A DNA stretch of 64,000 nt from Psilocybe azurescens (lineage: Eukaryota > Basidiomycota > Agaricomycetes > Agaricales > Agrocybaceae), in contig JAJIRX010000095.1 of assembly GCA_023853785.1 (NCBI GenBank), positions 1-64,000 on the forward strand, read 5' to 3'. How positions within the stretch are numbered: position 1 is the stretch's first letter; every line of letters starts with the position of its first letter. Below are positions 1 to 64,000 of this stretch, one piece after another. A program made the position numbers and the translations under genes. The notes beneath the pieces are model-generated. The model had not been told where the DNA came from. It ran no database searches and worked only from the letters and a program-made list of their open reading frames with translations.

Positions 1-86
1 GCTAGTTATGCACTAGGTATGCACTCTTCCCAGCCTATTGTCACCACCTAACTGTCTCTCCTTCTGCTCGAACTCAGGCCTACTCA

Positions 87-108
87 GTGTTCTGGGTGCC
101 CAGGACAC
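87..108. repeat. CTGGGTGCCCAG-type palindromic repeat
   Basis: A 22 bp imperfect palindrome, GTG-TTCTGGGTGCCCAGGA-CAC. Related copies lie at about 4,679-4,698 and repeatedly between 8,190 and 8,770. Its spacing at the edges of the 1-9,000 block suggests it belongs to a repeat or mobile element whose left end may lie outside the window. The rest of 1-560 shows no convincing gene. Confidence 0.5.
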
Positions 109-566
109 TCTGCCTTAGTCCACTGTCTCTGGCGTTTACTTTTGTTGTCGCTATCATGGTCGATCAACGATTCAAATATTCTCTAGGTATATACAATTTT
201 CTTTGCCTATTGTCGCTATCTAATTGTCCGTCATGATTGCTGGTAGAACTATAGCGGGTTTTGGCTGGAGGTCAATTTTAGTACTCTCGCTCAGGCCAGC
301 GTACCAAGTCGCGTGTAGAAGTTCTCTGGCAATCCTGGAATCGCCTCGAGCAGCTAATGATCCCCCCATCCTTACACGCTGTCTAGCCGGGGGGGGGGTT
401 CCCTGGCACAGGGTTGCCCAGCCCAGTCCTCTTGTTCATATCACGGTCGATGATTGTCAGGTAATGAATCAATGCAGCGCTGCGCCACTGTCGGATCCTG
501 ATTGTGAATTTACGTTCTTCAGGTCCACTCGTCAGAAGACATGCCCTCCTGCGGTCAGCATGTGTG

Positions 567-3305
567 CTACTTGGTACAGAAACTCCCAAGCAGGATCCGC
601 TCCTCCCTTTCGATTGTCGTTGGCGGTTTCGAGTCGGTTACTCGACAACTAGAATTGCATAAGTCTCCCAAAATGTAGAAAATCGAAAAACAAACCCACC
701 CCACGGCGTCGTGTGTCCCGGCGCGACCTCGCCTTCTTACTTTTTTGATTTTCTCCACCCGTTCACGAGTCTGCACTTCGTCTTCTCCTTTCGGCTTCGC
801 GCCTTTACAAACGCCTTGAGGATCGTGAAACATTGTTTAACAGCGGCATAAGCGACTGGCTGGTCTTCGGATTGAAGGCTATGCTTCAACAAGAAGGACT
901 GCATGAACTGGTTGACCAACTCCTCGTTCCATGGATGATTGTGTTTGACTTCAAGCAGAAATTCAGCGGAGCTAGGCTTGGACAGCTGACCGGATTTTCG
1001 TCAATTGCGAATTTTTCGACAACATTCAGGAGAGGCGGTTTGACGCCTAGGATCTGGTCATCCTTCTTGATTCCAATAAGTGAATTCATGTGGAGCCGAA
1101 CTGCTTTCTAGATAGATACGCATGGTGGGTTAGCCCACATTAAGATTTGAATGTGCTATGAACTTACCCCGATTATCTTAGATGGACTGTTAGAGGCTTT
1201 CGTAGCCGGTTGTTTCACCAGTGCTGAAGCGTGTTTCTGTCTTCTGGCTGGTGTCCGTGGTGCACTTGGCAATGCACCTGTGGTCGCCAAGACCGAAAGA
1301 ACTGTTTTTGTAATTTCCTCTTGCGCAACGTCAACATTGCCGAATAATTTGTTGTCCAGGACTGTTGGAGGTAGACGGTGTTGCAGGCTCATTGTCACCA
1401 TAGACAGCTTTCAGCCGGGGCCTGCCCCGCCCTGGGTGGACGTTTGAATTTATATGGTGGTGGGACAATGAGGAAGCCCTTCATCGTCCTTTCAATGCGT
1501 CAGCATGACTATAAAATTAGGAACAGGATGGCTCACCTCGTTGTCATCGTCATCGGATACGACATGGTCGAACTCTTCCCCGAGCTTTCATCAGCAACAG
1601 GAGCGCGAGCCTTGCCCTTGTCTTTGGAAGGGCTTTGTGGGTTTTCACCCATCATTGCGTCGTCGTCTCCTTGCCGACCCTCTCCGGGCGCTAGATGAGA
1701 CTGTCCGCTACTGGAGGCAGTATGCATGTCGAACATTGGAGTGGGAGTAAGTGTAACTTGCGGTGCCGCTGTGGTGGACATGACCTGTGATACCGTGGTC
1801 GCGCGCTCTATTGGAGCAGGAGGCTGACCTTGTGGATGATTGTCCATATCTACATCGCCTCCTTCCTGATGACTATGGCTGGATACCTGAGGAAGTTGCC
1901 CGCTGGTTGACGGGATAACACCCTCCGTAGTAGGAGTGGGGAATGGTAATCCTAGATTGGTCAACGTAAGTTTGTGTTTTAAATATTTCGAATATGAAGT
2001 CTTAAATACCTGATGGTGCATTTACAGTAGCGTGCATGTTCTTCAAGCTGTCTCCGTTCCCTTTCCAATACACACAGCTTCTCATGATATTCGCGATTTC
2101 GCTTCTCCTCCAACTCCTGCCGTTCCAGACGTTCCCTCTCGAACTGCTTCTGTCGCTTTCAACCTATCGGCACTGTCCTGGTTTACCTGACGTTCGTGAA
2201 ATCGCTTCTCTTCTATCTTCCTGTATTCTTTGCGTTCTTTTTCGAGCTGCGCTTCTGTCGCTTCCAACTTAGCAGCATGCTCTTTGTTTGACTGCTCCAA
2301 GGCCAATAACCGCCTCCAAGACTTTTGTTGGAAGTTGTCCTGGTGTTTGTCCATCTATTATTATATGGTAAGTCTGATATACTCATCAGGCAGCAGTTTG
2401 ATTACTCACTTTCTCCTTCATCCAGCGAATTTCTTTGTCCTTCAGGTCCAGCATCTGCCTTGTGGTAAAATCACTTTGCTCGATGACCCGTGTTTTGATC
2501 TATTATGAGGTGAGCCTTGTTAATCTAACAGCAGGAATGGTTAACTTACACATTCTGTGTCTTTTTCCGTGTTTTGTAAATAAACCCCAGGTTCCCCGTC
2601 ATTGCGCCGCTTGACCAACGTATACCTGCTGAACCTTCCTGCCCAGGCCCTTTCCGCCTTCCGATCGATATTTGATGCTTAGTTGGTGTCGGTTTTAATG
2701 TGAATGCGAACGGCTTCAACGTGAACGGCTTCGGTACCAGCGACTGAGTCGATGGCTGAGGTATGTGTTCATATGTTGGCTCGATGTTTCTGTGAGGGCC
2801 ATTGGCAAATTGCTGTTGAGGAAGCGGCGGGTGTATGTTGGAGGTTTGCAAAATGGCTTTGTTGCCTAGGAGAGGATCTACTTGACCTCGCGTCCGTCAA
2901 GGTTCATATCATTTGGATATGAGATGTGTTGTTGCTCGCTCCGTGGGGTGATGGGCAGTTCTTGATCCGGCGTAGACTGGTTTGGGTTGGTGGCTGTATC
3001 GACGGCCATGGCAGTTATGCCTGGGATAGCCTGGCTTGTTCCGGTACTGGAGGGTTCTATTGTTACTGGATTCACGGCGGGGAGAATGGTACCTTGAGCA
3101 GGCTCTAAAGGATGGCTGGTCACGGGTATAAGTTTGGAGCGTTGTTGCACGGCACCAGGCCGATTCTGCAGATCAGTTAGCTCAAAATAACAACTTTACA
3201 GTTAATAAATAAAATATGCACTGCGTCAAAGTTATCCATTGAAACGTCTGCATTGGGTTGAGGTTGGGGTTGAGGTTGTGTATTGAAGTTGAATAGGCTG
3301 AACAT
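567..3305 (-). CDS. uncharacterised multi-exon protein: disordered, Q/P-rich N-terminus and long E/R coiled coil
   Basis: Function not recognised. The likely start is the ATG at 3,305, giving a first exon with a PQPQPQP run. It splices at a GTGCAT donor into 3,172-2,878 (P/T/S-rich, ending DLDGREVK-like), then 2,838-2,551, a short exon near 2,400-2,500 and the coiled-coil exon 2,354-2,040. There, removing a 37 nt intron joins RFHERQ to KQFERERLERQ and continues an E/R/K helix. The next exon (2,021-1,533) is disordered. The exons at 1,401-737 contain a helical domain with HPWNEELVNQFMQSFLL. The domain arrangement resembles repeat-associated Agaricomycete proteins. The 3' end is uncertain: a frame change near 780 (AAA run) connects to a basic tail. 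I am confident of coding potential, not of exact exons. Confidence 0.45.
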
Positions 3306-3503
3306 GTCAGAGTCGCTGGTGGCGGTTGGCGACTCTAGGTCAATGAATTTATTGAAAGTTGTTCGGCCATTGTGGCCGGAGTGAATGTGATGCCCATGCG
3401 GGTATTTACTTATTGGTGATTAGTCCGCTTCAAAATGCACAGGTGCCATTACTGAACTCCACTTCGCTCCATTTACTGAATTGTCTGACCCCACTAGCTC
3501 AAG

Positions 3504-3863
3504 TACTATGGCAACTGTATTGTTGAGCAGCTCATAAAGAGTCCAATACATGAACCTCGAAAATGCGCATCTACAATAGCTAAGTTCCGGTAGTATCTAT
3601 CCTCTGTACTCAATGCTTGGAGTTTTGCTAATTGTTAAGTTCGATATGGCTTAGATGCTTAGACACGTTGAAATTATTGGAGTAAACTCATCATCGGTAT
3701 GAACTGAATTCAATTGAGTGGCTGATGGTGGCGGGGTGCTAATTACGCCAGTAGGGTGCTCAGCACATCTACAATAGCTAATTAACTCCATTCACCAGTA
3801 GTATTCTCCAATTCTTATTTGAACAGGGGCCTCTACTATGGCAACTTTATTGTTGAGTGGCTT
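3504..3863. repeat. dispersed direct repeats upstream of the coiled-coil gene
   Basis: Two short sequences each occur twice: TACTATGGCAACT(G/T)TATTG at about 3,506 and 3,836, and CATCTACAATAGCTA at about 3,568 and 3,768. The interval 3,310-4,130 otherwise shows no gene I can support. Confidence 0.4.
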
Positions 3864-4131
3864 GGAATAAATTTATTTCACTTGAATACCGGCTCACAAC
3901 CAATCCAATACTTTTAAGAGATCGAAAACTCAAAGCTCCAATAACACTACTCCCTCCAATAGTAATCTGTGCTGCCATGCCACATAAGAAGCCTATCCAC
4001 AAGTCTCCGAAAGTGAGTACGACGATGGAGTGTCATACAGTCATACTTACAGTTATTAGGCAAAACATTATGCCTATACTGGTCGCCTTTTCCGTCACAA
4101 CGTCACAAAGCCATTTTTCTCTCCCTTTATT

Positions 4132-4551
4132 GCTCGGGATGATAATAGGACTACATTACTTCAACAAACACATCAGATTTTCAAAGATCAAGTCGCAAAT
4201 GCCAAGATTTACAACTTCGCTGTTACTCTCTTGGAAGGTAGCCAATCCCATCCCTTTCAGATATCGTGCAAGAAGCAGTTGATTGGACTGAAGAAGAACG
4301 AAGCACTCAGAAAGTTGGGGGTGCAGTGGAGAGGAGACCTCTATGTCCTGCGCATCGGAAAGCGTAATCCTCTATATCCTGTTGATATGAGAGGTAAGGA
4401 TGCAAAACGAGTTGCATATGTGGTTAAAAAGTAAGTACCAGCATAATACTACATTTTTGAAGACTTACCATGTCTATGGTCCAGGTTTCTTGCAGAAGTC
4501 GAGCAAGATTTGATTGGAGATGCACCGACAATGTTCCATTTTCGCAGATGG
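4132..4551 (+). CDS. 3' part of an uncharacterised Agaricomycete gene
   Basis: Exon 4,132-4,430 reads ARDDNRTTLLQQTHQIFKD and continues in one frame to KKFLAEVEQD across a clean intron at 4,431-4,484 (GTAAGT..CCAG). It stops at 4,549-4,551 after FHFRRW. The segment with WRGDLYVLRIGKRNP is reminiscent of short C-terminal domains in basidiomycete repeat-associated proteins, but I cannot name a family. The 5' end is not resolved: upstream frames to about 3,860 are open but look non-coding. The gene converges on the WD40 gene downstream, with a large palindrome between them. Confidence 0.4.
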
Positions 4552-4768
4552 TGACCAGTAGGATGTTCTAAGAGGCCCTGGTGGTCACGTAGTAGCTCTC
4601 TTTAAGTTATATCAATGCAATCACCAAGTTTCAATGCAAAGAGATGATAATTCCAATAAGAACACATATTACAATACTGTTCTGGGCACCCAGAACAACA
4701 CTGAGTGAGAGCCGGGTTAGAGAGAGCGGGTTAAAGCGGGTTGATTAGACAATGTTGACCAAGTTAGG

Positions 4769-4813
4769 TCACTTGATCAAAGCGTTGCCATGCAAGCACA
4801 ACACACACGGAAT
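4769..4813 (+). repeat. left copy of a 45 bp inverted repeat (partner 8,456-8,500)
   Basis: TCACTTGATCAAAGCGTTG and the following ~26 bases are the reverse complement, with a handful of mismatches, of 8,456-8,500. Farther out, both copies are followed by a CTGGGTGYCCAG palindrome. The pair brackets the WD40 gene and the gene at 7,126. Confidence 0.55.
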
Positions 4814-4823
4814 CTCTTGATAT

Positions 4824-4880
4824 GTACTCCTCTTATTTCTCTTTGTTGTCGACAATACAACAAAGAGAAATAAGGAGTAC
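4824..4880. repeat. large imperfect palindrome between convergent genes
   Basis: GTACTCCTCTTATTTCTCTT and the rest of the arm through TTGTTGT pair with the downstream arm ending AAATAAGGAGTAC. Arms are about 25 bp with a 2 nt bulge and a short loop (CGACAAT). It could form a cruciform or serve as a bidirectional 3' signal for the converging genes at 4,551 and 5,035. It could also be a junction of nested repeats. Confidence 0.6.
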
Positions 4881-4974
4881 AGTTCAGTACCAGAAGGCAT
4901 TGTAGAATCAGATGGAGTTAGATAGTATTCAAATCAGCGACCTCAAAAAAAAAAAATTTATTTAAATAATTAAT

Positions 4975-5058
4975 ATTCAAAGTATCCAAACTATTCAAAG
5001 TGTATCCAAACTATTCAAAGTGTATTCAAGCTATTCAAAGTGTATCCAAACTATTCCA
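4975..5058. repeat. 20 bp tandem repeat at the 3' end of the WD40 gene
   Basis: The unit CTATTCAAAGTGTATCCAAA repeats at 4,991, 5,011 and 5,031 with partial units on both sides. It abuts an A11 run at 4,946 and overlaps the last codons of the minus-strand WD40 gene (…NSLDTL, stop at 5,035), so the array supplies the end of the reading frame. Confidence 0.7.
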
Positions 5059-6856
5059 ACGATTCCACTCTGCTTGATCATTCCACAACTCTTCTTCATC
5101 ATCATCATCCTGGACAATCATACCAACATGAACCCGCATATCATTTGGATCCCAGGTTGAATATCTGGCATTGCTGGTATGAACTTGTGGTTCAAAACCC
5201 CGGTTTATCGTGGCATTCATAGTGCTTAAGGCACTTTGAGCCATCTTATCCCATAAATTAGCAAGAATAATAGAGTAATTTTGTGCATACAAACCTTTAG
5301 TGAATATGGTAACCAGATTCCTGAAGACCAATACGCAATGATAAAAATGATAAAGAAATTCAGGACCATAATGATTGCTTGATGGTATACGTTATTTTTG
5401 GGCCTGTTTTCTGGAACGCGTGGACTATTGAATGTAAGCATAGTTCTTGACAATAAGGAGTGAGCTTACTGGTTTTTCCCATATCACAATATCAGAGCAT
5501 TCAAGGGAAGCGCCACTGGCTATAAGATGACAATCTTTGGTGGATGTTGTCTAATACAAGTCAATACCAGGCTTTTGGATAAAACATTTGCACTCACGCA
5601 TATGGTCTGTATTTCTGTATTTTTACCAGCTTGCTTTAATATCTGTTTCGGTTCAGGAGAGGACAAAGAAAATGTGTATATTTTGCCATGATCACTTCCA
5701 CAGACCACAACTGACGATCCTTCAGCAAAAACACCATCTTTGATGCATCGTTTCTTTGTGAATATGGGAAAGCTATGTGAAGGTGATGAGTGTGGTAAAT
5801 GGTATAGATCAAACTCTTTTGCAAGATTCTCTATGAGAAGTAATTGCCCATCCAGGCTAACGTCAGCGTGGCCACTTCATAAGAGGTCAGCATTGACATA
5901 TGATATCAAAAGATCATGCTCACACTCCAGACTTCAAGACCTTCCGCCAGTCCTCCCTCCCAGACTCGACATTTCGACAAATCCTGCCAAAGTTGAAAGA
6001 ATAATAAATATGAATGTCTCATTAATTAGAGTATCGTCTTACATTTCCCCAGTTTCTAGAACAAAATTAAAAGCTTACGCCCGAGTCATAAAAGCGGACA
6101 GAGCTAGCTATGTAGGTATTTCCGTCGCTCTCCACATTGAAGGTCCAGAGCTGTAACATTGTCCCTATATCATCATAAGTCGCTGCCGCATTGTCTACAG
6201 AAAAAGATCTCACCATTTCTTCCGACTTTGTACAAGGTAACATTGCCATGGTGACTACTGATAGCCAAACGTGATGTTTGAATATCGTAGTCTACTGCTT
6301 CAACAGGATCGCTAGAAGCAAATACCCGTGTAGTGGCAATCTCAACCATCGCAGTCTTTGTTTCGAGTTAGTATATTTTCCCAAGTGTAGAGGCTAAATG
6401 CTTACATTCGTACGGTTCTGGCAGAAGATGATAAGAAAGCCACGCCCAGTTCCGAAAGCTAGGTGTTGCAAATCTTCCTTGACTTTACCCCCTAGCCAGA
6501 CCAAACATGTAATCTGGCCCCATCGTTGACCAGGGTCCTCAAGGACTTCTTTGCATTTTCTAGTCGAAACATCCCAAATACGAACTGTTTCATCATCACC
6601 TATAAATTTTGCATTAGCATGTATGCAATAACACGATACAACACGAGGGCATCTTACCACCGCTGGCTAGCAGCGCTCCATCATGACTGAATGATAAGCA
6701 GTTTATAGGCCCTTTAAGACCCGAAAACCGTGCATATTTGGTATAAACCTGCGTACTTGGTTAAATAACATTAGAAGAGAAGAGATTTTTACTCACATTG
6801 TTACGTGGGGCCTTCAAAAAGTGCTTGAAGCCTTTGAGCAAAAGAGTGATAAGCAT
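5035..6856 (-). CDS. WD40-repeat protein with C-terminal membrane anchor
   Basis: A probable scaffold protein with a beta-propeller and one C-terminal membrane helix. It starts at ATG 6,856 (MLITLLLKGFKHF). Clean splices join GPINCLSFSHDGALLASGG to DDETVRIWDVSTRKC, a canonical WD40 blade ending in WD, then GQITCLVWL and FGTGRGFL. Later exons give ASSDPVEAVDYD, LAISSHHGNVTLY, LDGQLLLIENLAKEFDLYHL and VVCGSDHGKIYTFSL. The penultimate exon carries a hydrophobic segment (MVLNFFIIFIIAYW, near 5,350), and the last exon is acidic (DDDDEEELW). This blade-plus-anchor layout is familiar from an expanded basidiomycete family of unknown role. The frame appears intact over at least eight exons. It is flanked by inverted repeats, so it may be cargo of an old element. 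Confidence 0.7.
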
Positions 6857-7125
6857 GAGTAGTACTGGTAATGAGAGCGATGGCGACTAACTTTGGCCAA
6901 TGGGCAGCATACTTATGCAAGGAGCGCCTATTGTGAATGTAACGCTAATTGTCTTGATGTCCATGACGACAATGTTGAGCGGACTGCTCCACCCCGCTTG
7001 ACCTGCTTGGATACCTACCCCATTTGGGAACGATATACGGAGTCACTATAGGCAAAAGAACAATAGCGAATATATGCTTATGAGGCTGTTTGAAAAATAC
7101 AAGGTAGCGAGGGTAGAACAAAGTA

Positions 7126-8001
7126 ATGAGTATGCCTAGGAATATAAATGAGATGGATCAAGCAATACACAACTCAAACCACATACCATGGATGCGCACA
7201 TCACACGACACAAGCCGCTCATCACTCGCAGGATCGTCTTCTCGCCCAGGACATTTCCTCACCTGCCGAAGATCGCACGAAGAATGGAGTTTTCCTCCCT
7301 TATCGTCAAGCCAGGGAAGCGATCGGCCACGAGAGAGCTCTACAATCCCAGATATTGTATACTTATCGGCACAGAGACGATCTAAAACTCCGGAAACCAT
7401 TCAGCACAGCACAACGCAGAGAAGGGCTCCTACACCTAAGCGTGTTGCATTTAACGAGGATATGAACGTCGACTCCTCCGATTCTCAGTCTGGAGATGAG
7501 GAAGATGAAGAAGACGAACTTGAATCTGGGAGCAAACTTGTTAAATTAATCCCCAAGCCTAAGGGCGAGGCTGGGCGTCCTGGGTCAGGGGGCTATAATT
7601 TGCAAGAAGAGCTGGCCTGGAGTGAAAGAACTTATGAAGCGGTGGTAGTGAGTGCTTATTTTGATCATATGCCTGTAACTTACCGATGAATTCCGCAAGG
7701 ATTTGGTACACGACCAAGCCAAGAAAAAGCACCTGGATCTATCGAAAAGCTATAGTAAACAGAACAAAAAACTTATTAAGGAAATCTGCGACAAGTTAAA
7801 AAGGAGTACCGGGTCTTAGACGAGTATAATAAACACTGGCCCGTGCATGACATGCTGAAGCTCCATCTTAAGTACACCTCAGAGGCAGCCCGCCGCGCAA
7901 GGACTGCAAAGAAAATGAAAAGGGTGAGTTCAAATGCAACACCATTGTATCGTCACTAACTTTCAAGAATGTTCAAGGTGGCTTCAGCGTTCAAAGAGTA
8001 G
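7126..8001 (+). CDS. uncharacterised repeat-associated protein (GRPGSGGYNLQEEL… domain)
   Basis: The N-terminal 110 residues are disordered and S/R-rich, followed by an acidic stretch (GDEEDEEDELESG) and a helical domain. That domain has GRPGSGGYNLQEELAW, then after an intron near 7,652-7,706 DLVHDQAKKKHLDLSKSYS, and WPVHDMLKLHLKYTSEAARR. A last intron leads to VASAFKE and a stop at 7,999-8,001. The helical domain resembles a conserved domain common in Agaricomycete repeat-associated genes; no function is known to me. The frame breaks by one base in the A-run 7,798-7,802 (five A present, six needed), probably an assembly indel. Confidence 0.55.
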
Positions 8002-8187
8002 TGAAGCTTGGGCGTACATAGCTATCGAATATGTTTTCCTTGAGAAGTGTCTATGCGCGTTTATAGTTGATATATGACAGTACATACCGTAAGCAAGAAC
8101 CTGAGCACCTAGCATACGGGCGTATAGGGTACATCAAAAGGTGCAGCGATAAGCATGAGTGCTGGGTAGTCGAGCAGTGATGTCGCG

Positions 8188-8362
8188 CTCCAGACACCCA
8201 CAGCACAACATCAGCATGGACAACCCCAGCGTGGTGTGGTCTGGACACCCAGAACACGATAAGCACAAGTGGATGGTCGAGCAGGTTGTGCTCTGGACAC
8301 CCACAGCACAACCTCAGTATGGACAACCTCAGCGCGGTGTGGTCTGGACACCCAGGACACAC
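8188..8362. repeat. two-copy ~102 bp tandem repeat
   Basis: Copies begin at 8,188 and 8,290 and share GACACCCACAGCACAAC, ATGGACAACC and GGTGTGGTCTGGACACCCA. Each contains CTGGACACCCAG-type half palindromes. No reading frame in it looks coding. Confidence 0.65.
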
Positions 8363-8455
8363 CGTGGCGAGAAGATGGGTTGTTGATCAAACGTTGATCG
8401 CACCGAAGTCGCACCCTATGTTTGGTTCTCCCTTTAAACCAAACACGCTCATCAC

Positions 8456-8500
8456 GTTCCGTCGTATTTGTGCTTGTGTGACAACGCTTTGATCAAGTGA
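8456..8500 (-). repeat. right copy of the 45 bp inverted repeat
   Basis: Partner of 4,769-4,813. The shared core is CAACGCTTTGATCAAGTGA. A diverged third copy (GTGTGGCAAAAGCTTTGATCAA) follows at about 8,543-8,565. Confidence 0.55.
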
Positions 8501-8589
8501 TCGTGTGATGCGTTCTCGATTTCGTGAGCGTGCTTGTCCTTGTGTGGCAAAAGCTTTGATCAATCTCAAACAAACACGCTTAAACGAAC

Positions 8590-8730
8590 TCATTCCTCTC
8601 AACTCTCACCTTCATTGTCAAATCGTCAAAGTGTGTTGTGGGTGTCCAGAACACGCTATTCCTCTCAACTCCCACCTTCATCGTCAAATTGTCAAAGTGT
8701 GTTTTGGGTGCCCAAAACACGCTATTCCTC
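8590..8730. repeat. two-copy ~68 bp tandem repeat with CTGGGTG palindromes
   Basis: Copies at 8,590-8,657 and 8,658-8,725 share ATTCCTCTCAACTC and GTCAAAGTGTGTT, and end in GTGTCCAGAACAC or GTGCCCAAAACAC. In the second copy both arms of the palindrome changed together (GTTTTGGG / CCCAAAAC), keeping the symmetry. Confidence 0.65.
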
Positions 8731-8787
8731 CTGTTTGAACCTTGACTCTTGGCTGTTATTTGGGTGTCCAAATCATGGTTTAGCTTG

Positions 8788-8980
8788 CCCGCATTTCTTC
8801 TATCCCTCGGCTCGTGATACGGCCAGCTCTCGATTGAATCAGGCTACAAAACGGCCGCATTTCTTCTATCCCTCAGCTTGCGATACGGCCAACTCTCGAT
8901 TGAATCAGGCTTCAAACAGCCGCACTTCTATCCCTCAGCTCGCGGTACAGCCAGCTCTCGATTGAATCAGGCTTCAAAAC
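8788..8980. repeat. three-copy ~62 bp tandem repeat
   Basis: The shared unit contains TTCTATCCCTC(G/A)GCT, GATACGGCCA and CTCTCGATTGAATCAGGCT, at about 8,790, 8,852 and 8,918, with point differences and one short deletion in the third copy. It lies just 5' of the gene at 9,065. Confidence 0.7.
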
Positions 8981-9064
8981 GGCATAACTTCAACTTCGTG
9001 AGTGTTTTTTGAGACCTTCCGTCATACGTCGAGTTCTTAGGCTGATCTTGAGTTTTAAATACCA

Positions 9065-11727
9065 ATGTCTCAACAATCCTCACGTTTGGACCATTCCGAG
9101 GGCAGGGCCTTCATCAGCGACGGAGATATTTATTATTCACCTAACTGCTCACGCCGTGTTTCTGTCCCAGATCAGAAGAGATCGTATCCATTCAGCATTG
9201 GAGCCGCATCTCTCAACCGGCATCACGATCCTGAATGGTGGACCGGCGCCTATGGATTTTTGAGCTTTATCCCCAATATTCCGACATTCGAAGGATATGC
9301 GTTTGGCCACCTTCGCAACTACCTTAACGACATTCATGAAGTTGACGCATCTTGGGGTACAGGGTACCAGCTCTCACAATCAAAATCCTCGGCGTGGCAC
9401 TATCTGGAAGACGTTTTAATTGTTATCATCCATCTCCTAAAGGAAAATTTCCGTCATCTGCTAAAACCATATTTCCTCCCCCTTCGCCCTCTCTCCTTGG
9501 CTTCGATCAAGTATTTTATACCGCTCGTGGCTGCACGCTATCGAATTGGACGCGCACGCGATTGGTTCATCATTTGGATCGGCTTGTTGTCGTTTTATAT
9601 TGCCTGCATTGAAGGAGTACCCAACCCCTGAAGGTCCCGGAGTGGTTCAACTTCCTTGCCTCAGAAAAAAGTAGATCAGTCATGGCTCAGCCGGGCTGTA
9701 TAATATCATAATGGGTGCGTTCTGGAAGCCGACCCGTCAGCGCCCGGAGGCGTTCATCAATCTCAACAGCAAAGGCGGCCAAGGTGCTGACCTTGCGAAA
9801 TGGCTTTGCGTTTGGGACGTACCTGTGTGGTATCGTTGGTCGAAAGTCGAGCGAGATCAGACATATCGCCCGCTTTCAGCTATCTTCAACCCCCATCGGA
9901 GCACCTTCAGAATGCGACGACCATGGTTTATAGGTCTCCGTCTCCACCTTCTCTGCCATCTCCACACCCTGTCGCCTTGGAGGAGCAACCGCTGTCCCCA
10001 CCCAGTCTTTCTCGCTCCAAATCTGCTATTCTTGAAGACTTGGAATTCAATAAGGCCCGAGACGCGTATCTTGCCTCCAAGCCATGGGAATCTTTCTTCG
10101 CTGCCCGAAAGATCATCAACGATCGAAGACTTGCGAATGAGACGCCCGAAGGAGAGGGAAGTGCGTCTGAATCGAGAAAGGAACCCTCCTACTGTTTCAG
10201 CAGAAGTTTTTGTTTGGGATTGGAGCTGACGAAGATGACATGTGCCTTGTCCGCACTAGGGTCTTAAAAAGCGAACGTGCCGACAGAATTGATGATCATC
10301 CGGGGTCTCAAGCTCGCTACGACTCTGTCCAAAATGAATGGGATCTTTGCGAGTACTTTGCGACTCCGGGAAGAACTTGCTTATGAGGAGAACGACTTGG
10401 ACTTTTACGGCGAGGATGTTCCACCTGCTCCTCATTCTTACGACGAGGACGAGTCTCCGGATTCTCAGCAGAAAAAGTCGAGGAATTTGTTGCTCAACGC
10501 GTCCATGCGATATGCGGGTGTCGTCCCATTACCAGCGCCCCCCTGTCAAACGAGAGTGAAAACGGACTTGATCTTATTCCCTCCCAAGCGGTGGACATCG
10601 TCGCATACCTTTCGGCTCACTATGGCTATCGACCCCTCATTGCTGTTCCTCTAAATCCCTCTACCCCCGACAAGGCAAGGTGGAACGATTTCGTCAAGAC
10701 TGTGGGGCTTCGTGCCGGGATTTTAACCCTCCACCAGTCGACTTCGGCCTATCATGTTTCGAGTTTCTTCAGGGCCTCCAAACGGCCAATGGCCCACCGC
10801 CTGCCATCTATGATCTCAAAAGTCAATGTCCCATTGCTCTTGATGTTATAGCTTTGAGGCTTCTCTTTGAGAAGGTTGGCGATCTTTTCGTTCTTCGGGA
10901 AGCCGCCTTGAACTGAAGACTCCCTGGACAATTGCTCTGAAAACTGCTACAGACGCAGTCAAGGTGTTCCGCCTTCTACTCAGTCCTCAAAAACATTCTT
11001 CAACTTCACTCGCACGCTGCCTCCTGGAAATGGGTGTGTCATTCCACACGTTAATCCCACTTCACGATCAACCTTCTGTTGGACTCCAGGCCAACCGAAA
11101 TCTTGTGCCTATCCGTGCTCCGGGGTATATTTTCTCAAAAAGGACTACGACGTCTATATACAGCACCGCCGACGACTCCTGTCATCTTCAGCGGGCGAGC
11201 TGCATTGCTTGCTGGTGGCCTCCTCAGCCGCCTTCTGCGAAGGAACATATTGGCATTGATTCTGCCTGCTTTGGCCCATCGCCTGCAGTCACTGAACATC
11301 ACCTTGGCCACCACTTCACGGCCAATGATGGGACGGTCTATTGGGATGATATGCTTACCGACGAGGGAGATGGATGTCATCTGTGGACTTCATAAGTGCT
11401 ACACAGGTTTTTCATTTTTATTCTAATAATTTTATTAATTTTAACATGACCTTCTTCCCAGGATGTGCCCCCAACCAACTAGTTCACAAGTCTTGGTGGC
11501 CGAAGCCTCTTTATTGGAATAATCAGAAAGCAAATGGCCTCAATTTTGAACACTGGACAGAATGGGATGAAGAATGGTATCAAATCCGTTTGTCTGACAT
11601 TGTAAAAGGTACTGCCCAACCTGAGGCCCCGGATTTCTGGCGAAATAAGCTTAGAGGTGCAGCTTCCTGGCGAAAAGCAACTGCTCGTCTTAATGCGGAC
11701 TCGAATGCTCTTTTCTTGGCAGCATAA
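9065..11727 (+). pseudogene. decayed or mis-assembled gene of an unnamed Agaricomycete family
   Basis: Not recognised functionally. Coding-like blocks run in one direction but in different frames. 9,065-9,631 has a conserved-looking segment with WWTGAYGFLSFIPNIPTFEG, then hydrophobic helices. About 9,711-9,900 gives a VPVWYRWSKVE block. Near 10,060-10,100 are DAYLASKPWESFFAARK and, after 10,265, SERADRIDDHPGSQARYDS followed by EWDLCEYF. 10,690-10,916 has FNPPPVDFGLSCFEFLQG. 11,445-11,727 is the tail, with WWPKPLYWNNQ and EWYQIRLSDIVKG. The order of blocks resembles a large single gene common in mushroom genomes. Several in-frame stops and frame changes are not explained by introns, so it is either decayed or carries indel errors. 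Confidence 0.45.
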
Positions 11728-12500
11728 TTGTTATATAGTCCCTTGTGGACAATCTCTTGTCAACCCGCTGCTGAGATGTACCCGCTTATCGCCACTGTCA
11801 GCGAGGGCCTCAGCGTGCGATTTATTATTTCCTTTTATAAATACTTCAATTTTGTACAATTGTCCGCTCTGGAAAACTTTTCCAGAAATAATTCATTTTT
11901 GATGTTTGATAAATCTTTTGTAAAATTTAAGACATATTAAGAAATTTGTTGTTCCAAAACATTCTTCAATTGTTGCACGAGACAATAGTGAACAAACTGA
12001 GCGTGTCAGTCAAATCCATATACAGTCAAAATTATATATAAATGTAAAGTCTTTTTGCCGCTAAAATTAGGACATAAAAGTTACCTTTAACAGGCATTTA
12101 TAGATGCCAACAAGAAAGACTTTTAGATACATTTTATGATCGGCAAAATGGTCGAAAAAACACAAACACGTTTAATTAATTTTTTCAATCATTTTTAGTC
12201 GCCCTAAATAATCTGTTGCCAGCAGTGTGATGGCCATTCTATTCACAGCCACCTGCCTGCCTCTGCGATTAGCTGGTCCGAATTCAACAGTCGAGTGGTA
12301 TACCAAGGTGTCGTCTAATAACCTTCCGAGCTATGCGATATGGAGCATAACGACCTTCAAGTGGTCAAAATGTGAGCAGGATCAAAGCAGGATTTCAGGA
12401 TTTTTTTGGTCGTGGAAAATTGTTTCTGATCGAGCTCTGGTATGTTATTTTTAGTTATTACCACTGTTGCTCGCTGAACTGAATCGGTCTATGCATCTAG
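11728..12500. other. AT-rich intergenic stretch
   Basis: Strongly AT-rich (11,820-12,200 in particular), with no gene or recognisable element found. It separates the decayed gene from the membrane-protein cluster. Confidence 0.5.
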
Positions 12501-12507
12501 TTCTTGT

Positions 12508-13650
12508 CACTACTGTTCAATTTTGCAGGCTTTGGTGATCTTACAGTTCAAGTTTGTGGGTGCGAGTTACTATTTTGATGTCACTCCGTTAAGGCTTCTC
12601 CCCACACTCTCAGATCTGTATTATCTGGCGTTCCCCAACGACCCTTTGGGGTCAAAGGCAATTGTATACAGCGTTTACATCCTAGAGTTGGTCCAAACCA
12701 CCTTGATAGCAAGGACGCTGTATGACGAATTCGTGTTCGGGTTTCTCAACATCGATTCTCTCGATCGCATTGGAGAGATTATGTTTGCTGTACCGATCGC
12801 TGGAGGAATCGGTATGTGTCTATTAATTCATTCCTTGGTATATACACCGATAAATGATTTTAGTCACGTTCATTGTCTAATCCTTCTATGTTCATCGGGT
12901 CGTACAACTAGGGAACTATTTGGGCAAGAGAAGGGTCCTTGCTATTGCATGCGCTGTTGTTTTCGTACGTGGTATTTCAATTTATTTCATTGAGTTCATG
13001 TAGACCCATTTCCTTGAATCAAGTCTCGTTTACACAAATGGCAGCGGGATTCACACTCGGAGTACAAATGTTTCAGGTTTCTTATTAGCAAAGTCATGGT
13101 GCCAGAGATTCAGACTTCAGCAGGGGTGAGTGGCCTTTTATTCGCTGTGTCGTGTCTGTTTGTACTCACGCCTACTCGTGTTGAAGATATGGTATGCAGG
13201 TGGCGCTATCTGCGATATTGTCATTGCTGTGTGTATGACGAACATTGTCAGTCAATTCTTCACTGGCTTCAGGTTAATATAATCTGACAGTCGATCATGA
13301 TAGCTCTTGCGCCACAGTGGTGGAATTAAGCCGAGGACACGTAAAATCGTTCGCAAACTCGTCCGATTGACTGTTGAAGTGGGAACTCTGACAAGGTAGA
13401 CGTCATATACACGCCTTTCACCCTGTAGTTTTGCTTATTCTAACCACTCTTTGTTTTATCTTCGTTTATAGCGGCAATGGGTATTATTACCATTGCTTTC
13501 GTGCTGATGCCCTCCCCAGAGACATTATCAGACAAGCGCGGCCGTTCCTTCGGAGCTTTACTCGAACACCTCGATGGTGGTACTCAACAGCAGAATGGAA
13601 TTGTCGAATGGAGGGATAGATACACAAACATCACTCCTTTCTGGCGTTAA
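12508..13650 (+). CDS. DUF6534-type seven-helix membrane protein, copy 1
   Basis: An integral membrane protein of the basidiomycete-specific DUF6534 type; ligand and role unknown. Recognisable parts in order: FNFAGFGDLTVQ, LYYLAFPNDPLGSKAIVYSV, FVFGFLNIDSLDRIGEIMF, and after an intron near 12,812 TFIVQSFYVHRVVQLGNYL. Later come PEIQTSAG, IWYAGGAICDIVIAVCMTNI and KIVRKLVRLTVEVGTLT. These match copy 3 downstream block by block. After the last intron the frame AAMGIITIAFVLMPSP runs open to 13,650, but reaching it needs one base less than CTGACAAG supplies. The C-terminus also lacks the SKLYSNTLLASLN block seen in copy 3. The gene may be damaged; the 5' end is uncertain. Confidence 0.55.
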
Positions 13651-14561
13651 GTTCGCTACGAGGAGGCATGTCGAGAGATCGGAGAACAGTCGTATAGGTG
13701 GGAATCCTTGGCTGGAGACCCGCAGCATCACCGAAAATGAGACCGAGAGGGGTAGGGACTATGGCTGTGACTACTGCTTCTTTCATCTTGTAACATATAC
13801 TCGGAAAACCTTTCTGTACTATAGTGTATATCATGCATCTAGCTACTATATGTTTTTATATGCGCCATTTTATTTCTTTCATTTAGGGATTACACCCGTG
13901 CCTTTGCTATCGCATGCTGTCAACCTGCACTGATCTAAGTTTCGACGGCGACGCCAAAGATCAGCATATCTGGCAGAAGTTCTTAAATCTCTGTGATCGT
14001 ATTCAAATATAAATGATCTACTATTTCCAGTCGACGAGATGGCTACTAGCAGTGTACGATGACAGTGACAGACGCGTATTTTGAGCCATCTAGTTCTGAG
14101 AGTCATCGGCACTTTTAATTTCTGGCTCATGATAAGGCTTCCTCCTAACAATGAATTTGACATGATAAGTGCATTCATCATACATGCTTTCCCCCATCTT
14201 CCATCTTCCATCTTTTCCTTCGTCTACGTGTTCACAGTCTGGCATTGACGCTGTCATCTTCCCTTTGGGCAGAATCTACCTGTGCTTTCCACAATGCAGT
14301 TCTCACAAAACTATGTAAGATCTATAGAATCTCAATCTTTTCATGGTCCAATGGGTTGTTCTCAATTCTCCTTCAGTGGTGGTAAAGCTTGCGCAAGTGT
14401 TTAGTTTGCGCGATATACACGAATAGTCCGCTATCGTAATGTGGTGGCTCGATAGTTTGCTTTGGGATTCTGCACTAACCGTACACATCATGTTCACTGT
14501 CTTTGGATGTCACTCGTACAGCTGGCAGGGGGCTTGTCACTGGACGCAGGAATGATGAATG

Positions 14562-15030
14562 TGGCGCACTTCAGCCTAATTAGGACGCCAAAGATTAGGG
14601 TCCTAACATGGGTATGTGCTACTTATTACTATTGAAGTCCGAGTTTTGCTCAATTTATTGACTCTGGAATATATCTACAAGGTCTGGTATACAGGAGAGG
14701 CCATCAGTGATATAATAATAACCATATCTATGTCGCACATAGTAGTCTCATTTCGTTCTCAAGAGGGTTTAATTACTGATCGACCAATCGGTTTCTTCGA
14801 TCTGAGAATATCAGTGAAGGGACTAGAAGACTCGTCCGCAAGATTGTTCAATTAACGATTATGAGGCGCGTCAGAATGCAACTTCTACTGATGGCCGATT
14901 TTATCATTTTCAGCCATAATGTCGATCCTCAGTATTGTACATGCTGTGATCCATGGACATACGTCGTACTGTCAAACGAGTGCCGCAGTCTTCTCCAAGC
15001 TCTATTCAATAACGTTTTTGTGTCGCTGAG
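14562..15030 (+). pseudogene. DUF6534-type membrane protein fragment, copy 2
   Basis: Only the 3' half of a family member is visible: RVLTW, intron, VWYTGEAISDIIITISMSHI, intron, GTRRLVRKIVQLTI, intron, and AVFSKLYSITFL. The final part has stops shortly after. No matching N-terminal helices were found in 13,660-14,560. Block order equals copies 1 and 3, so this is a truncated tandem duplicate. Confidence 0.55.
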
Positions 15031-15039
15031 TCGCTGAAT

Positions 15040-16532
15040 GGAGTTGATGTCTGAGCCTAAAGACTTGGATGCGGGCAAGCCGGACTTCTTCGCAGCTGGC
15101 AACGCGATAGAACGCTCTCGTAGAGAATAGACATCGGTGGTGTATTACACGAGATAGAGACTACTATCGAACATACCGCACGTATCTATGCTATATTTCT
15201 ACCTTTCCGATCCCCTTCCTTATATTTTCACGGAGAATTCTACCTAAAGCTAGAAGAAACACTTCCGAAAGTCTTGTCAGATGGTGTGCGCAAGATATCA
15301 CCTATTCAAGTTTACTGTACATCCGTGGGCATTCTAGCGTCTTTTGTGTACTTATAGATGCAATACCCGTCAAGAGACCCTACAAACCTCTCATTTGTTG
15401 CCACCGCTGGAATAGCCATGCTTCCAGCTACAAGAGGCACAGAGGAATTGGCGCCGGCTATAAATAGATGCTCACGAATCGGAAAGGTCTAACTCCTTTA
15501 TATCATGATACCCTCATACAGTACAGATGCTTGAAAAACGAAGCAAATTACGGTCTAAGAGCTTAACTCGGTTCTCTTCCCGCTTCAAAAATACCGGTTT
15601 CTGAGGGAATGGCTGATAAGCCGCTGAATTCCACGGCGAGTGAGAATAATCAATGTAATTCTCTCAATCATTGATAGCAACAACTCATAGGATATCAGTT
15701 CCTTGACGTTTGTGTCCACATGAGCAGGATTCATGAGAAGGTTGGAGAAACTAGATAACGCACGATGGTTATATGTAGCACAAGTTGAGCCTGGACCTCG
15801 TTTGATGGTTTTGAGAGCGACTCAATTACAGACAGCATTATAGCGTGCCTTCTGTAGTTTCAAGAAATTTGATTCCTATTGATTTGTTAAACGATGAAAT
15901 GTGTAAACATGGTTTCACACAAGAAGTACGCAATCATGATGCCTTCAGCAATCCTGGTTTTCGAACCTAGTGATACCCCAGTTTGACCATATAAGGGGTA
16001 GGAGAACTGCACAATTGTGTTATCATATTTGACTCCTAATTATTCCGGATCTTACTACTTCAACATTAATGAGAACCATCTAATCCTCAAATATACGCAT
16101 CAGATTCTGAGCTCCTTGACAGCGACATGAGGGCGAAGTATCAAGCAAAACATGTTGTTCGAGAGTAACCAATTCACGATTAAGAAGGTTATCCTCGTTA
16201 TACAGAAGGCAAATATAATGTCGGTGTCATTAGTAACAAGATGTCAGCCACTTGGTATTCCACGAAGGTTAGAATTCAGAAAGGAAGGTGATGGTATCCC
16301 ACCCTGATATTCTTCGTGTATCTAAAGATTATTTATAGTACTGCATTGTCATGATTGGTAGGTCATAGCTTATCTTGGAAGCACAACGGCTGGTAATCAT
16401 TGATCAATGATTTGCAAGAGCTAACAGAAGAATTATCCTACTGGTATTAAAGACCCATTGAGTCTTTCTAAAACATCGACCACTGGAGTACCTGATATTG
16501 AAAACGTTACAAAGTTAAGGCTTGCATCTGGA
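15040..16532. other. intergenic, no gene found
   Basis: No sustained reading frame or recognisable motif on either strand. Probably decayed sequence between tandem membrane-protein genes. Confidence 0.4.
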
Positions 16533-17880
16533 ATGCAGTCGGATCTTCCTTCTTCCTCCGTCCAACGGGCAGAGCTTGCAATCTCGAATAATGCGACCCT
16601 CCTCACAACATTTCTTATGGGTAAGTTGGATGAAAGCAACATCCAGTTATGATTTTTGGATAATGTCCAGACTAATGAATTGGATATCCTGACAGGGGCC
16701 TATACTATAGTCTACCTCGGCACCTTATACCTGTATTGTGAGTTCGTATATTGACTGTGTAGAAGTATTGTCCTGAAATGTAGTTTAGTGACTAGAAAGG
16801 CACCGCAGCGACTTATCGTTCTTTCTGCCATTACTCTGCTCTACTTTATTGGTGCTGCCCAGTTCGGGGTCCAATGGTATCTTTCTCTCTTTGGAATTGC
16901 CGAAACCGACAGCGGTAGAGAGACGGCTTTTATTGCCATATTTAACGTACCGACATGGTCACATCTCCTGATTGATATAACATCATTCTGCATGTTCATC
17001 GTGGCTGACGGACTCCTCGTAAGTAGGCGTTCTCCACTCATTGTACTACCGTCTCGTATTCACATATGTGCCATGTGGGTCCTCGGGCCCTTACTAGATA
17101 TGGCGATGTTTCTACGTCTGTGGTCGCTCACTTCGATTGATTATAGTGCCAGTATTTTTGCTTTTTGTGGAGACTGGTAGGCCTGGAAACCCGTTACTTC
17201 ATGCTATTTGACGTCTTATAATTTCAACAGCGCTATTCCTCTCGTCCATTATATTCATCATAGCGATACAAGGACAGCCACTGGATGACCACCAGATTAC
17301 AGTAATCAATGATCTTCAGTCCAGCGGCTTCTACATTTCGTTTGGTACAACTCTTACCACGACTGTTCTCATTGCGTATAGGATATACTCGGTTTCTCGC
17401 GACATCAATGACTCGCGATCAAGGTTCACTCACATAATTGAAGTCATAATCCAGTCTGCCCTTGTTTATTCTATTGTCGTTCTGATCGCTGGGATCTCGG
17501 GATCTATTCCTGGTGGAGATGGGTTTCCGACTCCCACACTATTCTCATTGGCTAATTACTCATCGAGTCTCCTTGTTCCTGCCGCGGTACGCACTAGAGT
17601 ATTTGACGTATCCTGTTTCCTGACGCCTAAAATACCTATGCATGATCAGGGCATTGCTCCAACAATCATGGTAGCTCGCGTGTCCCTAGCAGCTTCAATA
17701 GACGACCCCCTTGCCACGAGACCTGTGAATATGACCATGCTGGAGTTTCAAGGCTATGCTCACTCGTCCGTCAATATCAGGTCTACTCGCATCAGTGTCG
17801 TCGGAATGAATGATGTCCCTTCAATCAATTCACGTGAGCATATGGCGAACCAGGACACGGAGGAAAAAAGGACATTGTAA
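16533..17880 (+). CDS. basidiomycete seven-helix membrane protein
   Basis: An integral membrane protein of unknown ligand. It starts at ATG 16,533 (MQSDLPSSSVQRAELAIS). Introns at 16,621-16,695 and 16,738-16,788 join LTTFLMG, AYTIVYLGTLYLY and LTRKAPQRLIVLSAITLL. Further exons give FCMFIVADGLL, IWRCFYVCGRSLRLIIVPVF, ALFLSSIIFIIAIQGQP, ISFGTTLTTTVLIAYRIYSV, VIIQSALVYSIVVLIAGI and APTIMVARVSLAAS. Seven hydrophobic segments are countable. The cytoplasmic tail is polar and ends TEEKRTL at 17,880. The reading frame is intact across six introns. The sequence differs from the neighbouring DUF6534 copies and looks like another of the large mushroom receptor-like families. Confidence 0.7.
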
Positions 17881-18368
17881 TAGCCTCGATCACTCTTATT
17901 TAGTTGAGATCCTAGTGTAGGGACCTAGCTAGTAGGGAGGGATATCTAGGAGCGAATTCTGATTGAGAGTTTTGTAATGGAGCTGAAGAGAATAAATTAA
18001 CTTGAAGTTAGTGAAAAATACCATTCCGGAGTTCTACAAACTTGTAGAAGCCCATCAGCGTCTCGCCGGCGCACAGCGCCCTGGTCATTCTTTGACGTCC
18101 TCGTCTTTATTTAAGGATGGCATGCCGTTACTAGCACCTCATAAAACGCGCTCTCCAGCGAGTTCCACTTTCATGATTTGATCCCCAATATCTTTACTAT
18201 ATGAACGTCCAGTTGGATAGTTCTCGACCTATTGCAGTTTCACAAAAGTGAGCACCCAAGGAAGTCGTTTCTTCAACTTTAAAGCTTGGCTAATGACTCG
18301 ATTTTAGTGCAGAGACATTGGTCAGTAGATGCTATTTTGGGGACATCTTCGACTGATACACTGTACAG

Positions 18369-19668
18369 TTCCTTGGGATATTGTTCAACGCCGGAGGACT
18401 CGGTGTGCTCTCCGTTCAACTTTGTAGGTTCCTTGTCTTTTTCAAACAGTATATGCCATGATCATAAAATAACCACTCATTAATTCCAGACATTTATTAT
18501 CTCGCGTTCCCCAAGGATTCCCTCCGATTTAAAACTCTCGTATATGGTGTCTACGCCCTGGAAGTGATCCAGACAATCATGTTATGCAGGACCTTGTTCA
18601 GCTCGTTCGTATATGGATTTCTCAACGAGAATATTCTCGATCAGATTCGTGACCTTTGGTTCTCCATCCCGATTCTTGGAGGTTTAGGTGCATTGACATT
18701 GTTTAACACGACTATTCTAATCTAAAAGGGCGCTGTTTCGATGAAGTTTCATTCCTTGTCCAGATGTTTTACGCTTATAGGATCATCCTGCTGGGGAGGC
18801 TCTGGGAGAACTCGGGCGTTAATGTTATCGCTTTAACTGTCGCCATTGTGAGTGCCAGATGTAGATTGCTCGGAATTCTTTTGCACTTACTTTGTATGGA
18901 TCGGTATAGTTGGCATGCGTGCAGATGGGGGCGGTCTCGCCCTTGGGATAGAGTTAAAAACGACCGCACTCTTCACTCGTATTAAGACCACTCAGATACG
19001 TCTGGCCGCAGGGGTGAGCTAGCATTTTAACCAAGAAATATCAGAAATTGTACTTGTCCAATCTGATACCAGGTATCTAGATATGGTACGCAGGAGAAGC
19101 AGTTGGAGATATCGTGATCGCCATCTCCATGACCTACATAGTAAGCTCTCTGGATTTCCAACTAATTTATGTGAGATAATTGGCCAATCATGGAATTAAA
19201 TAAGCTTCTTCGTTCCGGGAGTGAAGGCACAAGGAGCACACGAAGACTCACTCGAAAGCTTATCAGATTGACCATAGAGACCGGGACGGTGACAGGTGGG
19301 CTAGGGAGTCCTTCATATATGATTTCCGGGTCGATGTTCACCATTACAATGACAGCGGCTATGGCGGTGCTCACCGTTGTTCTTGTAATGTTCGGCGGAA
19401 AAAAGCGTACTATCAAGTGACTGCCGGCGTCGTTTCGAAACTTTACTCCAACACCTTGTTGGCTTCGCTCAACGGGAGAATGGATGTAACGACGGATCAA
19501 GAGACGCATCCAAACATCTCCCTTTCTTTTGATTTTCCAAAAACACAAGAAAGGGAGATCAGAAAGTCGCCATGGGGGTACGGACCACGATGGTGGGATA
19601 ATATCGAACTTGTAAAGGGAACATATATCGCTGCTATCAGAATGAAAGGCACACGCAATGCAATCTGA
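18369..19668 (+). CDS. DUF6534-type seven-helix membrane protein, copy 3
   Basis: The most complete DUF6534-type copy. Visible blocks: FLGILFNAGGLGVLSVQL, intron, YYLAFPKDSLRFKTLVYGVY, FVYGFLNENILDQIRDLWFS, intron, VSFLVQMFYAYRIILLGRLW, RIKTTQIRLAAG, IWYAGEAVGDIVIAISMTYI and RLTRKLIRLTIETGTVT. After a last intron come AAMAVLTVVLVMF and AGVVSKLYSNTLLASLNGRM, then a polar tail. The frame breaks within the A-run 19,399-19,404 (six A present, seven needed to reach AYYQVTAGVV), probably an indel error. The first exon, upstream of 18,369, is not resolved. Confidence 0.65.
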
Positions 19669-20470
19669 CCTTCATTCCAGCACATCGAGTACTCCTCCTG
19701 TAGGCTCAGGATGGATAATCTGCAAAAGCGCCCATCATTGGAGTCATGGATAGGATGAGACGTGATGGCGAGATCAAACAATCGTCTGAAGAGGTTTAAA
19801 TTTCTCCGCAGTCAATAGTCACCTATCTATGCTTTGCAAAATCCAGAAACCGAAAAATCGCCGCAAAAAGTGGGGCATAGCACCCGTCCAATTATGTCCG
19901 TCAAGGATCTTGAGGGCCGTTGGACAAAGTATACGTACCATGCTTTTATCTGCCACGTCCGATTACACGGGATGTAAAAAAGGTGAGTTAGACCACGATT
20001 GAACAGGATATTCTGCCTGTGACTTTGTCGGAAACATTCAATGAGCTAGTTTTTCAAGACGAGGCTATAAAATGCGGTAACATCTCTTCAGAAGGTATGG
20101 CCAAAACCAGTTCAGTAGAGAAACGTAGGAGTGAAATCTAGACTCTCGATCTGTGCATATTGCTCTCTGAAAGTTTGCTATAATCGTAAACAAAGCTGGT
20201 CATGGCAAGGGCCATGGTGGTTGGAGTGAGTCCGATTATAGGGTGGTCACCGTTGGCCAGCAGCATCCGCTATTTTATTTAGAAGGCAACAAGCTCAAAA
20301 TCAAATATGATATTTTGCAGAGAAGGCGGAATTTTGCCACTGTGACAGTTCGCCACGCGAACTGGCAGTGCACATGATCATCGCCATGTAACTTCGGAGA
20401 TAGGACACGTCGACGGTCTCCAAAAGGTTTCCAATACTTATACCATTAGCCTTCATCGGCAGGCCCCAAA
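19669..20470. promoter_or_regulatory. intergenic region upstream of ERV41, with a hairpin-capable inverted repeat
   Basis: No gene found. At 20,346-20,364 lies CAGTTCGC-CAC-GCGAACTG, 107 bp before the ERV41 start codon, a perfect 8 bp dyad that could be a dimeric factor site. A regulatory role is only inferred from its place and symmetry. Confidence 0.35.
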
Positions 20471-22212
20471 ATGGCTACTACGACGGCGGAAGAGTCTTCG
20501 TTACTCGACAAACTCGACCAAGTTGCGCCGTTGGCACAGTTCGATGCATTTCCAAAGGTACCGACGACCTACAAGGCTCGGTCAGAGTCGAGAGGGTTCA
20601 TGACGCTCATCGTCGCATTCATGGCCTTTATGCTTGTGCTGAACGACATCGGCGAGTATGTGTGGGGCTGGCCCGATTACGAGTTCAGTGTGGACAACAA
20701 TAAAGCCGCCTACCTGAATATCAATTTGGATATGACCGTGGCGATGCCTTGCGGATGTGAGTGTCGGTTTATTTTTGCGGAATGTTGACTGAATTGTGTC
20801 TAGTTTTGAGTGTTGACTTAAGAGATGCGATGGGCGATAGATTATTTTTGAGTGGAGGATTAAGGAGAGACGGAGTTTTGTTCGATGTCGGCCAAGCTAC
20901 TTCATTAAAGTGCGTCCTAAATCTAGATACTCTAGGCTATTTTCTAACCACCAGTAGGGAACATGCTGCAGCTCTGTCCGCCCAACAAGCAGTTGCCCAA
21001 TCACGGAAATCCCGTGGGGTTTTCGCCTGGCTTTTCATGAAAAACAAAGATCCAGCATTCAAACCGACACCTAAATTCAAGCACACAGGCGACGCGAGCG
21101 CCTGCAGAATTTCAGGCACCCTCCTCGTCAAACGTGTCACGGCGAACCTGCACATCACCACACTGGGCCACGGATATGCGAGTTACGAACACGTCGACCA
21201 CAAACAGATGAACCTTTCGCACGTCATCTCCGAGTTTTCTTTCGGGCCGTTCTTCCCTGAAATCGTGCAGCCGCTAGACAACTCGTACGAGGCGACGGAT
21301 AAACACTTCATCGCGTACCAATACTTCCTACATGTCGTGCCCACGACGTACATCGCCCCTCGAAGCAACCCTTTGCATACACACCAGTACTCGGTGACCC
21401 ACTATACACGCGAGATTGATCATGACCGCGGCACGCCTGGTATCTTTTTCAAATTCGAGCTCGACCCACTCGCCATTACTCTCCACCAGCGAACAACGAG
21501 TTTCTTGCAGCTGCTCATCCGGTGCGTTGGGGTGTTGGGAGGGGTATTTGTGTGCATGGGATATGCGATACGCATTACTACTCGCGCGGTGGAAGTGGTG
21601 TCTGGTGCTGACCAAGCCGCGGGGATTGTCGCTGCCGAGTCGTCTGGTGTCAAAATTGGCCTTCGTTCGAAATGGGGAGGCGGCGAACTGCGGTCCAGGC
21701 CCAAGGGCGGAAAACTCGTTCCGCAAGGCGGTGGATGGACGATGGAAGGCAATGGCAGCGGCTCTCCTTACTCGTCGTATAACGGCACGCCTGTCGCAGG
21801 CGCCTTTTCTCCCGGTGTTCATTCACCGTTCCTCAGCTCGACGCCTGCATCTCCCTTACCAGGCACACCAGCTTCTGTAGGACTTGGCTACCCCTCAGGG
21901 ACGTTCGGTCCCTCTGGACCGCCTCCCACACCAGGCCTTCGCAGCGCATCGAACCTAGGACCGCCACGGACACCGTCATATGCACCTCAGGCTCAAGTGC
22001 GATCGCCAAGCAATGGTACACCGTATTCGCCTCTGCCAACGGGTGCTACGCATGGATCAGCTACGCCTGATGTTTCCACCTTCGGGAACATAAGCATACC
22101 CGGGACGCCTGCGGCATATGCAACGTTCCCTACTTCTCCCAACCCCGCCACCAATGGGAACGGGTTCCAAATGGGTCCTCCGCCGAAGAAGCTAGCGAAG
22201 AAGGATGATTGA
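20471..22212 (+). CDS. ERV41: Erv41/ERGIC2-type COPII vesicle membrane protein
   Basis: A cargo-receptor component that cycles between ER and Golgi; in yeast Erv41 pairs with Erv46. Exons are 20,471-20,756, 20,804-20,909 and 20,955-22,212. The N-terminal ERGIC_N region has QFDAFPKVPTTYKARSESRG, then a membrane helix (FMTLIVAFMAFMLVL) and INLDMTVAMPCGFLSVDLRD. The luminal COPII-coated ERV domain includes ACRISGTLLVKRVTANLHIT, NLSHVISEFSFGPFFP and HTHQYSVTHYTREID. A second helix (LLIRCVGVLGGVFVCMGYAI) follows. It then has a ~190-residue cytosolic tail rich in G/P/S/T with repeated GTP triplets, much longer than in yeast, ending KKLAKKDD. The last four residues fit a KKXX dilysine ER-retrieval signal. 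The reading frame is intact. Confidence 0.9.
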
Positions 22213-23059
22213 GATTATGTATGTTGCGCAGGATGGGCAGGGATGGAAACTCTTATTAATTATACGATGGAAGAGTTCTATTATGAATCGGAATGTGAGA
22301 TTTGAGTGAGTGGGACGTGCAAGGGCAGTCATTTGTAATGGTAAATACTAAATAGCAGCGTCTCTTCGATACCGACGGTCTCTCCTATGAATTTTGTGAA
22401 CACGGATGTATGAGGTGTCCGTCGTGTTTAGTGTATTTTATTAATGGGACTCTGGAGGCCCGCCTCATTAGTTGGAAAGAGGTATCAAATAGGACGAAGT
22501 CTTTTGACGCTATAGCCTCGTAAACACTATCTGTGTTGACGTATCCCGTAATTGCCGAATTTGTGCAGAATATTTGTCTTTTATACGCTTTCGTGAGCAG
22601 AATGCGTTACACTGAGCGAAGTCAATTTATTATGGAGGATGTCTGGTCTGCCATAAGTCTGGAGTCAGATCACAACTATCTCAGAGAATTGTTGGGTCCA
22701 ATAAGATACGACGGAGAATATGAATGCGGGATTGATAGTCTATTGAGTTGAAAAGTGAAAGTCACTTCAGTTGTACAGATGATCGCATCCCTGTGGCACC
22801 GTAGGAATACGTTGCCAGCGACGACGTAAATAATGGTTTCGATCTAGAGTCCCAGCCTCCAAATCACTTATCCAGCATTTCTCAATGGTAATTCCAGCTC
22901 ATTCCAGCGCCTTTGTTGAGAGTTTGGATTCGCCCCATGTTTTTCATGGATTCAGATATTTTTCGGGGCTGTTCGTGGCCTTTATCAATACTATCAGTTA
23001 CAGGTCTTTAGGAACGGACTTCTGTGAAATCAACTTACCCAGTACATACAGTATTTCCT
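22213..23059. other. intergenic, between ERV41 and the oxidoreductase 3' ends
   Basis: 3' flanks of two convergent genes. Short open frames at 22,533 and 22,885 show no recognisable features. Confidence 0.4.
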
Positions 23060-24392
23060 TCAAAGCGTAATCCGTCTCCCTTCTTTAGCGCTCGTCTCGA
23101 TAGCATCTATGAGCCGATGGTGCTTGACTGCATCCTCAATCGTCGCATAACTTTCCGTACGCTCCGCGAATTCCTTCCATGCTTGGCGACAACTGTCGAC
23201 TGCATTCCCAGGAGTCTCGAATTCCACTTTTTGCCGTTCAGGTAGAGTTCGGACTCGGCGATACCTGGGAATGCTCCCAGCAACTCGTTGGATTGCAAAC
23301 GTATACTGCCTTCTTCACCTTCGATCTCCCAAATGTACTGACGTCGGCCTTCATTAGAAACATACCCGCTGCGCCAAAGAATGTTAGCTAGCACCCCACT
23401 TCTGAGAAACCCAGTAATGGCATAATGATCAGGATATTGGGAAGGGGCTGTTCTTCCCGTTGGCTTTCCGTCATTATCTAGGATAGTAATGGTTGGATAG
23501 AAAGTTGCATTGGTTGCCGTGACGCTCACAAAGTCCCCAAGCACATTTGTTAGAGTGTCCAAATGATGGGCTATTCCGATTGAAAGTAAACTGGCTCCTA
23601 TTGACAAAGGTGACGTTGTAAGTAAAAGGTAGCCTCCTCGTGCAGAACAGAGCACGTACCATTTTTCTTCTCTAGGGTATACGCATGAATCTCCTTACTA
23701 AATGGAGCGTGGAACTCTGTCTCTCTAGGATTGTGTGCAATCTGTCATGTTATTAATTAATATGCGAGAATTCTGTACAGCATTCTGGGACTTACGACAT
23801 TGGTCGATCTAACGGTACCTATGACGCCTGATGCCAGCAATTCTCTGACCTATAGAGCAGAGTCAGTAAAAATTCAATGGCTACTTAAAATACTGTTATC
23901 TTGCCTTTCGAATAACGACGGCGTGTCTGCCTTGCAACCCAATAATTGATCTGACTCCTTGTCTGCGGGCAGCAGCAGCGATTTCTTCTGTCTCCTTCGT
24001 CGAGGTCCCGGCTGGCCATTCCAAAAGAAGTCTTTCTTCGCCTCGATGACAGGCAATACCGTCTCCCTGTGATACGGAGCCTTCACGGAGACGGCCACCA
24101 AGTCAATCTCCGGATCCGATGCGATTTTTGAAGTTTCGCCAAAGTACGGTTTGATAGGTTGCCCAAGCTCTTCGGAGTATTTGTCGGCAGATGCTGCCGC
24201 TGAGTTCTCGGAAGTAGTGGAAATAGCTACAAGATCATATGTGTTTTGCAGAGAAGGCTGAAGAAGAGCCGGGGCTAGGCTTGTTGCAGCCCAGCCTGAA
24301 GTGGCAGATAGGCCAACAAAGCCGACTTTGATTTTGTTATTGGATGCAGAGGTCATCTTGGGGAAAGCAGTGGTAGAAATAGTGGTTATCAA
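23060..24392 (-). CDS. Gfo/Idh/MocA-family NAD(P)-binding protein, Gal80-like
   Basis: A probable NAD(P)-dependent oxidoreductase or a Gal80-type regulator of that fold. The start is ATG 24,392 or the internal ATG at 24,356. The Rossmann motif reads KIKVGFVGLSATSGW, with DLVAISTTSENSAAASADKY and DLVAVSVKAPYHRE. EWPAGTSTKETEE and GLQGRHAVVIRK follow in a shifted frame. After introns come VRELLASGVIGTVRSTNV, TLTNVLGDFVSVTATNATFY and the C-terminal part ending EDAVKHHRLIDAIETSAK, stop at 23,060-23,062. Loss of symmetry (VGLS..GW rather than GxGxxG) and the EWP motif are typical of Gal80-like members. Two one-base frame breaks lie in homopolymers: AAAA at 24,023-24,026 and TTTTT at 23,228-23,232. 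These look like assembly indels. Confidence 0.75.
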
Positions 24393-26330
24393 GGAGGATA
24401 GACACTTATGATTTATCAGATGGTCATTTATATCCTGTTGTCCTCTGCGCTCTTACAGTCTATGATAGTAGTTTGTCAGTCAACAGTATGAAATACAGCC
24501 AAAATAAGCAGGTTAACCGAATGACTAAGTCACATGTTGTTTTTAAACAGTGGCGTGTAATATCAATGACCAATTGCGCCTGTTTTATGTCGGCTATGAT
24601 AATAACGATAAGCATATAGGCCACAGTGGCGTAATAGCATACGTGGGCGTTCACACCTTTAGTCCTATATCTCACTCAAATCTCACTGACCTTGCGAAAT
24701 AAGACCACCTGCGGTGAATGCATGACTTTGAGAGAATACTGCCATCAAGACATGTACCGGAGGTGGTTGACTAAATCTATCTTGGTGACTCAACACGCAC
24801 AATGATGCAGAATTTTTGCACAATTATGGCGTCATGCAGTCGAAGAAGTAACTCATTTCTTCGTCCTTGAACTAAATTCTACTGATAAATACCTCAAGAA
24901 AAACAACAATAATCGAGTGATTGAATGTGCTCTATTCCCTCATTTTTTCTTCTACCACCGAAATACTTAGTTTCATGACTTGGCTGTCACCAGCAGCTCC
25001 ATGTGATGTCGCAGTCTTCGCTTGTATTCTTGGGATATTTAATTGCCAGATAGAGTGGCCTAATAGAAATACTGGGATTCCCCTTATCCATTGACCGTAG
25101 GCCAATATGTCGTGTTTCGGCATGTCGCCTCGGAGTTGACGCGTTGACGCGTCGAGGTCGCGTTAATTAACATCATCCACGTGATGGGATACTGTGACCG
25201 TTGATCGAGTCTGTGGGACCGTGGTCCGTACTATAGTCAATCTCCCAATTACAAGGAAGCTCCCCATATTTCTCTACCAACATGCCCATAAGCAGAAATA
25301 AACTGGTTTTACTGCAGACAAACAAAACGAACCGAAAGCACCAGTAACTCAGCATCAAAGTTGCCACATCATGCAGTTTACTATTACGCCGCGCGACAAT
25401 GCCAAATGGTGCCTACACTAAGACAAACGAAGACAGATAAAGCTGTGTGGGAAGGATGCCGTGCGTGATCATTGGCTGACCTACTGCTATATCTCCTTCA
25501 GACTTCCTTGGACCTCTGCTATAACCTGCGTAATTTTTTCTCGACGAAATGCCAAAGGATAGTCACAACAACGAGGTACGAGTGTCGCGCTTTGCCATTA
25601 CATGTTCTTATTGAATACCTCTCATCTATCAGAGCCCAAAACCGAGAACAAGCCACCTCCCCAGTCGAGAGCAAAGATCTCGCCGTATACGCGAATCTGA
25701 CACCAATGATGCCGCTGCGGGAGATCCGTTATTTCCTGGCCAAACAGTGACCGGAACCACAAGAACAGGGTACATGGTTGTCTCCTCTAGTTCTTATAAC
25801 ATGTAGTTAAACCGGTATAGAACATCTGAAGGAACTTTCTTCGAATCTTCAAACAACGTTCAGATTGTTGGAGGGCATTTTAGCACCACTCAAGGCTATC
25901 ACACGAACCTCACGATCAACTTCAATCGTTCGTGTGCATTCTGCGATCGAGGTTATGACACTAAAATTCTTCTCTAGATCCAGGAAACGAGGGTTTAGCA
26001 GGGCCTTCCCACTCGGTATGATTAGTGCATACTTATAGCATGGCCTCATCTCATCTGATTGATGAACAGGATTCAAGAAGTGACCCATTGGGTCAAGACA
26101 ATAGTTCTGGTTTCCCTCGACAGATGGATGGCAAGTGGCAATATAACCTCTTCACTGGAACTTGTTGAGATTTTGATTGCTTCTTGAAAGATCCCTCTCA
26201 CAGGCTTAGAGACTGGGTAATAGATGGAATGTGTCTATACCTTCGCAAGAAACCTGATAAATTTGACAGCCGCTCCCATCGTCTTTACCTTCCCGGAAGA
26301 GCTCAGAGATATACTATCGTCACCTGGCGA
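24393..26330. other. intergenic, only small doubtful ORFs
   Basis: Minus-strand 24,932-25,123 (63 aa) and plus-strand 25,472-25,750 (92 aa) are open but have no recognisable domain or splice context. GACGCGTTGACGCGTC at 25,138-25,153 holds two ACGCGT hexamers, which in yeast would be MCB-type sites; no target gene is clear here. Confidence 0.35.
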
Positions 26331-26339
26331 CAAAAGAAC

Positions 26340-27940
26340 GTGGGTGACCTCTATGGATACCAGAGCCCAACAACATGCTACCAGTTGCGTATCAAACACA
26401 AGGAATTGGTATAGGTGATGTAGGGATCATCACAGATTACGGAGGTTTCGACTTTTTGTTCAATATATGCGCATCTCACACCGATCCCATCAATCCTGGA
26501 GATATGCCAGAGAATTTTTCTCCATTAAACCCTCCTCTTGGACCTACAGACATCCGTGGTTATTCGGAATATAAATCTGATAGCTATATTGCTAGTGCTC
26601 TGGTGGGGACCTCCCAGCACGATACAGAATCCACGTAAGTCTCGTGTCTTTCATGTCTTAAAGATGTTTTCTTGCTGATCTGGAGTCAGTGGCTTAATCT
26701 TTGAATCTTCGGCATCGGAGGGCGCGATTTTGACCATGCCCCGTGGCTCCAATTCAAAGGACCTAGGAAATGTGGTCAGGTTCAGAAAGTATGCATCCGC
26801 TAATGCTGAAAAATGGTATAAGTATGTCAACGAAGTTCGTGGTCGTGAGGTAAGGAACGGAGATGTGCGTCTAGTGATAGGCTACGACTCCAGTACGGCA
26901 TTGGGTATGGCCACCTTTGCAAATCTCTCAGAGCAGAGGTCCTTTCGTCTCATGTTCAAGCCTATCGGTGAGAATAGCCTAGGACGGACCTACGGTTGGG
27001 AATATTCTGGAATAGCTGATGTCAGGTCCGGTCCTGACATTTGTGAAGTCGAGAAATTGAGAAATCTCGATCAGGCAGATAATCACATCATCTACGAGAA
27101 TCAGTGTTTATTTGTCCGAACACTCAACATCACTCTCCAAGACGATGTTTGGAGCAGGCTGGCCGCAGATAGCGAGATGTTTTATCTGGACGACGATTAT
27201 GAAACTCAGTCACCAGGCCAGCACTCTCGGTCATTTGTGGGAACACCGAATCGATCTGCCGACGCCCCAGGAGTTGGTGATAGAGGGGGCGGTCTTCTGA
27301 TACATTTATGATGGAAGGCTTGTCATCCCCTGCTCAACACAAGTCGTCCGAGGCAGTTCAATTTTCTCATTTGGCTCCAGCACTCGTAAGTCAGCGAATC
27401 TGCCTCATTCTATATCTTCTCTTTTATCAACGAATTTAAACAGAACATACATCCCACAAAGATTATCAATAAACTTCTTTTACGCGAGGTACGTTTGTAC
27501 TCACTCGATTAAAAAATAAGTGTTTCTGACAATTGAATGGAAAGACACCTAACGCAAAGATGGCTATTACCGGAGATAGGGATTGGATCTCTGTCTTGAA
27601 ACAGGTAAATCTTACTTCTGTTGTCATTCTACAGCTTGATCTTCACCAAGTTCACTTTTTCCACGCATATGTAGACTGATCAAGCACTTCCCTCTTCCGA
27701 AATTCTTTTTGCGAGGATCATAAGTTTACACGATATATGCGAAGAAGATGGTCAGAATTGAGATTCAAGTTTCCCTTCGATTGTATCTTATTAAAGACAT
27801 TGTCACAATGCGCAGGAGTCGGGTTCTTACAACCCAAGAAAGAAGTACGCCACTCATTGCTTTAAAATAGCGTTGTTGACATCTACCAGGCTCACGTTGA
27901 CAATTTACGGCTCGAGGTCACAGCAAATGAAAGCACCGCT
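26340..27940 (+). CDS. uncharacterised multi-exon basidiomycete protein
   Basis: Function unknown, but the pattern belongs to a family I recognise as frequent in Agaricomycetes. The first clear exon reads LWIPEPNNMLPVAYQTQGI and IGIGDVGIITDYGGFDFLFN, then an intron at 26,637. Next are GLIFESSASEGAILTMPRG, FRKYASANAEKWYKYVNEVR, YDSSTALGMATFANLSEQRS, GRTYGWEYSGIADVRSGPD and ENQCLFVRTLNITLQDDVW, ending open at about 27,311. Small exons downstream continue the gene: NIHPTKIINKLLLRE, TPNAKMAITGDRDWISVLKQ, TDQALPSSEILFARI. The start is unclear because an in-frame stop lies just before LWIPEP, so an upstream exon is likely. Confidence 0.55.
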
Positions 27941-28020
27941 TTGTCCGGTATGACTATTCATATCGATAATCTGTTGCTGGGGGTTCATGAGACTTATTCC
28001 CGTTCAATGAAGCAGATGGC

Positions 28021-28935
28021 ATGTTCTATACTGAAAGCCTTCGTCCTCTTGCCTCCCCTGCAGATGATCAACTGGGACGCACCGTCAATTACGCTACCAT
28101 ATCACCCCCTTTCCCCTCTTCCTCTAATCCTCCAGATTATGTCAAGACTGAAAAGTTCCTTCAATCTGTAGCCGATACAACGACTCCACATAAATCTACG
28201 CGTAATAATTGGACGCCGTCGCAACCAGGCTTTTTTGGGAAAGTCAGTGAAGCTTCATACATTGCCATGTATAGCGAGATCATAACCAATAATGCTTTAT
28301 AGCATCACAGCTGCACGATCGACCCGCCAGTTGAAAGAGAACCGAATTACCCATATTCTATCTGTCTGCTCGGACCCAATTCCTGCCGAACTACCTGAGG
28401 CTGGTATCGTCCACCAACGAATCATTATCGAAGATGCGGATTATGCAGATCTTCTGATCCACTTACCGGCGTCGTGCCGTTTTATCGAGAGTGCTTTGAG
28501 CTCTGGAGGTGACATTCTAGTGCACAGCGTGCAAGGAACCTCCAGAAGCGCTGCCGTAGTTGCTGCATATTGTGGGTATACTCCATCCTGTGTTCAGTGA
28601 AAATGCAGTTAATCCATTGTTTGCAGTTATGTACTCGCGCCGGATTAACTCTACCCAAGCACTCGACTTAATCCGAACTGGTATGCCAAACCATTATTGT
28701 GACGTGTCCGTTGCCTTATTTCTGTATTAGCACGCAACTATGTCTGGCCGAACCCAGGGTTCCAGGAGCAGCTCGTTCTTTTGAGCTTTGTCACTATGCG
28801 CCATCTCCAAGCAACGCAATCTATGTCAACTGGCATTCCAAGCTTGAGCGCAAACTCTGCGCTGCGGGTCTGCCGTCCTTGGCCGACACCACTGGGAAAG
28901 AAAGCAGCGCAATGACTTCAGTTGACAGATCGTAA
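28021..28935 (+). CDS. dual-specificity phosphatase-like protein with Ser in place of the catalytic Cys
   Basis: Contains a DUSP domain: ARSTRQLKENRITHILSVCS, then HQRIIIEDADYADLL and CRFIESALSSGGDILVHSVQ. The P-loop is HSVQGTSRS, whereas active enzymes have HCxxGxSRS; the Ser codon AGC is at 28,526-28,528. After an intron (GTGGGT..TGCAG near 28,573) come VMYSRRINSTQALDLIR and, after another, NYVWPNPGFQEQLVLFE. The length and arrangement fit a compact fungal DUSP. Without the Cys it should bind rather than hydrolyse phosphoprotein (STYX-like pseudophosphatase). The frame between the P/S-rich leader (28,021-28,300) and the domain changes by one base near 28,290, through an indel or an unresolved intron. 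Confidence 0.65.
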
Positions 28936-29456
28936 TGGACAGAAATACCTGAAATACCCCATTCGGAACCAACCACCTAGTCAATAGGGCATGAATCGCA
29001 TGAACTGAGTTCGAAACTCGCCCAAACCCTGGTGGATAATCTAACAAGTCTTGCCAATGTAGTTATCCGTATCGAGAAATGTCGATCACCTTCCAAGTGC
29101 TAACGGTGCTACCTGGCGGTACAGTCCATCCGATGTAATTCTGTACGTTAAAAGAAATGATAGTAAGTTAGTCATTTGAATCAAATGAGGATCTTGGGGT
29201 GTATACATAGCCTCAGTTGGTCCCACTCCAATCTATGAATTTCATTTCATTTACTTCTACCGAAATCTAAGTTGAGGATTTACTACAAATAGTACAATTT
29301 TTCGTGACCATAAGCATCGTGAATGACCTGCGTGTATAAGAGTAAGAAAAGGGTATATGAGGCCAGATAATGATACAAAAAAGATGAGCGACGGTCCGAT
29401 GATTATGTCGTGATAGCATATTAAAATTTGAGGTCATAAACCGAATGCTAGCGTAT

Positions 29457-31142
29457 TCAAGCATCCGAGTCTGTGTTGTCCTCCAGCGACGCTGGGAGCA
29501 TGGAGTCTATTTGAGTGGTCCATGCTGCTTCAAATCCCGTTACGAAGCTCAATCTCGAGAGGATGGGTCTTGTTCCAACACGACTCAGTGTCCCCGATGC
29601 CAGTGATGGATCACGAAGGTTGAGCATGAGGCGAGTGATCATCGAGGAAGCGAGTCTGTCATGGCTTTGGTGAGACATCAAATGGAATTGTAAATGTTTG
29701 AGCATATCGTACGAGTTGGTCAAAGTTGCGGTCATTCCTCTTTCATGTTTCTAAGTCACAGTGTCACAGAGGACTTTCGTTGGAATATGAAACGGTAGCC
29801 AACCTTGTTCAACTAACGTAAAAATGAGCAAGTGTCCACAAGAAAAACCATAGGAGACATACTCGGAATGTGATAATCACTGAAGTAGAAGATAATGCGA
29901 TGATCCTGTCCAACAACTCAGTTACACCAACGGTGGCCAAATGAATAAATCAGACAGTACCCAAAATACACAGCACCTGAAGATGTAAGGTATAAGCAAA
30001 ACACTCCTCTGTGCAAGCAGACATAAAACGATAATACCGTCTCGTAGCATGACATCCATAATAGCGTATGTTCCGTTCATTTTGGCCGTCAACATGATAG
30101 ACTTGAAGAGAATCAAGCCAAAAATCAGGACTTCGAAGGCAACGAGCCCTGCCCATCCCACAAGCTGCCCTGAATTGCGACATAAATAAAGGCTTCGCAT
30201 GAGAGGAACAGAGATGGCGCACTTTTGGAGCTAGTAAAGTTTGTAAAGGGTTCATAAATAAGACCAGGAATTCTAGGAGTGACACATACGCTCGGTCAGA
30301 TAGGGGCAAAAGACAACTTTTTGACGGGAAATCCATCTCCGTATAATCATCCCGAGAGGTGAACGAGCAGAACTAATAGAACTTAGCGATAAAGCTAGGG
30401 ACGGAAAAATGAAAGAACTCACCAGTCCGAATGCTGCAGCAATAACGGTCGACGTACACAATAGTACGAGTATTCGTCGACTGCGTCCGTATAGTGCATA
30501 TGTGCGCAATACAGAAATGGCTATCGATTCGTATAAAAGGAGCTTGTAGGACGTAGATGAGATGAAACTCACTTCCTATAATGACTTGTATGGCAATGAC
30601 GAGATATATATGGTACAAATGGAAGTGCTGACAGCTGAGAAAAACGCAATGAGCACACAGAAAGATACCATTCAAAGACTTTTCACCTCTAAAATTGGTC
30701 GCAGGTGTTCACCTCTTCAAATATCAAATAGACTCAGAAAATGCCCGACTCACCTCAAGACGATTGGGACTCGTGGTGGGGCGAATGTAGAGAATGAAGA
30801 AAGGGAGATAACCCAAGGTTGTTAAGTAACGATTGAGGAAAAACAGTATCATCGCGATCGTGATTTTGCGGCTACGATTCCAATATCGATTGACTTCGTC
30901 AGGGAACGTCAATATGTAGTCGTAGTATAAGATAACTATTTTAATTTTAATGGTTTGAATGATTTAATGTCGAGATGACAAAAAGGTGAGAAAAAACTCA
31001 CCGAAGGAAGCCAGCAAGATGCATTCGTAGACAAACCTGCGCGGAGTGTTGAAAATTTGTATTCCCCATAACCTGATTGACAAAGTGCTTACAGCTGCTC
31101 ATCCTCTGATTTTAATTGCGAGTTACTGCTCACTTGCTCCAT
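29457..31142 (-). CDS. DUF6533-domain seven-helix membrane protein
   Basis: An integral membrane protein of a large basidiomycete family, receptor-like in topology, role unknown. It starts at ATG 31,142 (MEQVSSNSQLKSEDEQL). Introns then join FVYECILLASF to VILYYDYILTFPDEVNRYWN, the DUF6533 signature region, and KITIAMILFFLNRYLTTLGY. Further exons give HFHLYHIYLVIAIQVIIG, ISVLRTYALYGRSRRILVLL, VGWAGLVAFEVLIFGLILFK and YAIMDVMLRDGIIVLCLLAQ. The last exon (29,735-29,457) holds SSMITRLMLNLRDPSL and a short polar tail, typical for the family. At least seven introns are needed; all main exons are open. Confidence 0.7.
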
Positions 31143-31228
31143 GGGAGCGTCAGATAAGGCCGGGAAGGGCCAGGAGACAGCTCAGGGAAGGTTGAAGAAT
31201 CGGACTAGGGCTGCTTGAAGGATCGGTA

Positions 31229-31245
31229 CCTTATATATACGTATA
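31229..31245 (-). promoter_or_regulatory. TATA-like box of the DUF6533 gene
   Basis: On the minus strand TATACGTATATATAAGG lies about 90 nt upstream of the ATG at 31,142, a suitable distance for a core promoter. Assigned from sequence and position only. Confidence 0.35.
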
Positions 31246-32359
31246 GCCAATGGAATGGCAGACCCTCCTCGGCGAAGGGCTTCTAATCAACGCATTAGAC
31301 ACGATCATACTGCATCGGTAAGGGTAAGAGTAATTTAAACCTCCACCGGCCGGCAGCAAATTAAATAATCGGTGAAGCAATGATGTAGAATGGTAAGGAT
31401 CGACTCAGAAGAAGGTCTTGCTGGTAATGGAACTGCGGCAACATCAGAACAGGACAGGCTGTTTACCGTTGACGGCTGAGGTCAGGTCTATATTCGAATC
31501 TAAAAACGGTTGGCAGGTGGTGCTTCTTAGCTGTTGGGGTCCTATAGTCCGTCCTATAAGCAAATTGTCTGTAAATTATCTGTGATTAATTGTGTGACCT
31601 CACGCGTTGCGACCCAACTGTTATGATATTGGATATGGCGCATGTTGCAAAACATAGACATAGAAAACTATAAAATCGGTGCTAGGTTATGAGCGGCTAC
31701 CTGTGCGTGTTTGAGAGTCACTGAGATATACACAACACATACTGCCTGTTCAATATTTTCAGAAAATGGTAAATATCTGAACTTTGAAAAATCTGGCTGT
31801 CTGGCAGTGGTCGGACGCGGCAGTACTACTAAATCGCACTGAGCTGAACCAAGTTGTGCTCGGCGCCTTCTGGTCGCCCTTGCGCGTCCGCTTGTCCCGC
31901 TCAGCTCTCCCGACTTCACTCCGTAACAGAAGGTAAATATGCACCCATTATGTCTTAAGAACCAGAGGCAAACCAGATGCCAACAGAGACGTGTATGCGA
32001 GTTACTTTACACAGACCAGCACACCGGAGACCCATGCTATGATGATGGAAACCTCTTTCCAATATCCAGATGTCCTATAAAATGAGTCTCAGCGATTTTT
32101 GTTTGATTTTTGTCTGATTATTTTGGAAATTCAGACTTCGAAATATAGCAAACATGGGCATCCCGACTATTCTCACGGCCATTCTTAAGCTCTCGGACAC
32201 TTTGGCAGCCGTTATAGTATTATCATAGGAGATAAAGATACATAATAGACCCGTATTATTTGACCGAGGTCCAGAAAAAGTCTATTGCAAACTTTTTTCA
32301 AGAAGTTTCTGTAAAATATATTTATATTTCTACAGAAGGAAAGACAAACATATATATGA

Positions 32360-32472
32360 CATGAGCGAATCACTGATCCAACCTGGCCATGACACCGACA
32401 TGGGTACTACCTAGCTTGTCACGCTTGTAATCACACCAAGAAGCGATGCCAAAAGATGGACGAATCCCCCTA
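32360..32472 (+). pseudogene. fragment of a Zn2Cys6 transcription factor
   Basis: The frame reads LACHACNHTKKRCQKMD, i.e. CxxCx6C with the basic KKRC, the first half of a fungal Zn2Cys6 cluster. An upstream ATG frame (MSESLIQPGHDTDMG) is out of phase by one base, and a stop follows within five codons. The second half of the cluster is missing. It could be a first exon or a relic. Confidence 0.35.
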
Positions 32473-32613
32473 ATACTCATCGGAATTGAACTTCTCTTAC
32501 CATATATAGACCTGACCTCAGCCGTCAACGGTAGCTGTCATGCCATGTCCAGATCCACTTATTTCGACAGATGATCAAAGTCCTCCGGGCGAGGTTCTCA
32601 TGGCTGTGGCCCA

Positions 32614-32688
32614 TAGCAGCTGCTATCAAAATTCCGTAATGGAAATTGATAGCAGCTGCTATCAAATAAATCTGTAATGGAAATTGCT
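32614..32688. repeat. paired palindromic repeat (TTGATAGCAGCTGCTATCAA)
   Basis: A perfect 20 bp palindrome at 32,646-32,665 is preceded at 32,614 by a copy of its right-hand 17 bases. Each is followed by a TC(C/T)GTAATGGAAATTG spacer, giving two direct repeats of about 37 bp. Confidence 0.55.
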
Positions 32689-33410
32689 ACCATTATATAA
32701 TGATAGCAAGTGGCTGTGTATTTTAAGTCAGGCAGCTCGTTCCCGCGCCCCGAAAACAATTGTTAGTGCACGAAAATAGCTCATAATTCCAATATTCTTG
32801 ACATTCTCCACCAATTACTGTTTATATTGTTCACTTCCTACTGTACATTTAAAATTTTACTATAAATATGAGCTATATTCAAGCTATTTTGACCTGAAAT
32901 ATTAATTTTGTCTGTACCAATCTGAGATCCTTTGCAGATCTTTGCAGAACATTATACAAAAAGTATACCTCTTGTGGTCTCTGCACCTCCAATTGCTGGA
33001 GAGATTCTCAATATTACCTTGGATATTGCCAAACCTGACATATCTCTAAATTTGATTACATCTGAAATGGGATTTCCTGAATCTGGACCAAGTACAATAC
33101 TTTCTTGCTCTTCTGCAATGGTGCCATTACAGGCAAGGAAAGGACATCATGGTGGCCCTTCTGATCAAAAAGGAGAAAAAATATTGGAAATGCTTTCAAG
33201 AAGGATGTTCTGGAAGAGATTCTAGAAAGGCTTGTCAAAATCCATGTTTTTTCTGTAAAAGCAAAGATTGTGATGAGTTGGCATCCTAGCTATAAACATC
33301 AGAAATTAAAAGGAAAATAACAGTTGTACATCAGTAGTAATGGAAAAACCAGAACATTTACAGCTTTTATTGCAGAATTAATAAGGAATTGATTACCTGA
33401 ACTGTTAGTA

Positions 33411-33901
33411 GGGCTGGACACAGGTGCACAGGCAGGTAATTTGAGTAATAGTATTTATCATGTAGCCCCAAATTTTCTGTAAATTATGCAAGTTTTTTCA
33501 TGCAAATTTGTTATGAATTGACTGAGTCATAGTCTTATGAAGTTTGAGGACAACTAATAAAAAATGCGGCTGTGCGGCACAAAGGTGCACCTGCAAGTAA
33601 TTCGGGTAATGATATTTATCATGTAACCCCAAATTTTCTGTAAATTATGCAAATTCTTTCATGCAAATTTGTTATGAATTGACTGAGTTATGGTCTGATG
33701 AAGTTTGGGGACAATCTATAAAAATGCGGCTGTGCGGCGCAAAACAACCATTTTGCCAACTGACTTGAAACTTCACAAGGGCATGACACAGTCAATTCTT
33801 AACAGATTTGCATGAAAAAATTGCATAATTTACAGAAAAGTCGGGGTTACATGATAAATACTATGAAGCGAATTACCTGCAGGTGCACCTGTGTCCAGCC
33901 C
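33411..33901. mobile_element. 491 bp non-autonomous TIR element with TA target duplication
   Basis: The left end GGGCTGGACACAGGTGCAC and right end GTGCACCTGTGTCCAGCCC form 31 bp inverted repeats with two mismatches, flanked by TA on both sides (33,409-33,410 and 33,902-33,903). Inside, a ~165 bp unit (CCCCAAATTTTCTGTAAATT…) occurs twice in direct order, at about 33,465 and 33,630, and once inverted at about 33,780-33,860. There is no transposase frame. This fits a MITE or foldback-like element; the TA duplication fits Tc1/mariner-type mobilisation. Confidence 0.65.
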
Positions 33902-35152
33902 TAATCATTAGTCCTAAATCTCTCTTTTTCCCTCTCTTTTCTCTTTCCTTTTTGGGAAATTTTCTCTTTTCCTTTTATATTCCCACAACCATGATAACTG
34001 GGCCAAGTCCTCGACTCCCCGAGCCTCTGAAATGAGGTCCAGAATAGCACGTAGGTTGTGATGAGAAGGGATCCACGACATTATATGCAACAATCATCAA
34101 TAATAGTTACTGTACTCTTCCTACTTATCTGCATCTGGTTTGCAAGCATCGAACTCGGAAGTCTTCGGTGGTGCAGCAGTGGGGTAGTGGGAAAGGATCT
34201 AACCTCATCTGTCATGGGAAAGGATACCTGCTTTGTCACTGCATATGAGCAATGTTGAAAAGGCATGTGAGTCCTGGCCATATGCACCATGAGAAAAGAA
34301 GCATTTACATGGTAGGGGGAACACCTGGGCGACTTATAATAGACATCTGCTATGTAATCCTTTGTTTCTTCGACAGTAGCGATCATCGAGTGAATTAAGC
34401 TAGGATTGAGGTATACAGTTTCATTAATGAACCCCCCTATCATGATACAAGATCGAAGTTTGCCCAAGAAACAACAACCAAAGACTCACCGGTATACAGT
34501 AAGCCCAGGTCGAGGCAGCGTTCATGAGAATATGACCGCAATACCAACTTTATACGTGCACATCATAGTAGTGAAAGCCGCATGTAAATCCAGACAGCGA
34601 CTCTTGAGGCCTTGAGGCCTGAGAACAGATTCCTTTCCAACAGAAAACCGAAGAAAAGTGGTGCATGAATCAACATCGGAAGGACTCTGTCTCCGTGAAT
34701 AAAAATCACGCGACCAATCAACAACTGTGACTCAGGTTAGTAACAAGTAACATGGACCAGGCGCTTATTCCAACTAAGCTTCAACGTCACCTTACGCTTC
34801 CCTTAAACTGTAGGAAGCAGAATAGAATCCATTGACGATTGTTAAGTAGTATCATATTGAGATTTGAATTTAAATCTTCATACGTTTTGCAAATGATTTC
34901 AGTAAAGCGGATCAACCTAGTTGTCTATCGACACCCTACATGAATATCACCAGTCTCTTCAGTGGATAAATTTTACCATTTTAGTTCTCAATATTTGCAG
35001 AAGGAAAGAGAAGAGCCCAGGGACTTCCGATGAATGACACGGAAGTTACTCTCAGGTCCAAAACCTTTATCCGATTCTCTTGAACGAATGGCTTTCCCAT
35101 GAGAATTGTATATACATGAGGAATGCGCAGCTATCTGTTTGATGATTGATTA

Positions 35153-35813
35153 CAGTGTAATACACCTCCTTGAACCAAAAATCATATCCGCTGATTTGCG
35201 AGACAACAACTCAAAATTAGGCAATTATTTTAGCAGATAATGAAAGGGAGTATTCGAAATAACTACTCTACGTATTTAAAAGAAGATATAGTAACGATCA
35301 CATAGTGTACGAAGAGGAAAGTTGGCGAGTGTTAAAATCTTGGCACTACACCTCCTTGAATCGTGTGACAAAGCGTGACAGACCAGTGGGAACGATGCGT
35401 GTAGAATGGCGCGGTAGATGAAGCTTTGAAGTGTCAAGTTGTGTACACTTGATGGCCTGTGTCACGCTTATTGGGCTCCTCACCATTTCCCTTCTACTGA
35501 ACTCCCTTTGTAGGGAAACTCTACCAATTTTTTTTAGACCGTAGCTAAGGACATTTTCTACATTTTCTGCTACTTTTTATGTCGATTGAGCAATCCAGGG
35601 TTGAGAAACTTTGGGAGAAAGATCATGACTTGTGCGAAAAGTGTCGAAATCAAGGTGTAACTATATATTTTCTCCTCTTTTATGGTCGGTTTCCTATCAA
35701 ATTTAGTATGTTGATTCCAACTGAATAGATCAACCCATCTGCCAATTTTGGTGAGGTCCGAGCGTGATGTACATGAGCTACACTAATTTGATTCAAGGAG
35801 GTGTATTACACTG
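35153..35813. mobile_element. 661 bp Tc1/mariner-type MITE candidate
   Basis: The terminal inverted repeats are 22 bp, perfect, beginning CAGTGTAATACACCTCCTTG, and the element is flanked by TA (35,151-35,152; 35,814-35,815). CAGTG ends plus TA duplication are typical of Tc1/mariner relatives. There is no transposase frame. A third copy of ACACCTCCTTGAAT sits internally at about 35,347, as if an older end is embedded. Confidence 0.65.
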
Positions 35814-36113
35814 TATGTAGAAAATTATCTGGAACAAAGTTTCTACTCTTTTTTACCACGCGATATCTGTGGGCACCTTTCAGGTAGCCGAAATCTGTGG
35901 TTATATTTGACACGTGCCATAATCAGCCTTTCCACTAACTCCAAAAATCCAGGCCTTTCTGTCGTCAAACCTCATTCAATCCGTCGGCCTATGACCTTCC
36001 CATGTGTAAATGCCCAGTGAGAACACCCTTTCACCTGCAGACCACCAGTTACGGTCATACTTCACTTTGCCAAGGTCCAACATAAGGTTCAAGTTACCCG
36101 GACCTTCAATTAT

Positions 36114-37826
36114 GACTGCGCTTTTCACCGGTGCTCAACGATTCGGCACTTGGTTCAAGGTCTACCTTCTTGTAAGCTTGTCAGCCAGTACTCGCTCAGA
36201 TTCAAATATATTGACGAATTATGACATATTTGATCAGGAAGATTCAGGAAAGGCTTCATCGACGCTCATAACATTACCAGCGGAACTGCTTACCGACATT
36301 CTCAAACTGTTGGCATGGAAAGATGTATTACAAGTTCGGGGCGTACGTCAATAATATTGACGCTAATTCTTCCGAATGACATAAGCAGTCGACTTTAGGT
36401 TTGTAGATTTCTCGCAGAAGCGACGAAAACGAGATATATTTGGGCGCATCTGGTCAATGAGCACGTTTTGGCCAATCCTCACCCACCTAGGTTCGAGCGC
36501 CCGATTGGGACACATTCATCCCAAGAGCTCGAGCACCTTCTACTTCTTTGGAAGAGCGCGGATCGTGGACTAGAAGCAAGTGGCTTACAGCCCTCTCGGG
36601 AACGCACATTTATTGGCGTGAAGACTGGTTACGGCGTAAGGACTGGGAACGGCCCAAACGGCGCATCGGACAAATTGATACACCTCATCAAAGGAGGACG
36701 CTGGCTTCTTGTCGCAGAGCAAACCGGGGCAGTGAGCTGCTACGACCTTGATGCAGAGACGATCTCGGGAGTCCGGCTTATCCCAGATCAAATGGAATTT
36801 GCGAATAATTCTCGAGTTTTGATGACCCTCGACTATGCTACACATTCCCCAATTCTCGAATTTACAATAGCTTTATCTCTTCAAGATGCAGCTCCCTGGG
36901 AAGAACCGTTGACTTCCATTCGATATCGACGCACGGTGCAAATCTGGCGCGTTGGCGTCGCTTTAGACGACACGCAACATGCTGTAGGGCTGATAGCCAC
37001 ATTCCTCGCGTCGTTTCCACATCGTCCTGAGATACTTGGGGTTATGTCCCTTTCTCTTCTTGGACCAATGATTGCCTTTACTTCTATTACAGACGAGGAG
37101 ACGTACGCATTTGTTGTCGACTGGACGCAAGCCAATGGCAATTCATTGGAGTATACGTGGCGGGTGGTCCAACGGACAATGCCTCGAGTAAGTAATCTAT
37201 TCATTCTTTACTAGTTTCTAGTTGGCTCATCAATTAACTAGGGATACATGCACTTATTACCGGGTAGTAGGCTTCTTGTTGCGTCCAGCCGCAATTTCTC
37301 TCTTTGCGACTATTCCACCGCCCCGGAAACCACAAGCCTGCCTGATTCCCCACGCTATTCATTTCCCGTTGTATGGCAAGTCAAAGGCTACACATGTAGG
37401 AAAGGATCCAGTTGTTTTCTCACTAGGAACACAGCACGCGTTGTCTTGGGTAGCGATTCAACTTTATTCACAATATCCTTCAACAATACCTCCGTATCCG
37501 ATGAATTGCCCGATATTGTGCAACTTCCACCGGAACCCTGGCCGCTCTTCTATGCGCAAACATTCCTTGGCCACACGCACATCATTGCCATGGACATGAG
37601 TGGTTATATGACAATAATGAGCTACACCTCACCCGGATTTGCTACCCCGGAAAGCCCAACTGATGTATTTCGAAAGTATACTTTGTTTAATATTCCTGCC
37701 GCTTGCGAACCACAGCTGGATGAGGATTCTGGTCGAATTGTCTATGTCATTGAACAAAGGAAACGGGGTATACTAGCTCATACAGAGTTCGCTGTGCTAG
37801 ACTTTGCTATGATCTTCAAGCAATAA
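36114..37826 (+). CDS. F-box protein
   Basis: A probable substrate adaptor of an SCF ubiquitin ligase. The F-box is LPAELLTDILKLLAWKDVLQ (about 36,283-36,342) and continues after a clean intron (36,350-36,400; donor GTACGT, acceptor TTTAG) as VCRFLAEATKTRYIWAHLV. The rest is a long beta-rich region (GGRWLLVAEQTGAVSCYDLD, RRTVQIWRVGVALDD) interrupted by one intron at about 37,190-37,241, then GYMHLLPGSRLLVASSRNFS. The C-terminus EFAVLDFAMIFKQ stops at 37,826. Such F-box proteins with irregular WD-like or quinoprotein-like repeats are numerous in mushrooms. The start is likely ATG 36,114 (MTALFTGAQRF); the upstream frame from 36,010 is open but may be leader. Confidence 0.7.
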
Positions 37827-39357
37827 TTCTCGTATACAATGTAATAACTTTCGGTGCGTATGAATAATAGGATGGGACTATAGTAGAGTCAAAGCACGAG
37901 ACAAACCTGTATCCCAATCTTCGTTGAATCCGGAATGCGTAGTGGGTATTGTAAGTCGTGAGTACAACCTTGTGACAAAGTTTGTCGATGTGTTAGGAAA
38001 ATGATAACAGAACTAGGTCTGTTATGATTGTACCGAACTGAATATAGGCCGACATCTGTCTCGAAAAGTTAAAGCTGTCTAGATACGGGTGCGTTCCTTA
38101 ATACACACAGAGACTTATACACCAGTGCAGATGGAGCAGATATGTCGAACCCGAACAAAATCAATCTTGAGATATCGAGTCGCTTGAGCCGCTTCGAATG
38201 AGATATCGCCGACACCCGACCCGAAGCCTATGAGGTGAGAAATGAGATATGAGTTCATTCTGCTAAAGAAGTCTCTCATACAATACATGGGAGGCCCCTG
38301 ATCTATCGAGTCTTACTCACGAAAGTGTGCATTTGGTGTATATAATAGATTGTGTGCTTCATGATACAGCCATTTGCTTGAAAATGCTTCGGGCCGACTC
38401 ATGACTTACGCTTTACATCTCCTACGTACAGAGTGAAGAAAAGCTGACTCACATTAAGAGAGCCAGAGAATTGTATGTTTTAACCATGGCCCAGGAAGGA
38501 CAATCTCATTGGCCAATGACGGCATGCGAGAACATTTGCGATTGATCATGAACCGAAACTCGGGAAGTGAAGAAAAGCTTCAGAATATACGAGTATTCAC
38601 CGGTGAAGAACGGCGGCTCGGAACGAACCACGCAGCTACTTCTTTGACGCCCACACCGGTAAGTACGGCTCATCATACAAAAGAAGGTCGCCAAAATCAC
38701 TGTCGGTGGTATCGCCGCACAGATAACGATGTTCTCAAGACTGCACACGTCCCAGGGTGTCTCCTGCAGAATGTGTATGGTCAAGAAATACCTTTCTAGC
38801 ATCAGACCTAAACGTGTATTCTTCTGGAAAGGATTAAAAACGATACCAGATGAAGGATCGACACCAAAAGATGAAGCATAGACAGTCCATAGATAAAACC
38901 GAGTAGGTCTTGATTAAACAGAATAACCTTAAAACGTTAATGCATTCGCATGGCCTTTGCGATAGATAGCTCATCACTCGTGAACTCTTTTGGTTCAGTC
39001 GCCTTGCTGAAAGCTAGGCTCCCCGCTGCCCATTTATATTCACAATCATCTGCATTGTGTGATATTAGGCTCAATGCTTGCAGGAACAACTTCGACACTA
39101 GTTGGACATTCGTATTGCTCCTTCTATATACCCGTAATCTTCGTACTGTCTTGATAGGATAAATAGGATAAGCGCTTAGCTATTCAAGTGACAGAAACGT
39201 CAGCACCGTTCGCTGTAATCCATGCTGGCTCCGTCAGAAGTAATAACCGATATCTTGTATGGTATAGTTGAACACAGTGGTCATATGACGAATACAATTA
39301 TTAGAAGGAATTGAGGCCAGCATTCCAGTTGGATGCAGAGTTTAAATAAAGCACTCG
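37827..39357. other. intergenic, one doubtful minus-strand ORF
   Basis: Minus-strand 38,506-38,802 contains a hydrophobic run (ENIVICAAIPPTVILATFFC) that could be a membrane helix of a decayed 7TM gene; no neighbouring exons support it. Nothing else found. Confidence 0.35.
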
Positions 39358-39995
39358 CTAGTCGAGAGCTGGGATTTCGCTACCAATCTTCTTACCAGAA
39401 GTGTCGCAAGTGTATAGTGGCTCATTGTGGTTTAGATTTCCGCCTGTTAATTCGTTGACGAAGGCCTTGCCAGTTCTCCATGTGTTCTCAGGAGAGTCAA
39501 CGAGCTTGGGAATAATACCCTTCTCCTCTAAAAGCTGTCAGAGAAGACAATAAATAAAAGTTAGGTCGAGATTCATCGGTTAAAATCGAGTAGTAGTTTA
39601 CAGGTACTTACTGTCAAAGCATCGAGTACCCAGTGCGAACATCGCCAATTCCGTTCTTCTGCTTCTTTCTGATCCGGCACATGGACAGTGCTGAGAATTC
39701 TCGTAATGTCGTCCACTTCGAGAGTCGATGACACTTTTCCTAGGAGCATGCAACCGGCTAGCCTCTCTGTCCGGGGAACAGATAACTTCGACTCAAAGAT
39801 CCAGGCTTCTATCGCCTTATGCTTGACTTTTATAACTCTATTGATTGCATGATATATCATTGCAACCTTGTCTTCATTATTTTCGGGGTCCTTGGGGCTG
39901 AGAATCAAGCCAACGTGATAGCTTATACCCTCATCTAACTTTGCTTGCCTCCTCCAGTAGGCAAGATAAAGTCGCATTTTGTTTTTGTTCGACAT
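39358..39995 (-). CDS. DUF6914-like small protein
   Basis: A protein of about 185 aa, function unknown. Exon 1 from ATG 39,995 reads MSNKNKMRLYLAYWRRQ, then SYHVGLILSPKDPENNEDKV, WIFESKLSVPRTERLAGCML, LGKVSS and WRCSHWVLDALTV. A GTAAGT..GACAG intron (about 39,612-39,535) leads to LLEEKGIIPKLVDSPE and a stop at 39,358-39,360. The layout (RLYLA, YH…L, W.FE, LLGKV, W.C..WV.DAL) matches the fungal family I know as DUF6914, in which the invariant residues suggest a cysteine-protease or amidase-like fold; that is inference. The frame is intact. Confidence 0.6.
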
Positions 39996-40845
39996 CGTAT
40001 TTAGTAAAGGACAGAACTTTCCCGTTTGTGAGAGCGTAATTAGAAGAGGTCGACAGGCAGTGAGCGTGGTGGAGCAGATCTGGGATTAAAAGATGAGTTA
40101 GTGACTAGCTTAACACCCTACCTATCTTTTAAAATATTCTACGACAATGGTTTGGTTTTATGGAGATGGTGGCTCTTATTCATTGTTATCACCAAATTCG
40201 TACCATTTCCTTCTTCATAGTTCTGTTCCTTCCTGTGGTCCACGTGTGGTTGTCAGTTTTTCTGTTTAGGCCTTGTTCAAACGAACATAGCATAACACGG
40301 AACTGACAAAGGCTATCCAGTCTGATAAGTCCAGTTAAAGTCCCTGATCATTCAATTTCAAATCAACGGTCGGTCGAGTTGGCCACATCCTCTTTAGGAA
40401 CAGCTGCCTTATTAGGGCAAGGGATAACCTAAACGGGAGTATGCTCCGTCAGAGGTTGGACCTTGGGAGGCCGCGGAGACTATATAGAACAGTAGATATT
40501 CTTACTTACGCAATTATCTAGCACACGTATTCATTTTTAATCCATTGTCTAGGGCCAATATGATATGTCCAATTCAACTAACAACTGTGTCTTCAACCCC
40601 GCCATTGTAGTAACAAACAATACAAATGGCCTCAGGTAATGTATCTGCAGCATGCCTTCAGGGATTTTTCACCATTAAATGCGTGGCCCATTTTATTCAA
40701 GGGACAATAATTGTGATGGCTACAGAGATCTGGCGGCACTTGCCCCCTTGACCCAGATATGGACTCGGACCCAAACGCCGGCACTTATCACCGAACAAGC
40801 GTATGCTGGCTTGGCATCCGAGGGAGCACGTGGGATCTCCAGCCC

Positions 40846-40855
40846 TTTAAAAGAG
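40846..40855 (+). promoter_or_regulatory. TATA-like box of the phosphotransferase gene
   Basis: CTTTAAAAGA lies about 100 nt before the proposed start codon at 40,952. The region 40,000-40,840 shows no gene. Confidence 0.3.
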
Positions 40856-40951
40856 CTCTGTGCCACTTGTTTCAAGCTTGAATATCATTTCGCAGTCCTC
40901 GCTAACCATCTCTCTAAACTTCATATCCATCTCCTTACCGTTCGGCCACTA

Positions 40952-41654
40952 ATGACTACACAGACTGATTCAGATAAACAGACAAGTGCTTTGTATGTTA
41001 GGTCACTTCCAAGTTAAGATTATCGAACTAAATAGGTTTCTTGCTAGGCTGCCTGCTCATATCATCTTTCCCATTCGTGAGCTTCGTGGCTCAGAGTTAT
41101 CGGCATACAGGAGAGAGGCACGCATCCGCAGAACAATGAACCGCCTTCATATACGTATGTTCAAAAGCAGCCGATTTATCAAGAAGGGCCCTCGAGTTCG
41201 TCTCCAGGAGGCATTGACAATGCACTACATCGCACAAAATACTACCATCCGCGTGCCACGCCTCCTAGACGCTTACACCGTCAATGGTGTTTTTCATATC
41301 GTCCAAGAACGTATCGACGGACCTGTTCTTGAAGATGTATGGCGCAGTCTCTCTGCTGAAGAACAGCGTCGCTCTATGGAACAGTTAAAAGACTGTCTGG
41401 ATCAGCTACGCACGCTAAAGCCTCCTCATCCAGATCGCGTACAGGCAATTGACGGGTCAAGTCTTTTTAACCCTAGCATCGATGCGGATCCATGGGGCCC
41501 ATTCGATAATCATGACGCGTTCCACGAGTTCCGGTGCTACGACTTCCTCCGCACTGTCCCTGAAACTTATCCTCGTATACAGGAAGCTCTGTCAAAAGTT
41601 CATGGAAGGCAGTATAAGACTGTATTCTCCCATGGAGACCTTGGGCCTCACAAC
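40952..41654 (+). pseudogene. aminoglycoside phosphotransferase/choline kinase-like gene, 5' part, interrupted by KDZ element
   Basis: The N-lobe and start of the C-lobe of an APH-fold small-molecule kinase. Start at ATG 40,952; a 43 nt intron at 40,993-41,035 joins MTTQTDSDKQTSAL to FLARLPAHIIFPIR. Further on are FIKKGPRVRLQEALTMHYIA, IRVPRLLDAYTVNGVFHIVQ, ERIDGPVLEDVWRSLS and the catalytic loop HGDLGPHN (Brenner motif HGDxxxxN). The frame is then cut after the Asn codon by the transposon; as it stands it reads ten codons into the terminal repeat to a stop at 41,684. The 3' part lies at 55,554-55,764. The missing piece is nothing but the element, so this is a recent insertional knock-out. 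Confidence 0.85.
41648..41654 (+). repeat. left target site duplication (TCACAAC)
   Basis: TCACAAC directly precedes the element and recurs at 55,554-55,560 directly after it. It encodes the end of GPHN in the host kinase gene. KDZ relatives such as Zisupton give 8 bp duplications; only 7 bp match here. Confidence 0.85.
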
Positions 41655-41785
41655 CACATAGGGCAGCTACATTGTAGCGAGTGACATGGGCCGTAGAACG
41701 CACACAATGTATACGTGTGACACGGGGCCATAGAATTCTATGGAAACCAAGTACATTTTAGTGTGGTGGGAATTACTTACAAATG
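41655..41785 (+). repeat. left terminal inverted repeat of the KDZ element
   Basis: 131 bp, matching the reverse complement of 55,423-55,553 except one base (CCAAGTACA versus CCACGTACA). Homology ends abruptly after TTACAAATG. Confidence 0.92.
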
Positions 41786-42006
41786 AATGACTCAGAGCCG
41801 ACTGATACTTTACTTCACCTGTGGCTGTTCAAATTGTGAGGTCGGCTACGAAAATATCGGCCACATGCCGACCTAGATGAAATAAATTATTGTATTACTT
41901 CAGCTACAGAATTGGGGGGCTTCAGTTACGTATGTGGAGGCCAGCGAGTATCTTCTAAGCGTTGAGGCTGCAACTCGGTCCCGACATTTCTCGGCCAGCA
42001 TTCAGA

Positions 42007-43099
42007 TTAACTATCATCCGATAGTGCCATTAACTCTTTATCAAACTTCCCAATTGCATCGATAGTTCGATCATTGAAATTCTTGAAGGCTTTTTGAGCT
42101 CCATCACTTGCTCTAAGCTTCTCCCATTCTGCCATGTAAAGCCGATGGCTAGCGTCTTTGTAGGATATACCGAGGGTTTCACGAAGATAATTGACCTCAG
42201 TATGTATTTGTAGTAGCTCACGCTCGGTCAAATGCTATTATCCATAAATTAAATAGTGTTCAACATAAATAAAGTCATGCTTACAGGATCGGCAGGGACC
42301 AAAACTGTGTCACCGAGAATAACAAAATCCCGTCCAGTACTGTTTCCTGACTGAGGATTGAGTGAGTTTGGATTCTAAAGCGAGACAATGAAAACGAATG
42401 ATAAATGGTATGTAGGCAGCACAGAAGGGCGGCAGATTAAATCGGCCCCGATAACTGCAGCCGCCACACGATACCGAGTCAAATCAGCCTCAAATTATGT
42501 AGGTCAATATATAGCTATCGCATCATATTGATCTCTACAAGCTTTCAGAGACCTGATATTCAAACATAAAAAGAGCAGGAACAGATATCTGGGAAATCGG
42601 GGCCGATATGTTTACACGGCCACCGACTTCGGAGATAAATCGGGCCCGAGCTGTATGGCAGCGTCGCGGGGCCGACAATATGTCGGCACCGATGCAATCA
42701 GCTAGTCAGCCGTTCACAGCTGGAAGAATAGTTATGAGTGCAACGAAAGGTATTTACCCCACCAGGTTGAGTCTCCAGCCGTAGATGATCTTGTTGGTGC
42801 GCATTAATGAATTCTTTTCTGGTGGCAGAAACCAGGAATTCGGGTACGTAAATCTTCTCATTATCGGGCCCGATCAACTGCATGAACCCTGCAGGAATGC
42901 TGCCATACTCCCGAGAAGAAACAGCGTCCGGAGTAGCGATTGGCTCGGCATCAATGTGTAAAGTCGGCTGAATATCTGGTCGGTGCCGATCATTAAATAC
43001 CGCCGATGTATGATGGTCGATGCGAGATGACGGCGTACCTACGGATCTGAACATATCATGAGAGTCTGTCTGAATGTCGTGTACATGGCTTTCTTGCAT
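42007..43099 (-). CDS. KDZ cargo gene 1, uncharacterised
   Basis: Function unknown. Exon 1 (43,099 to about 42,757) reads MQESHVHDIQTDSHDMFRSV…, with IPAGFMQLIGPDNEKIYVPE. Exon 2 (about 42,376-42,287) reads NPQSGNSTGRDFVILGDTVL and VPADP. Exon 3 (42,236-42,007) reads HLTERELLQIHTEVNYLRET, then LGISYKDASHRLYMAEWEKL, ending MALSDDS. The second intron has clean GTAAGC..AATAG ends. The first is long (~380 nt) and holds five TCGG-NN-CCGA palindromes, so a missed exon is possible. The third exon resembles a helical domain seen in other basidiomycete transposon-linked genes. Confidence 0.55.
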
Positions 43100-43314
43100 C
43101 GTTGATAGTGATATAATATGTTGGAGGAGATCAGAATAGAGATTGCAACTGGATTAGGGAGTTATTTGTCACTGTTTATATCACATGACTGTTGATTTTG
43201 CCAGCACCTTACATTCTGGCAGCTTTACCGTCTGCTACAATCTTCATCTGCCGACTCAGCGCCCGAGAAACAATACACACTCAAAAATCTCAACTACATT
43301 CGAGTTCATCATTA

Positions 43315-45923
43315 TGTCTAATACTATCCATATTCCGTCTGCAACCGACCTCATCAAAGCCCTTCGTGATGTCGATGATAGTATCCGCCGTGGATTGGCC
43401 GATGGCAAAGTTCGCGAGTGTAATAAAGGAGAAGAAACATGAATTGGTGAGAAATCATACGCTGTTACAAGTAAAATTCACTGAAGCGACCACTCAGCGA
43501 GCGATATTCGAACTTAATTGTAAAACCGGTCCCGAAGTGGCGCATTTGCAGGAAGTCTTCGACCAGCCGATATTTTTCTGGAGCTTTTTGAAAGCGTGGA
43601 AAGAGGTAAAGCAAGCTGGACGCACTCCCGAATTTCTGAGACAGCACATACAAAACATGGAGGCTTTTGACAAGATGGTAACGGGGCCGATGAGCCGCAT
43701 AGCCACTGCAGTAGCAACGCCGGGCATGATATCGCAACCGGCCACACACTCAGTCGTTCAAGACGTGCCTTTGAGAGCTGGTAACACATCAAACAGCGAC
43801 GCAATGCGTAGAATACCATCAGCCCAGGATCCCCAACAACCAATGGATGAGCAGATTACCAGACGCGTCCGTCGTCGGCCGTCACGGGTTCGAACTGAAT
43901 CGCCCGAATACGAAGTGAGCATCGCGCATGATGCTCAACGCCCACAAATTGAGGCCACACGCGAACTATATGGATGGCCGAAAGGATTGTTGCCGAAGAA
44001 GAGGATGCCACGGACGCCCGAACACCAGCGCGAAGAGCATCGGGGCCGCGTAGTCGGGACCGATCGGCGCCCGTCATCGACAACGCAACTCAAGTTCAGA
44101 ATACAGTGAGCATCGTGAAGCACCACGCGAAGATTCTTCCGAAATAGACGAGCTTGTTGAAATTCAACCAAAGCCGCTACAGGGAAAGCTGAACCCGATA
44201 CCGTGCGATCGGTGCCGACGAGCAAACGCCGACTGCTACGATCGGGTTCAAGGACGTGGAGCATGTTTTGGTGCAATCGACAAAAGGTGAAATGTAGTCT
44301 CGGAATTAGAGCAATCAGCCACCGCGAATAGGACGAAAGTCGTCGACATCGAGGAAGCCGAAATCTCGGCGCATCATTGAAGTATCGGATGAACCATCGG
44401 CTGAGGAGGAAGAGTATGATGAAGAAGACGAAGATGTACAGATGGATATTTTGGAAATCCCTGCTACTGCAGTCATGGCAGAATCATCGAGGTCAGCGTG
44501 GACACGGGCAGGGACGTCGGCTCGGCATATTCGGGAGGTATCGGCACCGTCTGACGAACATTATACGGGCCGCTTTTCAGCTATTGAAAAGGGGAAAATC
44601 GTGGTACGTGTCCTGTTTATCTTTTGATTTTTCATATTTTACAATAACCAATAGACCTGCCCAAAGCCACCGACAATGAAGAGCTGGCGGCTCGTGTGGA
44701 CATATTGTCGACAAAGTTGGACTCGGTCACTGCAGATGCCGCCTCAGCGTTATCAATGGCATACGATTGCAATCTAGCTTGTGTTGAGTTGGAGAAGTCG
44801 GCAGCGCACAGACCGAATGCCGGTCTCGGTCACCGTGTCACTCAGCTGGAGGGCAAAATGAACGACATTTTGGGGAAATTGGATATGTTTGAAACACAAT
44901 TTTCAGACATTTCCACTATTCTCCGCAAGTTAAGTGCAAATGGTATGCTCATTTTGAATCAAGTTGCATCGGGGGCCGATCCAGTCGGTAGAGGACGACC
45001 TCATCGGCAACGATATGGAAGTGGAAAAGGACGCAGAATTGGTATCCGATGGTCCATATGAAGCAAAGAATGTCGATGCCAATTCCATCACGCAGACGGT
45101 GGAATTAAGTGCCAACATCGGGAGAAGCGTAGCAGGCGGTGAATCGGTACCGACAATAGTGCCGATAGTTGAACCAGCGCCGACAAGACGATTCGGATTC
45201 CGGCCCCTATGTTCCGATATCACCGCCGATGGTAGAACAGCGCGGGAGGATGATTCCGTTTCCGGCCCCGATCCCTCAAACTCAATGATACGCGTTAACG
45301 ACGCACAGGAAGAACAACGAGAACTTATCTCGTCGGTTCGTAAAGATTTTCCTTCCGTGCAATTGATTCTGCCAACACCCAATAACTCGCAGGAGCAGGC
45401 CACATACAGTGCCCACATTATTGTAGCCGGTACTCATCAAGCTGCTTCAACGGTGCCAGGAAACGCCACTTCAGCTGAGTTGGCTTCATATACCACACAC
45501 ACTTCTCCCACTTTGCAAGCACTCGAAAGTCTGCCGAACTTGGTTGAAACATCAACGCATTTGGGACCGATTACTTTCGGTCCCGATGATGTCAATGTCG
45601 GGTCCGAGGTCGGTAATGGCGTTGAATTGTCGGTTGCCGGCGGCTCCGAGTCGGTCGATATCGGTAGAGAGTCGGCAGATATCGGTCCCGAACCAACTTT
45701 GTCGGCTGCGCCTCCTCTTACTCTTGTTGCAACGCAGTCTCTTCTTACTCCGCCTCTACTATCACAGAATGATACAAATGACCGTCGCCGTTCACCACGT
45801 CTCGCATCACCCCGCCCTTCGCCAATGGTGTCCCATAGTCCGACACCTGGACGACCAGGGAAACATCCACGCACTGACATTTCGCCTGCTACAGAGAAAA
45901 GCAAAAGACCTCGTCAGGGATAG
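43315..45923 (+). CDS. KDZ cargo gene 2, Zn-cluster-like protein with coiled coil (frame disrupted)
   Basis: Starts with MSNTIHIPSATDLIKALRDV at 43,315. One extra base near 43,419 separates it from VIKEKKHELVRNHTLLQVKF, EVFDQPIFFWSFLKAWKEVK and a basic region. At 44,204-44,296 a cysteine motif CDRCRRANADC…C..CNRQKVKC resembles basidiomycete Zn-binding clusters, but a base is missing inside it (TTTTGGTGC). An acidic stretch (EEEEYDEEDEDVQMDI), an intron at about 44,602-44,654, a coiled coil (LEGKMNDILGKLDMFETQFS) and a long disordered tail rich in IGP, VGS and GPD steps follow. Another frame change lies near 44,975 in a TCGGGGCCGA copy. The C-terminus is basic (GKHPRTDISPATEKSKRPRQ). Possibly DNA-binding. 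It is either decayed or carries indel errors. Confidence 0.5.
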
Positions 45924-46045
45924 TTCCAGATCTCAGTACATATCATTGTTGGGTCAGATGTAGATTTTTTTGTAATGCCTTTCACTGCTCTGATGTTCAA
46001 TAAATTTGATTCTATTTTGTTCGTGATAATATAAGGAAGTGCAGT

Positions 46046-48430
46046 TTATCTGTGCCTTGTACTGCGTCTAACTGGTATCCCAGCCGTTAATGTGGCTGAT
46101 GTTGATCCTACATCGCCGGCCGCTTTCTTTTGTTTTCCTTTCTTTTTATGTGATGTAATAGGAACAATATGGTAACTTTGTGGTTCTGTGTCGACTTCTA
46201 TCGGGACCGATGTCGGGGCCGCCTGCGTAGAGATCGGTGTCGGCATGTGCGTCGGGACCGGTGTAGGGCTCTGCATCCGCACCGATGTAGTGATCTGCGT
46301 CGGGGCCGATGTGTGGATCTGCGTCGGGATCGGTGTAGGGAGCTGCGTCGGGACCGGTGTAGGGATCTGCGTCGGGACCGGTGTAAGGATTGGGATTGGG
46401 ACCGCTGATGGGATCTCGCGGCACCCGGTGTAGAGACTGGTGTCGGTGTTGCCCTTGGAGTGGGCATAGTTGTACCAAGTAGCCTTGGATCAATATTACT
46501 GTTGTTAATGACGTTGGTTGCTCCTCGTGTGGATAAACTTGAATCCAATAGGTACATAGGTATACCGTCTGTGGGACCATTCACTGGGAATTGGTGTTCA
46601 ACTCCAGATGGAAAAATTGACATTACTTCTTGCTGAGTGGCATAGACATCCTCTCTGAAGATTAAATTTGGGATGTCTTGCTGGATGCTTTCCATATCTT
46701 CATGAATTGCATCCTAATTATTATAAGATTGTAAGATAGTGGTTCGGTATCAGCAATAATCGGGACCGATACACTTACAATCTGCCTGACATCATGTCTC
46801 GTGCCCGATATCAATGCTCGAAGTTGGTTGATATTCTTCAATGTTTGGCGTGATGTGCATATTGGTCAGTGCTAAAGTATTTTCCACTTGATCCGACTCA
46901 ATTTGGCATCGACTTGTTGTTTTATTTCGGCGTTTATTTCTCGCTTGACGTCGGCCCCGATCGGCATCGGCAACGGTGTCGGGATATTCTGAGGGAAGCG
47001 GGACCCGTCTTTATGTTTAATAGACCGAAAGCGAAAAGTGTCTTGTGGTTGATATAATTGCTGTCTTTTGATCAAGTGCCCAAAAAGCATTGTATGCTGT
47101 CTTTATGGAGATTCCGGGGTTTGTAAATATCATGTTGGGAGGTAAATATTTCCGATTCGATAAAAGGTCGCTGAAGCGTAGGATATTTGAGTGTATGGAA
47201 CTTTCTCTGTTTTACCACCAGTGGCAAGGTCTATCTATAATTCAGGCAAATTGGACTCGAGGCATGCCTGAACTAAACTCACAGTAATGATTATTCACGT
47301 ACAGACTGAAAGCTTCTTCCCAGTCACTTTTTGTCCAATCTTTATCTGGCAAAGGGATAGGTATGATTGGGAAACCATTACTAGTTTTCCCAATGTAAAT
47401 ATTGGCTTCTTTGCTGTTGCTCGGTTAACCGTGAATGCTAAGTGAGGGTTTTGCTTGAGATTTTGCAAGCCCGTCATATAATCCAATATGTTTTGTTTCA
47501 TTCGGTCGACGTCAGCCCGATATGTACTCATGAATGAAGGGGCGGGAACACCCATCAAGCTGGCAATTTGTTCGTATCTAACGCATAATCAGCTGTGTTT
47601 TTCAATGAGTTGCTGGAATATGCCGATCCAACAATTATGTCGGCCCGAGAAAACTTCGGCTGTTATCTGCAATCACGTACCCATCGACTGCGACCTTGCC
47701 ATCTGCTAATGGGAAGCAAACAAAAACCACACTGGTCATCCCCATCTCTTTATATTGGTCATTCATTGTTTGATCAATCCGTCTGACATGATATTTTTGG
47801 CCAAACTGTGATATAATTGTTAGGTCGGCCTCGGACACGGGGCCGTATGACCGACCTTGCTTGTGTGTGCTCGTCATACCCCGCATTGAACACCTTTCTA
47901 CTTCATTGTCAATGTCCTTACGTTCATTCTCAGTCATCTTGTCCCAGATATTCTTCATGGCGACTGTCCTGTGGCCAAACCAACCCGAGGTCTCTGCTGA
48001 AGCCTCTTCAAGACCCATAATATTTGCGATTTCCGCCCAAATTTTTGATTGATGATTGTACCAGAGTACATCTGATCTTTTTTAGGCTGAAAGTGGTTGG
48101 ATTTGCGAGCCATTCCTCGTTCAATTCGCCAATTGTTTGAGCACCAGGTGATGATCTCCTGAATTATCTTCAGATACACGCTCTTCGAAGTTGGCTACAT
48201 ATCACCTTACCTTTGTCCAAAGGCGACTTTCGGTGTCATCCTTAGCCCTTTTCCCTCGACTGGCCCAGTAATTGAATATTGCGACCAGTATGTGGTTTGT
48301 TAAGATGAATAGGCGTTCTTTGACTGTCCTTGCTTTCACAAAAGTTTCTTTGAAAGGCAGAATTTGCTGTAGTTCTTTTGACACTGAACATCTTCGCTTT
48401 CCGTTTCTTGTTTTGTAATACTATGGTTGT
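46046..48430 (-). CDS. KDZ cargo gene 3, uncharacterised with GPDA-repeat tail
   Basis: Function unknown. The N-terminal part (about 48,430-48,200) contains ERLFILTNHILVAIFNYWAS. Next are IIQEIITWCSNNWRIERGMA and YSGTIINQKFG (48,179-48,060), then GLEEASAETSGWFGHRTVAM and KNIWDKMTENERKDI (48,018-47,640), and further exons around 47,558-47,295. The first three blocks resemble a long gene family often seen in mushroom genomes. The C-terminal exon (about 46,580-46,150) encodes a run of GPDADPYT-like units, each made by a TCGG-NN-CCGA-related copy. The stop used is near 46,046 in the frame with TSATLTAGIPVRRSTRHR. Exon borders are only partly clear, and a frame change occurs near the start. Confidence 0.5.
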
Positions 48431-48620
48431 GGTCATATTGTTCAGTGAAAATACCTGTAAAAATGGCACAATGCAAGATAAAGAAATGTGGATGTGATTA
48501 GGAATGGACCTGAAACATTCACAGACTGTGAGTTGCGACAACATGCCTCATGGAAGCCTCATGTTCATTTAGTGCCCAGCCCCGTGATGACCACATACAT
48601 CTCGCTTTTCGCCTTCAACC

Positions 48621-51600
48621 ATGAACTCTTCCAGTGGACCAGCTAACAAAAGACAAAGAAAGTCAAAACACTTGGTTCAAGGAAGTGTGGAAGCCTCTCA
48701 GGCGGTTACCCACCTCTCCGATGTCTTCAGCGGTCCCAAATCACAGCGAAGAGTGTTAGTGCCGCTTGTGACAACTATCGCAGAAGATCCAACGTTGAGT
48801 GACCAAACTAATCCAAGAGAACATATGGTTAACCACAATATGTTAAACGATGATGGAGTGTCAACGGAGCCCTTGAATACGACCCGTCAAAAGAAAAACA
48901 AGGTAACCGTTTATTAAATGAAGTACAACATTTTTCAAACAGTACTATGCAGACGCAGCAAGAATATATGAGAGAATGGGTAGATAGAATAGAAGACTTA
49001 CTTCAAGCATCACTTGCTCGAGAGACCTGGCCAGCCGACAAGCAGCACTGCCAATCTTGTCCAGCTGGCTCCTGGGCCATATGGAGATGTATAGATTGCA
49101 CACTTGCAGAGCCACTTTGTCGCAAATGTATGCGAAATTCGCATCGGGTTGCACCTTTCCATCGAATTGAATGCTGGGCACAAACGCACTTCCGCAGAGC
49201 CGAGTTATGGGAAGTCGGTTGTTACATTCTTGTCCCACATTGTGCAGGGATTGCTATATGTGAATCACTACTGTTCCAGATTAAATATTTGGAAACTTTA
49301 CAAGAATATCCAGACCGGCTAGAACAGGAAAAATTAGATACATTGTATGGCCCAGCCGGTTCGGGGCCGACTTTCACTAGTTCGGGGCCGAGATTTACAT
49401 ATACGGGGCCGACAGATACTAGCTCGGGGCCGACAAACGCTCGCTCGGGGCCGACAGACTCTAGGTCGGGGGCCGGCGAAAAGTTCGGCATCGGCTAACT
49501 ACACGGTCCCAAAACAAACGGCATTTGGTGTACAATCTCAAGCGTATCCAATGGACGTCAACAATGAAGAAATAAAGGATGGATATTCTTTCCATTTCTT
49601 GCACCATCGCAACATAGATGAAGAAGATGATCCTGACAGCTCAATTGACAAAGACATGACCGAAGACGATGAAGGTGGTGATCCTGAAGCGGATGTTGAA
49701 GGATTCAGTGAATACCTAGTCATTGACGATTTGACCAACGAGCTGACTGGTGTCGGGGCCGATCATATGCCTGAATACCGGGCTTACAGCACGGCTGAAC
49801 CCGGGGCCGATTGTACTCCTGAACACGGGGCCGAGTACATGGTGAGCATCGGGGCCGACACATTTTCGGCATACACGGCTGATCATATTGACATTCAGAA
49901 TGAACTTAATACCGATAGTGTCCACCCAAGCTTCCCAGTGGCTGATGGTTTAAATAATACCTATGTCAGGATTTTACACACCAACGGTATTCATCATATG
50001 GCCATGGTAACTTGTCAATGCCGAGGGGAGAATTCGGTCCCGATGGACCTGGTTGCCTGCCGGCTCCTCCCTGCCAGCTTTAAAAGATACGGACCCTCTT
50101 CTCTGTTCAACTCATGGATCATTTTCGTCTTTGTAATTTGGAGCTGAAGGCGACAGCCTATCAGTTTTATCAACTTATCCGCAGAATGACAACACCAATC
50201 GGTCGGACCGAAATTGTCAATGTTTATCATGAGTTTCGCCGTATTTCTCGGCTCTGGAGGTGGCTCAAGAAATTAAGGTGGGCTGGGTATGGCCATAAAG
50301 CAGAAGATCCTCGCAACCCACCAGCTGGTTCATTGTCTTTGTATTGCCCTACATGCCCTCAGCCTGGTATAAACTTACCCACTGATTGGAAGGATGATCC
50401 GAATCGGTTAGTACAATTTACATCTTATAAAATTTTGTTTCTAACCTGCTATCAATACAGTACAGTATACAAGCGTATGTTACCGTGACAGATGGCAATT
50501 TCAAAGCCGACCATGTTCGGCAAAAATATAACAATGATATCTGGCTGATGGATGGGTCTGGAATGGCACCCAATAAGGATGATTATCTAACTTTTTGGAA
50601 TCTGCAATAGATCGACTGACGGTATGTGACGTCCGGGGCCGATACTCGGCCGACACAATTTATCTGATGGCTGAGTTTCAGAAAGCACCATGTGAAAATA
50701 CGTTCAGAGCAATTACAAATGCACTACTGTCAACCAAAGCATGTGATCGCACAGGAAAGGTAGCCTTTGCATGCGCTCGGCATAGCTGCTTCAGCGCCCG
50801 AATTCCTTGGCGGACTTGTTCAAAGGTGAACAACAAAAAACATTGATTATGCATTACTGCAGGCCATCAAAACCACACATGTAGAGCCCGAACAAGGGCT
50901 ATTTCTCATCTATGACATCGTCTGTACCTGGATTGTCTATCTCTATGACCGAATTGGCCACTTGCTCCCTGCCGGTATTATTATTGATCAGGCGATTGAT
51001 TTATTCCATGTTCATGGCCACAAAGACGTATGTTTCTTTCGTTTTGCCACAACTTTTGTCCCCGGTGCTGCAGTAGTTGCTGGTCAAATTCTTGAATCAC
51101 TATGGTCAAGTCTCAATGTAATCTCGTCTTCGGTCCGGACAGCAAGTCTCGCACACAGGGAAGAAGTACTCGACAATCACGCTACAGATTCCAACTACAA
51201 AAAATGCTCGGAATTACAGACGTTCTTTGCAACAGATATACCGATGCAATTATTATGGTGGGGCGGGCCGACTCTTATTTCCTTGAATTTTCAGGGGATA
51301 TTGCACAGGCGACACTTAATGAATGGGAAGATGAAATTCAGAGTGTTGAGGCAATGCGATTAGCTGACATCAAAAGAATGGACATTTATGGCGCCCGGCT
51401 GCCGACATCGTCGACCGATGATACGGGTGAGGAACACGGCACCGATACCGGTCCCGATATCAATTCCGGTACAGCAGCCGAGATGTGGCTTCGATTAGCT
51501 TTGCTAATTGAAGAAAAGCAGTAAGTGGAGTCACACTTTTATTTTTGCTCACAATGTGATCACTTTCATGTCAGAATTGAAATTCAAGATAAAGTTCGTC

Positions 51601-52965
51601 GGTTAGGCTCCAGCGCCTCGGGACCAAGACCAACAAATAGTTATGCAACTGCGTCAGCGTTGACTATGATGCTTGCAGAACTTAAAACACGACAACAGCA
51701 TGCTGGGGTGCACGATATTCAATGTGGGCGGCCAAGTATGCCACTCAACAGTGAGACCGAATATCGGCGACATTGAAGAAAATCCCGATATTCCTGGTGG
51801 ACCGGCCATGCAAGACCGTTCTGTTCCTGAAGATCACAGCCCTCCAACTCCAACAATCCTGAGTGTTGAACGCCAAATACTTTCATTACCATCCAATCAC
51901 AATGTTTCAGCAGGCTACGAAGGATTAGAAATGGAATTGAGAAAACAGCAAGCACGCAATCATATAACGAGGATTCGGGACATTGTGGCCGATATCTCGT
52001 TTCTATATCGATACGTGGTGAAGAGAGGGACTCGAACCAGCATTCGGTCTAATGGTCAAAAGAAAGTGAAATCTCTGAATCACGATAAAGTATTGCATGC
52101 CCGCATATATTCGGCATGTCGGTCCCGCCTTGTCGCACTCGGCTGTGATCAAGAATTCCTTTCAATTTTCTGTCTACTTACACGCAATGACCTCAAGGCA
52201 AGTACAGCTATATGGAAACCAAACTTAATGGGATCTTCCACCTTGGAGTTGTCGTGGATTTGGAGAACTGGCCGATGGTATTTGTTCGGGAACATGACCG
52301 ATGCCGATGCCGATCATCGCATCGGGCCCGACACATTACAGCGATTTCAACTTGAATGTACGTAACTTATTCTTATTATGTTTCTAGAGTAACTTTCAAC
52401 CGATTTAACAGTCAATCGAGTCCACTGGCTTCGTGCTCGGGCCCAGAAAAATAGGTGGCACGAAGAAGTTGTCTTAGTGGTGTATGAAATGCAATGGACT
52501 GTTAGATATTTTATTCATCGTCGAGAAGAGTGGGCCCAAGCCGCTCAAATGGAGGATATCAATTCGGGCCCGAGAGCCTCACGCCCTATCGGCAAAGTAC
52601 TATGTGGTATAAATATGCGGTCATAGCCGATCATGCCTTTAAAAATAGCAACGACTTATATTTATCCCCGTTTATTTAGTTATGTAATTAGGCACTACTA
52701 TCAGATAGATTATCTTTGCACACCGCCCCTTGAAAACATTCCATCATGGCCAATAAAGAACTTTCAATCTACAACCCACTCACTTCTGTGGCTGGTGCTC
52801 GTTATTCGAACCATTTCCGACATACAACAACTCGTGTACTATGCTGAGTCTAGATTTCGGGCCGCACTGCTTGCGATTTCTGAGTCGACAAAAGAACAAC
52901 AGGCGTGGAAACAAAAGTTTCTTTGTGCTGAAGTTGTATGTACTGGATCTATTTCAGAAATTTGA
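48621..52965 (+). CDS. KDZ transposase with CxC2 cysteine cluster
   Basis: The predicted transposase of the element. It starts at MNSSSGPANKRQRKSKH (48,621), with an intron at about 48,903-48,943. The CxC2-like cluster spans 49,050-49,250 (CQSCP, WRCIDCTLAEPLCRKCMRNS, HRVAPFHRIE). A linker of SGPT repeats follows, then VTCQCRG and LMDHFRLCNLELKATAYQFY. Catalytic-core motifs are TVTDGNFKADH (near 50,490), ACARHSCF, IYDIVCTW (near 50,910), LPAGIIIDQAIDLFHVHGHK and DVCFFRF, and GQILESLWS (near 51,090) with RTASLAHREEVLDNHATDSN. The C-terminal helical part has SWIWRTGRWYLFG and RARAQKNRWHEEVVLVVYEM. Frame breaks of one base occur at 49,468-49,472 (G5), 50,082-50,085 (A4), about 50,802, 50,835-50,840 (A6) and 51,199-51,204 (A6). 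As written it cannot make full-length protein. Confidence 0.85.
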
Positions 52966-53075
52966 AGCTTACCCGATTATAATATAGGAGTTGATTTTAT
53001 TTTTATTGGCCAAGCATCAGCGCTCGGCCTTCCCATAATCATTCCTATCATCGTTCGGTCATTGGCGGCTTGATT

Positions 53076-55124
53076 CTTGGCGTCCCCCTTGATCAATATC
53101 CACTCAAACTGTCGAACGATCTTTTGCGGTTATTGGATGCCGGTGTGGATAAGGACAGCCCGGTTCGGCTGGTGGACAATTACCTACATGATTGGTGGAA
53201 TAGTGGAGCTGAAATTTCCATGGATTACACTTTGAAGCCAATTGTCATCGCGGCCGCTTTGCGAATGCATGCAGGTAGCGGCTTGCAGAAAATCGTAACC
53301 GACTCGTTGCCTAAACCATCGGGCATGTCGGTCCCGACTATATCATGTGGCCGATGCAACAAATACCTCAATCTTGCCATTGGACTCCGTGAAGACCTCA
53401 TGACAATTTCATCATCTATTCAAGCATCACAGACCAAAGCCGATGCCGACGCCCGAATTTAGCATGCGTCGGGCAGCCGGGTTTCATCTGGTGCATGAAG
53501 CAGTTGTTCTGAAAGAACAGCAAACAGGAGATCCCGTTCGATCGACCGAAGAATCGGCTAAACGATCGGGCGTCGGGTCCGTACAGCCGAGCAACAAGTA
53601 AGACTTATCCCGATAGCTTGGATGATGTTTTAATCACTCGACGATCATGGCGTATGGCCATGAATGCTGCGGATCAATTATCTACGCTCAAGTTGCTCCC
53701 AACTTCATCGCAGAAGTGGACTTGGGGGCGCTGAACTTACGCCAACCGACCTGATGGCCCTGGCAGCGGATCCGTCGGCACAAAAGCTTCCTCACTCTGG
53801 ATATTCACATTCACTGCCTGAAGGTCGTATTCATAGAGAGTGGTCTTCCGACCCTACACATCCAACAGAGTTGTCAGTTGCGTCGGCTATCGGGGCCGAA
53901 ACAGCCGACTTGGCGGCCATCCCTTCCATCCCTGATGTTATCGGTTTATTGCCCACAATTCGCCACACTACTTGGCAGAATCACGGACTCCATAGCTCAA
54001 GTCAATCGTACAGTTCGCTCACATTCAGTGCCGATTCAGACAGCCACGTCGGTACCCGACGGGCGGAAGTCTTGTCGGCACCGGTGGCGCAGAAACTTTA
54101 TCGGCCCCCGATGATGGAACCCACGGCGGTGCCGATTGACCATATTAGCAGAATCGGGATTCAATCGACATCGGTCCCGAATCTTGACTTTGTGGCTTCT
54201 GCCTCAGACGCTGCCGCAGTCTGGAATACATCATCTGGCTCCAGCAATAATAGTCTTAATGTCCATCTCCGCGTCTCACCCACAACGATGCCATCAAATC
54301 ACCCGAAGTCGCTCCATGGCCGCACAGGCAGCTGCAGTTTGGTTGCGCGACTCATCCGATAATGAGTCGTCCACCAATGAATCTGAAGAAGCATCTCAAG
54401 TGGATGCTGCTGATTTTGCAGCTGCCTGGGCGATTTCTTCTGATGATAATCTCGCTTCTGACGAAGCCGATCCAGACAATGCCCGTTTTGTTGAGTCGAA
54501 TACTCCGGCCAATTCACTTGAAAATCTGCACATTGGCAGATTTATAGGTCCCTCGGCATCGGCTGCTATGTGGTCCGATTCATCCGATAGCGGCGCCGAA
54601 GACGTTTAGGGACCGATTGCTTATCCCGGCAATACTGATTCTGTCGAGCTCAATGATCCAGCTCATTCATTTGAACATCCGCACATTGACAGACATGTAA
54701 GTGCTTCGGAAGCAGCTGCTGTGTGGTCCGATTCATCTGTTAGCGGCGCTGAAGATGTTTCGGGACCGGTGGCCGGCCAACAATCAATTAGTATATGTAC
54801 TGGCTCCATTACCTTGCCAATCGGACCTGCTGAAGTTGCGGATGTTTGGTATTCCTCGGACGAAGATGAATCTCTTGTTTCACAATTAATCGCGCCAGCC
54901 GACCGGCCTGTGTCTCCAGCCGAATCTTCAATGAGTGTGGTTTATCAAGGAACTAATGTCGATACTGTTACTCCCACTCGAATCACACTTTCTCGTCCGT
55001 TCTCCCCCCTCGTTTTTTTGGTTTTGTCGACGACACTTGGCTTCCAGCCGATGATTATGCCGATGGTTACAGCGGTGAAGAACAAGATGCAGATGATGAG
55101 GAAGGTGGTGAACTGACGTTTTAA
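53076..55124 (+). CDS. acidic repeat reading frame 3' of the transposase
   Basis: Either a transposase extension or a separate fourth cargo gene. The front part has LDAGVDKDSPVRLVDNYLHD and GRCNKYLNLAIGLREDLMTI. The rest is low-complexity and acidic. A motif of the form A-A-x-V-W-x-x-S-S-D occurs six times (AAAVWNTSSG, AAAVWLRDSSD, FAAAWAISSDD, SAAMWSDSSD, AAAVWSDSSV, VADVWYSSDED) from 54,200 to 54,860. The frame contains a TAG at 54,607-54,609 where the parallel repeat has TCG. The end is DEEGGELTF, stop at 55,122-55,124. Frame switches near 53,460-53,740 are unresolved. Confidence 0.4.
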
Positions 55125-55422
55125 ATGATTTGATGGAGCCATATATTGTCATTTTGATAGATTTGAATTGCATCTCTGTTTTTCTGTTTGCTTCATATGC
55201 TGATATTGTCTGAGGCCGAAGTTCTCCTACCCGACCATCCTGCCGAGAAATGCATAACGGGTTTGAATTTCAGGCGGTTGACATTATATTCACTCCCAAG
55301 CAAGTCATAGATCATAGCTGAATGTATCCTCTACTGAGCAAACTACTTTGGTCAGCTTGTGGCGGATATCTTCGCCGCCGACCCTACCAGCATAGAATTA
55401 CACAGCATCTACCGATTTGCTA

Positions 55423-55553
55423 CATTTGTAAGTAATTCCCACCACACTAAAATGTACGTGGTTTCCATAGAATTCTATGGCCCCGTGTCACACGTATACA
55501 TTGTGTGCGTTCTACGGCCCATGTCACTCGCTACAATGTAGCTGCCCTATGTG
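55423..55553 (-). repeat. right terminal inverted repeat of the KDZ element
   Basis: 131 bp partner of 41,655-41,785. Reading outward it begins CATTTGTAAGTAATTCCC, which includes a consensus 5' splice site (GTAAGT), and ends …CTACAATGTAGCTGCCCTATGTG. Confidence 0.92.
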
Positions 55554-55764
55554 TCACAACGTTCTCTGGAAGAATGGCCACATCTTCGTCATTGACTGGG
55601 AGAGATCGGGGTGGTTCCCAGAGTATTGGGACTATACTAGGGTGCATATGGCGCGTGGCTATGTCGAGGACTGGTGGAAGATGTTTGAGGAAACGGTGAG
55701 TCGTCGGTACGACGATGAGATGGAACTCTCCCTTCAATATTCGGGATACTTTTATCGAAGTTAG
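55554..55764 (+). pseudogene. aminoglycoside phosphotransferase/choline kinase-like gene, 3' part
   Basis: Begins with the second TCACAAC copy, then VLWKNGHIFVIDWERSGWFP and EYWDYTRVHMARGYVEDWWK, ending SLQYSGYFYRS and a stop at 55,762-55,764. IDWE is the metal-binding Asp motif that follows the HGDxxxxN loop in APH kinases. Counting one TCACAAC, the frame continues exactly from GPHN at 41,654. Its own upstream DNA is the transposon end, so it has no start codon of its own. Confidence 0.85.
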
Positions 55765-55908
55765 CTATGGGGGAGCATACAATTTGTGACACTCACATAC
55801 CAAATAAAATTGAAGTTTTGAAGATGGATGATCTAGGAAGTGGTTGGTAAAGATGAAAAGGGAGTAGACATTCTATTCTTAAGTAGACCGAATTCGCACA
55901 TCATTTGG

Positions 55909-57611
55909 GGGCACAGGAAAAAGGCCGTGGCACGTCCGTGCTATGTCTGTGAACTATAATTCGAGATCCGTGCAATGTTATAGTGATCACACTGACTTCT
56001 GTGGGAGATCCGTGCAATCATATAATCCTAGCTGAAGGATGTGTAGAGATTGTATCCGGTCTCCATTGGTTTTGTAGTACCGGAAATATTGAAAAACAGC
56101 CAATTTGATGAGCTGTGGCTTGCCTACAAGTCGGACCCTAGATGTCCAACATTACAATGTATGACAGTAGGTTCAAAGTAGCAGTAATATTTGTGAATAA
56201 TAAACTGGACACAGTACTATACTCTCTACTTTGGAATAGGTCTTGGCATAGGACATGGTCGTACAAGTATATTAGAAGGAGGCTTTGACTTGGGAAAGTT
56301 GACATAATTAATTCCCGGCTTAACGAGTTAGATGTGATCAGCCACAAAAAGTGAGAAAGTTTAAGAAATAATCCACTCACCTCAAGCTCACTATCACTCG
56401 CTATATCAGCACGGACTCCACCGTTCCACTCCTCTGGGAAGTCGCCATAAGGACTCCAATTATTCTGATGGTTTCCTATGCCTAGACCCCATTGTTCGTT
56501 TCCAGCTACCCCGGCACAAATGGAATTCTGTATGACAAGGAATAGTAATGGATACCGGTTATTGATGTGAAAGTACTGAGACAGATAAAAAATTGTGTTG
56601 ATTTTTAAAGTGACTTTCAAGTCTTGACGGAGGGGTTTAAATGCAGCATGATGAAACACCCCTCTTTTGTTCCAGTTAGCAATCACTGCCCTTCATAAAT
56701 TATAACTGCGGATGGGCAGCGGGCGCTGTTATAGAGCGCACAATATTGACTGTGGTACGGTTAATTGTCCTATTCCGACTTCCATATCAAGCCAATATTA
56801 AGCATCGCTCAATTTTAGAATATTGGCTTGGCAATACTGCTAGATCCTTACCCTGTGGAACACAACATTCTTCCATGCAGGTCCGTGTCATGACCACATA
56901 TTTCCGTGCTATGTCTGTGCAGGTCCGTGATGTGTCCGTGCAGATCCGTGCTAATTTAACACAGCATATGTAAAGTCTGTGCAGGTCTGTGCAGGTCTGT
57001 GCTGAGCCGTGCCGGAAATTTTAGCAGTTCGTGCTCAAGTCTGTGCAAGGTGAGTAAGTCCGTGCATGTAAATGTACTCGAAATTTTATTTTAAAAAATA
57101 CTCGGTAGGCAGTAGGAAGGATTAGGACTGACTAGTATTGGTATTAGTAGCCGTGACTTGGGTGTGATATTGGTCTGTCATCATGAATTGAGGGCAGTTA
57201 TAAACATGTTCATTGGTATATTATATGTAGTAACACTTAATTTATCTGAATATATATGCAACAAGGAAAGATTTTATATTGATTTGATGATGCTTATCTG
57301 TCTACTACAGTTTGTGCGCCGATTTAGCGCTCATTCATGAAGGTGGTCGGAATATTCCGTTGCCTTCGGGATTGTCCGATGGAGCAATTGTAAGTAAAAG
57401 TCCTCAGATAACACGCTTCAAAGCATCATTTGTCATTCCCAGGTAAGCTTTAATAGAATGTAACCACATAATTACTACTGTAAGTCTCTTGAAAGTACAT
57501 ATGTTTAGTTATTTAAGAGCATCACTTGGTGAGGTCCGTGCAAGTCCGTGCAGGTCCGTGAAACAGGTGCACAGACGTGGCACGGACGCCACGGCCTTTT
57601 CTCTTTGCCCT
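55909..57611. mobile_element. 1.7 kb hAT-like non-autonomous element
   Basis: An 8 bp duplication TCATTTGG (55,901-55,908; 57,612-57,619) flanks ends that are inverted copies: left GGGCACAGGAAAAAGGCCGT, right rc AGGGCAAAGAGAAAAGGCCG, continuing GTGGC. G(A/G)TCCGTGCA-type heptamers or octamers recur within ~150 bp of both ends and around 56,880-57,070. Eight-base duplications and multiple subterminal repeats are usual for hAT elements. There is no transposase; a minus-strand frame at 56,138-56,686 (with NNWSPYGDFPEEWNGGV) is unrecognised. Confidence 0.65.
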
Positions 57612-57735
57612 TCATTTGGCACTCCGGATTCTAGTTGATTGTACCGCCATCTCATTTTAGTTTTGTAACCATGTACCCTTAAGACCCGGTTAATTGATCT
57701 GGCATGTAAGTTATAGATAGTTTTGCTTTATGCAC

Positions 57736-57745
57736 CACGCTTAAA
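57736..57745 (+). promoter_or_regulatory. TATA-like box of the F-box gene
   Basis: CTTAAATACT about 60 nt upstream of the ATG at 57,800. A weak match, assigned by position. Confidence 0.25.
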
Positions 57746-57799
57746 TACTCTGCTCCTCTCACGTCTTGTTCACATCATTCGGGACATCTAGAGCCAACA

Positions 57800-59117
57800 A
57801 TGACCATTTCTATAGCTAGTTTCTTTAGGAGGTTACAGGTTCTGTTATGTTTTCGTACAGACGAAAAAGACGATGATATCGCTATGGGAGATGACGCCGG
57901 TAAGACAATTAGCTATACCTGTTCCGAAGATACTTATCCCTCCTTCCAGACGCGCACATTGATTACACAAAGACACTTCCGGAAAGCGTCCTTGCCGTGA
58001 TATTTCTTCATTGTACCGCATTGAGCGTACATTCATCATCCCCTTTCATATACCCTCATCCCAGCGCTGCACCTCTTTCTCTGAGTCAAGCGAGCTCATT
58101 CTGGAGAAAAGTAGCGCTCAATACACCTGCAATCTGGTCGAGCATTCATGTGCGAAATACCACACGCCAGGAGATTCTCCACCTATGGCTTACAAGATCC
58201 GGAACAAACTCAGACTTGAATCTGCGCATTGAGGCCGTTCATACTCTCGCAGACCTGGCATATGCCAATGAACTTGCACTTCATCCGTTTATACGTAATC
58301 CTTCTCTTCATACCTCGACTCGGGTGGGCCGGGCTTGGACCTTTCTTGTCTCACAGATACACCGATGGCGACGAGTTGAGTTCGAGCTGGACGTGCAAAC
58401 GACTTTTGATTTCTTGGATCTGCCGCTCACGAAGGCAGCGAGGCTGAAGGATCTGTCGATCACAGTCATAGTGCGCGACGCACACGTATTTCCCACACGG
58501 ATCCTCGACTATCTCCGTGTCTCAGTCCAATCGCCAACTTTCAATCTGCAAAAACTTTCCTGGGATTGCATCCCAACTGAGAGTATGCCTGTACACGGAA
58601 TATGGGGGTGCTTGCGAGAGGTGCATCTTAACATGGGGGTAACGATGGACCAGAGTGTTCAGTTTTTGAGGGGTGTGTCCGGGCAGAGGTGGTGACGGTG
58701 GCGTGTATCACAAACGACTGTATGGAGCGCATGGAACACGAACTGCAGCTGGAAGCTGCGTATCGCGAACTCATGACGATCGAACATAATCCCCTTACAC
58801 CTCCCCAACGCCATGTACTTCCGAATCTACGCAGACTGAGTATTGGGCTGGGCGGAGTGGTGGGCGATTGCATACCCATAATCCAGTTCTTTATTCTACC
58901 TGCGTTGATCAGCCTTGAGATGCAGAGTGTTGATACGAGCATGAGGAGTTGTATGCTACTTGAGGGCTTCTTCGCCAGGTCAGCAGGAGTTAGTGATGGA
59001 CGGTGGGATTTTCGCAGGCTCTCGATTGTAGACCACCATACGCCAGAAAAAATTATGGCACAGTTGTTATCTGCACCTGCGTCAGGGATGATTAGCGTGC
59101 CGGAGATTAGCTATTAA
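57800..59117 (+). CDS. F-box-like protein
   Basis: A probable SCF adaptor of the expanded mushroom F-box set. Exon 1 57,800-57,899 (MTISIASFFRRLQVLLCF…GDDA), intron 57,900-57,949, exon 2 begins DAHIDYTKTLPESVLAVIFL. The F-box-like region is LPESVLAVIFLHCTALS followed by SQASSFWRKVALNTPAIWSS, the usual W..V...P..W ending. The C-terminal part (RVEFELDVQTTFDFLDLPLT, LREVHLN, LPNLRRLSIGLGG, LISLEMQSVD) looks like degenerate leucine-rich repeats. The frame switches near 58,665: T5 at 58,663-58,667 would need six T to give QFFEGCVRAEVVTVACITND. This is likely an indel error. The stop is at 59,115-59,117. Confidence 0.65.
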
Positions 59118-59341
59118 ACGCGGCGGAGTGTTCGGATACATTCGATCTTGACAGAGGCGGAAAGGTTGGGAGGGTCGAAGAGCCAGGAATACGTTCAGGA
59201 TGCTTGAAGAGGGACGTGGATGGGACGCTGTGGACTTATCTGTTTTCCTGATCAGTCAATAGTCTTTAAACTCATGATCAAATAAAAGACGAAAGAACTC
59301 TTGGTATTAGAAGATAGAGGGTGATAGAATACACGGGGAAT

Positions 59342-59979
59342 CTATTTGATCAATGTCAAGGCTACTGTTGAGATAGCAGTGGCACCCAGCACAATATAAC
59401 CCGACACATAGGCGCCCTTAAGACTGAGGACTAGAAACAGGCAGGTTGTCAGGGTCAGACATTCATCGTTTGTGAGAACATAGAAAGGACGCACATTTGA
59501 TTGAATCCCAGCTTAAATGACGAATTCCGTTGAGAGAGTGGAATGCGAACGGAGCGGCGAGGATAGCCTTTCCAGCATATTTTACACCTTCAGGAAGACC
59601 AGCAACCACTTCGACGACATGTGCACTGTCAAATGTGCCTGGTGCAACAAGGTATGCGATGGAGAATCCGTAAAGCACTGATATTGTTCCGGAATCGTTA
59701 GCTCAGCGATTTGGTCAGAATAAGGTGATTAACGCACAGACGCTAAGACCAACACCAGTGACACGATTGAAGATTGATGCAATCCATGTCAACTGAGGTT
59801 GATAAATGGTGAAATGGGGTGTGCTAGGTCGGACAAGACGCTGTTTGTTCAGAATTTCCTGGCCTGCCGAGGGTGGTAAAGATTGGATTTGGATGGAGCT
59901 ATAAATTACGATAAGCGCGGGTCGCTTCAATAACAAGATCCAGCTCTGCTCACCGTTTCGCTACAATGTTTCGTAGCAT
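59342..59979 (-). CDS. SDH3: succinate dehydrogenase cytochrome b subunit (mitochondrial complex II)
   Basis: Membrane anchor of complex II, passing electrons from succinate to ubiquinone in the mitochondrial inner membrane. Exons are 59,979-59,954, 59,898-59,738, 59,677-59,495 and 59,430-59,342. The start [15 protein letters not shown] gives a basic mitochondrial presequence; the upstream ATG at about 60,114 reads into a stop unless spliced differently. Conserved parts are [40 protein letters not shown], the SdhC signature [12 protein letters not shown] with the haem-ligand His region, and the last helix [20 protein letters not shown]. The SIFNR Ser and Arg lie in the quinone-site region. 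Length (~152 aa) is slightly short but in family range. The reading frame is intact. Confidence 0.9.
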
Positions 59980-60586
59980 CGTTTGGTTGCGCACTGATGT
60001 TCACAATCTGGATGAGCAATCTCCGTGTAAGTCTCACTCAGAAACGTACTAGCATTAGGGAAGAAGGCAGCCTTCCTAAGCGCGGGGCCAAGTCCTAGAG
60101 CTCTTGTCGACATCATGTTCAATGACCAGAAAGAAGAAAAGAGCAATGGTGGTCGCGGTGAACGTCGGGGAGCCTATTCCGTCTAAACTCCGCTCGGGCC
60201 CGGTCTTTGGTTACCGGTTGCTTTCACGTGATGCCGCTGTTGCTAGCAACATGGTTGCAAAGCAATATTATTATCGCAATTCCACCAACTAAGTACAATT
60301 TATTAATATTGGTAACCGGCATAACCTCCGATCCTCCTTGCTCCCCCTCTTGTCCTTCTGCGAGGTTTGAACATCAAACTTTGTTCAAACCTCCTCCAAT
60401 CTCCTCAAAATTCTATACAATCAAGTGTACCTCTCTTTCAGCTTTTTATTGCATTTAATCCTATAGAACTGGTGACGCATACGTCCGACCACGAGGCGGA
60501 CAACATCATACCAACATCATACATACGTCGTCAGTGGACTCTAAATAAGCTGGAATTGATGATTAGAGCTTCATTTCGACGAAAAT
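59980..60586. promoter_or_regulatory. shared 5' region of SDH3 and the TBC gene
   Basis: A divergent intergenic region of about 600 bp. The minus-strand frame 60,114-59,961 is short and likely untranslated leader. AT-rich around 60,250-60,310. No clear TATA box or CCAAT element was identified. Confidence 0.3.
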
Positions 60587-63500
60587 ATGACAACACCAAC
60601 TACACATAACAAGACACCAGTTCACTCACATCCACTTTCGCCAGAACAAGTACCATCGAAAGGACGGAGGAACCGCGGGCAACAGAGTGAGGTTCGAACG
60701 ACGTCGACATACTTCAGTTTGAAAGCACAATTGGAACAGGACCAGTCGGACTCGCCTAACTGGGATGGCAGCGTTCGCGGGTACGGGAAAACGGAGAAGA
60801 TGAATATACCAGAGGGAGACCAAAGAGCGTCGTCGGCATCGCTTACAGGCATGTGGGACAAGCCAGGGAAGGCGCCTCCGCTGTTCATCGTCGGATCACC
60901 TCACGATATTTCGCTGGCTCATAATCCAGAAGTTATCATAACGGCAGACTCCGACTCACATGGTGTCGGCTCTGCCGTTTCGAACTAAGTTCTCGCCACC
61001 AAGTGGCATACTTATTCCGACGAAGCTATTCAAGCAACGATATCAAAGCTCAGTGCAGCAGATTCGCCGGCGGATGCGTCTGGCCATCCATATCATACAG
61101 CGTTACGCGTGCTGTCGTCTGCAGTACACAATTTGTCGCGGGTCAGGGTGGAATTAGAAGAAGCGAGAAAAACACTACAAGACAAGGAGATTGCGAAGAG
61201 GAAACGAGCCGATGAATTGCTGAAGGAACTCAAGCCTTCGGAACAGGAAGTCGCAAGACGCGTCGTACAGTCTTTATTCACAGACGACGATGAAAATGAG
61301 CATCGTGTGCACAGAAAGCAAAGTGTCTTGGTGAGCAATTTATAACTTGTTCATTTATTGTTCTAAATTTCCTCCAGTCACTTTCAGAATCACTCGCTGA
61401 AGCTGTAGCTGACGAGGTGCTTGTTGTACGTAGTCCACCGGACCCACCGCATCCACTGACCCCGATGCCCGAGGAGACACTTGCTATGCTTGAATCTGCT
61501 GCAGAAGTGGAAGAACATGCGGCAGCCGAGGTTACACCACCAAACGACGCTCCATCTATAGATCGTGAAGAAGCCTCTGGAGAGCCAACGTTAGTCCCAC
61601 AGAAACCACGACAAGAACGACCTTCCATCGGTGACTGGATGGGAACCTGGTGGGGTAAGAAAGGAGAACGTCCTCCTGGCGACAAAGATCCCCCAGTGGA
61701 GATTATTAACAAAAAACATAACAGACGAAAGTCTGCGAGGAGCGTGTTTGGCACGCTCGGAATATCGATGTTGAATCCCGCGCCTTTATCTTCACCGAAG
61801 AAACAAACTACCCTCGCAGTAAACGAAGTTTCGGATGCTGCTTCCATTCACTCCAATAGGTCGACCAAATCAACACACACGAACGTTGGGTCGTCTATAT
61901 CCGCTGCCGCATCTGTCATACCCTCCCCCATTCAAACTTCCTTTGTGCCTTCACCAGCTGCACCCCTTATATCCACTGTATTCGAGAGCCTTGTCCCTGC
62001 CCATGGCCTCTCGAAAGATCCCTCGTTGCTGAGTTATGATCCACCAGTCGTCGTCACCCAAGGGGCCACACTACGAGCCATCGCAAATGCTACTCGAGTA
62101 ATGAGTTCCGACCCCAACAGCATTCTCGCCGACCAAGGTAAAGATACCGGTCCTTTGATAGCTCGGTTAGCCATGGAACTTGTCAAGAATGCACGCGACG
62201 AACGGATCACCTTCCGCGAACGTCCAAAAGAGCGGAAAGAGACCAAGCTAGAACAAACTTTCGCTGCCGAAGTCACTGAAAGATCAGGAGCTGTGGGCAC
62301 TGTATCGCCTAGTTTGGGATCTGCGGATGCTACTATGAGCCTCACCCGCGCTTTGGCTACTCAGCACGACGCAAAAAGGCGAAATCGTCGAGAACGGCCA
62401 GCCTCATGCAGGCCGCGCCGCCTTTACTTCTCCCTTGTTTGGCTCCTTCATGAGCCAGCAATCCAAGAAACCTTCCAATCAGAATGATCGGGGCCTCGGC
62501 GGTCCTGCCACCGAGCAAGCATCGTCACCGTCGGGACAAAGGAGTAGCAGCAGTGTCGTCCCGTCTAGCAATATTCCTGCAAGAAAGAAACCTGCATCGG
62601 TACCACTGGAGTCCATCATCCCGGCAACATCTAAACCTCCCACTCAGTACCTTTCGCGGACATACACTCCTTTGACAGCTCGAGATTTCCGGTTCACTAT
62701 TCCTCTGCCACAGTCAGCCTCTCGATACACAATCTATCATGATGACAAGAACCAGCGACCTTTGACTGATCGGTATGGATTCATGTACGATGTGTCACAG
62801 TATGATCTCCTTTTGCTCCTCCGAGCGAGAGAATGTGGGAATACAGCGCCTGCTTGTCTGACGGGTGTCAAGATCGCAGACCGAGAAGAGGACAACAGCT
62901 GGCCAGATGACGAGGAAGACGGCCAAGGAGACGTGAAGGATACGATTGAGATCGTGAAAGGTAGTTGCTCGTGCAACGGTGAGCCAGAGGTGCGGAGCAG
63001 CAAGTCCGATTTGGCGGGGTCTGCTCAGGCCATCCTTGCCGATTCGAATTCGGTCAGCATCAAATCCCGCTCGTCATCCAAGAGCCGACGACGATCGTCT
63101 GTTGTTCCTTCTGGCGCTGCGACCTCCAGCATGGCGGCATCTATGACGTCGGTGCTTTCGATCAACTGGGATACCCCGCGACACGCGTGCGCGAACACCG
63201 TCAGAAACTTGCTCAACCAGCTGACTGAAATACACGATCAGCAGCAGGCCGCGCAGCGCAAGGAATGGGACGCTTTCGTGAAGCAGAGAAGCAAAGTCAA
63301 GCACCTCAAGGGCAGTAGCAACGCTGTGTCGTCTTCCTCAGTGGCTGCTGGTGCCGGTGCGGCGGCGGCGATTCTGGGACTGGGTACGGCAATTGAGGAG
63401 GACGAGTTGGCGCATAGCGAAGGCCTTATTGGGTTCGCGCAGTTAGGTCTATCTTCAAATAAGGACGAGAGGAAGGAATTTGATCGTCTTGTGCGGAGTG

Positions 63501-64000
63501 GCATTCCGCTGGTGTATCGGTCGAAGGTGTGGTTGGAGTGTAGTGGTGCTTTGGAGATGAGGGAGCCCGGGCTGTTCCAAGACTTACTCGCTGAGACTGA
63601 TGGCCCGGACAGCGTGGTGGATGAAATCGAGAAGGATGTTGGACGCACAATGCCTCTCAATATATTCTTCGGAGGGGATGGAGCCGGTGTCGATAAGCTG
63701 CGCAGAGTGTTAATTGCTTACAGCCGGTATGTATCTTTTCGGTTCCTCCCCTCTAAGAGTCGACTAAACTAGGAATTTCAAGGCGCAATCCTGCTGTTGG
63801 ATACTGCCAGGGTATGAACCTCATCACATCGACTCTTCTGCTCGTCCACGCAGACGAAGAGGAGGCGTTTTGGATGTTGGCCGCGATAGTCGAACGCATT
63901 CTCCCAGAAGATTTCTTCTCGCCCTTGCTGCTTCCCTCTCGAGCATGCCCTCTTGTCTTGCTTGACTACGTCCAGGAATACATCCCCAAGTTACACGCGC
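60587..64000 (+). CDS. TBC-domain Rab GTPase-activating protein (3' end outside window)
   Basis: Probably accelerates GTP hydrolysis on a Rab. Starts at ATG 60,587; introns at 60,965-61,003 (39 nt, removes an in-frame TAA), 61,331-61,377 and 63,727-63,782. The N-terminal half is disordered, with a coiled coil ([20 protein letters not shown]). Before the domain come [20 protein letters not shown] and a serine-rich linker. The TBC domain includes [20 protein letters not shown], the Arg-finger motif [11 protein letters not shown] (IxxDxxR) and the Gln-finger VGYCQGMN (YxQ), then [17 protein letters not shown]. Both fingers are present, so it should be active. A5 at 62,373-62,377 breaks the frame; with four A it continues [20 protein letters not shown]. 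This is likely an assembly indel. Confidence 0.85.

Follow-up and report, generated by a model that had tools for sequence, protein, structure and literature searches.

Few DNA transposons are as common in mushrooms as KDZ elements, and to our knowledge the ways in which they tell their own DNA from that of the host and escape silencing have been little explored outside TET/JBP carriers. Among described systems close to the element reported here, the Kyakuja TET+ elements of the mushroom-forming fungus Laccaria bicolor have a KDZ transposase, 7 bp target-site duplications, 5′-CA..TG-3′ ends and TET/JBP genes but no inverted repeats, as far as the available text of their description goes; the same source gives Zisupton 8 bp duplications (PMC12730594). 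In Cryptococcus, KDZ1, KDZ2 and KDZ3 are about 9–11 kb long, with inverted repeats of 241, 139 and 169 bp, respectively, a CxC1 cluster, duplications of 8 bp or 4–8 bp and insertion into a gene, and the available text makes no mention of an accessory zinc-cluster gene or a motif array (PMC12810828). The inverted-repeat motifs of Marasmius KDZ elements are stated to have been characterized (PMC8290104), and the accessible part of a report on Pleurotus ostreatus describes intact KDZ transposons with a CxC2 cluster ahead, the gene interruption there being caused by a non-KDZ insert (PMC7641404).

The locus analysed here lies in a stretch of 64,000 bp from Psilocybe azurescens (contig JAJIRX010000095.1, positions 1 to 64,000), called the window throughout. 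A KDZ-type DNA transposon of 13,899 bp (41,655–55,553) separates the two halves of a kinase-like gene, and the element has long inverted repeats together with duplications and end bases of the Kyakuja type. It resembles Kyakuja TET+ in its transposase, duplications, termini and mushroom-forming host and differs from it in its 131 bp repeats and in having no TET/JBP match; with the Cryptococcus elements it shares long inverted repeats and insertion into a gene, but not duplication length nor, probably, cluster type, and its CxC2-like cluster may be a point in common with the Pleurotus elements. The original prediction saw value in a complete element for defining KDZ boundaries and duplication length. 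That value has been overtaken: ends and duplications are already published (PMC12730594, PMC12810828), so KDZ boundaries are not new here. The insertion, a clear but ordinary gene disruption, is of lesser weight than the presence of a protein and its candidate site on one element, which makes the question of self-recognition directly testable.

The element and the interrupted gene

Comparison of the left end (41,655–41,785, forward strand) with the right end (55,423–55,553, reverse strand) gave terminal inverted repeats of 131 nt with a single mismatch. TCACAAC flanks the element on both sides (41,648–41,654 and 55,554–55,560); the bases next to both copies differ, which limits the duplication to 7 bp rather than 8. 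Repeats and duplication are as originally predicted. The termini read CACATAGGG...CCCTATGTG, of the CA..TG type, and 36 of the 37 other located ends also start with CA, the single exception (C136:99072) starting with GA. In the assembly (70.4 Mb, 937 contigs), the 131 bp end had at least 40 matches, scored among 118 candidates. The search for further copies with the same ends, proposed as a check on the element, was successful: an exact 7 bp duplication, different in sequence from pair to pair, was found in all seven facing end pairs with both flanks sequenced (the window and six others), where the chance of a match is 6e-5 per pair. This count covers facing ends only, the remaining ends being unpaired, and the copy on C781 stands outside it on account of a contig end; two other end combinations on C136 gave no duplication match, but those ends do not face each other.

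Inside the element, the KDZ transposase core (PF18758; 50,488–51,195, forward strand) scored 74.4 bits against a cut-off of 26.6, a profile match that supports the predicted KDZ identity. A CxC2-like cysteine cluster (49,959–50,197, forward strand) is split over two frames, reaching 26.3 bits in one (cut-off 27) with the remainder of the domain matching in another. By duplication length (7 bp in every scorable pair, rather than the 8 bp of Zisupton) and terminal bases, the element is closest to Kyakuja, although the absence of inverted repeats described for two Laccaria Kyakuja families is not shared. A six-frame Pfam scan of the element detected no TET/JBP domain; the rest of the assembly yielded 15 matches, 11 of them above cut-off. 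KDZ cores are abundant in this assembly, with at least 170 matches when 150 of 256 candidates were scored.

The left part of the interrupted gene (40,995–41,654, forward strand) runs from the start codon (ATG at 40,995) to HGDLGPHN, including the left TCACAAC, and is 98% identical to the homologue P0001; the right part (55,561–55,764, forward strand), from VLWKNGHIFVIDWE to the stop codon (TAG at 55,762–55,764), is 97% identical. P0001 is a single protein of 287 aa that spans both parts with no gap and is continuous from HGDLGPHN to VLWKNGHIF across the insertion point, and the two halves (660 + 201 nt) come to 287 codons, exactly its length, in keeping with the claim of one gene in one frame. 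The predicted uninterrupted homologue was therefore found as a protein, encoded on a 1,648 bp contig; as DNA the empty site was not seen, and an uninterrupted allele sought in the same assembly was not found. That the empty site is known as protein alone leaves some room for halves drawn from different genes, or for a rearrangement in place of a simple insertion. We regard this as exceedingly improbable given the gap-free P0001, which refutes a two-source origin at the protein level, and given that the left half has no further match in the assembly and the right half only weak ones.

Taken singly, the halves score 22 and 16 bits against Pfam APH (PF01636), under the curated cut-off of 23.2. 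The assignment to the APH family is supported by the aligned homologues, in which P0001 and eight other full-length relatives carry the HGD...N loop and the IDWE motif in a single protein; the named relatives belong to Agaricales, including Gymnopilus, Crassisporium, Hebeloma and Psilocybe. The reading frame of the left half meets a stop after nine codons of inverted repeat. The insertion truncates the gene between the HGD catalytic loop and the IDWE motif, as the predicted knock-out would have it. Neither half is decayed, which suggests a recent, if undated, insertion, a reading that agrees with the KDZ transposase, the matching ends, the 7 bp duplications and the continuous homologue. All three outcomes named beforehand as counting against the interpretation came out the other way: the ends are shared by other copies, both halves derive from a single gene, and there is a homologue with no interruption. 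We are close to certain that a KDZ-superfamily transposon was inserted by its transposase into an APH-fold gene, duplicating 7 bp and cutting the product short ahead of its metal-binding motif. A separate repeat starts shortly after the end of the interrupted gene (55,925–56,353), with at least 15 more matches in the assembly at 95–99% identity over most of the stretch.

Other copies and the accessory gene

Whole copies of the element are present on C529 (13,869 bp) and C33 (13,877 bp); in alignments with the window copy, 76 of 13,848 and 95 of 13,850 bases differ, respectively. The family also has members on C447 and C781, each with an insert of foreign DNA. Among the window element (41,655–55,553), C529 and C33, 63 of 79 small indels lie no more than 4 nt from a CG, compared with 39% of positions, which reflects either sequencing error linked to methylation or a genuine bias in mutation. 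Because indels cluster at CpG, the transposase frames cannot safely be taken as broken. A second family (C480, C415 and C236 whole; C755, C519 and C226 partial) has an inverted repeat about 90% identical, and past the ends blastn aligns none of its interior with that of the window element, tblastx adding further short matches. Its whole members C415, C236 and C480 (L058, L059 and L056–L057) are 5.1, 7.4 and 10.4 kb long, with the 131 bp inverted repeat and 7 bp duplications. C326 has about 296 bp of its ends in common. Another end (L033, C136:118945–119395) is embedded in a relative from the family of the window element: its flank matches positions 6828–7088 and 8406–8447 of the element, a case of nesting in a copy that is internally deleted or rearranged.

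Upstream of the transposase, the element contains an accessory gene of several exons (approximately 43,314–45,923, forward strand, with provisional exon limits) that includes a zinc-cluster-like segment. A coiled-coil-like exon is predicted near 44,648–45,061 from reading of the sequence. In the window copy, which has copy-specific indels, no one frame reads through the six-cysteine cluster, CX2CX6CX9CX2CX6C (44,204–44,295, forward strand); in C33, a reading of 406 aa contains it entire. We surveyed 11 sequences, namely the window copy, four long copies and the six of 17 small fetches that cover the region. Seven have the cluster open in one frame and ten show all six cysteine codons; it is not open in the window copy, C529, C447 and C781, and C529 has one cysteine codon disrupted.

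The cysteine order of Zn2Cys6 proteins, CX2CX6CX5-12CX2CX6-8C, is matched in those seven copies and in all four copies examined from sister families. Pfam Zn_clus (PF00172) exceeds its cut-off of 21 in three of four short slices, the fourth, a sister slice, reaching 19.2; the whole 406-aa reading scores 15.8, under the cut-off. Matches to PDB structures were weak (E 0.25 or worse) and aligned the two halves of the cluster in swapped order. In Zn2Cys6 clusters the basic segment normally comes first, whereas here the basic RQKVKC segment comes second. A protein search returned only two relatives, both from Psilocybe cyanescens: four of the six cysteines are retained in the P0044 model, where they surround a predicted intron, and the model of P0045 passes over the cluster segment.

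Within the assembly, relatives of the accessory gene (33–58% identity) were found on 13 other contigs, on at least nine of which a KDZ core lies 2.5–10 kb away in the same orientation. Four of these sister copies were fetched, C714 and C323 from one family (97–99% identical) and C440 and C19 from another (91–93%). The six-cysteine cluster is intact in all four, although the accessory gene is just 33–44% identical.

A palindrome confined to these elements

The window element contains 29 copies of the palindrome TCGGNNCCGA, against 0.1 in dinucleotide-preserving shuffles, and the remaining 50,101 bases of the window contain none. Pairs of CGG and CCG are enriched at a spacer of two bases (54 versus 1.9 expected) and less so at three (13 versus 2.2), with no enrichment at spacers of 0, 1 or 4. 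Across 5,376 combinations of word and spacer (256 words, 21 spacers), TCGG with a 2-base spacer was the sole outstanding palindrome, at 29 versus 1.4 expected, the next-best combinations reaching 5–7. There are also 280 TCGG/CCGA half-sites, whose density, about 5 per kb outside, becomes about 20 per kb on crossing either end into the element. Palindromes are distributed from end to end, in coding as well as non-coding DNA, with no concentration at the ends.

This pattern holds for other copies. Seven of them had 33 sites in 11.4 kb within the inverted repeats and none in 10.5 kb beyond; foreign DNA nested in two copies (7,829 and 5,465 bp), 37 outside flanks (11.1 kb) and 22 control loci (73,750 bases) likewise had none. 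Assembly-wide, there are 1,296 sites, compared with 654 for the same pattern read backwards. In the second family we counted 7, 10 and 6 palindromes in C480, C415 and C236, and 1, 4 and 4 in 4 kb pieces of C755, C519 and C226; C326 has one site in 4 kb. The sister copies C714, C323, C440 and C19 have 10, 7, 7 and 2. In C714 and C440 no palindrome outranks TCGG-N2, which is fifth in C323, after words from tandem repeats, and falls outside the top six in C19. A dense, element-specific motif of the kind expected for VANC-like self-recognition is present.

Zn2Cys6 proteins typically bind CGG inverted repeats as dimers, with fixed spacers. Since a cluster gene occurs here together with a palindrome that is dense and constant in its spacing, the two are natural partners as protein and site, like VANC and its motif. 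We propose that a Zn2Cys6-like protein encoded by the element, probably acting as a dimer, would recognize the CGG-N2-CCG palindrome scattered through the element, and that this recognition may distinguish element DNA from host DNA. Its most likely role would be to keep the element expressed or demethylated, as VANC does for VANDAL, or to assemble it for transposition. Taken as a whole (a KDZ insertion whose own zinc protein reads the element's palindromes as marks of self, with binding inferred), this account has in our estimation an even chance of being right. More tentatively, and at rather less than even odds, we can envisage a clade of fungal KDZ transposons with its own address system, in which a swapped-order Zn2Cys6 protein reads CGG-N2-CCG, selection maintains the sites element-wide, including in coding DNA, and family members are protected or activated, among them non-autonomous elements that share the inverted repeats; such a system would be a fungal counterpart of VANC/VANDAL of independent origin.

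An ordinary KDZ insertion, with palindromes that either remain from the amplification of short repeats or arose by compositional accident and a cysteine protein of unrelated function, seems to us unlikely, though it deserves serious consideration. Two short tandem arrays do contain the motif, one of 24 bp units (46,223–46,433) and one of 21 bp units within coding sequence on the transposase side (49,359–49,471), but 23 of the 29 palindromes lie outside them, with flanks unrelated to one another (mean identity 0.26), and neither the shuffles nor the isolation of a single word and spacing fits a compositional accident. In the second family the palindromes are mostly within 175 bp tandem repeats, so these counts are amplified and were given little weight. 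Conservation speaks against amplification or accident: in the alignable parts of two sister families, CGG-N2-CCG was kept in 11 of 16 cases (small, non-independent counts), more often than in matched windows with a CpG in each half (10 of 94) or in windows of any kind (1,984 of 8,641). C19 keeps none of three palindromes, and half-sites are conserved no more than neutral expectation (30 of 65, P 0.14). In favour of amplification or accident, palindrome CpGs mutate as fast as others in the three young copies (37.5 versus 33.8 per 1,000), so mutational protection of these CpGs is unsupported. A comparison whose outcome was written down beforehand, partly on other contigs and on 800 bp stretches only, gave a mixed result, with CGG-N2-CCG occurring twice with the accessory gene and twice without; full sites numbered 1 versus 0, and the half-site share of CpG was 0.30, 0.28, 0.12 and 0.23 with the gene versus 0.16, 0.16, 0.14 and 0.03 without.

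It is also conceivable, but decidedly improbable, that the palindromes are bound by something other than the accessory protein, whether a host factor (for example, a silencing zinc-cluster protein of the host), the transposase or its CxC2 cluster. Host Zn2Cys6 factors recognize CGG inverted repeats, and transposase sites are often located at element ends, which gives such binders some plausibility; the sites here are spread element-wide and are not clustered at the ends. Eight sampled KDZ loci, all from contigs where the accessory gene gave no hit, contained no full site in 17.8 kb (four of the loci being 800 bp each), although transposases are present there; one of the eight, C854, has two CGG-N2-CCG among six pairs at other spacers.

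Comparison with VANDAL and VANC

Recognition of the palindrome by the accessory protein, the reading we favour, would have a parallel in plants. Among the titles and abstract openings of the literature consulted, we found no KDZ element with a zinc-cluster gene or a motif array, an absence that is unproven at that depth. In the available text on the VANDAL elements of Arabidopsis, a short, element-specific motif is dense within the element, partly tandem and rare elsewhere, as here, and the element encodes a protein that reads its own motif, which in the window element would be the role of the accessory protein, by inference (PMC5735166). The two systems differ in that VANDAL elements are of the Mutator type, their motif (YAGTATTAY) is mainly non-coding and in one orientation and its binding has been shown, whereas the motif of the window element is a palindrome and occurs in coding DNA too.
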